Shown here: positions 1-32,692 of the stretch, piece after piece
Position numbering within the stretch: the stretch's first letter is position 1
How the letters are laid out: each line of letters opens with the position of its first letter
IMG/VR virus record: IMGVR_UViG_3300010389_000067
Coordinates: 1 to 32,692 of that record
Direction: 5' to 3' (one strand)
DNA from: a virus
Length of the DNA stretch: 32,692 nt
Notes under the pieces: model-generated
The model's database searches: none
Told to the model about the DNA's origin: nothing
Seen by the model: the letters and a program-made list of their open reading frames with translations, nothing else
Made by a program: the position numbers and the translations under genes

Positions 1-23
1 TTCTGCGTGTTTCATATAATTGC

Positions 24-362
24 TCACGCTCTCACCCCCTCAATAAATGCCTCGTAGCCACCTGTCGTAGCCACGAAGCGGTGACACAACTCCTGCTCAG
101 TGCCGTATGTGGCTTCCCACGTCTTGCGTCCTGTGGCGTGGAATGCCACACCGTTCACACCGTTGCTATCGTGGTGACGCTCGCACAATGGCATTAGTTG
201 TTTATGGTTCTTACTGTCGCCAAGTCTTACGCCTACGTGATGCCCACACGTTCTGCCTCCACACTCGGCATTGCCAATCACACAAGGACACGTCTTGACG
301 TAGGCCATATATGCGCGTTCTTCTGGTGTAGGTGGACGCTTTTTGGTTCTACGCTTTTTCAC
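24..362 (-). CDS. Ref/DUF968-like HNH nuclease
   Basis: A 112-residue zinc-binding HNH-type nuclease. After a very basic N-terminus it shows Cys25/Cys27, Cys34 and Cys39, the HH pair at 41-42, the PLC-x2-HH core at 58-64 and a late His75. This is the layout of the phage P1 Ref/DUF968 group, whose members are small single-domain endonucleases linked to recombination. The GTG start at 362 overlaps the preceding stop as GTGA, so it is the last seen gene of a tightly coupled chain running down from the helicase-methyltransferase. Its role here (recombination, packaging or host DNA degradation) is inference. The cysteine pattern makes a zinc-bound HNH fold quite secure, the exact subfamily less so. 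Confidence 0.7.
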   Translation of the reverse strand: MKKRRTKKRPPTPEERAYMAYVKTCPCVIGNAECGGRTCGHHVGVRLGDSKNHKQLMPLCERHHDSNGVNGVAFHATGRKTWEATYGTEQELCHRFVATTGGYEAFIEGVRA

Positions 363-616
363 GCTACCGCTACCCGGTGCCTACGATATTGCACAACACA
401 CGCACGGCGTTGACTGTCCTGGTATTCTGCGTCTTGGAATTTGTTAGGTGACACCGTTGGCACCCCACTTTGAGCGGCGCGCAATATCTGGTGCGCATCC
501 TGATATGTGATGCCTTGCACTTTGGCATATGCCTGCACTGCTCTGCGAACAAGGCCCCTGTCCATTACACCACCACCACTGTTCACCTTATAATCAATCC
601 ACATATCGAGCCTCAT
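359..616 (-). CDS. Small unknown protein, 85 aa
   Basis: The open frame extends back to an ATG at 676, but the ATG at 616 overlaps the stop of the preceding gene as ATGA, exactly like the junctions on either side, so 616 is taken as the start. The product begins MRLDMWIDYKV and has a short helical centre (residues about 20-45, RRAVQAYAKVQGITYQDAHQ) followed by a basic tail. I recognise no domain or motif. It lies between another small unknown and the Ref-like nuclease. Confidence 0.6.
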   Translation of the reverse strand: MRLDMWIDYKVNSGGGVMDRGLVRRAVQAYAKVQGITYQDAHQILRAAQSGVPTVSPNKFQDAEYQDSQRRACVVQYRRHRVAVA

Positions 617-759
617 TCTATCACGCCCTCCTGACGTAAACGCTGAATAACACTGTCCGCGTGACGCAATGCCCATTCACGGTCTTCCAGTGGCAACGAC
701 TCCCACACCATTCTGGCATTCTCTTGCGCGTCAATACGTTCTTTGTCTCGTTTTCTCAT
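613..759 (-). CDS. Small unknown protein, 48 aa
   Basis: A short gene of 48 codons starting with ATG at 759, which overlaps the preceding stop as ATGA, and ending in a TGA that overlaps the next ATG at 616 in the same way. The product (MRKRDKERIDAQENARM...) is charged and predicted mostly helical, with the aromatic stretch MVWESLPLEDREWAL. The two four-base junctions, together with the gap that would otherwise be left, are the main support. The function is unknown; similar short charged helical proteins are common in phage early regions. Confidence 0.6.
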   Translation of the reverse strand: MRKRDKERIDAQENARMVWESLPLEDREWALRHADSVIQRLRQEGVIE

Positions 760-959
760 TCCATACCCCTATTGATGTAAACAATGTCTGGTTTGTGATA
801 ATCGCTAAACAATGCCACCTTGTAATGACTACGTGCAAAGTGCGACATTGCCTGCTCTGCATTCGTGGAGAACCGTTCACTGTGTATCACCTCGTCCATT
901 TCGCGCAGCAGCTCGGCATTACTGCCTGCTGTCTTGCGCCCGTAAATTCTCACCTTCAC
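756..959 (-). CDS. Small unknown protein, 67 aa
   Basis: GTG start at 959 overlapping the previous stop as GTGA. The 67-residue product reads as a compact alpha/beta protein: a beta strand at MKVRIYG, a helix with NAELLREMDEVI, a second helix NAEQAMSHFARS and a strand KVALFSDY. No catalytic motif is visible and I do not recognise the family. It is translationally coupled to its neighbours in the chain downstream of the helicase-methyltransferase. Confidence 0.6.
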   Translation of the reverse strand: MKVRIYGRKTAGSNAELLREMDEVIHSERFSTNAEQAMSHFARSHYKVALFSDYHKPDIVYINRGME

Positions 960-1264
960 CGCAATTCTCCCACTCTCAGCATACGCTCACGCTCCATCGC
1001 GTAATACCTGCGCAGTGCTATCTCCATACGCTCTACTTCTTCATTGCTCATTGCACTCGGCTTGCTCTTGATATACACGCGATCACCGTTGCCGAAGCGC
1101 CACCAGTGTATGCCGTCACGCTCACCGTCATAGAACACCTGTGAGCCACGATAACCGTCTGCACGTACCCACCAGTATGCTTCAGCACGTAAATCTTGTG
1201 GTATGTGGGAACGAGCAAGGTCTATGGCGGAAATGCCTATAAAATCATTGGCGATAATGCTCAT
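956..1264 (-). CDS. Unknown protein, 102 aa
   Basis: The frame is open back to 1459, but that part runs antiparallel in frame over the well-supported DUF4406 gene and is rich in Cys and aromatic residues, so it is not coding. The first sensible start is the ATG at 1264, giving a 20-nt overlap with the DUF4406 gene. The product has a helix (FIGISAIDLARSHIP), a Trp/Tyr-rich beta part (AYWWVRADGYRGSQVF, GIHWWRFGNGDRVYIKS) and a charged C-terminal helix (SNEEVERMEIALRRYYAMERER). I do not recognise it. Confidence 0.6.
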   Translation of the reverse strand: MSIIANDFIGISAIDLARSHIPQDLRAEAYWWVRADGYRGSQVFYDGERDGIHWWRFGNGDRVYIKSKPSAMSNEEVERMEIALRRYYAMERERMLRVGELR

Positions 1265-1580
1265 ACACAGCCTGTGCAGTTCTAAACACTGGGATGCATA
1301 ACGATTCTGCCTTGCGCACTTCTCGATCTGCGCCAGCACTCTCGCCCGGCAATCGCAATACACAATCACACATCGGCAAAAATGCCAAATCAACAGCCAT
1401 CCAATCTTCATATTGACGAGGTTGGTGTAAGTGCAAAAAATGCGATAACAATGGCGCATAGGGAGAAATCCCCAAATCCATCAGCTCGTGTGCCGCCACA
1501 ATCTGAGCACGCACATTCTCTGCCGTGTCACCAATAGTATATGGCGATGCGATATAGCACTTCACACTCCACAATGCCAT
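1245..1580 (-). CDS. DUF4406 / nucleoside 2-deoxyribosyltransferase-like protein
   Basis: A 111-residue Rossmann-like protein of the nucleoside 2-deoxyribosyltransferase superfamily. It has the N-terminal strand and loop YIASPYT (residues 9-15), the helix ENVRAQIVAAHELMDLG, the stretch YAPLLSHF, and the C-terminal LRLPGESAGADREVRKAESL (76-94), which in relatives binds the nucleotide and carries the Glu nucleophile region. Phage members are thought to act in nucleotide salvage or modification, but few have been tested. The ATG at 1580 shares one base with the stop of the helicase-methyltransferase (TAATG), so the two are translationally coupled. A link to modified DNA is possible but is inference. 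Confidence 0.75.
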   Translation of the reverse strand: MALWSVKCYIASPYTIGDTAENVRAQIVAAHELMDLGISPYAPLLSHFLHLHQPRQYEDWMAVDLAFLPMCDCVLRLPGESAGADREVRKAESLCIPVFRTAQAVYEHYRQ

Positions 1581-3841
1581 TATACCACCTCCGCGAACAA
1601 CTCAGGCGTTTGAACGATTTCCTCAGCCGATTTGAGATTGCGCACGGCAGAATCGAAATACGACCGCTTCAACTCGATGCCAACAAAACGACGATTCAAT
1701 TGGATAGACTTAAACCCTTCAGATCCAACACCCGCAAAAGGAGAAAAAACCAGATCGCCCGGTGCGCTCCACAATTTCACGGCACGCTCAATGACACCCA
1801 ACTGCAATGGACACAAATGCCGTTCATCGTCCGTTTCGCGTGCCTGCCGAACATTTAAAACATCAGTCTCACGAATACCGCCGGGATAGTCGGGCGTTTC
1901 CCGATACCATACAGGTGCAGCCCACTCAATCCATTCCTCTTGCGTTATCCAGCCATCGCCTGCGCCATACTTCTTGCTGATCCCTGCTGTAATAGGACGA
2001 GGATTGTCGCCGGGTTTGCGAAATTGCAAGAGGTAATCAGCCAATGCCATATGCATATGCGAGCTGTCATTTGCCAGCGTCTTGAACAATAGCCCTCGGT
2101 CTTTAGTGCGAATGGCTTTGAGTTGTGGGCATTTGTCAATGCAGACCTCACCGTAATAAATCCATCCCGCCTCTTGCATTGCCTCGATGGTTTTGCCTCG
2201 AAAGTCTTTGATGCCGATATACCCATCAGTGCCTTTAAACGCTACGGCCTGTGTTAAGTGCATCGCGCAAGACCGCCCCGGCATCGTAATTCGCATCAAG
2301 TCTTTCATTAAAAACTTGAAGTGCTCAATCATCTCATCGAATGATTGGGCATTGCCCATATCGCGTGCAGAATTGGTGTAGGCATACATTGACGGGAATG
2401 GAGGCGAAAACACCGACAACCCAACGCTATCGGTTTCAATTTCTTTGATGCGGTCGCAAGAGTCTCCCAACATCAGATGCCACCCCTTGCCGTATTCGTC
2501 GTCGGTCTGGTATTCCATTTCATCTCTACGTGTGTTTTGGATTTGCACGTTTAACCCTCTCATTTCTCGCACAATAGAGCGTATCATTTCATTGGCCTGT
2601 TTTTCTTTGCGCTGGATGTTGCGCACAACTGCGCCCTCTGTTTGTGCGGTAATAATGTGGACATTGACATCTTGTTTTTGGCCGAACCGCCAACACCGAC
2701 GGATAGCCTGATAAGTCTGCTCGAATGAATCGGAAAGCCCCACAAATGCAATGTTGTGGCAGTGCTGCCAGTTCATCCCAAATCCACAGATAGTTGGTTT
2801 GCTTATAAGGACGCGCACCTCACCACGGGTAAAAGCCATCAAAGACTTTTCTTTGTGTTCGTTGCTGTCAGAGCCTTTGACTTCCACCGCATCAGGTATA
2901 GCCTTCTTGAGTGCTTCGGATTCGCTGTTGAGGTTGCACCATATCAACCACGCATCATCATTACCGTTCACCATCTCAGCGCACCGGGCCACACGGTCTT
3001 GCAGGCTGTCTTTGCGTGCCTCTCTGCGCTCGTTCAATGTCTGTGCTTCCATCGGAAAGAGCGTATGCAGATTATCAAGTTGAACGTGGACAGTGTCTTG
3101 ATGCATTTTTAGTTCGGGCAGGTCAAAGCCTTCATCGGAAAATCCCAAATCAGATGGCTTTTGCAATGCCACAGACCAAGACGCCATCCACTTCCAAAAG
3201 TCCTGCCGCGCGTGGCCTTTCAGTCGCCATTTGTGAGTTGTGTTGCCATCCTGCGTGAAGAACAGCGCAATGATCTCCTTGCTTTTCATCACTTCTAAAA
3301 ACTCTGCGTGATTGGTCAATTCAATCAAGTCATTGGGAGCTGGTGTTGCGGTGCAGGCCAAGCGGTAGTTGATCTCTTTGGCAAAGTCAGTAATGTCCTT
3401 GCGATATTTACCGTCAAATGATTTCAATATGCTGGACTCATCAAGAACGATTGCGCCAAAATCATCTGCATTGTAATGATGGAGCCGTTCATAATTCGTA
3501 ACATTGATACCACTTTTCACATCTGCCCCAGTCCGACACAGATTGACTGGTATGCCAAACTTCTCACCCTCAATTAAAAACTGCTGACCAACTGCCAATG
3601 GCGTGAGTATGAGCACGTTTTGATTTGTTTGCTTATGGATCTGATTTCCCCACTCTAATGCCATCAATGCTTTGCCCATACCGCAATCTGCAAATATCGC
3701 AGCACGTCCACGCTTGAGTGCCCACGTCACAATTTTGTGTTGAAAATCAAACAATGAAGGGTTGATGTTCTCTGCCACAACATCAAATCCCACATCTTCA
3801 GTTTTGATACGTTTTGATTCTAAAAATTCTTGATAACTCAA
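1580..3841 (-). CDS. SNF2-type helicase / DNA methyltransferase fusion
   Basis: A two-domain protein of 753 residues. The N-terminal SF2/SNF2 ATPase has a Walker A DCGMGK at 52-57, the DESS box at 134-137, TATP at 164-167 and motif VI QAIRRCWRFGQ at 378-388. The C-terminal half is a beta-class N4-cytosine/N6-adenine methyltransferase: catalytic SPPF at 479-482 precedes the SAM-binding FSPFAGVGSEG at 699-709, an order typical of PF01555. Such fusions occur in phages and prophages and may methylate phage DNA while translocating, but the target base is unknown. The residue after the Walker A lysine is Ala58, not Thr/Ser. The start chosen is a TTG at 3841, 7 nt after GGAGG within GGAGGTGG; it gives LSYQEFL, the usual beginning of the family. 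A TTG at 3928 is the alternative. Confidence 0.85.
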   Translation of the reverse strand: MSYQEFLESKRIKTEDVGFDVVAENINPSLFDFQHKIVTWALKRGRAAIFADCGMGKALMALEWGNQIHKQTNQNVLILTPLAVGQQFLIEGEKFGIPVNLCRTGADVKSGINVTNYERLHHYNADDFGAIVLDESSILKSFDGKYRKDITDFAKEINYRLACTATPAPNDLIELTNHAEFLEVMKSKEIIALFFTQDGNTTHKWRLKGHARQDFWKWMASWSVALQKPSDLGFSDEGFDLPELKMHQDTVHVQLDNLHTLFPMEAQTLNERREARKDSLQDRVARCAEMVNGNDDAWLIWCNLNSESEALKKAIPDAVEVKGSDSNEHKEKSLMAFTRGEVRVLISKPTICGFGMNWQHCHNIAFVGLSDSFEQTYQAIRRCWRFGQKQDVNVHIITAQTEGAVVRNIQRKEKQANEMIRSIVREMRGLNVQIQNTRRDEMEYQTDDEYGKGWHLMLGDSCDRIKEIETDSVGLSVFSPPFPSMYAYTNSARDMGNAQSFDEMIEHFKFLMKDLMRITMPGRSCAMHLTQAVAFKGTDGYIGIKDFRGKTIEAMQEAGWIYYGEVCIDKCPQLKAIRTKDRGLLFKTLANDSSHMHMALADYLLQFRKPGDNPRPITAGISKKYGAGDGWITQEEWIEWAAPVWYRETPDYPGGIRETDVLNVRQARETDDERHLCPLQLGVIERAVKLWSAPGDLVFSPFAGVGSEGFKSIQLNRRFVGIELKRSYFDSAVRNLKSAEEIVQTPELFAEVV

Positions 3842-3929
3842 TTTACCACCTCCATAGTTTTTGATTACGTACTCCCATCGTAGTTTGGATGAATGCAACC
3901 TAACACCGTTCAAGCTCCAAATCTTCAAC

Positions 3930-3999
3930 CTCTGGCTCCGGGGTAGAGTTACCCCCCTATTATCCCCCCAGTAAAAATATTACCAGAGAGTCTACCCCG
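3930..3999 (-). promoter_or_regulatory. Interlocked inverted repeats in the leader of the methyltransferase gene
   Basis: Read on the minus strand, CGGGGTAGA (3999-3991) pairs with TCTACCCCG (3947-3939), and CTCTGG (3988-3983) pairs with CCAGAG (3935-3930). The two stems cross each other, so an RNA would form an H-type pseudoknot or switch between two folds. The loop holds two runs of six G (TGGGGGGATAATAGGGGGG). It lies about 90 nt upstream of the preferred start of the helicase-methyltransferase and abuts the alternative TTG at 3928. A role in controlling translation of that gene is inference; no known riboswitch class was recognised. Confidence 0.4.
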
Positions 4000-4500
4000 T
4001 ATGCCGTCGGCAGTTAGTTTCTCGCCGTCACAGTGCAGGCCATCTGCTCACTTACCCCTTACCTGCGCTGACTGCCTGAGTAAGTGCGCCTCCTGTGGGC
4101 TTCCACCACAGGCAAAGTGCTTGTTCTCGCACCGATTAATTGCGCCCTGCTCAACGCCTACGCTTCTGAGCCATCACCCCGAACCACTTCGCTGTAATGG
4201 TGTATGCCCCCAATCAGCTTATCACGGATTTTGCATACATTGCGTGTCGTGGTCTAACGTGCCTGTGTTCACAGGAGAACGCATATTCAATTTTTACTTC
4301 GGTGTGCTTGTTTGCCTCGGTTCAACCCCCGCAGGTGGTGAACACTCAAAAGGTGACCGCACAAAAGGCGTAAAAAATTCGTTGCCAATAAACTTGAGCT
4401 TGCTTACCTTGCGCGTGTGGCCCAGCTATGCTGAGTCACGTTGCTGGCGGTATCGGCAACTCTCGCAAAGTATCCCGATACCGCTATATTTTTGCCCAAT
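4000..4500. other. Gene-free stretch with many short hairpins
   Basis: About 500 nt with no convincing gene on either strand, in a genome that otherwise overlaps its genes. The minus strand has only frames of about 30 codons or fewer, without good ribosome binding sites. The plus strand has one long frame, judged spurious. Several short inverted repeats occur, for example CTGTGG/CCACAG near 4093-4112, CCTGTG/CACAGG near 4262-4275, and the strong hairpin at 4447-4484. No tRNA, tmRNA, group I or group II intron signature was found. It could be a structured RNA, a long 5' leader or an origin region. Confidence 0.4.
4447..4484 (-). repeat. Perfect 10-bp inverted repeat (hairpin)
   Basis: GCGGTATCGG at 4447-4456 is the exact reverse complement of CCGATACCGC at 4475-4484, with an 18-nt loop. 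There is no T-tract on either side, so it is not a standard terminator. It lies 17 nt beyond the U-tract of the putative RNA at 4501-4640. Confidence 0.5.
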
Positions 4501-4640
4501 AAAAAAGGCGGTTCTACGCGACCACAATCACCAGCCGACACAGGGTCATTTGGGGAAAGCACCCGATTGGATACGGGTGACGTAAAACCGCCATTAACAG
4601 GCAGAAAAAAACCTGTGTCTGGTGCTTGTGATTGTGGTCG
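4501..4640 (-). ncRNA. Candidate structured ncRNA or attenuator ending in U6
   Basis: Read on the minus strand from about 4640, CGACCACAATCAC (4640-4628) pairs perfectly over 13 bp with 4531-4519, and GACACAGG (4619-4612) pairs with 4544-4537, making one long arm. In its loop, GGCGGTTTTACG (4592-4581) pairs over all 12 positions (one G-U) with CGTAGAACCGCC (4518-4507), which begins directly after the long arm and is followed by TTTTTT (4506-4501). A small hairpin CACCCG/CGGGTG (4579-4560) and an alternative ACAGG/CCTGT hairpin (4616-4597) sit inside. The stems cross, giving a pseudoknot with coaxially adjacent helices, or else a terminator/antiterminator switch. The likely transcription start predicted from the promoter at 4647-4675 falls at the first paired base. 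Confidence 0.5.
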
Positions 4641-4646
4641 TGGGTA

Positions 4647-4675
4647 AAGATACAAGGTAAACGCGCTCAAGTCAA
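4647..4675 (-). promoter_or_regulatory. Sigma70-like promoter
   Basis: TTGACT (4675-4670, 5 of 6 consensus bases), a 17-bp spacer and TATCTT (4652-4647, 4 of 6), pointing left. It starts 4 nt after the stop of the 82-aa gene, so it can only serve what lies downstream: the structured RNA at 4501-4640 and, by read-through, the helicase-methyltransferase. The predicted transcription start is near 4640. Confidence 0.5.
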
Positions 4676-4679
4676 CACC

Positions 4680-4928
4680 TCAATAACTAAAATTTGGCTT
4701 GCTACTATCCCAACTGCTATTCCCTATCACCTCTGCTGTCTCCAACTCTGGACGCTCACTTACAAACGCTTCTATCTCAGCTTGGCTATACACACGCAAG
4801 CTGTATTCTGCTTCTAAGGCACGAACTGCTCGCTTGCTACGCGGTGCCTTGCTCAGTAGCTCGTTGCGCCTGTTGCGCATCTTCTGTGCGGTAGGTGACA
4901 GCTTTGGCACCTTGAATTGTCGCATCAT
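4680..4928 (-). CDS. Unknown basic protein, 82 aa
   Basis: Starts with ATG at 4928 (or the next ATG at 4925), 4 nt after the HNH gene stop, with AAAGG upstream inside that gene's end. The frame is open back to 4985 but that part overlaps the HNH gene. The product has a basic helical centre (PTAQKMRNRRNELLSKAPRS, then KRAVRALEAEYSLRVY) suggesting nucleic-acid binding, then an acidic C-terminus (SERPELETAEVIGNSSWDSS). I do not recognise the family. It is the last gene before the non-coding stretch. Confidence 0.55.
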   Translation of the reverse strand: MMRQFKVPKLSPTAQKMRNRRNELLSKAPRSKRAVRALEAEYSLRVYSQAEIEAFVSERPELETAEVIGNSSWDSSKPNFSY

Positions 4929-4932
4929 TGTA

Positions 4933-5262
4933 TCAACCTTTCCCGTGAACTTTTCTGTGACACCGAGAGCACAAGAGAACACCATCGCGTATCACATCTT
5001 CTTCAAAAAGCGTTCTGTAATGAACGTGGTGAAACGTCAGGCTTTTCTTGCTTGGGCATAACTGGCACTTGCCGTGTATCGCTATGGCGGTGTCTTTGAG
5101 GCGTTGGAAGTGTTCCGTCTTCTCATACTTGCGCCTCAACTTCTCAGGTGGTGCGGTCTTGCACTTTGCCAGATCGTGAGCATCGCCAACGGTTAGCCCC
5201 TGCTTGAATGGATTTGATTCTACTTTGCAGTTCCAGGCGTTGATTTGGTCTGCAATGTTCAT
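4933..5262 (-). CDS. HNH endonuclease
   Basis: A 109-residue HNH nuclease with zinc-finger ligands. Cys66-x2-Cys69 (CQLC) and Cys98-x2-Cys101 (CSRC) form the structural zinc site; the active-site segment is FHHVHY at 77-82, ending with CHRKVHG at 101-107. The N-terminal 60 residues are helical and may bind DNA. Free-standing small HNH proteins in phages act as nicking or homing enzymes or in packaging. This one lies among recombination and nuclease genes rather than beside the terminase, so a packaging role is less likely. The ATG at 5262 overlaps the preceding stop (ATGA). Confidence 0.8.
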   Translation of the reverse strand: MNIADQINAWNCKVESNPFKQGLTVGDAHDLAKCKTAPPEKLRRKYEKTEHFQRLKDTAIAIHGKCQLCPSKKSLTFHHVHYRTLFEEDVIRDGVLLCSRCHRKVHGKG

Positions 5263-5486
5263 CGCGTTGGATTCTTTCCAAAATCAAGGCCAATCAATCG
5301 CCCGTTTGCAGACTTTATTGGTCGCGCTAAGTTCTGCCTAAACACTTCACCACAACGAGTGCAACGCCCTTGTATATATTGCCGTCCAGCTTCATCCTCA
5401 CGCTCATACACTCTGCTTCTAAATGAACCAGGTTCTCTATCAAATTTTATAGCGTGTCCTAAAAACCATCTACAAATAAATCTCAC
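5259..5486 (-). CDS. DUF1660-like small zinc protein
   Basis: A 75-residue protein beginning MRFICRWFLGHAIKF with a later CTRCGEVF, which resembles the small phage and prophage proteins of the DUF1660 type (Cys near the N-terminus, a GH, then a C-x2-C-G turn). The C-terminal 25 residues are polar. Its function is unknown in the family. GTG start at 5486 with GGGAGGG upstream and a four-base overlap (GTGA) with the preceding nuclease-like gene. Family assignment is tentative. Confidence 0.55.
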   Translation of the reverse strand: MRFICRWFLGHAIKFDREPGSFRSRVYEREDEAGRQYIQGRCTRCGEVFRQNLARPIKSANGRLIGLDFGKNPTR

Positions 5487-5923
5487 AGCACCCTCCCGTG
5501 TTCATTCGCCAACAATACGCAATCCTTCAGCACCTTGCTCTTGTTCACCTCTGATACCTGTGCGCTCTTGTTCGTGCGCTCTATCGGTATGATTGGCTCA
5601 CCTGCATTATCAGTAACCGTCCAACACATTGTAGCATCTGCCAGTTCCACAATCACCACAAACGGCACACCCAATGCCAATGACGCATTAATGCCAGATT
5701 GGTATTTGCTCCACTCAATCAGTGTGCTACCATATTGCTCTTGGCGTGCCATTCCAAACTTGCGCTTTTTAATCTCTGCAACTGCTCGCAACCGATTGCC
5801 CACAGTGAACACCATATCAAGGCGTGCGTGTTCTGAGCCCGTCTTGATTGCTGTGAGTGCAGGAAACATCTGGCACAATGTCTGTGCTGTGGCTTGCTCG
5901 CCTGCTGTGGTAAATGGTGTCAC
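5483..5923 (-). CDS. PD-(D/E)XK-like nuclease
   Basis: A 146-residue protein with the signature of the restriction-endonuclease fold: Asp36 in RLDMVF, then AEIKKRK where Glu50-x-Lys52 supply the rest of the D...E-x-K active site. An N-terminal helix (EQATAQTLCQMF) precedes the core and a strand VPFVVIVEL follows, as in VRR-NUC and HJR-type folds. It may process recombination intermediates or cut host DNA. GTG start at 5923 with AAGGAG five bases upstream. The motif is clear, but the substrate cannot be told. Confidence 0.55.
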   Translation of the reverse strand: MTPFTTAGEQATAQTLCQMFPALTAIKTGSEHARLDMVFTVGNRLRAVAEIKKRKFGMARQEQYGSTLIEWSKYQSGINASLALGVPFVVIVELADATMCWTVTDNAGEPIIPIERTNKSAQVSEVNKSKVLKDCVLLANEHGRVL

Positions 5924-5935
5924 GATTGCTCCTTG

Positions 5936-6121
5936 TTATTTTGCAACTACATTGTCCAAACCATAGGGACTCTCGGCAATGCGTTCTTTGATTTCATCCA
6001 TCAAAGACGCGGTAGGGAAGCATCCAAGCACTTCAGCAAGTCCATATTTCTCAACTAATGCACAAATTTCATCCGCTGCATCATCGTTGCAGTATGTGGT
6101 GTTAAGCTTAACTTTTGCCAT
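5936..6121 (-). CDS. Small unknown protein, 61 aa
   Basis: Frame open to 6232, but the ATG at 6121 has AAGGAG seven bases upstream and lies after a strong hairpin, so it is the likely start (MAKVKLNTTYCNDDAADEI...). The product is acidic and helical, with no recognised motif. The leader of this gene holds two inverted repeats (6139-6184 and 6190-6232), so it may be individually controlled. Confidence 0.6.
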   Translation of the reverse strand: MAKVKLNTTYCNDDAADEICALVEKYGLAEVLGCFPTASLMDEIKERIAESPYGLDNVVAK

Positions 6122-6138
6122 TGCATTGCTCCTTAAAT

Positions 6139-6184
6139 GCTCGGTGGGTATGGGAGCGTTTCCTTTCTCATATACCCACCGAGC
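6139..6184 (-). repeat. Perfect 13-bp inverted repeat before a ribosome binding site
   Basis: GCTCGGTGGGTAT (6184-6172 on the minus strand) pairs without mismatch with 6151-6139, leaving a 20-nt loop. It ends 4 nt before the AAGGAG of the 61-aa gene. No T-tract follows on the minus strand, so it is not a standard terminator. It may be an RNA stability or translation control element, or a DNA operator. Confidence 0.5.
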
Positions 6185-6189
6185 GTTGT

Positions 6190-6232
6190 GTGCGGTTGTC
6201 ATATGGCCTACGGTTAAGTAAGTCCACCGCAC
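6190..6232 (-). promoter_or_regulatory. 7-bp inverted repeat and weak promoter
   Basis: GTGCGGT (6232-6226) pairs with ACCGCAC (6196-6190) directly after the stop of the HTH gene. Within it lies a weak sigma70-like pair, TGGACT (6226-6221) and TATGAC (6203-6198) with a 17-bp spacer, four of six consensus bases each. The promoter call is low confidence. Confidence 0.25.
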
Positions 6233-6234
6233 GT

Positions 6235-6810
6235 TTATGCCAACATTCTCCGCAAATCGCCCACATACTCAAGGCGTTTTTGCTCGTCTAATTCTTCGTA
6301 TTGCCATATAAACTCTGACGCTGTATCGACAAAGCGCACAGGCACCGACTTCTTGGGCTCTGCAGGTTCTTGTGGCTCCGTGTCACCTTTCCACTTGGCA
6401 ATAATATCTGCATCGCTCAGGCCTGCGCCGTGTTTGTCTGGTGGCAACAAATCAAGCACCAAGTCCTGCACATTTTCAGCAGTAGCCAAATCACGGTATT
6501 GCTCTAAGCGTGACGCGTCTATATGGCGCAGTGTCTCAATGTCCACACCCAATATGCTGTTCCATTCGGCAGCGCGGATACGTCTGCGCACAGTGCGATA
6601 TGACATATTGAGATTGCCTGCCACATACTCTTTCCACGTGCTATCAGGCTCAAGCAACAAATATTCAACCTGCAATGCTTCAAGCTGTAATCCCTGCAAG
6701 ATTTCACAGTTCGCACTGTCACGGCCTAACTCAAGCACGGCCTCTTCGCGTTTGCGTGCCTTTAACACGTCAATTGATTCTTGCACCATTGTTTGTTGCT
6801 CGTTAAGCAT
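6235..6810 (-). CDS. Putative HTH DNA-binding protein, 191 aa
   Basis: Start at ATG 6810, eight bases inside the end of the SWIM gene, with GGAGG nine bases upstream; the longer frame back to 7005 overlaps the SWIM gene and is not used. Residues 1-55 are helical (ESIDVLKARKREEAV...). Residues 60-82 look like a helix-turn-helix (YVAGNLNMSYRTVRRRIRAA), followed by helical RLEQYRDLATAENVQDLVLD, a Pro/Glu-rich linker near 145-157 and a C-terminal helix (YEELDEQKRLEYVGDLRR). It may be a regulator or a replication-initiation accessory. I do not recognise a named family. Confidence 0.55.
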   Translation of the reverse strand: MLNEQQTMVQESIDVLKARKREEAVLELGRDSANCEILQGLQLEALQVEYLLLEPDSTWKEYVAGNLNMSYRTVRRRIRAAEWNSILGVDIETLRHIDASRLEQYRDLATAENVQDLVLDLLPPDKHGAGLSDADIIAKWKGDTEPQEPAEPKKSVPVRFVDTASEFIWQYEELDEQKRLEYVGDLRRMLA

Positions 6811-7036
6811 TGCGCATTGCCTCCATAACGTCCTTTGGTGACTCACCAACAAAAGCCCCTTGCACATTGCCACCGTACCAGTATTGCCCCTCTTTAAGCA
6901 CAGCAGGACGCACGCGGTGTTGCATACCTGCACCGAGAACAGCACGCAGGTGCTTGCACATCTTCTTGCCATATCGCCCTGCTGGACAACTGCACGTGCT
7001 GTCAAAGTCTGCCAGTGTTACGCGGTATTTAATCAC
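6803..7036 (-). CDS. SWIM-type zinc-finger protein, 77 aa
   Basis: A small protein with a SWIM motif: C15-x-C17-x9-C27-x-H29 (CSCPAGRYGKKMCKH), preceded by a strand ending TLADFDST. SWIM domains bind DNA or proteins and occur in recombination-linked factors such as the Shu2/SWS1 family, which act with Rad51/Rad52; here the gene directly follows a Rad52-like annealing gene, which fits but does not prove the link. The start is the GTG at 7036, six bases after a perfect AGGAGG (7048-7043), overlapping the previous gene by eight bases. An earlier start at 7072 is possible. Confidence 0.65.
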   Translation of the reverse strand: MIKYRVTLADFDSTCSCPAGRYGKKMCKHLRAVLGAGMQHRVRPAVLKEGQYWYGGNVQGAFVGESPKDVMEAMRNA

Positions 7037-7586
7037 CTTTGGCCTCCTCAATCTTCCCCTTGATACGGTCAATAAAAATGGCGGCCTTTGCTTTTGTCAG
7101 GCCACTGGCCAAACGATCTGCAATTTCTTTTTTCTCTGCATCACTAAACACTGCGTTTTTTGCAAGACTGTTGATAAGGTCAATTTGCCCCTGCGTTGCC
7201 TCTGCATCGTGAGTGGTTGTATATTCTTTGGCCGGTGCCTCTACAACATCGCCACCAATTTCCTCAAGAGCAGTCATACCAATGTTTGTAGCGAATCTCA
7301 GCGCACGAGCAATAGCGCGTGTCTCTGCCATACGTATTGCGTGGACAGCAATCATCTTGTTGCCCACATTGACAGGATTTGCATCACCAATGCCCGTAAA
7401 TGTGCCTTTGCTCGTCTCAACCTTTGCAGTCACAATGGCCGTGTGGTCGTTGTCAGCATCAGGTATCTGTACCAACTCTGTGCTGACATATCGCAAGTCT
7501 TGTTGATGTGCCAGGTCAAGCAATCCGGGAAAGGTCACAAAGTCCTTGCCCTTCAGATTGACGATGAATTCTTTATTGATTGCCAT
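7029..7586 (-). CDS. Probable Rad52-type single-strand annealing protein
   Basis: A 185-residue protein with the core TGIGDANPVNVGNKM followed by IRMAETRAIARALRFATNIG and MTALEEIGG. The pattern of a helix with TRA-x-x-RAL after a beta hairpin, then an acidic E-E-(L/I), is typical of Rad52/RedF-like phage annealing proteins. The C-terminal 60 residues form a separate helical domain (TQGQIDLINSLAKNA... FIDRIKGKIEE), possibly for oligomerisation or for binding a partner. It would pair complementary single strands during phage recombination. ATG at 7586 with AGGATAGGA upstream. The annealing function is inferred from motif likeness only. Confidence 0.55.
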   Translation of the reverse strand: MAINKEFIVNLKGKDFVTFPGLLDLAHQQDLRYVSTELVQIPDADNDHTAIVTAKVETSKGTFTGIGDANPVNVGNKMIAVHAIRMAETRAIARALRFATNIGMTALEEIGGDVVEAPAKEYTTTHDAEATQGQIDLINSLAKNAVFSDAEKKEIADRLASGLTKAKAAIFIDRIKGKIEEAKGD

Positions 7587-7733
7587 ATTTCCTATCCTTT
7601 AGATTTAATAGGTGTGAATGTCTTTGTTGCCCTTCTCCCCAGAATGCAACGCCGACACCCACACCTCTGTGACGCTCCCTCGGCGCCACTGCTCTGAGAT
7701 AACGCCGACGCTCGACGCTCCCCTATCTCAGAA
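7587..7733 (-). promoter_or_regulatory. Intergenic region with duplicated motif pair and a hairpin
   Basis: The pair GGGAGCGTC ... GTCGGCGTT occurs twice on the minus strand: 7722-7714 with 7709-7701, and 7679-7671 with 7656-7648, all copies identical. A 9-bp inverted repeat TCTGAGATA (7732-7724 pairing with 7701-7693) begins one base after the stop of the CII-like gene. No T-tract follows the hairpin. These may be operator half-sites in front of the annealing-protein gene. Confidence 0.35.
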
Positions 7734-8183
7734 TCATTGTCTCATCTTCTCAATAGCTGCCAATCCTTGCGCGGCCTCGTCCTGTAAGCGTTGGTAATGC
7801 ACCTCAATGTCATCCAACTCTTGCTCATCAATGTTGCCATCTGATACGGCATCAAGAAACGATTTTTGCACATCTGCTGACGCAATGCCTGCCTCAAGCA
7901 CTTCTACTGATAAGCGTTGGTGATTTGACGTTGTAGGTATCACGGTGAACAGTTCTGGTGGTATGGCAGATTGTACCAATGCCTGTGCGCTTGCTGGGTC
8001 TGCTTCGTGAATGGCGCGAATCAGTTTAGGCCACTCGTCAAGGTGTGGGCGTTCTGCGCCACATCGGTATTTGCGAAGCTGTGACGGTGCAATGCCTGTC
8101 TCATCAGCAATTTGCGCTTCTGGCTTCTTGTTGCGAATCTTATGCAACGCGTTTGTGAGTGCTATAGTTGAGTCCACGAACAT
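7734..8183 (-). CDS. CII/CP76-like phage regulatory protein
   Basis: A 149-residue protein with an N-terminal helix-turn-helix (residues about 22-45, EAQIADETGIAPSQLRKYR) and a C-terminal helix after an acidic turn (DGNIDEQELDDIEVHYQRLQ). This two-part layout, in particular the D-G-x-I-D-x-x-E turn before a terminal helix, is that of the Phage_CP76/CII-like regulators found in temperate phages. It suggests a decision or early-gene regulator that binds DNA as an oligomer. It sits between the Xre repressor group and the recombination genes, and inverted repeats flank it on both sides. Family assignment is moderate. Confidence 0.55.
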   Translation of the reverse strand: MFVDSTIALTNALHKIRNKKPEAQIADETGIAPSQLRKYRCGAERPHLDEWPKLIRAIHEADPASAQALVQSAIPPELFTVIPTTSNHQRLSVEVLEAGIASADVQKSFLDAVSDGNIDEQELDDIEVHYQRLQDEAAQGLAAIEKMRQ

Positions 8184-8234
8184 TTCCTTTTTTTACTCCC
8201 TTGTTGCGCCCCGAGCAACGCGGTAATTTATGAA

Positions 8235-8350
8235 TGTCAATAGTTGGTAAATGTGGCAGGTGGGTGACAAGCCCACCTGCCCGATAAGATGCGCGACTAT
8301 GGGATGGCTGGGCACAGCACGCTGATTATTGATCTCAGGTCTGCTGTGCC
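8235..8350 (-). repeat. Two hairpins in the leader of the CII-like gene
   Basis: Two perfect inverted repeats: GGCACAGCA at 8311-8319 with 8342-8350 (9 bp, 22-nt loop), and GGCAGGTGGG at 8255-8264 with 8272-8281 (10 bp, 7-nt loop). Neither is followed by a T-run on the minus strand. A consensus TTGACA (8240-8235) follows the second, but no matching -10 box is found at 16-18 bp. The stretch 8184-8352 holds no gene. Confidence 0.45.
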
Positions 8351-8352
8351 AC

Positions 8353-8427
8353 TTAATTCACTGCGAGTATCAGAATGAACCACGCGACACAGGCCAATGC
8401 ACACCACATATCTCTACTTATACGCAT
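8353..8427 (-). CDS. Very small membrane peptide, 24 aa
   Basis: A 24-codon frame, MRISRDMWCALACVAWFILILAVN: a short basic start then one hydrophobic segment long enough to span a membrane. The ATG at 8427 lies inside the end of the 54-aa gene and has GGGGAG seven bases upstream. It has the form of small phage membrane proteins that regulate lysis or exclude superinfection, but its size means chance is not excluded. The function is unknown. Confidence 0.4.
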   Translation of the reverse strand: MRISRDMWCALACVAWFILILAVN

Positions 8428-8578
8428 ACTGACGCTCCCCTGCGGCCTCTCTGCGCATACACTGAATGGCATCAAGTTTGTTGTCGTATGTCGTTACGAG
8501 GTAGCCATACATCCGCACCTCAAAGCGTCCATCTTCAGTCGTTTGCACGTGAGCAGGTGCGTCTTTAGCGATAATCAT
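8414..8578 (-). CDS. Small unknown protein, 54 aa
   Basis: ATG at 8578 shares one base with the preceding stop (TAATG), giving translational coupling. The product (MIIAKDAPAHVQTTEDGRF then EVRMYGYLVTTYDNKLDAI) looks like a small beta-sheet protein with a terminal helix. It fills what would otherwise be a gap. I recognise no motif. Confidence 0.6.
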   Translation of the reverse strand: MIIAKDAPAHVQTTEDGRFEVRMYGYLVTTYDNKLDAIQCMRREAAGERQYAYK

Positions 8579-8886
8579 TACTCTGCCCCTTCTATAAGGT
8601 TTGCCAATTCAAAATCTGTCAGCGTATCAACCTGCTCTTGCGTGATATAACCGAACATTTTGTTGCGCGTAACAATGTTGCACATAAAGAATTTTTCAAC
8701 GTGTGTCTTGTTCGGATCGTTGGCAAAATCACGCAACTTGCGTGCATCGTCTTTGCGCTCTTGAGCAATCATATTGTTCATACGCTCAACTGCCAGTGCG
8801 CCCTTTAAGGCACTCTCTGCCAACTCGCCCAATGGTGACAACTCTGGCACCTGTGATTTGTCTTGCGTGTTCTCTACCGTCTGCAT
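8578..8886 (-). CDS. Unknown protein, 102 aa
   Basis: ATG at 8886 with a strong AAGGGG ribosome binding site. The 102-residue product is largely helical: an N-terminal disordered part rich in Glu and Gln, a helix with Met-Asn repeats (ALAVERMNNMIAQERKDDA), then HVEKFFMCNIVTRNKMFGYI and a final acidic helix (TLTDFELANLIEGAE). No known domain. It follows the Xre repressor in the same operon. Confidence 0.6.
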   Translation of the reverse strand: MQTVENTQDKSQVPELSPLGELAESALKGALAVERMNNMIAQERKDDARKLRDFANDPNKTHVEKFFMCNIVTRNKMFGYITQEQVDTLTDFELANLIEGAE

Positions 8887-8953
8887 ATCGTTCCCCTTCC
8901 TTCCGTGGTTTACTGCGGTTGGTTTATGGTGGTGGCGTGCTCCGTGGAAAGTG

Positions 8954-9166
8954 CTACGCTACCACCTCTTTATTCTCACCTACTAATTGTGTGTATTCCA
9001 CACCAAACAAATCGGCCATTGCCAACAGCTCGTCTATGCGTGGTGAGATACGATCAGACTCCCAATTCTTAATGGTTGTCAAGCTAACATCCATATTTGA
9101 ACTAAAATCCTCCTGTGTCCAACCCTGCATAACACGATGGCCCCGTATCTTTTTACCTGTAGTCAT
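8954..9166 (-). CDS. Xre/Cro-CI family repressor
   Basis: A 70-residue single-domain helix-turn-helix protein. WTQEDFSSNMDVSLTTIKNWE (residues 16-36) is the canonical Cro/CI motif, followed by the usual fourth and fifth helices (IDELLAMADLFGV). With no C-terminal cleavage domain it is of Cro type. Two near-identical 13-bp repeats lie in front of it, one over the -10 box and one over the start codon, so it probably represses its own promoter. It is the first gene after the late-operon terminator. Confidence 0.85.
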   Translation of the reverse strand: MTTGKKIRGHRVMQGWTQEDFSSNMDVSLTTIKNWESDRISPRIDELLAMADLFGVEYTQLVGENKEVVA

Positions 9167-9179
9167 TATGGCAACCGTC
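9167..9179 (-). promoter_or_regulatory. Operator-like repeat, copy 2
   Basis: TATGGCAACCGTC on the plus strand, identical in 12 of 13 bases to 9219-9231. It overlaps the first base before the start codon and the ribosome binding region of the Xre gene. A bound repressor there would block elongation or translation initiation. Assignment as an operator is inference from position and repetition. Confidence 0.45.
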
Positions 9180-9214
9180 CTTTTTTAAGTTAAAATGATA
9201 TCGCCCACACCCAC

Positions 9215-9243
9215 AATATATGGCAACTGTCATAAAATAGCAA
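9215..9243 (-). promoter_or_regulatory. Sigma70-like promoter for the Xre operon
   Basis: TTGCTA (9243-9238), a spacer of exactly 17 bp and TATATT (9220-9215, five of six consensus bases). It lies 22 bp beyond the terminator T-run and 49 bp before the Xre start, so it is well placed to start the leftward early operon. Predicted start near 9208. Confidence 0.6.
9219..9231 (-). promoter_or_regulatory. Operator-like repeat, copy 1
   Basis: TATGGCAACTGTC on the plus strand, located across the -10 end and spacer of the promoter. It differs by one base from the copy at 9167-9179, and the two starts are 52 bp apart, near five helical turns, which would suit a pair of bound dimers. Confidence 0.45.
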
Positions 9244-9264
9244 GAAAAAAAACTATTCGAGTAC

Positions 9265-9301
9265 AAAAAAACCCCAGTAGCTGAGCGAGTAACTACTGGG
9301 G
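9265..9301 (-). terminator. Intrinsic terminator of the late operon
   Basis: On the minus strand CCCCAGTAG (9301-9293) pairs perfectly with CTACTGGGG (9280-9272) across a 12-nt loop, followed at once by seven T (9271-9265). This closes the virion operon. Confidence 0.9.
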
Positions 9302-9308
9302 CCGGGAG

Positions 9309-9395
9309 AACGTGAGCAAGTCACGTTGTGATTTTACGCCAGCACCAAAGGCACTGGCGCATTGCACAGTGAAGGATAGGCAAAGGGCACTGTGC
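9309..9395 (-). repeat. Three tandem hairpins before the terminator
   Basis: Between the last virion gene and the terminator lie three inverted repeats in a row: GCACAGTG at 9364-9371 with 9388-9395 (8 bp), CGCCAG at 9337-9342 with 9354-9359 (6 bp), and AACGTGA at 9309-9315 with 9321-9327 (7 bp, 5-nt loop). They would make the 3' end of the late messenger a chain of four hairpins, perhaps protecting it from exonucleases. Confidence 0.55.
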
Positions 9396-9396
9396 T

Positions 9397-11529
9397 TTAT
9401 CGTTCATATCTACTATCTGCTGTATATCCTACCTTACGCCCACGCTTTTTCATACGCTTGGACTCCTCACGCATTGCACGGTTTACCGCTTCGCCAATGC
9501 TCATACCCGAAAGTGCCGCGTTTGTCACCTTATGTCTGGTGGTTAAATTATCGCGCAAAGCATCCAACTGCTTAACCATATCACCTGCCAACTTCTCTGT
9601 GGCACCTAAGCGATACATAAAATTGCCCACTGCGCGTGGGTTCTCAATGGTAAGTGCTGAGAGAACACGCCCCAATGCTGAGCCTGCTGTGCCTGCCATT
9701 ATAGACGCCACATCGCCAAAGCCTAAAGTTTGCGCCAACCCATACCCTGCACCAAAACCAACACCGCCACCTGATGCACCGCCCATTGCAATTTTCTGAA
9801 TGCCCTGCGGTGTCAAATCGCGCAATTGAACTGCTGCCAATTCTGTGCTTAGATTGCTTTGCACGCCATTTTCTTCTATCAGCGCACGTTTTAAATCTCC
9901 ACTTACCTGGTCAATGCCTCGTGTATCGGTAGGTATGCCACGCTCTTTAGCCATTTTAAGAATTTCAGCTTCTGGCATTGCCTGTATATCGATACCCTTC
10001 TCTTTCAATCCCACAGTAGAGATAATGTTGTCAATCTCTTCAACAAGCGCACGGTTATAGGCATTGCTATCGCTCAATCTATCATTCATTGCATTGCCTA
10101 TGCGCGTCAAAGATTTTGTGTTAACAGGCTTAACAGTGCCCTCTATACCTATGAAATCTAAGGGTCCACGTTCAGGTGCAAGGCCCAATGCTTTTTCTGT
10201 TTCTTCTAAAAACTGCTTCATCTGTGCGTATCGTTGAGCACGGAAGTCATATCCCTCAATTTTATTGCCTAACTCGTCACGTATCTTTTTGCGCATCCCC
10301 TGCACGACAGCATTGACATCGGCCCACTTTGAAGTCTCTGGGCCACGTTCAATAAGTTGGTCAAGTTGTTGTATTGTAAGGTGTGAGCCATCAATAGAGG
10401 CGTTACCCCAATTTTTCATAATATCATATGCTTTTCTGATGCGCTCCTGTTTTGTTGGTTCGTAACGCCATATAGAATCTGTAAAGTCTATATTTATTTG
10501 TACAGATCCATCAGCATTAAGTTTAGGATCAATTTTCAAACCCCAAGTGCTTTCAAGGTCTTTGCTGATATTTTTGCGTACCTCACGTGGGTTTACAGGG
10601 TTTGACGGGTTCTTGTATGTGAGATTGGCAGTATCTTCTCTGAATCTCTCTGCCATCAAATCTTTACCAGAACGCACGCCACGCTCATATTCAAGCGTTA
10701 AGTCTCCCACTTCTTTTTTGCTCTTTATAGCATCCTTAAACGCTTTGCCACGTGCGCCACCTTCTCTGCCTGCCTCACGTGCTGCATTGACACGCAATGC
10801 GCCCACGCCAGAGCGTTGCCCAGTCTTTGCCTCCATAAACTCACTCAAAAAGTTTATGCCCTTCTTGCCTGCCTTAGACACCGCGACAACGGCAACCTCT
10901 GCAGGGTCAACATATTTTAAAAACTTTGCAGCTTTACCAACACCACCCAATCGTGCTATCATTGCAGGCTTGGTAAATGCCGACAGGTCGAGGATACCGC
11001 CGATGGGGTCTTCTTGTAATGTGCCAACAGGGTCTCTAAGCATCCGTGTCATCTCTTTACCCATCTCACGCGCAATCTCGGCCTCAACAGTCTCATTGCC
11101 CATAGCAATATCAACGGCACCAATAACACCCGACTTAATTAGGCCAAGCGTTTGCAATGGCGATGTGACAGCCTCAACCGCACCAACACCGACGTTCCAA
11201 GCACTTAATGGCACATTCGAGATTAACTCGGTAGCACTAAACTCAGGCTGCATTGTATCACGCAATGTTTTGTCTGTAGTCATTGCCTCAAAGATACCAC
11301 CGGGTGTCAATCGCCCACTTGGACGGCCCCCAAAGCCTTGCCCTTTTACACCGACACGTGGATCTGGCGTTGCTTCTTCTATGGTTTCAAGTGCTTTGTC
11401 TGCCAATAACATTTCATCATCAGAAAACAGGTTGGTTTTGTTAGGCTTTGTTTGTGAAGGTTGTGATGTAGCAACACTATCACCAAGAAAAACATTAGCG
11501 GCTTTCAATTCTTCATCACTTAACGGCAT
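9397..11529 (-). CDS. Ejection (internal virion) protein, 710 aa
   Basis: Last and largest of three consecutive large proteins at the end of the virion operon, the place of ejection proteins in P22-like and T7-like phages. The N-terminal 60 residues are polar. Two hydrophobic, glycine-rich stretches stand out: about 104-143 (LSAWNVGVGAVEAVTSPLQT and on) and about 597-645 (MGGASGGGVGFGAGYGLAQT and on), the latter like a glycine zipper that can enter membranes. Between them is a long charged helical part, and the C-terminus is strongly basic (ESKRMKKRGRK), fitting DNA or membrane contact. It probably leaves the capsid with the DNA to form a channel across the host envelope; this is inference from position and composition. 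The first 14 bases overlap the gene before. Confidence 0.6.
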   Translation of the reverse strand: MPLSDEELKAANVFLGDSVATSQPSQTKPNKTNLFSDDEMLLADKALETIEEATPDPRVGVKGQGFGGRPSGRLTPGGIFEAMTTDKTLRDTMQPEFSATELISNVPLSAWNVGVGAVEAVTSPLQTLGLIKSGVIGAVDIAMGNETVEAEIAREMGKEMTRMLRDPVGTLQEDPIGGILDLSAFTKPAMIARLGGVGKAAKFLKYVDPAEVAVVAVSKAGKKGINFLSEFMEAKTGQRSGVGALRVNAAREAGREGGARGKAFKDAIKSKKEVGDLTLEYERGVRSGKDLMAERFREDTANLTYKNPSNPVNPREVRKNISKDLESTWGLKIDPKLNADGSVQINIDFTDSIWRYEPTKQERIRKAYDIMKNWGNASIDGSHLTIQQLDQLIERGPETSKWADVNAVVQGMRKKIRDELGNKIEGYDFRAQRYAQMKQFLEETEKALGLAPERGPLDFIGIEGTVKPVNTKSLTRIGNAMNDRLSDSNAYNRALVEEIDNIISTVGLKEKGIDIQAMPEAEILKMAKERGIPTDTRGIDQVSGDLKRALIEENGVQSNLSTELAAVQLRDLTPQGIQKIAMGGASGGGVGFGAGYGLAQTLGFGDVASIMAGTAGSALGRVLSALTIENPRAVGNFMYRLGATEKLAGDMVKQLDALRDNLTTRHKVTNAALSGMSIGEAVNRAMREESKRMKKRGRKVGYTADSRYER

Positions 11530-12748
11530 TTAATAGCCCCCTTGCTCTTACCATTTGCACAGCTGCTTCATCGCCATTTTTCGCTAATTTTATTAGTTCT
11601 CGTGCTGGCATAAAGGCATACAACCGCCCGATCTTATCACCGCCACCCTCAATGTTTGCCAATTCAATCTCATTAAATTTGACAAACGCTTCAAGGCGTG
11701 CTTTAAGTGCTTTGGGTGATGTCGTTGTACCACCTATTATATTCATTTTAAAGTTGGCGGCCTCTTGAGGTGGCACTGCTGCGCCAGAACGCATTCTTAA
11801 AGTTTTATCAATAAGGTTATTGAGGAAAGAGTCAAATGTGATAAATTCAACAGGTAATGCTTCACCACCTGTCAGCCTGCCCTCGGCACTTGCCAACGCT
11901 CCTGCATATAAACCAATATTCTCATTGATCTCTGGTATTTCTATAGCATCAATTAGTTCTCTGCCCACAAAATTTATCGTTTCTAAATCGGATTTAAGTT
12001 TGCGTTGTCCAGCAGGCAATTCTCCTTTTTCTGGAGCCACAACACGGGCTTTTTTCTCTAACGCATCTGCTAATGCGTTTTGCCCCAATGCCCGTGCAAT
12101 AGGTGCAGCCTCTGCAAACATATCTTGCTGCAACATCGTTTTCAATTGTGTTTTGTTTGTTTCTTCATCGTCAAGGTTTGGAACAGTGCCATTGTTTATA
12201 ATGGTGCCATCAGGCAATATTTTTCCAGCGTCGCCCACCACGTGACGCACCTGTGATCCGTCAGCTTTTAACTCTAACACAATGTTGCCGCTTTGGAAAT
12301 ATTTAGGCTCTGCAACACCTTTCCCCTGTGCCCTATCACGTTGTGCCTCTGCCTGTATCCGCTTGGTCATTGCATCATAAGCACTGATTTGGTTTTCTTG
12401 TGCTGTGGCGGCCTGCTCTGCACGTTGTGTGGCAAGCAAATTCTCTTGTTTAACCTTACCCTGCTGAAACGACGCACCCGCCTGTGCGCCAATCAATGCG
12501 CCCTCACCACCACCTGCCAATGCGCCAATACCAGCACCTGCAAATGTAGGTGCAAGTGCTTTGGCAAAATCTATAAGGCCATCGGCAAACCTCGGCACAC
12601 CGTTCTCATCGGGCACACTATCTGTTTGTGTCTGCTCTGTGGTGATAGGCGTTTGTGGTTGCGTTACAGTAGCAGGCCGTGAACCAATGCCACGGCGTAT
12701 CATCATATCCAATGGTTCTGGCAATACTGTTCTAATTCCAAGTGCCAT
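11516..12748 (-). CDS. Ejection (internal virion) protein, 410 aa
   Basis: Middle protein of the ejection-type trio. A disordered Pro/Thr/Gln-rich N-terminus (residues 22-50) leads to a glycine zipper (about 68-95, AGAGIGALAGGGEGALIG) likely to enter membranes, then a Gln/Ala-rich helix (LLATQRAEQAATAQENQIS), a small beta section with SGNIVLELKADGSQ, and helical repeats to the end. Glycine zippers of this type are frequent in phage proteins that travel with the DNA. ATG at 12748, 8 nt after the preceding stop; its 3' end overlaps the next gene by 14 bases. No enzyme motif was seen. Confidence 0.55.
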   Translation of the reverse strand: MALGIRTVLPEPLDMMIRRGIGSRPATVTQPQTPITTEQTQTDSVPDENGVPRFADGLIDFAKALAPTFAGAGIGALAGGGEGALIGAQAGASFQQGKVKQENLLATQRAEQAATAQENQISAYDAMTKRIQAEAQRDRAQGKGVAEPKYFQSGNIVLELKADGSQVRHVVGDAGKILPDGTIINNGTVPNLDDEETNKTQLKTMLQQDMFAEAAPIARALGQNALADALEKKARVVAPEKGELPAGQRKLKSDLETINFVGRELIDAIEIPEINENIGLYAGALASAEGRLTGGEALPVEFITFDSFLNNLIDKTLRMRSGAAVPPQEAANFKMNIIGGTTTSPKALKARLEAFVKFNEIELANIEGGGDKIGRLYAFMPARELIKLAKNGDEAAVQMVRARGLLNAVK

Positions 12749-12756
12749 ATTTACTC

Positions 12757-14685
12757 CTAACCAATACTAAATTGACCTTCTCCAAACCCGATACTAAAAG
12801 GAGAGAAATTTGTTGAGAAATCTGTCTGCGTTCTGCCATTGCCTTGATTGCCAATGATTGTTCCTGCAGTATTAGCAATACTACCAACCACACCCATTAA
12901 TGCGGCAAATTTAGTGGCATCAATCTTTTTTAAATCAATGTCCAACTGGTCAGCAAGTTTTTGTATGTCAAATTGCACCTTTTCATTGAATTGGCGTTTT
13001 TGCTCAACAAACTGCTCGCGCTCAAGTGTCGTCAATGGCACCTGAACAGGGTTGCCGCGTTCGTCAATATCCCATCGCTGTTGTACGTTGCCATCATTGT
13101 CAAAAATGTAGCCCGTTGTGGCCGTTTGCCATTCGTTCTTTGCTTGCCCAAATTGCTGATCAAATTGCCGTGTGGCTTCATCAAGACGTGCTTGCTCAAT
13201 GCCAAATTCTCTGGCAGCATTTGCATTGGCTTGGTCAAGCTGTTGTTGCGCGAGTGTTCTGCGCCCATCTTCTGGGATAAACTGGCGAACACCATTGCCC
13301 AAGTCTGCACTGTTTTGAGCAATCGCGATAAAGTCTTTAAATTCATATACACCATTGCCATCAATGTCCAATTCGGGTCTAAAATTGGCATCTCCCTGAC
13401 GCGTATTCATTGGCGTATTCACCAACTCTCGTGCAGTGAATGTAATGCTGGGCCCACCACCAAACAACTCAGCTTCTTGCAATCCATACTGCCGTGCAAA
13501 CTCAGAAGCACGTTGCGACATCTGCGCATTAAATTGTGCATCCTGTTGACGTAATTGTTGCAATGCGATTGTTTGTGTGCCATCCTCCGTGCCAGTAAGC
13601 CCAAGACGCTGTAATGCATTGGCTTCTTGACGTGCGGCGGTTTGCTCTGCGAGGGCTTGCCGTTGCAATTCTAATTGCTGTGTGTCAAGGCCAAGCTGGG
13701 ATTGCAATTGTTGTGATGCCAATGTGTCTTGGCCACCTAAATTACCAAGCAACTGCCCCTCTGACAAACGGTTGGCGGCTTCACGTGCGGCGGCCTGCTC
13801 TGCCAATGATCGCTCAAACTGTGTGCCCTGCTGTGCAAGCTGTTGAGCCGATAAGCCCAATTGCCCACGCTGTATGTCACTGCGCAAGATTTGGTCAGCC
13901 TCTGCCAATGATAAATTGCCCAAACTGACCTGTTCTTGTAAATCCTGCGCACGTGTTTGCAAACCAATTTGTGCTTGTTGTCCTTGTTCTGCCAACGTCT
14001 GCGCACGTGTTTGCAAACCTATCTGTGCTTGTTGCCCTTGTTCGGCGAGTGCCTGCGCACGATTGCCAAGCCCTATCTGACTTGCCAACTGTCGGGCCGC
14101 CAATGTGTCAACCCCACCAATCTGCCCTAACTGTGACGCATCAAACTGCCGCCCTTGCTCACCCAACTGCCTACCAAACTGCTCATTCTGCAAAGCCTGA
14201 GACGCGTCAAACTGCACTTGATTTTGCAATTGGCCAAGCCCCTGCAAGCCCAACTGTGCAGCATTAAGGTTTAAGCCCTGCTGTTGCCCCTGCAAGCTCT
14301 GCAATGCGCCCAAATTGGCACGATTCTCTGCGCCGGCACGTTGGCTCAACTCGCTTTCAAGTGCCGCCAAATTACTCAGGCGTGCGCCCTCAATAGCACT
14401 AAATGGCCGTATTGCCGCGCCCGTCTTTATACCCGATGGGTCAAGCGCAAATGTGCGTGCGATGTTCTCACGTGCTTGCTGTGCCTGTTGTTCGAGTAGG
14501 CCTGTGCGTGCGCCTCTCTCTGCCGATGGGTCAAAAGCACCCAAAGATCCACTCAGCGAGTCAAGTTGAGATTGCAATGCAGTATTGTTGCCCAGCATCT
14601 TCTTGCGTTCTTCCTCGCTGAACGGGTCTTGCAAGCGATTTCGCAAGGTATTTTGCAGGCTTGGTGTTGTTGTTTGTAATGGCAT
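12757..14685 (-). CDS. Gln-rich ejection protein with an EF-hand loop, 642 aa
   Basis: First of the trio after the endolysin. Residues 100-400 are extremely rich in Gln, Ala and Leu with imperfect heptad-like repeats, including two identical-length units RAQALAEQGQQAQIGLQT at 209-244, and must be long helices or coiled coil. At 440-451 it holds a textbook calcium loop, DIDGNGVYEFKD (ligands D440, D442, N444, E448, D451), of the EF-hand/dockerin kind; a looser second one follows near 528-542. Another coiled-coil part (485-590) and a hydrophobic, Gly/Ala-rich stretch (FAALMGVVGSIANTAGTIIG, 593-612) end the protein. Probably an internal virion protein, possibly calcium-dependent in assembly or release. 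Function is inferred from place and composition. Confidence 0.6.
   Translation of the reverse strand: MPLQTTTPSLQNTLRNRLQDPFSEEERKKMLGNNTALQSQLDSLSGSLGAFDPSAERGARTGLLEQQAQQARENIARTFALDPSGIKTGAAIRPFSAIEGARLSNLAALESELSQRAGAENRANLGALQSLQGQQQGLNLNAAQLGLQGLGQLQNQVQFDASQALQNEQFGRQLGEQGRQFDASQLGQIGGVDTLAARQLASQIGLGNRAQALAEQGQQAQIGLQTRAQTLAEQGQQAQIGLQTRAQDLQEQVSLGNLSLAEADQILRSDIQRGQLGLSAQQLAQQGTQFERSLAEQAAAREAANRLSEGQLLGNLGGQDTLASQQLQSQLGLDTQQLELQRQALAEQTAARQEANALQRLGLTGTEDGTQTIALQQLRQQDAQFNAQMSQRASEFARQYGLQEAELFGGGPSITFTARELVNTPMNTRQGDANFRPELDIDGNGVYEFKDFIAIAQNSADLGNGVRQFIPEDGRRTLAQQQLDQANANAAREFGIEQARLDEATRQFDQQFGQAKNEWQTATTGYIFDNDGNVQQRWDIDERGNPVQVPLTTLEREQFVEQKRQFNEKVQFDIQKLADQLDIDLKKIDATKFAALMGVVGSIANTAGTIIGNQGNGRTQTDFSTNFSPFSIGFGEGQFSIG
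13954..14061 (-). repeat. 54-bp tandem repeat in the Gln-rich protein
   Basis: Two 54-bp units (14061-14008 and 14007-13954) encode RAQALAEQGQQAQIGLQT and the same with Thr for the second Ala; a third, partial unit (RAQDLQEQ) follows. The units differ by a handful of mostly third-position changes, which points to a duplication kept under coding selection. Confidence 0.75.
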
Positions 14686-14722
14686 TTGCGCGGCTCCTGT
14701 CCTGTTGCAATGCGCTGTAAAG

Positions 14723-15121
14723 TTATTCTACAATTTCAAAATGTGGTAAATCATCAAACTTGTTGTCATCCAATTCAGTATCACTATCCCAATCACCACC
14801 CCAACGTAACGCGATGCCCATAGACAATGCTGTTGCCACTACAAACCCTGCGAAATATGTAAATCGCTCTCTGTCATCCCAATCAACAGGACACGGCACA
14901 GCATCAACAGCCTGTGACGGTTTGGTGTTATGTTTGCCATTAGGCCACTTTACTTGCGTCCTCTTTGGCGTGGCATAATACAGTGCGTCTTGTTCTTCTT
15001 TGGTGCGATGCCCACAGGTAATGGTGCAGTCAAAGTGCTTAATGACTTCATTGAACACGCGCTGTATGCGCTCATCACACGTAGCAAGTATAGCCTTGCT
15101 TTTTTTGCTATAACTTGGCAC
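14723..15121 (-). CDS. Endolysin, M15 L-alanyl-D-glutamate peptidase type
   Basis: A 132-residue zinc peptidase of the VanY/T5-endolysin (M15) family. It has GHRTKEEQDALYY (37-49), then His64 and Asp73 in KHNTKPSQAVDAVP as two zinc ligands, and His127 in LPHFEI as the third. RWGGDWD at 106-112 carries the usual substrate-side tryptophans. It would cut the peptide stem of host peptidoglycan, which suits a Gram-negative host with direct meso-Dap linkage, though that host inference is weak. No signal peptide, so it needs the holin encoded just upstream. GTG start at 15121 sharing one base with the preceding stop (TAGTG), with GGAG upstream. Confidence 0.88.
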   Translation of the reverse strand: MPSYSKKSKAILATCDERIQRVFNEVIKHFDCTITCGHRTKEEQDALYYATPKRTQVKWPNGKHNTKPSQAVDAVPCPVDWDDRERFTYFAGFVVATALSMGIALRWGGDWDSDTELDDNKFDDLPHFEIVE

Positions 15122-15483
15122 TAAACATTTCTCCGTATCTCACCGCGCAACTCAATGAGCATATCGCGTGTCTGGTCTTGCTTGGCAAGCACTACATTCA
15201 TTGTGTTGACGTTGCGGTTGGTCTGCTCGGTAAGGTCACGAATGACACTGGACAGTGCCTTGATCTCTGCCGATATATCTTTGAGGTCGTGCGACAGGTG
15301 ATTGGTGACGTGCTTCTCTATGTTGGCAATCTGCTCTTGTATATCCAAATCACTGACCTCGCCACGATTAAGATATTTTATCTCAAGAAACTTGTATGTA
15401 ATGCCCAACACAACGAGTATCAGAATAAACCGAAATTCAGAGGGCAAACCAGACATTGCATCTGTCAGCCAAGCTAAGTCCAC
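15121..15483 (-). CDS. Membrane-anchored coiled-coil protein of the lysis cassette
   Basis: A 120-residue protein with one transmembrane helix near the N-terminus (residues 17-35, FRFILILVVLGITYKFLEI) and a long coiled coil after it (about 45-118, IANIEKHVTNHLSHDLKDIS and on). Located between the holin-like gene and the endolysin, it has the layout of an inner-membrane spanin subunit or a holin accessory; no Rz1-like lipoprotein frame was found inside or beside it. GTG start at 15483 with GGAGG six bases upstream. Confidence 0.55.
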   Translation of the reverse strand: MDLAWLTDAMSGLPSEFRFILILVVLGITYKFLEIKYLNRGEVSDLDIQEQIANIEKHVTNHLSHDLKDISAEIKALSSVIRDLTEQTNRNVNTMNVVLAKQDQTRDMLIELRGEIRRNV

Positions 15484-15485
15484 GC

Positions 15486-15695
15486 CTACCCTCCAATAGC
15501 CAGTAGGCCAATGGCCTCAATAAACCGTTGCACCGCTTCAGCGAGTTCCGGAGAAGCACCCAACGACACCAACACAGCACCGATAAGGCCAGCACCTGCT
15601 ACCACCACAGCAGTAATCTTTGCACCACTTGGGCGACCATCAGGTTTCTGTATCAATCGCTTGCCTATGCTTACAATAGCACCTAATCCAATCAT
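15486..15695 (-). CDS. Holin-like protein, 69 aa
   Basis: Small hydrophobic protein with a basic N-terminal part (GKRLIQKPDGRPSGAK) and two hydrophobic segments, about 27-46 (ITAVVVAGAGLIGAVLVSLG) and 52-69. Size, charge layout and position two genes before the M15 endolysin fit a holin or pinholin that lets the endolysin reach the wall. ATG at 15695 directly follows the preceding stop (TAGATG), with GGAGG upstream. The family is not recognised by sequence. Confidence 0.6.
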   Translation of the reverse strand: MIGLGAIVSIGKRLIQKPDGRPSGAKITAVVVAGAGLIGAVLVSLGASPELAEAVQRFIEAIGLLAIGG

Positions 15696-15869
15696 CTACG
15701 CGCCCTCCACTTGAGGTTCTGGTTGTTTATCCTTAAGCAGTTCGTTGAGCGTGGCTATATGATCGCGGATAGTGACGCATACAGCATCTTGCGACACAAT
15801 CTGCGATGCGCGTTGATTGAGTGCTGTCTGCAAGTTGTCAATTTTCTGTGCGATTTTATCGGCAGTCAT
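15696..15869 (-). CDS. Small coiled-coil protein, 57 aa
   Basis: A 57-codon gene (MTADKIAQKIDNLQTALNQR and on) starting with ATG at 15869, three bases after the preceding stop, and ending directly before the holin-like ATG. The whole product can form one long amphipathic helix with heptad spacing, plus a Pro/Glu tail. It may be a lysis accessory or a tail chaperone. No family recognised. Confidence 0.6.
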   Translation of the reverse strand: MTADKIAQKIDNLQTALNQRASQIVSQDAVCVTIRDHIATLNELLKDKQPEPQVEGA

Positions 15870-15872
15870 CTA

Positions 15873-16076
15873 TCACCCCTGTGCAGTTTTTATGGCTTGC
15901 TTTTGACTTGTCGTGAGACTGTTCCACCAAATATTTAGCCTGTCATTACGCAATATATCTGCTTGTTGGTCTGCTGTAATTTGTGCGACATCTGTGACGC
16001 TGATGCCTTTTTCCGTGGCATACTCTTGTATTGCCGCAAGTCTATCACTGTCGAGTGTAACCGTTATATCTGCCAT
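15873..16076 (-). CDS. Small unknown protein after the tail fibre, 67 aa
   Basis: ATG at 16076 shares a base with the tail-fibre stop. The product starts with a strand MADITVTLDSDRLAAIQEYA and continues as helices ending SLTTSQKQAIKTAQG. The opening strand-helix looks like that of small ribbon-helix-helix-like proteins, but no DNA-binding pattern is clear. Small genes directly after fibre genes often encode fibre assembly factors; that is only a possibility here. Confidence 0.55.
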   Translation of the reverse strand: MADITVTLDSDRLAAIQEYATEKGISVTDVAQITADQQADILRNDRLNIWWNSLTTSQKQAIKTAQG

Positions 16077-17749
16077 TATGCTACTCCCAAATTTGATTTG
16101 ATGTTTTTAATCTCCGCATACAGTTGTGCCATTCCAGACATCAAAAACCAAGGCATCTTATTCATAGACGTGAATATTTCTGGCCTGTCGGTGTCCAATG
16201 TGCCATACGTATTGCACAGTCCTAATTTCTCAAGTTTTTTTACAACAGACTTATCTTTGTGCATAGCGTGTACCACTTCGCTCATAAGCGCAACGTCATC
16301 GTGCCATTCCACATTGCCACCACATTCAGGGCACTCGGTATGTTCATCAGCGTGATGCCATCCGCAATCATTGCATACATAGTCAAAGGCGTTGTCATCA
16401 AATGTGCTGTTACCATCTACTGTCAACTGCCCATCAGGTATGCGGATAACATCAGCATCGGTGCTTGAGCCATCCGTATCGGCAGAACGCACACGTAAAT
16501 ATCCACCACTGCCGAGATAACCTAAATCGTATGACATATTGTTTGCGCTACCATCACCACTGCCCTGATAAAACGCCACACCTGTAAATGCTGTACCTGA
16601 TGCCGGTTGTCCATAAATGACAGTGTTGTTGACACTTGTTCCCCAAGAGTCGAAACGGCACAGTGCGTCACCCGTATTGCTGACAGTAAAAATGTCTTGA
16701 CCACCGGCTTCAACAACCCACGTATCGTCACTGGTTGATCTAATGCTTGTGTCACTGTCGGCATCAAAGTCTATGCGACTGCCAGCACTGACACCAATAT
16801 CAGAAGTCATCAATGTGCCACCTGCAACAGCTAATGTATTAGAACTGTGGATAAGCGTCACATCGCCAGCATCAAAATTTATCACTGCGCCACTTGCAAG
16901 AAACAGGTCACTAAACGCTGTACCACTCGCACCAATAGCACCCACATCATTAGACGATGCAAGCAGACTCGTCACTGTCGTAGCACCTGCGCCCAACGTG
17001 CCTGTTGTTGATAAGTTCTCATCACCGAAACTAATTGCACCACTGCTGTCAACGATAGACCCTGTTGACAAAGTCATTGTATTTGCAACAACAGATGTGC
17101 CAGCAGTGATCGTGGTGGTCAGTGTTATATCATCAACATACAGATTTGCCCACCGAACACCCGTTGTTCCCAAGTCATCGGTGCTATCGGTATCTGATAC
17201 AATATTGCCACCAGACTGTATGCCACCCGTATGCACTGATTGAGCAGTAAATGTAGCGGCACCAGTAACACCCAATGTCTCGCTGATTGTCTGAGCACCT
17301 GTAATAATGAGCGTGTCAGCAGATTCATCCCACAGCATACTCTTGCCAGTGGTAGCACCGAAGAATTGCACATCGTAACCAGTGTCATCTACGCCAACGG
17401 TAAGTGTGCCCTGCATATTTGTTGCAGCACCACCGACGAGCTTGAGCGTATCAGCACTTTCATCCCACAACATATACGCACCTGCCGTGGCACCGTAAAA
17501 AGTGACGTCATAACCAGTATCGTTTGCGCCTACCGTAAGCGTGGCAGAATATGTCTGGTTTGCTGTCCACGTATTGGCAACGGCCAATGCCGCCACCTCA
17601 GTGACATCAATATTGCCCTGCGCAATATTGCCACCCTCTAAAAAGTCTACAATATTAACAAGTTGAGTCCTGACTGGTTCGCTATTTAGTGCCGCACCAG
17701 AAGCGGGCACCGGATAACCTGTTGCACGTGGTACTGTTGCTGTGCTCAT
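16076..17749 (-). CDS. Tail fibre / receptor-binding protein with a zinc ribbon
   Basis: 557 residues. The N-terminal 60 residues would attach to the tail. Residues 71-151 hold two copies of a repeat (DTGYDVTFYGATAGAYMLWD, then DESADTL) that is common in marine phage fibres. Thr/Ser/Gly-rich beta repeats, probably a trimeric beta structure, run to about 450. Then comes something unusual for a fibre: a four-cysteine zinc ribbon (C459-x2-C462, C473-x2-C476 in ECPECGG) and a helical C-terminus of about 80 residues (SEVVHAMHKDKSVVKKLEKL). There is no S74 chaperone domain. It presumably recognises the host surface; whether the tail end is a tip, a chaperone or a cleaved part is not known. Neighbours are the gp10-like hub and the lysis genes. 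Confidence 0.75.
   Translation of the reverse strand: MSTATVPRATGYPVPASGAALNSEPVRTQLVNIVDFLEGGNIAQGNIDVTEVAALAVANTWTANQTYSATLTVGANDTGYDVTFYGATAGAYMLWDESADTLKLVGGAATNMQGTLTVGVDDTGYDVQFFGATTGKSMLWDESADTLIITGAQTISETLGVTGAATFTAQSVHTGGIQSGGNIVSDTDSTDDLGTTGVRWANLYVDDITLTTTITAGTSVVANTMTLSTGSIVDSSGAISFGDENLSTTGTLGAGATTVTSLLASSNDVGAIGASGTAFSDLFLASGAVINFDAGDVTLIHSSNTLAVAGGTLMTSDIGVSAGSRIDFDADSDTSIRSTSDDTWVVEAGGQDIFTVSNTGDALCRFDSWGTSVNNTVIYGQPASGTAFTGVAFYQGSGDGSANNMSYDLGYLGSGGYLRVRSADTDGSSTDADVIRIPDGQLTVDGNSTFDDNAFDYVCNDCGWHHADEHTECPECGGNVEWHDDVALMSEVVHAMHKDKSVVKKLEKLGLCNTYGTLDTDRPEIFTSMNKMPWFLMSGMAQLYAEIKNIKSNLGVA
17297..17539 (-). repeat. Two-copy repeat in the tail fibre
   Basis: Encodes residues 71-107 and 116-151, each reading LTVG-x-(N/D)DTGYDV-x-F(Y/F)GAT-x-G-x-x-MLWDESADTL. 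The DNA copies have diverged at many third positions, so the duplication is old. Confidence 0.7.
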
Positions 17750-17758
17750 ATGATATAC

Positions 17759-19336
17759 CTATTCTGTTGGTCTAAATTGGACACGATAACCGATAAACTC
17801 AAAAGCATCACTACCCTGCCAACGTGGTGCAATCGTCTCAGCAAATCTATTAACAAAAAATATATCTGCACCGTTTGTGCCACCTGGCCACGTCAACCCA
17901 CTATCCCACGTTAATCCACTATCCCACGTCAATCCACTACCTAACCCAAGGTTTTTGGTTCGTGCGTTTGCTGTGCCTTGGTCGATGTCTACGCTTAAGT
18001 TAATGGTCTGTTGACCACCCGACTGCTCACGATATTCGGTGATGATGTTGACGATATCTTTTATTTTTCCCGAAAACTCCCGCGCTTCTGTCTCTGAGCA
18101 GTCGTTAGGTGCCATTTTAATATCAAAACTGATTGACGTGCCATTGTCCGATGTGCCATTATCTGCTTGGTTGACATAGCCATCAACGGTGCCTTGAAAA
18201 TCATAGGCCACATCACTCACAAATACCTGTGCCGCATAATTGACGCTATCAGCAGGTTTTTCTATCCACAACTGGCCAGTCTCCCAATCATATACCCATA
18301 CCTCATCGTGGCCACTATTGTTGCCATCACCACTGATAAGTGTGCGCACCTGTGTATCTTCATCTCTAAACCACGACACCGCATATTGCAGGCGTGACTT
18401 GTTGATACTTGCCCACGCTGACTCTTGGTGTGGCAATATCACATTGAGCATTTGAAAACCACCAGCACCATTAGGGGCTATGCGATACAACCCATCACGC
18501 GCCACTGCCCACGCAAACTCAGGACGCGCAATTATGCCATTTTTAGCTATAAAATCTATACCCCTTACCTGTTCATTCTCCACCATCGTCGCTTCAATAA
18601 AACCGCTTGATGAATCAAACCGTAAAGGATACATACCGTCACGCTTAAACACCAAGACGCGGCCAAAAGCATCGACGCCGCCAGTAATAGCGGCACCATC
18701 AGGATATACCTCATAGAAATTGTCCGTAGGCCAAGTGGTAATATCAATGGTGAATTTTGATAGGCTTGTTATATCTGGCCACCGCACACGCGTTGGGTAT
18801 CGCGTGCCACTTTCTGTGGTGTCCATCGCCACGAGCAAATTGCGATGTGCCAAGATGTCACCGCACGTTGTCCACGGCACACCGGCAAGTGCAGAGGCGT
18901 TGCCAGCACCCGTATATTTCCACGTCTCATCAAGGCCATTCGTAGCAACAACTTGATCTTGAATAAATGCTGTGCGCAACCGCTTCTCTGCATTGTCTGT
19001 GAGTGTCAACGAGCCGGTAATGTCTGAACGTGTTGTGCCATCATCGGTATAAACTTTTGTACCTGCCGTCTCCAAAACAACAGTTGTACCACTTTTAAAC
19101 GTTGCCTGCACAATACCTGTCACAGCTTTGGCCGCAGCAGACTCAGTAATCTGCGTGCTATTGTATCTAGAAAATCCGTTGCGACGTGCAAAGGTGCCTG
19201 AGCGTGTCTTGTTCATATTCTCAAACACGGTGGCATCTTCTGGCGACAGTTGCGGGTCCGGGTATTGTAACCCCGTCAACGTGCGTGGCCTATACAATTT
19301 ACTCGTAATCAGTCCAGGTTCTGTGCCTATTGCCAT
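17759..19336 (-). CDS. gp10-like tail hub (nozzle / DNA stabilisation) protein
   Basis: A 525-residue beta-rich protein directly after the tail adaptor. It begins MAIGTEPGLITSKLYRPRTL, then has a series of blades (GIVQATFKSGTTVVLETAGT, RVLVFKRDGMYPLRFDSSSG, HDEVWVYDWETGQLWIEKPA) in the manner of a beta-propeller, as in P22 gp10 and related short-tail nozzle proteins. The family's length is about 470-600. Near the C-terminus is a tandem SGLTWDSGLTWDSGLTWP, seen in this type of protein, before a last beta domain. It would close the portal after packaging and form part of the tail tube. Family likeness is by layout, not by strict motif. Confidence 0.65.
   Translation of the reverse strand: MAIGTEPGLITSKLYRPRTLTGLQYPDPQLSPEDATVFENMNKTRSGTFARRNGFSRYNSTQITESAAAKAVTGIVQATFKSGTTVVLETAGTKVYTDDGTTRSDITGSLTLTDNAEKRLRTAFIQDQVVATNGLDETWKYTGAGNASALAGVPWTTCGDILAHRNLLVAMDTTESGTRYPTRVRWPDITSLSKFTIDITTWPTDNFYEVYPDGAAITGGVDAFGRVLVFKRDGMYPLRFDSSSGFIEATMVENEQVRGIDFIAKNGIIARPEFAWAVARDGLYRIAPNGAGGFQMLNVILPHQESAWASINKSRLQYAVSWFRDEDTQVRTLISGDGNNSGHDEVWVYDWETGQLWIEKPADSVNYAAQVFVSDVAYDFQGTVDGYVNQADNGTSDNGTSISFDIKMAPNDCSETEAREFSGKIKDIVNIITEYREQSGGQQTINLSVDIDQGTANARTKNLGLGSGLTWDSGLTWDSGLTWPGGTNGADIFFVNRFAETIAPRWQGSDAFEFIGYRVQFRPTE
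17888..17938 (-). repeat. 18-bp tandem repeat in the tail hub gene
   Basis: Nearly three units of AGTGGATTGACGTGGGAT encode SGLTWD-SGLTWD-SGLTW; the units differ by one or two bases, so copy number may vary between relatives. Confidence 0.8.
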
Positions 19337-19338
19337 TG

Positions 19339-20340
19339 CTAAACCTCATATGGCATAATGGTATTTACGCCATCAATAGAGCCAATGCGTGCTTCATCAT
19401 TAATACCAACACTGTTTGTAACATTCTTAAATCTCAACACTCTGTTTGGCCTGCGCTGTTGCGTGTTTTTAAACTCCATAAATTCACGTGCAAAATCATC
19501 ACGCATCTGTGCCGCCAACGTAGGACGCCCCACCAATGGCAACAAATCAGAACAAGGACCAGACACCAACAGCCCGTGGTAATCCTCATCAAACTGCGGC
19601 CAATCCATATCATTTACTAATGGCGTCTTGCGCATAATACAGCGCACTGTCAAATTGCGTGCATCATCGGGCGTAGGGTAAAACTCTATCCACCGATAAT
19701 TCACACCGTCCATATCAACAGGCACAGTGGCGATTGTATTGGCATCCGAATCTGTTACCGTCAATACGCCCGTAATGGCACTGCCATCTTCATTATCTTT
19801 TGTGATTGCTTCAATAGGGTATGATGCGGAAAAGGATATTGTGGTGTTTACTTCCGTGGTGCCGTTGAGCGTCACAGTCTCAGAACGATACACGTTATTG
19901 GTATCAAATCCCGAAAATCTAACATATCGATTGGTGGCGTCCGTGGTAAGACTGCTGACAACACCCAACACGCCATTGCTTTGTGGCTTGGCCTGTGAAC
20001 CGAAGATGCCAAACTGATAATATCGCCGTGCTGTTCCTGATGCCGTTGTGCCTGCCAAAAATCTATCATATTCTGTACGCGTCATCTCACGAACAGGCCA
20101 TTTGGCTGTCGGGTCTTCAATGTTCAAGATGCGCTTAACGCCCAAAGGCAATCCATACTGGCTTTGTGTTGCTACTGTCGTCAGCGTCAACTCTCTGTGC
20201 TCATTGTCTTGGTCAACAGCACCCAAGATGCGCCGATACCATCGGTTGACTGTGCGCCCAACCTCTGTATCGAAGTCGCCACCAGCATCTTGGCCACACA
20301 ACTCAAGTATCTCTGTTTTTATGTCTTTATATAGGCTCAT
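19339..20340 (-). CDS. Tail adaptor (gp4 / tubular A-like) protein
   Basis: 333 residues. Helical N-terminus MSLYKDIKTEILELCGQDAG with a later VNRWYRRIL, then TVATQSQYGLPLGVKRILNI, the recurring opening of head-to-tail adaptor proteins of podoviruses. A beta-rich insertion (about 110-215, with TVTLNGTTEVNTTISFSASY) is followed by the returning helical part (FDEDYHGLLVSGPCSDLLPL, REFMEFKNTQQRR). Such proteins form a ring below the portal. The stop is followed two bases later by the gp10-like gene. Confidence 0.65.
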   Translation of the reverse strand: MSLYKDIKTEILELCGQDAGGDFDTEVGRTVNRWYRRILGAVDQDNEHRELTLTTVATQSQYGLPLGVKRILNIEDPTAKWPVREMTRTEYDRFLAGTTASGTARRYYQFGIFGSQAKPQSNGVLGVVSSLTTDATNRYVRFSGFDTNNVYRSETVTLNGTTEVNTTISFSASYPIEAITKDNEDGSAITGVLTVTDSDANTIATVPVDMDGVNYRWIEFYPTPDDARNLTVRCIMRKTPLVNDMDWPQFDEDYHGLLVSGPCSDLLPLVGRPTLAAQMRDDFAREFMEFKNTQQRRPNRVLRFKNVTNSVGINDEARIGSIDGVNTIMPYEV

Positions 20341-20343
20341 TTT

Positions 20344-20631
20344 TTACTCTCTGGTGTTTACAAGTTCAAGCACACGGACATCGGATGTGCCAGTGGCAAC
20401 TATACCATATAAATCACCGCGATAATAAAATTGCCACGCACCACCGTTAAAAAATAATTCACGAGTAGCATTGGCCGCTAATTTAATACCATTAGATGTT
20501 GTAACACTTGAATCATCGCCTAAATAAACAGTTCCACCACCAACATTCTCAATGATTAATCCTGTTCGTATCGGGTTGGCCGCCACAATCTGCGTGGCCG
20601 ATGTTGTAACGCTCACAGCAGATGTAGGCAT
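20344..20631 (-). CDS. Small beta-sandwich virion protein, 95 aa
   Basis: Pattern AVSVTTSATQIVAANPIRTG, then LIIENVGGGTVYLGDDSSVT, then GIKLAANATRELFF and GTSDVRVLEL is a compact beta sandwich often found in phage structural modules, where it can decorate capsids or sit in the neck. No experimental role can be assigned here. Its ATG shares a base with the preceding stop (TAATG). Confidence 0.6.
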   Translation of the reverse strand: MPTSAVSVTTSATQIVAANPIRTGLIIENVGGGTVYLGDDSSVTTSNGIKLAANATRELFFNGGAWQFYYRGDLYGIVATGTSDVRVLELVNTRE

Positions 20632-21263
20632 TATTTTTTCCCTTTACCTTTTGGTTCTGGCGCATCCATCAAGTCGGCCATCTCGCGCAACTGCTCAGGT
20701 GTCATCATCTCCATAACCTGCTCAGGTGTCACAATGGCACCGTCATTATCTGGCGCACTTTTACCACCCAAGAACTCCACCAGCTTGCTTAATGATTCAG
20801 CCATAATCATCTGTTGTGTTTTTTCATTCTTACGGCTCTTCATCTCATTTTCAAAGCTGGCCAACAACTCTTCACGCTCAGAAGGGCCATCGGTCTGCAC
20901 AGCATCTACAACGCGCACGTCATAGACACGAAAGCGAGGGATGGACACGTTGTCATCGTTGCGCTCCAATTCTTCCGCATCTTCTTGGCCAATCTCTATA
21001 CCCATATGACGGCCAACCTCACCGCGCAATGTCGCCAACGTGCTGACAATGATGCCGTCCTCTTCGGTCACGCCCAGCTCTGGCAAGTCACTGCGTTGGT
21101 CACGGATTTCTGCACCTGGATTCACATCTTGCAAAAAGGCCACATTGAAATATTTGCGTTGGATAACCAACTCGTTTTTAATGGCATATTGCAAACGACC
21201 AAAAGGTGTATCAATCTTTTTTGCTTCATCAAGTGTTGTATCACGTTGTGGTAACATTATCAT
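20631..21263 (-). CDS. Unknown virion-module protein, 210 aa
   Basis: Starts MIMLPQRDTTLDEAKKIDTP; the central part FNVAFLQDVNPGAEIRDQRS resembles no family I know. A long charged helix (REELLASFENEMKSRKNEKT) and repeated TPEQVMEMMTPEQLREMADL lead to a basic tail (KGKGKK). The helical acidic-basic C-terminus suggests a chaperone or assembly role. It lies between two small beta-rich genes. Confidence 0.55.
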   Translation of the reverse strand: MIMLPQRDTTLDEAKKIDTPFGRLQYAIKNELVIQRKYFNVAFLQDVNPGAEIRDQRSDLPELGVTEEDGIIVSTLATLRGEVGRHMGIEIGQEDAEELERNDDNVSIPRFRVYDVRVVDAVQTDGPSEREELLASFENEMKSRKNEKTQQMIMAESLSKLVEFLGGKSAPDNDGAIVTPEQVMEMMTPEQLREMADLMDAPEPKGKGKK

Positions 21264-21286
21264 CTGCCTATCTCCTTTTACCCGGT

Positions 21287-21601
21287 CTATTCAGAATCTT
21301 CATTGTAAATGACCCAACCCTCTGCACCCGTGCCCGAAAGCGTCAGGTATATGTCTGTCTCAAATCGCACAGGGCCGATGTCACCACTGCTGATACTGCT
21401 ATTTGCTGTTGCACCGTCAAGTTTAAGCTCTGGGCCCGCCGTGCCACTGCCTGTGCCATCAAACAATTGCGCGGTTCCTGCATTGGTTGTTACAGTCAAG
21501 CCAAACGCTTTGACATAGCCACCAACGCCTGCCGTCGTAACCTCACCGCTTGATGTCAACACTTTGTATTTGTATGGGCCATACGGTTCTGCATCTGCCA
21601 T
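21287..21601 (-). CDS. Small beta-rich virion protein, 104 aa
   Basis: Gly/Thr/Ser-rich throughout (GVGGYVKAFGLTVTTNAGTA, SSGDIGPVRFETDIYLTLSG), with alternating strands like a jelly-roll or decoration protein; only its opening (PYGPYKYKVLTSSGEVTTAG) is distinct. Similar in character to the 95-aa protein nearby. Probably a capsid or neck surface protein. Confidence 0.55.
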   Translation of the reverse strand: MADAEPYGPYKYKVLTSSGEVTTAGVGGYVKAFGLTVTTNAGTAQLFDGTGSGTAGPELKLDGATANSSISSGDIGPVRFETDIYLTLSGTGAEGWVIYNEDSE

Positions 21602-21602
21602 A

Positions 21603-21872
21603 TCAATCCTCCTGGTTGTACCATCCTATTTTCCGTTTACGTGCATACCACGTTATCAAATCAGCATACCACCGACGCCAAAACCATTCATTGGCCTTGT
21701 ATATCCACACACCACATTCACGCCACACCTGCTTGCTCTCGTGCCAGTGAACAACTACAGTAGGTGTCCACTTATTACTGCCACAGTGTTCACAGTTGCG
21801 CTTGCCGTATTGTGTCGCGTCTATGCCCTTGCCACATCGGTGGCACCTAAACACCCTTAATTTTTTAGCCAT
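21603..21872 (-). CDS. Zinc-ribbon, Trp-rich protein, 89 aa
   Basis: Four-cysteine ribbon C10-x2-C13 and C27-x2-C30 (CHRCG, CEHCG), then a remarkably Trp-rich and basic part (VWRECGVWIYKANEWFWRRW, YADLITWYARKRK) with eight or more Trp in 50 residues. The second half could lie at a membrane surface. It overlaps the methyltransferase gene by 16 bases, so the two are coupled. No family recognised. Confidence 0.6.
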   Translation of the reverse strand: MAKKLRVFRCHRCGKGIDATQYGKRNCEHCGSNKWTPTVVVHWHESKQVWRECGVWIYKANEWFWRRWYADLITWYARKRKIGWYNQED

Positions 21873-22525
21873 AGCACATCAAAACCACAACAGGTGTCTA
21901 ACTGTATGCACGGATACCGCTTTGCCCATTCATCCATCACAGCACGCACATCGGGCCACATCTTATCTCTACTGTTATCAACCACCACCCAACATTCATC
22001 GGCCTTGTGCGCCTCTACAAACTCAAGCTCTGCCTGTAACACTTGACCAGTGTGGTCGCCATCCAAAAATGCAAAGTCAATAGTGGCAATGCCGTTGTCA
22101 TCCATAAACTTTTTTACAGTATCAAGCGCATCCGGTGACTTCTCTACTATCTGATGCACCAACTCTTTAGCATTGCCCACGGCTTTATCCAGTGTGCCGT
22201 AATCATCCATATCGACAGTAACCATACAACCACGCCCATTTGCGCTCAGTGCTGCCGATATTGCCCGTGTGCTTCTGCCCTTATGTGTACCCGTTTCAAG
22301 AACAAAGTTGGGTTGCATCGCTCGAACAAGGCCATATAGCAAGTCTGCGCTGCCCTCGTCCAAACTGGCCATATCAATCATACCATCGAGTGCTTGAGGA
22401 AACAGCGCATCAACCGCCCACATCTTCGTTTTGCCCTGTGGTTGACGCCCCACAATCAGTGGCGTTGTCACCATATCGCCGTGGCTCATTTTCTGCACGG
22501 CCTTTGTATATTCTACCTTTGCCAT
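21857..22525 (-). CDS. SAM-dependent methyltransferase
   Basis: Class I methyltransferase fold (Methyltransf_24-like): motif I VLETGTHKGRST at 75-86, the acidic end of strand two VTVDMD at 102-107, and FAFLDGDH at 151-158. The E-T-G-T-H-x-G-x-S form is typical of enzymes acting on small molecules or sugars (cephalosporin hydroxylase and O-methyltransferase relatives), not of DNA methylases. Together with the glycosyltransferase encoded just upstream it could modify a sugar or a virion protein. Such an enzyme within a packaging-to-tail gene block is uncommon. Substrate unknown. Confidence 0.75.
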   Translation of the reverse strand: MAKVEYTKAVQKMSHGDMVTTPLIVGRQPQGKTKMWAVDALFPQALDGMIDMASLDEGSADLLYGLVRAMQPNFVLETGTHKGRSTRAISAALSANGRGCMVTVDMDDYGTLDKAVGNAKELVHQIVEKSPDALDTVKKFMDDNGIATIDFAFLDGDHTGQVLQAELEFVEAHKADECWVVVDNSRDKMWPDVRAVMDEWAKRYPCIQLDTCCGFDVLWLKN

Positions 22526-22542
22526 TGCCTATCCTTTCTCCC

Positions 22543-23535
22543 CTATACCAAACTCGCCGCCGTTGCCTGGTCTATCTTGTTGTGGTCGCGTCCACCATCT
22601 ACATCTACCAAGTGGACACCATTGGCCGCATTGCCCCCTTTAAGCAATGCGTTTTCTGCAGCCACTCTGAAACCTTTTGTAATCAACGGTGCAAAGCCTA
22701 CGTGGTTGGCAAAGGCGTCAGTATCACAATGTATCTCTATGCCCTTGCATCGCGCCCGATAGCACCACAGCATATCTTCGGTGCCTGTCTTGGGCATCAC
22801 AAAATACGACTTGCCAGCATCATCTTCCTCTTTGAAACTCAGTGTAGGATTTGGCAGCTCGCCCACGTTATGGTCAAGCACTTTGCGCTCTTCTTCGCTT
22901 AAATTATCAATGAGTGCTTGCAACTTAGGAGCAACAGGTCTTTTGCCATCACCATTGCGCAACAATACCTCTGTTTTCCACAACTGCGCGTGTGTACCAC
23001 CACCATCAATCGTAATCAAACCCTTATCCATATCACTCAGCGTCAGGTTGCGGTATGACTCCATATTGTGGAAGTCACGAAAACCTACACCACCACACTC
23101 AGGGCATTCCATCTCGTCAGGAGGTGTCACACCATCGCCAATATTCCATTCGTGTTGGCACGATTCACAATGGTATGCAGTAGCACTCAGCACACCAATC
23201 TGGAACGGGCTTCTGCGCATCGGATAAGGTGCAATGACCACATCCTTGTCGTGTTCGATAAACTTGGGCAACATCTCAGGATGTATCACCGCGTCATCGT
23301 CAAGCCAAAACACGTGGGTATATGGTTTGCCCTTATCTTGACTGTCCACGGCAACTTGGCATACCTGCGTGCGAGCAAAATGCACAAACGTCCTGCCCAC
23401 CACCATAAACTTGAACTTAAGCCCTACCTCTTTCCAATGACTCACACACGCAATATGATTGGCATACACTTCTGAGCTCATCAGATTCGTATAATTCGGC
23501 ATACCGATTAAAACATTTGCGTCCTCTACTTTCAT
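22543..23535 (-). CDS. GT-A-type glycosyltransferase with inserted zinc ribbon
   Basis: 330 residues. It begins with a strand VLIGMPNYTN, then RTFVHFARTQVCQVAV and the metal-binding FWLDDDAVI (Asp79-81) of GT-A glycosyltransferases. After the helix and strand VVIAPYPMRRSPFQIG comes a zinc ribbon (C123-x2-C126, C144-x2-C147 in ECPECGG). The fold then resumes with GLITIDGGGTHAQLW, the acceptor-side GTEDMLWC at 251-258 and a C-terminal CDTDAFANHVG with His278, a usual metal ligand. It probably transfers a sugar to a virion or host molecule. It follows two capsid-linked genes and precedes the SAM methyltransferase. AAAGGAG precedes the ATG, directly after a 13-bp hairpin. Confidence 0.7.
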   Translation of the reverse strand: MKVEDANVLIGMPNYTNLMSSEVYANHIACVSHWKEVGLKFKFMVVGRTFVHFARTQVCQVAVDSQDKGKPYTHVFWLDDDAVIHPEMLPKFIEHDKDVVIAPYPMRRSPFQIGVLSATAYHCESCQHEWNIGDGVTPPDEMECPECGGVGFRDFHNMESYRNLTLSDMDKGLITIDGGGTHAQLWKTEVLLRNGDGKRPVAPKLQALIDNLSEEERKVLDHNVGELPNPTLSFKEEDDAGKSYFVMPKTGTEDMLWCYRARCKGIEIHCDTDAFANHVGFAPLITKGFRVAAENALLKGGNAANGVHLVDVDGGRDHNKIDQATAASLV

Positions 23536-23549
23536 CTTGCCTCTCCTTT

Positions 23550-23582
23550 AATGATGGCAGGGTGTTTAGCCCTGCCATCATT
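23550..23582 (-). repeat. Perfect 13-bp hairpin between capsid and glycosyltransferase genes
   Basis: AATGATGGCAGGG (23582-23570 on the minus strand) pairs without mismatch with 23562-23550 over a 7-nt loop. It ends directly before the AAAGGAG of the glycosyltransferase and has no T-run. It may be an RNase site, a partial attenuator after the highly expressed capsid genes, or a block on the next ribosome site. Confidence 0.6.
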
Positions 23583-23592
23583 CCCTGTTGTC

Positions 23593-24072
23593 TTACGCAC
23601 TGGCAATAGTAAGTTGCACAGTGGCATTTGTAGCATTGGGGCCGTTCTCAAGCGTAAAGCCTACCAAAGCACCTGTATATTCTGGTGCCGTAGTGGTCGT
23701 CTGAACAGCCGCACTAACGTGGCCGATGTTGGTGGCATTGATACTTGACGCCACAACAAGACGACCTGCAGCAATAGATGCAGATGCACGCACATTGGCA
23801 GGGCCATTGATTTGCAAACGCCCCACCTTTGATGTGTTAATGGTCGTTTCAACAACACCAGCAACTGCGGCCGCGATACCTGTGGTGGCATTTACTGCGG
23901 TATCTACCAACTCAACCAAGAAGCCTTGATCGGCGTCTGTGGTCGTATTGGTATATTCCACGACTTTGCCAGGTTCCAAAACGGCACCCTCATCATTCTT
24001 TACGACAATAAAAACCTTATCGGCATATGTTTCAGCCTCATCAAATACCATTCCTGCTTGTGGCATTTTCAT
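23593..24072 (-). CDS. Putative capsid decoration/cement protein, 159 aa
   Basis: Second gene after the major capsid protein. Opening MKMPQAGMVFDEAETYADKV, then KNDEGAVLEPGKVVEYTNTT and strongly Ala/Thr/Val-rich strands (GIAAAVAGVVETTINTSKVG) with VQLTIAS at the end. This composition and place fit DUF2190-like head decoration proteins that stabilise the capsid surface. No strict motif is present. Confidence 0.5.
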   Translation of the reverse strand: MKMPQAGMVFDEAETYADKVFIVVKNDEGAVLEPGKVVEYTNTTTDADQGFLVELVDTAVNATTGIAAAVAGVVETTINTSKVGRLQINGPANVRASASIAAGRLVVASSINATNIGHVSAAVQTTTTAPEYTGALVGFTLENGPNATNATVQLTIASA

Positions 24073-24078
24073 ATCTCC

Positions 24079-24354
24079 TTAAATAATGCAGTCCATCACA
24101 TAATTCCACGTATCCGTATCAGATGTTGTTGATACGATATACACAGAACCTGCTTCAGTATCTGCTGTGCCATTGTTACTGTTCAAGACGACTTGAGCAC
24201 TTTCCTGATCATCCGCATTTGTGCATACAAAATTGACCACGCTTGTCACGTTAAAGTCAATTTCTGTGCCATTGGCGGCCTCACAAGTGCCCGTTAATCG
24301 CGTCACACTGCCAAGATAACTCGTAGAGCTTACGGTGAAATCTCCTGCTGCCAT
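24079..24354 (-). CDS. Small head-module protein, 91 aa
   Basis: Directly follows the major capsid gene. Beta-rich (FTVSSTSYLGSVTRLTGTCE, then EIDFNVTSVVNFVCTNADD) with three cysteines and an acidic C-terminal half. Possibly a second decoration or head-completion protein; it does not match a family I know. Confidence 0.55.
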   Translation of the reverse strand: MAAGDFTVSSTSYLGSVTRLTGTCEAANGTEIDFNVTSVVNFVCTNADDQESAQVVLNSNNGTADTEAGSVYIVSTTSDTDTWNYVMDCII

Positions 24355-24368
24355 TGCGCACCCCCTTT

Positions 24369-25379
24369 TTAGGTTAAGCCGGTGAGCTTACCGGTTTTGT
24401 TGCGCAACTTTGTGCATAAGTTACCCTTGAAGAAGATTTGGCCAATCTTGGCATCTTGGTTGATGGGCTTTTGCAAACCGCTTGGATCCATCTCAAAATT
24501 GCGATCACGATATACCACCAAGTCCACAAAACGTGAACACATCATATACAAAACACCTGTTGTGGTGATATGTGGGTCCCATAACAGTTCACAGTTTTTG
24601 TAATAGACCTTGCCATTGCCCAAGTTGCCAGATGCACCACCGGGGCCACCGTTGTCTTGGATACGGAAGCGAGGGAACAACAACGCCTCATACGCTTCGT
24701 GAACAGCTTGTGTGGTAAAGGCCACATCGGGAACTGCACCACCTTCACGCAAAGAACCTTTGGCAATGTCGTTATAAAGACTGCGCAACTTTGGCACGCC
24801 TGCTGTAGCAACAGAACCGACACTGGTATATACTTTGTTACGCCACACAGTATTCACAGATGAATCGATCTGTGCGTATGACCCTGTAGTAGGATCTGTC
24901 TTGATCATTGCAGGCAAGCCCGTAATGTTCTTGGAGTTATTGCCTGTGCCATCATCTTCGGCAATGTCGGTGCCCACACGGTCAGCAATGCTCATCGCAG
25001 CATTTTCCATACGCTCGCTGAGCATATCCACAAACGCTTCGGGGCCACGGTTGCTGGTCATATCGTCACCACTGATACCAACAGATACGGCATACAGCTT
25101 GGGAGACAAGAACCACCGCGTGCTCATCTGTTGCAATGTCACATTGAATGCTTCTGTGCCACTGTATGATGTCACTGTGCCATTCGATTTGTCCATAATA
25201 CCACCAGACAAACGCTCACCACCTGCAATGATTTTTACGCCACCCATTTCTTGCATCTTGTTCAAAATCACGTTTTGTTCAAACACCGCATCATACAGCT
25301 TGCCAGAGTCCATAAAGTTTTCAATGGTGCTCGTAGCAAGGTCATAATACGTTCTTGTCAAACTGGATTGTCCAGCCAT
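24369..25379 (-). CDS. Major capsid protein
   Basis: 336 residues, with HK97-type coat protein features: a helical N-terminal arm (TYYDLATSTIENFMDSGKLY), the E-loop region with VKIIAGGERLSGGIMDKSNG and FNVTLQQMSTRWFLSPKLYA, the spine helix around ERMENAAMSIADRVGTDIAE, and the P/A-domain segment DVAFTTQAVHEAYEALLFPR. It builds the icosahedral shell. The scaffold gene before it and two small head genes after it give the usual capsid cassette. Identity rests on position and character rather than on a short motif. Confidence 0.8.
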   Translation of the reverse strand: MAGQSSLTRTYYDLATSTIENFMDSGKLYDAVFEQNVILNKMQEMGGVKIIAGGERLSGGIMDKSNGTVTSYSGTEAFNVTLQQMSTRWFLSPKLYAVSVGISGDDMTSNRGPEAFVDMLSERMENAAMSIADRVGTDIAEDDGTGNNSKNITGLPAMIKTDPTTGSYAQIDSSVNTVWRNKVYTSVGSVATAGVPKLRSLYNDIAKGSLREGGAVPDVAFTTQAVHEAYEALLFPRFRIQDNGGPGGASGNLGNGKVYYKNCELLWDPHITTTGVLYMMCSRFVDLVVYRDRNFEMDPSGLQKPINQDAKIGQIFFKGNLCTKLRNKTGKLTGLT

Positions 25380-25401
25380 CTCTCAATTCCTCACTTGGTT
25401 A

Positions 25402-26313
25402 TTACAAGCCAAGATTCTTGCGTGCTTCACTCATTGAGCGCATCAACACATCGCGGATAGAATCATCTTTTTTGCTCTTTCCGCGTAGATTTGGACGAGG
25501 TGTATCGGGTGCCGTGCCTAATGCAGTGGCCGCACCGTTGAGCTTCTTTTGACGTTGTGCTGTCTCTACGCCTGCTGATTTACGACCACGATCTTCGGCA
25601 GCCTTTACCAGCTCATCAAAATGGCTCAACACAAACAAATCTTTGGCAGTGATGGTGCCATATTGCTGTATGCGTTGATTCTCTGCTCTGATACGCTCAA
25701 GGGCACCCTCAGAAATGACGGGCTTGCCATCCTCTATGCGTCCAAACATATCACCAAAATCTTGCACACCACTCTCTACTGCACCACTCAAATACTGCGC
25801 CAAAGACTTCTGCTGTTCCTCTTGCGCTAAATCCTCTTTCGTCACCACGCCCATTGAGCGTAACACTTGCTTGGCTTGCTCGATCTGCTCAGGCGTGTAG
25901 TCGCCATCATCTTCGGGAGCATCAATCTGTTGCTCTTGCAAAGCCGCTTGCACAGCATTTTGCACGGCATCTTCCAAATTCTCTTCAATGGATTTTTGCC
26001 GTTCACGCAATGATTGATTATCCCGTATCTGTGCGCGTACCACACTGGCAAGATCAGGGTTGTTGTCATCTAAAAACTTCAACGCCGTATCAATACCTGG
26101 TGCCCGTTGATCCACGTTGGGCTCTGCCTCGTCTGCAGCATCCTGCACGTTGGCACCCTCGTCTGAATCCGTGTCACCCTGCGCGTCATCGGCCTGACTC
26201 GCATTGCCCAGCATAGTTTCAATCTCACGTTGTGCCCACTCGTTCTGCATTGTTGCCAGATCGGGTGTCTCAACGTCTTGATCGACTTCTGCTGTGGTGG
26301 TTTCATCTGCCAT
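25402..26313 (-). CDS. Capsid scaffolding protein
   Basis: 303 residues with an acidic, disordered N-terminal third (AQGDTDSDEGANVQDAADEA), a coiled-coil centre (QIRDNQSLRERQKSIEENLE) and a basic C-terminal tail (RPNLRGKSKKDDSIR), the usual composition of podovirus scaffolds, whose basic tail binds the coat protein. It lies 22 bp before the major capsid gene. It guides procapsid assembly and is then released. AGGATAGGAGC precedes the ATG. Confidence 0.75.
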   Translation of the reverse strand: MADETTTAEVDQDVETPDLATMQNEWAQREIETMLGNASQADDAQGDTDSDEGANVQDAADEAEPNVDQRAPGIDTALKFLDDNNPDLASVVRAQIRDNQSLRERQKSIEENLEDAVQNAVQAALQEQQIDAPEDDGDYTPEQIEQAKQVLRSMGVVTKEDLAQEEQQKSLAQYLSGAVESGVQDFGDMFGRIEDGKPVISEGALERIRAENQRIQQYGTITAKDLFVLSHFDELVKAAEDRGRKSAGVETAQRQKKLNGAATALGTAPDTPRPNLRGKSKKDDSIRDVLMRSMSEARKNLGL

Positions 26314-26329
26314 ATCGTTGCTCCTATCC

Positions 26330-26752
26330 TTAAATCTTCTTCCATCCCTGTGAGGTTTCTACCTCTACATTGTCATTCTGCCGTGCCTTTATTCTTTCAA
26401 GCCTCCGCACATCTTCAGGCACGTATTGTTTGCCCTTAACAGGTTGAGGCATCAGGTTATTAGCTTTGGGGTCGAAGTCTCTACCACCTCGCACACTATC
26501 ACCTGCCTCTATTACGTTTTTATCTTTGAGAATAGATTGCCACTCTCTGCGCGTGTTCACATCACAATCAAAAGCCTCGTTGTAGTGGGGCTCCCACACT
26601 TGCAAGCCCTTGATGGCCTCAACGGGAAACTGGCGACGCATCACGCGCTGTTCGCAGTATTTGCAGTGCTGTGGGTTGTCGCGCTCATCGCTTGGCACAA
26701 TGAACTCTTTGACATCTCCGCACATCTCGCATTTGTAGTCATAAACTGGCAC
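26330..26752 (-). CDS. FmdB-type zinc-ribbon protein
   Basis: 140 residues from a GTG at 26752, preceded by GGGGG; this start gives MPVYDYKC, the canonical opening of FmdB-family ribbons. Zinc ligands are C8-x2-C11 and C30-x2-C33. The remainder (VNTRREWQSILKDKNVIEAG, then VPEDVRRLERIKARQ) is polar and helical and typical of the longer phage versions that lie beside portal and scaffold genes. Its function in phages is not known; it may be an assembly or transcription factor. The frame stays open to 26842 but two hairpins occupy that stretch. Confidence 0.7.
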   Translation of the reverse strand: MPVYDYKCEMCGDVKEFIVPSDERDNPQHCKYCEQRVMRRQFPVEAIKGLQVWEPHYNEAFDCDVNTRREWQSILKDKNVIEAGDSVRGGRDFDPKANNLMPQPVKGKQYVPEDVRRLERIKARQNDNVEVETSQGWKKI

Positions 26753-26783
26753 TTGACTGCCCCCTATCCTTTGCATATCTTGC

Positions 26784-26851
26784 CAACGCACTGCTCCTGT
26801 CCAGTTGTAGTGCGTTGTAGGCCTGATGGGTGTTGGTAGCACCTGTCAGGC
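26784..26851 (-). repeat. Two hairpins between the 62-aa gene and the FmdB-like gene
   Basis: GCCTGA at 26821-26826 pairs with TCAGGC at 26846-26851, with an inner GGGTG/CACCT stem and a 7-nt loop; the 62-aa gene's stop codon lies in its arm. CAACGCAC at 26784-26791 pairs with 26810-26817 (8 bp). On the plus strand the first is followed by TTTTT, but those bases encode the end of the 62-aa protein. Confidence 0.5.
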
Positions 26852-27034
26852 TTTTTGTTTGTACCTATTCATACTGTCTATTGCTCGCACAACATCCTCA
26901 AAATTTTGAAATACAAATCCAGCAACAGGTATAGTTCGCTCAGTTTCTGGGTCGTAGCTATTACATCTCATATTCAATAGATACTGCCCTCTTTCAACAC
27001 CCTCTAAAACATATCCACCGTATAAAACTCTCAT
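26846..27034 (-). CDS. Small unknown protein, 62 aa
   Basis: MRVLYGGYVLEGVERGQYLL and on: a small alpha/beta protein with an N-terminal beta hairpin, a strand IPVAGFVFQNF and a helix EDVVRAIDSMNRY. It lies 3 bp after the portal gene. No family recognised. Confidence 0.55.
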   Translation of the reverse strand: MRVLYGGYVLEGVERGQYLLNMRCNSYDPETERTIPVAGFVFQNFEDVVRAIDSMNRYKQKA

Positions 27035-27037
27035 TGC

Positions 27038-29014
27038 TTACCTCGCGCTGATCGCATCACGCATTATATCCACTTCACTCGTTGTGGTAGCAGGTGACTG
27101 CGTGGCACCTTGTATGCCCTGTGGTGCTTGCATACCCGCTTGCCCCATCTGCTGTGTCATACCTGCCAACTGCTCAGGAACACCATCAAGACCAATGGCA
27201 GGCCATAAATCCTCTGGGTTGCTGATGTCAAAGCCACGTATCAACAACTGCTCTGCCAATGCAGGCAAGTTTGGTGGTGGCAACTGCATAGCCATTGAGT
27301 ATTCCACAAGACCACTGAATGTTGCCAGCAACTCATTCCACTGCCTACGCTCAACAGCAGTCGTCACAGCACGCCCAGCAACGTCTATCTCAAATCTGAA
27401 AATATCGGGCAACTCATCTCGCCCAAACTCACCTTGCAACTGCCACAGCTTACGCGCACAAGACGTTTGATACACCTCAAATGATTCATCGCGTGCATCT
27501 TCACGCGCCGTTACCTTGCGCTCATTAATCGCCGCCTCTGTTGCCGTCTCTTCATCACTCATACCAGGTTGTGGAGTACCTGCTGACCGATCAAAAGCGT
27601 TGGTAAGGAAACTGCTAAAGTTTATGGCGTCGTTATTGGCTGGTAACAGATCAACAGGCACAACAGGTGCCGCGCCCTGTGCCAACCCCTTTGCAGGAAT
27701 GGCGATATTATCAGGGCCCTCTACTATATCGAGTGCGTCAGACTCATCTACCACGTCAGGGTCAAAAAACACTAAATTTTTGTGCTTGCGTATCGTGCTC
27801 AGAACACTGTCATACATCTCGTTCATAATCGCTTGGGTGTTCTCGGCCCCCGCATTCAACAGGTAAGGCTTACCAAACCAACTACGTGATACGCCCTGAT
27901 TGTATGTCAGCAACTCAGCCGGGTAATCGGTGATATTATCAAATGGCCACCGCCCGTGGCGCATCACCATACCACCATTGTCTTGCTCGGCAACCACACA
28001 CATCAGATTGATACGACGATATGCAGACGTAGCAAACGCACGTGCATATATCTCCCAATAGGTGACAAGACCAAAGTCGTCATCATCACCGCTAACCATA
28101 CTTGGCACTGGTGCATCTTTGGGGCGGCCCGTTGGCTTTACCTCATTACGGGCCTTGCGCATAAACGTCTTATCACTGCGAACCTCTTCAATAGGTTTTG
28201 TCACTTTAAAAGCTATCCACCGCGCATCTTTAAGCCCGTCTTGGCTCATCCAATCCATTGCAAAATCTTCAAAAGGCCAACGAACACCGAATGCACGCCC
28301 ATACTCTTGATCTGTGCGAATAGGCTGCCCGTTCTGGAATGCCTTATGATCTGCAATGTTCTGCTCAAGCGCAGCGATGGCCTCTTCTGTTAAATCATCT
28401 TCCTCCAACACCTCTTGGTGCTTCTCAATATGCCCTGCGTGGTCCTGCTCACGCGTCACCTGCATAAACTGGCCACCCGACAACATCAGCGTTTCAACAT
28501 CGGCATCATCTTCTACAAACTCACTCTCCACGCGCTCAATGCCACCATAGTCCACCACGTCAGGTACAACGCCCAACTTCTTCACGCCAAAGCAAAAATA
28601 CGCATCACGCTGAACACGTCTATCTTGATGCCGTTGCTCAGTCTCAAACCACAAGTCATTGATATAATCACTCGCATCATTCTCCAAGTCCTGTGGAGAC
28701 TCTTCACCTTGCACCAGGTCTTGCTCTTGGCTCTTACCTCGTTTACGCAAACGCGCACGGAACTTGGGATCTTTGGCATTGCTATTTGATACGCTCTGAT
28801 CTATCCACCCAAAAACAAGAGAAGGCTTTGCACGGCTACCCGGATCAAGTGCCAAGTCATCAATAAGCTCCTCACGGTCAGTGTTTGCCCTGTTCTCATA
28901 CATACGGCGCAAGCGGATACCTGCGTCTACATACGGCTTCATAAACTTCTGCGAATACCGTATCTTCCGCAACCACCACTCTGCTCGTAAATTATTATCT
29001 GTTGGGTATGCCAT
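27038..29014 (-). CDS. Portal protein
   Basis: 658 residues, the length of P22-like portal subunits. N-terminal helical part AEWWLRKIRYSQKFMKPYVD; the region VTYWEIYARAFATSAYRRIN and LLTYNQGVSRSWFGKPYLLN precede the long central helix NTQAIMNEMYDSVLSTIRKH found in portals. A helical barrel (TAVERRQWNELLATFSGLVE) and a Gln/Met/Gly-rich C-terminus (MTQQMGQAGMQAPQG) follow. It forms the twelve-part ring through which DNA enters and leaves. It begins one base after terL ends. Confidence 0.8.
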   Translation of the reverse strand: MAYPTDNNLRAEWWLRKIRYSQKFMKPYVDAGIRLRRMYENRANTDREELIDDLALDPGSRAKPSLVFGWIDQSVSNSNAKDPKFRARLRKRGKSQEQDLVQGEESPQDLENDASDYINDLWFETEQRHQDRRVQRDAYFCFGVKKLGVVPDVVDYGGIERVESEFVEDDADVETLMLSGGQFMQVTREQDHAGHIEKHQEVLEEDDLTEEAIAALEQNIADHKAFQNGQPIRTDQEYGRAFGVRWPFEDFAMDWMSQDGLKDARWIAFKVTKPIEEVRSDKTFMRKARNEVKPTGRPKDAPVPSMVSGDDDDFGLVTYWEIYARAFATSAYRRINLMCVVAEQDNGGMVMRHGRWPFDNITDYPAELLTYNQGVSRSWFGKPYLLNAGAENTQAIMNEMYDSVLSTIRKHKNLVFFDPDVVDESDALDIVEGPDNIAIPAKGLAQGAAPVVPVDLLPANNDAINFSSFLTNAFDRSAGTPQPGMSDEETATEAAINERKVTAREDARDESFEVYQTSCARKLWQLQGEFGRDELPDIFRFEIDVAGRAVTTAVERRQWNELLATFSGLVEYSMAMQLPPPNLPALAEQLLIRGFDISNPEDLWPAIGLDGVPEQLAGMTQQMGQAGMQAPQGIQGATQSPATTTSEVDIMRDAISAR

Positions 29015-29015
29015 A

Positions 29016-30533
29016 TTATCCTGATGTCCTTACTGCCCACGGTGCGCCCAGCCGGCTCTTGCGTCCTCGCTTGACACGCTGTGCTGCACGTTCTAAATCC
29101 TCGAAGGTATATCCTCTTGGCTTTTCTGGCATCTTACGCACAGATCCACTCACCATCTCACTCAACATACGTCCAAATAAACTAAGCACATCCACCTGGT
29201 CATCGTGGGCACCTGCAGGAAATCGCAATAACTCACTCACCAACTCTTGCGCCCACTGCCTGCCACGTGGCAAGAACACCTTGCCCATACTCATACGTGC
29301 CTGTATAGCCCTTGCCCGTGTTGCTTTGTCGTGAGCACTCGCATATTGCTCTCTAACACAATACACACGTTGCTCACGCATCCTTTGCTCCAAGAATGGG
29401 CCAATGCTCTTGATAATCTGCCCATTCTCTTCTGCCCATTGACGCGGATTCCATTGGCGCATCATACTAATTGCTATATCTACCCACTCATTACTTGCAG
29501 TCTGGCCACGCCACCAATCCAGCACATATATATTATCTTCATCATCTACGCCAATAACACCGTGTACGGTATAATCCCCTGCGCCATCCGTAACAGCGTA
29601 ATCACTCGCGCCATAAATCGCCAAATAGTCATATTGTGGTGCATCATCATACCACTGCACCCACTCGCGCTTAAAATAATCACCCTCGTCAAGGGTAGGT
29701 GACTGCTGATACAATGCTGACCACTCTCTGGGCCCTACCGTTGCGCGTATCTGCTCCAATGCTTTTACATCATACCATTCGGGCCATAGCGCACGGCCAT
29801 CATCACCAATAGCCTTAAGCGTCACCACTTCCCACTGATCGCCTTCTTGCTCTAACAATCGCCCAGCCAAGTCATCATCGTGCCAACGTGTCATCACCAG
29901 AACAACGGCACCATTGGGCATTAGCCGCGTAAACGCTGTGCTTCGATACCAATCCCACACCTTTTCACGGTATGTCTCACTGTCAGCATCTTCTCTATTC
30001 TTTACCGGGTCATCTATTACGAGTAGATGAGCACCACGCCCTGTAATTGCGCCACCTACACCAGCCGCTACATACGAACCACCTGCAGATGTATTCCACC
30101 GATGCTTTGCCGCACTATCAGGTGCCAAGCTAACACCAAACGTATCACCAAATTCTGGATCTGATACCAAGTTGCGCACTTCACGGCCAAAGTGTGCAGC
30201 CAGCTCTTGTGCGTATGATGCACAGATTATCTCACGCTCAGGATAATTGCCGATAAACCACGCAGGAAACTGTATGCTGGTAAGCTGTGACTTGCCGTGG
30301 CGTGGTGGCATAAACACCATTAGCCTTTTACATTCACCACGGGCTACACGCTCCAACTGTTCTGCCAATACTTTGTGGTGGTTTGCTACTTGATATCGCG
30401 GTAATGACTGTAGTGTATAGTCAATGAGCGATATGTCTTTATTGTGCTTGGGATTGTCGCTGGGCTCGTTCGAGTGCTGCCAACTTAGCGTGGGCCTTGT
30501 CTGACATAACGCCGTAGAGAACGGCAACATCAT
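29016..30533 (-). CDS. terL: Terminase large subunit
   Basis: ATP-driven packaging motor and nuclease. Walker A PPRHGKSQ (76-83), Walker B HLLVIDDP (169-176), the coupling motif VMTRWHDDD (213-221), and an RNase-H-type nuclease with Asp in YGASDYAVTD (308-316) and GAHDDQVD near the C-terminus. Length is about 505 residues if started at the ATG at 30533. The start is unclear: conserved sequence begins only near DISLIDYTLQ, there is no ATG, GTG or TTG in frame after the small-subunit stop, and the nearest starts (30533, 30530) lie about 90 nt inside the small-subunit gene, without a good ribosome site. The frame itself is open to 30605. Confidence 0.93.
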   Translation of the reverse strand: MMLPFSTALCQTRPTLSWQHSNEPSDNPKHNKDISLIDYTLQSLPRYQVANHHKVLAEQLERVARGECKRLMVFMPPRHGKSQLTSIQFPAWFIGNYPEREIICASYAQELAAHFGREVRNLVSDPEFGDTFGVSLAPDSAAKHRWNTSAGGSYVAAGVGGAITGRGAHLLVIDDPVKNREDADSETYREKVWDWYRSTAFTRLMPNGAVVLVMTRWHDDDLAGRLLEQEGDQWEVVTLKAIGDDGRALWPEWYDVKALEQIRATVGPREWSALYQQSPTLDEGDYFKREWVQWYDDAPQYDYLAIYGASDYAVTDGAGDYTVHGVIGVDDEDNIYVLDWWRGQTASNEWVDIAISMMRQWNPRQWAEENGQIIKSIGPFLEQRMREQRVYCVREQYASAHDKATRARAIQARMSMGKVFLPRGRQWAQELVSELLRFPAGAHDDQVDVLSLFGRMLSEMVSGSVRKMPEKPRGYTFEDLERAAQRVKRGRKSRLGAPWAVRTSG

Positions 30534-30780
30534 TGGCTGATTGCTTTGCCAACCATTCCTTGTCTTGGGTATGCTCTGCGACAACACTGAGGGTTCTAAG
30601 TTCATTTCTTAGGTGTTCTTCTACTAAATCGCCTATATCAGTTTTTTTTATCTGCACATTTTTTGCCCACTTCTGCACAGAATTACGAGACACGCCGTGT
30701 TTCTCTGCTGCCTTCTCTTGGCTCATACCCATAAACAAGTCTGCCACTACATCTGCTATTTTCTGCTGTGGGTATGCCAT
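30439..30780 (-). CDS. terS: Terminase small subunit
   Basis: 113 residues. An N-terminal helix-turn-helix (about 20-40, QEKAAEKHGVSRNSVQKWAK) would recognise the packaging site, a central helical part (DLVEEHLRNELRTLSVVAEH) would oligomerise, and a Gln/Arg-rich end (RAQRQSQAQ) contacts the large subunit. Located directly before terL. GGTGAG precedes the ATG at 30780, which lies only 12 nt after the T-run of an intrinsic terminator. Confidence 0.75.
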   Translation of the reverse strand: MAYPQQKIADVVADLFMGMSQEKAAEKHGVSRNSVQKWAKNVQIKKTDIGDLVEEHLRNELRTLSVVAEHTQDKEWLAKQSANDVAVLYGVMSDKAHAKLAALERAQRQSQAQ

Positions 30781-30792
30781 ATCTCACCAAAC

Positions 30793-30834
30793 AAAAAAAA
30801 TAGGCCCACCAGAGCGTATTGCTCTAATGGGCCT
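30793..30834 (-). terminator. Intrinsic terminator directly before terS
   Basis: On the minus strand AGGCCCA (30834-30828) pairs with TGGGCCT (30808-30802), an inner AGAGC/GCTCT stem adds five pairs, and eight T follow (30800-30793). This is a strong terminator with the late operon starting 12 nt beyond it. Confidence 0.9.
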
Positions 30835-30874
30835 CTAACCTCACCACGAGGAGGGATATTCTAATTGGGCCTCT
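30823..30874 (-). repeat. Direct repeat around the terminator
   Basis: AGAGGCCCAATTAG (30874-30861) and AGAGGCCCATTAGA (30836-30823) are nearly the same sequence 38 bp apart, differing by one inserted A. The second is the upstream arm of the terminator, so the first copy could pair with the same downstream arm and compete with it. Between them is CCTC/GAGG, a short inverted repeat. Confidence 0.5.
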
Positions 30875-30878
30875 GCTA

Positions 30879-31073
30879 CTACATTTGTATTGTGTTCATA
30901 CTTTTACAGCGTCGGCACTTGATATTGATTTTGGATCCGCGTGTGGCTTGCGCCAACTTAGCATCACAATTCTCGCACCGAACATCTATCCAGGTATTCT
31001 CTATTGGCGTATGCCTGTGCTTATATATAAAATCGGCAATTTTGTTCTCTTTGTCAATAATTGGTTTTTTCAA
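30879..31073 (-). CDS. Mu Com-like zinc-finger protein
   Basis: 64 residues with C33-x2-C36 and C53-x2-C56 in the frame IDVRCENCDAKLAQATRGSK followed by INIKCRRCKSMN. This is the pattern of the phage Mu Com family, in which Com binds messenger RNA and allows translation of the DNA-modification gene mom. The N-terminal 28 residues are an extra, charged helix. The start is a TTG at 31073, eight bases after GGGGGAG. No mom-like gene is beside it; it stands last before the terminator that precedes terS. Confidence 0.75.
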   Translation of the reverse strand: MKKPIIDKENKIADFIYKHRHTPIENTWIDVRCENCDAKLAQATRGSKINIKCRRCKSMNTIQM

Positions 31074-31114
31074 GTAGCCGACTCCCCCTGTTTAAGTGCC
31101 AAGCGTGTCACCCG

Positions 31115-31297
31115 CTACTGGCCTGATTGCTCGCGCTTCCATAGCGTTTTGTAAATATTGCCTTCTTTGCAATCTTCACAGATCACACGCCCCATATTGT
31201 AACGACTGCCATACATTTGTGTCTCTACCTCACCAGGTTGCCCACAATAATCGCACTTAGCATCGGGCATCAAGTCTTTATCGGTTATTGGTCGCAT
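31115..31297 (-). CDS. Small zinc-ribbon protein, 60 aa
   Basis: C15-x2-C18 (CDYC) and C40-x2-C43 (CEDC) make a treble-clef or ribbon site in a product of only 60 residues. ATG at 31297 overlaps the preceding stop (TGATG); a GTG at 31300 is equally well placed after GGAGG. The function is unknown, most likely nucleic-acid or protein binding. Confidence 0.65.
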   Translation of the reverse strand: MRPITDKDLMPDAKCDYCGQPGEVETQMYGSRYNMGRVICEDCKEGNIYKTLWKREQSGQ

Positions 31298-31701
31298 CAC
31301 GAATTGCCTCCGATTGAATGTTCATCCTCATACCATCCATCATCACCGTGAAACCACAAGTCAAACTCTGGATCAATCGGCCCATCGCACATACCACCTG
31401 CCAAGCATCCATCGCAGGGTGGCATATCGCTCTGGCAATTTTTAGCCATATCCTGCTCAAACTTCTGATACTCAGGATCATCGCGCATATCTTCGTAGGG
31501 CATCAACCCCAAATCTCTCAAAGCATCTGTGAGGTTCACGGTCTTTCGTTCTTTGCCAGAACCACCGCAAGAATGGCATTTATACGTTTTGTGTGTCCAT
31601 TGCCCAAGTGCAGGATTGCCACGCATCTGCTTTTCGCCATTGCAAGTGTCACACACAACAACTTGCTCAATGTAATAACCTAACTCTCGGTATTCACCCA
31701 T
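31297..31701 (-). CDS. DnaJ-type zinc-finger protein, 134 aa
   Basis: Two CxxCxGxG-like repeats: C17DTCNGEK and C42HSCGGSG, the second being a perfect DnaJ-type motif, followed by an acidic helix (MPYEDMRDDPEYQKFEQDMA) and further cysteines (C96-x2-C99, C105). The C-terminus is very acidic. It could bind unfolded proteins or nucleic acid. ATG at 31701 with AGGAG upstream; a TTG three bases earlier is an alternative. The stop overlaps the next start. Confidence 0.65.
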   Translation of the reverse strand: MGEYRELGYYIEQVVVCDTCNGEKQMRGNPALGQWTHKTYKCHSCGGSGKERKTVNLTDALRDLGLMPYEDMRDDPEYQKFEQDMAKNCQSDMPPCDGCLAGGMCDGPIDPEFDLWFHGDDGWYEDEHSIGGNS

Positions 31702-32122
31702 CAATCCACGCTCCTATCTTCCGTGTCCACATTGAACCACGCCACCTGTCGCCACAGTTAAATCCTGCCCACCCTGCGATGATATGCGCCATCAGCAATA
31801 TGCCCGTGTGCCAATCCAATGACGCATCCCAATAGCCGATACCTGCGCCTATGTATGTGAGATACACGCTTAATCTGCTGAACCAGTGCCACGCATCGTT
31901 GGGATGACCTGTGTGGTAGTGGGTATGATGGAAACGCCATTCTTCTGGATATGAAAATCTGTGGTCATTAGCATCTATGTGCTCTTGAATCGTTGTGATA
32001 TATTCACGACACAATTTCTCCCACTCATTGTGCGCCTTCTCGTCATACGCGGTGCTATCACTAACACCTTTCATATACTGCCCTGCGAATATCAGGACAG
32101 TGCTGATTAGTTCAGTCATCAT
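31694..32122 (-). CDS. Membrane protein with His-rich loop, 142 aa
   Basis: The frame is open to 32452, but two short membrane genes and their ribosome sites cover that part; the double ATG at 32122/32119 overlaps the preceding stop (ATGATGA) and is taken as start. Segments: TM helix MTELISTVLIFAG, a soluble middle with HNEWEKLCREYITTIQEHID and a His-rich stretch (FHHTHYHTGHPNDAWHW), then hydrophobic VYLTYIGAGIGYW and GILLMAHIIAGWAGF. Unknown function; the His cluster could bind metal. Confidence 0.6.
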   Translation of the reverse strand: MMTELISTVLIFAGQYMKGVSDSTAYDEKAHNEWEKLCREYITTIQEHIDANDHRFSYPEEWRFHHTHYHTGHPNDAWHWFSRLSVYLTYIGAGIGYWDASLDWHTGILLMAHIIAGWAGFNCGDRWRGSMWTRKIGAWIDG

Positions 32123-32265
32123 ATAGAACGCTCCAAATAAAATGCCAATGAGCCAAAGTTTAGCAAGACCATAAATAAGTTCCACGCTTTCCACCAATAG
32201 CGTTCCGCATAGCACATTATTGTTGCGTGTAAAATCACTAAAAACAATACAAAAACACAATACAT
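32119..32265 (-). CDS. Small membrane protein, 48 aa
   Basis: A 48-codon frame with GAGGAG just before its ATG at 32265. The product has two hydrophobic stretches (MYCVFVLFLVILHATIM and LFMVLLNFGSLAFYL) around a short RYWWKAWN loop, so it is probably a two-pass membrane protein. Coupled to the next gene by overlap. Unknown function. Confidence 0.6.
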   Translation of the reverse strand: MYCVFVLFLVILHATIMCYAERYWWKAWNLFMVLLNFGSLAFYLERSI

Positions 32266-32277
32266 CACTCACTCCTC

Positions 32278-32367
32278 TCACTCGTCCACATCTGCCACAG
32301 TTGAGCAGTAGAACAATGTGAACGCTATTGTTGCTATGATAAATACGATGATGCCCACAATATACAT
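32278..32367 (-). CDS. Very small membrane protein, 29 aa
   Basis: MYIVGIIVFIIATIAFTLFY and an acidic tail (STVADVDE): a single transmembrane helix with no signal for cleavage. The ATG at 32367 shares a base with the preceding stop (TGATG). Small single-span proteins of this type in phage early regions often alter host membrane functions or block other phages; no evidence selects among these. Confidence 0.55.
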   Translation of the reverse strand: MYIVGIIVFIIATIAFTLFYCSTVADVDE

Positions 32368-32648
32368 CACTCACCGCCTTTCGCTTTGTCGATTGCTTGG
32401 CGCACTTCTTTGAATGCCTGTCCACTATCATCGTCACCATAATACTCCACATTCACACCATACGCATCAACATATACCTCAATGTAAGGCCAGTCCTCTG
32501 AACGGTTCAGATCAAAAAAATCCAACCTCGCCTTGTCCTTCTCCAACTCATTCAACTTTGCCACAACTGCATCAACGGTCATTCGTTGACCATCGCATAA
32601 CAGAACTGCACCATCTTCGCATACACCTTGAGAATATTCTGGTGTCAT
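32367..32648 (-). CDS. Unknown protein, 93 aa
   Basis: ATG at 32648 with GGAGG eight bases upstream. A coiled segment (VDAVVAKLNELEKDKARLDF) is followed by FDLNRSEDWPYIEVYVDAYG, then an acidic turn YGDDDSGQAFKEVRQAIDKA. The sequence is reminiscent of small phage proteins that pair a coiled coil with a beta hairpin; I cannot name a family. Confidence 0.6.
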   Translation of the reverse strand: MTPEYSQGVCEDGAVLLCDGQRMTVDAVVAKLNELEKDKARLDFFDLNRSEDWPYIEVYVDAYGVNVEYYGDDDSGQAFKEVRQAIDKAKGGE

Positions 32649-32692
32649 TCTTTGCCCTCCAACTTCCGCACCACATAACTGTTACGCCCTGT
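32645..32692 (-). CDS. 3' end of a gene cut by the window edge
   Basis: The last 15 codons of a frame entering from the right edge (TGRNSYVVRKLEGKE), whose TGA overlaps the next ATG in the ATGA way used throughout this genome. Too short to identify. Confidence 0.4.
   Translation of the reverse strand, partial: TGRNSYVVRKLEGKE

Follow-up and report, generated by a model that had tools for sequence, protein, structure and literature searches.

A crossed-stem RNA in a phage genome as a candidate promoter-proximal attenuator

Control of replication genes by premature transcription termination is described in the satellite phage P4, where the CI RNA pairs with seqA, which lies upstream of the CI RNA itself, and with seqC, and the replication genes are shut off (PMC4825925). 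In plasmid control of the pT181/pIP501 type, a leader is placed between the promoter and the rep gene, and a pre-emptor competes with a terminator that lies shortly before the start of rep (PMC5703833); there an antisense RNA made from the other strand acts as the trigger, and the partner of the pre-emptor is the 5' arm of the terminator itself. A third arrangement comes from the prophage Gifsy-1, in which transcripts from the IsrK promoter either end early, giving a small RNA, or continue as mRNA (PMC4825925). The crossed-stem layout considered here is not described for phages in the papers searched, which were open-access and included little of the older P4 work.

The window, the whole stretch of DNA analysed, is a 32.7-kb virus record (32,692 nt) that carries a terminase, a major head protein and a weak match to a CII-like regulator, and nearly all of its gene-like frames lie on the minus strand. 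Between a small gene and a helicase-methyltransferase fusion it holds an RNA region with the following parts, listed in the direction of transcription:

4680-4985: small gene, upstream of the RNA
4647..4675, minus strand: sigma70-like promoter, TTGACT at 4675-4670, a 17-nt spacer and TATCTT at 4652-4647 (9/12 in the promoter scan)
4628..4640, minus strand: S1a, 5' arm of the outer stem, at the predicted transcript start (CGACCACAAUCAC); complementary to 4531-4519 at 13/13 positions
4612..4619, minus strand: 5' arm of the inner extension of S1 (GACACAGG); 8 bp with 4544-4537 in the predicted minimum-energy fold
4581..4592, minus strand: S2a, 5' arm of the putative terminator stem, within the S1 loop (GGCGGUUUUACG); pairs with 4518-4507
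4560..4579, minus strand: hairpin CACCCG-8-CGGGUG between S2a and S1b, in the minimum-energy fold
4537..4544, minus strand: 3' arm of the inner extension of S1 (CCUGUGUC), in the minimum-energy fold
4519..4531, minus strand: S1b, 3' arm of the outer stem, in the loop of the putative terminator hairpin (GUGAUUGUGGUCG)
4507..4518, minus strand: S2b, 3' arm of the putative terminator stem, with a 0-nt gap to S1b (CGUAGAACCGCC)
4501..4506, minus strand: U-tract (T6 in the sequence), directly after the S2 stem
3842..4500, minus strand: non-coding stretch of about 660 nt from the U-tract to the helicase start, with no gene-like frame on the gene strand
1580..3841, minus strand: helicase-methyltransferase fusion, the downstream gene (PHROG helicase 6e-68, methyltransferase 2e-27)

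The first-pass annotation had proposed this promoter, with a predicted start at about 4640, and a 13-bp S1 with an 8-bp inner stem, crossed by a 12-bp S2 that abuts S1b and runs into six U residues; promoter, stems and U-tract were confirmed base for base in place on the minus strand. The outer S1 stem joins 4640-4628 (CGACCACAATCAC) to 4531-4519 in 13 bp with no mismatch, S2 joins 4592-4581 to 4518-4507 in 12 bp including one G-U, and the two stems cross. Promoter matches of this kind are expected by chance (18 found in the window by the consensus scan against 16.6 expected), so that the promoter by itself is unremarkable and its placement is what counts: the -10 element ends 6 nt ahead of S1a, and the predicted start, 6-7 nt past TATCTT, falls at S1a. 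The fold of 4640-4501 reaches -56.2 kcal/mol, whereas shuffles average -34.9 (z -5.5) and 0/200 of them are equally stable. The combined score of S1, crossing S2 and U-tract is 59, a value reached in 0/1000 Markov shuffles of the whole window scanned on both strands (best shuffle 58.5), with a descriptor built after the window had been seen, which makes this a fair test of rarity and not a blind one. A conserved protein frame had been named as one sign against an RNA; the open frames across the region (194 aa on the plus strand, 88 aa on the minus strand) have no PHROG family match, and a coding explanation was rejected.

The downstream gene has a probable TTG start at 3841, preceded by GGAGGTGG, as judged from alignment to its closest relative and from local sequence; the first-listed start of the frame, at 3928, is an upstream extension of it. 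This places the helicase start 665 nt from S2b. The intervening leader (3842-4500, minus strand) contains two more structured stretches, 3931-4050 (z about -3.4) and 4411-4530 (z about -3.3), the latter with a 10-bp hairpin, GCGGTATCGG/CCGATACCGC.

Known RNA families and sequence relatives give no match. The statement that no RNA family could be recognised holds for Rfam 15, which yields no match to the window RNA above the gathering threshold; a permissive E-value search returned meaningless matches alone (for example a CRISPR repeat at E 3.8, and mir-665 at another phage locus, L010). IsrK resembles the proposed window RNA in combining a prophage promoter with a choice between stopping as a small RNA and reading through. 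IsrK has its own Rfam family, however, and would then be excluded for an RNA that matches none. No sequence homolog was found by blastn against phages and plasmids, by a pattern scan of viral contigs or among 50 relative contigs. The closest phage (L002) shares 76% DNA identity over the helicase and keeps the flanking genes, but the crossed-stem element is absent there, and its place is taken by a non-coding leader of about 430 nt that is unrelated to it. That leader (L002:4578-5000) has no U-tract, and by eye its GTTCAC/GTGAAC pairing crosses GAGCC/GGCTC. Conservation in relatives, which had been expected of a real element, thus fails at the level of sequence; what is conserved, in other phages, is the layout. 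Two further comparisons were set aside: an HDV-like ribozyme has a similar strand order but, by eye, the window RNA gives no hint of the catalytic core or of a reason for cleavage at a transcript start, and a brief look for a type III toxin-antitoxin system, a CRISPR-like decoy or a retron showed no fitting neighbour or match.

A common plan of promoter, S1a, S2a, S1b, S2b and U-tract recurs in about 20 phage RNAs. Among phage loci fetched through helicase and terminase homology, strong matches of unrelated sequence occur at L208, L021-L023, L112 (two), L042, L046, L165, L170, L218, L234, L032 and L010, and in most of them the promoter is positioned for a start at or just ahead of S1a. Over all loci, 20 unique matches with a promoter score at least 50 against 1 in reversed DNA; L021, L022 and L023, which are nearly identical, are counted among the 20, and at least one match (L197) is probably an artefact of repeats. 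An open frame begins 5-60 nt after the element in 17 of the 20, a figure biased by the fact that reversal destroys frames too, and most instances end 10-50 nt ahead of a start codon. The high scorers L126, L197/198, L222, L281 and L358/359 have a repeat-rich or palindromic look and were excluded as support; L197, which gets through the promoter filter, nevertheless stays inside the count of 20. A relaxed first descriptor gave weak enrichment, and a loose duplex-energy descriptor did no better than shuffles and was dropped. An independent test used 80 loci fetched by their DUF1376-type replication protein alone: six of them, one being the query's own contig, have the element 15-18 nt ahead of the replication gene, where 0.01 would be expected.

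Could such patterns arise by chance, or from an inverted-repeat element that acts at the level of DNA and has no RNA function? Without the promoter filter the excess shrinks to 43 unique matches at a score of at least 50 against 23 in reversed DNA, because repeat-rich phage DNA yields such patterns, and the plus strand of the window region is structured as well. Yet a cruciform cannot form from crossing arms, the oriented U-tract and the promoter point to RNA, and neither the shuffles of the window, nor the count of promoter-bearing matches, nor the covariation described below fits this explanation, which we regard as very improbable.

One set of these leaders, family A, can be aligned. It has 14 members: 11 alignable loci, a twelfth (L386) found by the model, and two circular phage genomes from Manatee Spring, MW202462 and MW202520 (examples are L395:1166-1268 and L428:4876-4990, the latter being MW202520). 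Two named phage genomes outside the training set were matched by the covariance model at E 9e-18 and 2e-10. The order of parts is P1a, P1i-a, P2a, P3a, P1i-b, P3b, P1b, P4, P2b and U-tract, in which P2, P3 and P4 make up a branched terminator hairpin while, in P1 and P1i, the start of the transcript is paired with the hairpin junction and the P3 loop. Both stem sets covary: across P1, P2, P3 and P4, 97.2% of cells are paired, compared with 36-46% when one side is slid, and 26/36 pairs have changed on both sides, a level reached by 0/500 shuffles; P1i, misaligned by gaps, was left out of this count and is present in the individual sequences checked. The distance from U-tract to ATG is 16-21 nt in 12/12 members measured, though the genes differ. 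The members tested have no Rfam match, 45 genomes with related loci gave a single weak match inside a coding sequence, and 398 Pseudomonadota genomes gave none. Family A alone is a well-supported RNA family missing from Rfam 15. In MW202462 the family A RNA is overlapped on the opposite strand by an annotated 'hypothetical protein' (L424:817-1059), which is probably not a real gene.

Family A and the window RNA have in common the promoter, S1 with its inner extension, the crossing terminator stem and the U-tract. The fixed features of the family (CUUGG/CCAAC, the P3 hairpin, the P4 hairpin and a P2 of 18-19 bp) are missing from the window RNA, which the family model R1 does not match at E<=1. 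The two also differ in spacing. Family A has no linkers: P1i-a abuts P2a, P2a abuts P3a, and the P3 loop is exactly P1i-b. Once P2 has formed, the strands of P1i would lie an estimated 50 Angstrom or more apart, and for this reason helix geometry suggests that P1i and P2 are mutually exclusive. In the window, linkers of 19 and 36 nt could let both stems form at once as a true pseudoknot.

Folding of growing transcripts is consistent with a switch in most of these RNAs. S1 is predicted when transcription has reached the end of S1b in 22/22, the window included, where it is the minimum-energy fold, and adding S2b flips the prediction to S2 in 18/22. An antiterminator that forms first, a deeper terminator and an outcome set in between is the behaviour of an attenuator, as far as these predicted folds go. 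The window is one of the four exceptions, S1 remaining the more stable nested fold in the full RNA (-56 against -45 for S2); here S2 may add to S1 as a pseudoknot or form weakly.

Our preferred reading, to which we give a probability of roughly 0.55, is that the window element is a promoter-proximal attenuator of the terminator/antiterminator type, which yields a small RNA on termination. RNA polymerase would start at about 4640; S1a and S1b would pair once S1b emerges, making S1 the antiterminator, with S2a caught in its loop; and when S2b emerges, S2 would be able to form right before the U-tract as the terminator. Where S2 wins, an RNA of roughly 140 nt would be released, and where S1 holds, transcription would run on toward the helicase-methyltransferase. 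As trigger we favour the released RNA: its S1b is exposed, could pair with the 5' tail of a transcript still being made and so keep S1 from forming, which would steer later rounds into termination, a logic shared with P4 CI RNA and with plasmid rep leaders; a protein trigger or plain kinetic tuning is equally possible.

We infer regulated termination, and the working of the window copy as an attenuator, from the shared layout and from its position upstream of a gene class that has such leaders elsewhere; this does not rest on covariation of the window RNA itself. The same plan stands directly before helicase-methyltransferase genes at L046, L165 and L042 and before replication genes at other loci, which speaks for the attenuator ahead of the helicase-methyltransferase that the first-pass annotation had suggested. 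For this particular copy, the missing sequence homolog, the nearest relative without the element and the distant helicase start count against it, as do the persistent stability of S1 and linkers that might admit both stems. The other suggestion, a small RNA, is compatible with an attenuator because a terminated leader is itself a small RNA; both readings stand, and the comparative data favour the attenuator. By class, the element would work like a transcription attenuator; it belongs to no Rfam 15 family and falls outside family A.

A stand-alone, very stable small RNA is a tentative alternative. S1 would lock the 5' end, S2 and the U-tract the 3' end, both together as a pseudoknot, and the molecule would act in trans on host or phage RNA, with the downstream gene a mere neighbour. 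The remoteness of that gene and the greater stability of S1 suit this explanation, as do a complete promoter-to-terminator unit and linkers which, together with the 0-nt gap between S1b and S2b, are estimated from geometry to suffice for a coaxial pseudoknot. On the other side, the plan is elsewhere fixed 10-50 nt ahead of start codons, the family A stems would exclude each other, and complementarity of the window RNA to targets in the phage genome is at chance level.

The genes that follow these leaders are mainly replication, helicase or methyltransferase genes:

DUF1376 primosomal proteins: L170, L373, L393, L395, L402, L389
Replication initiators, Lin1244-like and O-like: L112, L022
DnaD-like protein: L010
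Prim-Pol: L032
Helicase-methyltransferase: L046, L165 and L042, with the element directly before the gene, and the window
DNA methyltransferases: L386 and the second L112 copy
Serine integrase: L208

Other observations attach to individual leaders. A kissing-loop version precedes a helicase-methyltransferase at L236:4860-4990, with a TTGACA promoter in front and a hairpin loop, AAUGGUCG, whose complement CGACCA sits in the next terminator's loop. The crossed-stem RNA before Prim-Pol includes a tRNA T-arm-like stretch, CCGGTTCGAGTCCGG (L032:11740-11770); L170:6359-6451 (minus strand) has an Rfam anti-hemB match at E 5e-4, under the gathering score; and a G-rich, apparently structured leader lies upstream of another helicase-methyltransferase homolog (L008:2900-3060).

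How close does this come to the described systems? Crossed-stem leaders resemble the pT181/pIP501 type in lying between promoter and replication gene and in a pairing that competes with a terminator. Unlike there, the competing stem engages the loop and junction of the terminator, and no plus-strand promoter that could drive an antisense RNA is listed in 4501-4680 (consensus scan, which weak promoters may escape). With the P4 CI RNA and its seqA-seqB they share a same-strand leader RNA and replication genes controlled by premature termination (PMC4825925), and also complementarity between a 5' segment and part of the regulatory RNA, a feature that S1a and S1b provide in the window. In P4, a longer leader is processed to give the CI RNA, and seqC provides a second target; the window showed neither, and no strong downstream complementarity of the seqC kind appears there. 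Immunity of the P4 type and control of the pT181 type serve as analogies only.

A specific form of attenuator, in which the analogy to P4 would extend to RNA-only feedback or immunity, is doubtful. The S1b of a terminated leader would bind new 5' tails and block S1, so that a putative resident phage would silence its own and incoming replication genes and the diversity of sequence would define specificity groups. P4 itself sets the precedent, repressing replication genes by RNA-dependent premature termination (PMC4825925); the genes downstream here are for the most part replication genes, the P3 hairpin loop of family A is the exact P1i partner, and the stems are fully complementary yet wholly different from phage to phage. 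Against this, the window has no second target, the contigs of L112 and L046 each hold two leaders of mutually unrelated sequence, and the crossed-stem descriptor run on P4 does not detect the P4 element, its immunity region giving no comparable match.

The wider proposal, that phages possess rapidly diversifying leader RNAs whose 5' end pairs with their own terminator loop and whose terminated RNA feeds back in trans, is likewise an unlikely one. If true, it would mean copy-number or immunity control by RNA only, with no protein repressor and with compatibility groups defined by sequence, and the replication and DNA-modification operons of many phages would stand under such leaders. If the attenuator reading is right, crossing-stem attenuation would be a common phage gate on replication and methylation genes, overlooked because between phages the layout alone is conserved and not the sequence. 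It would also offer a terminator/antiterminator that can be programmed by sequence and has diversity built in, and a direct route to test the use of RNA in place of a repressor by phages beyond P4.
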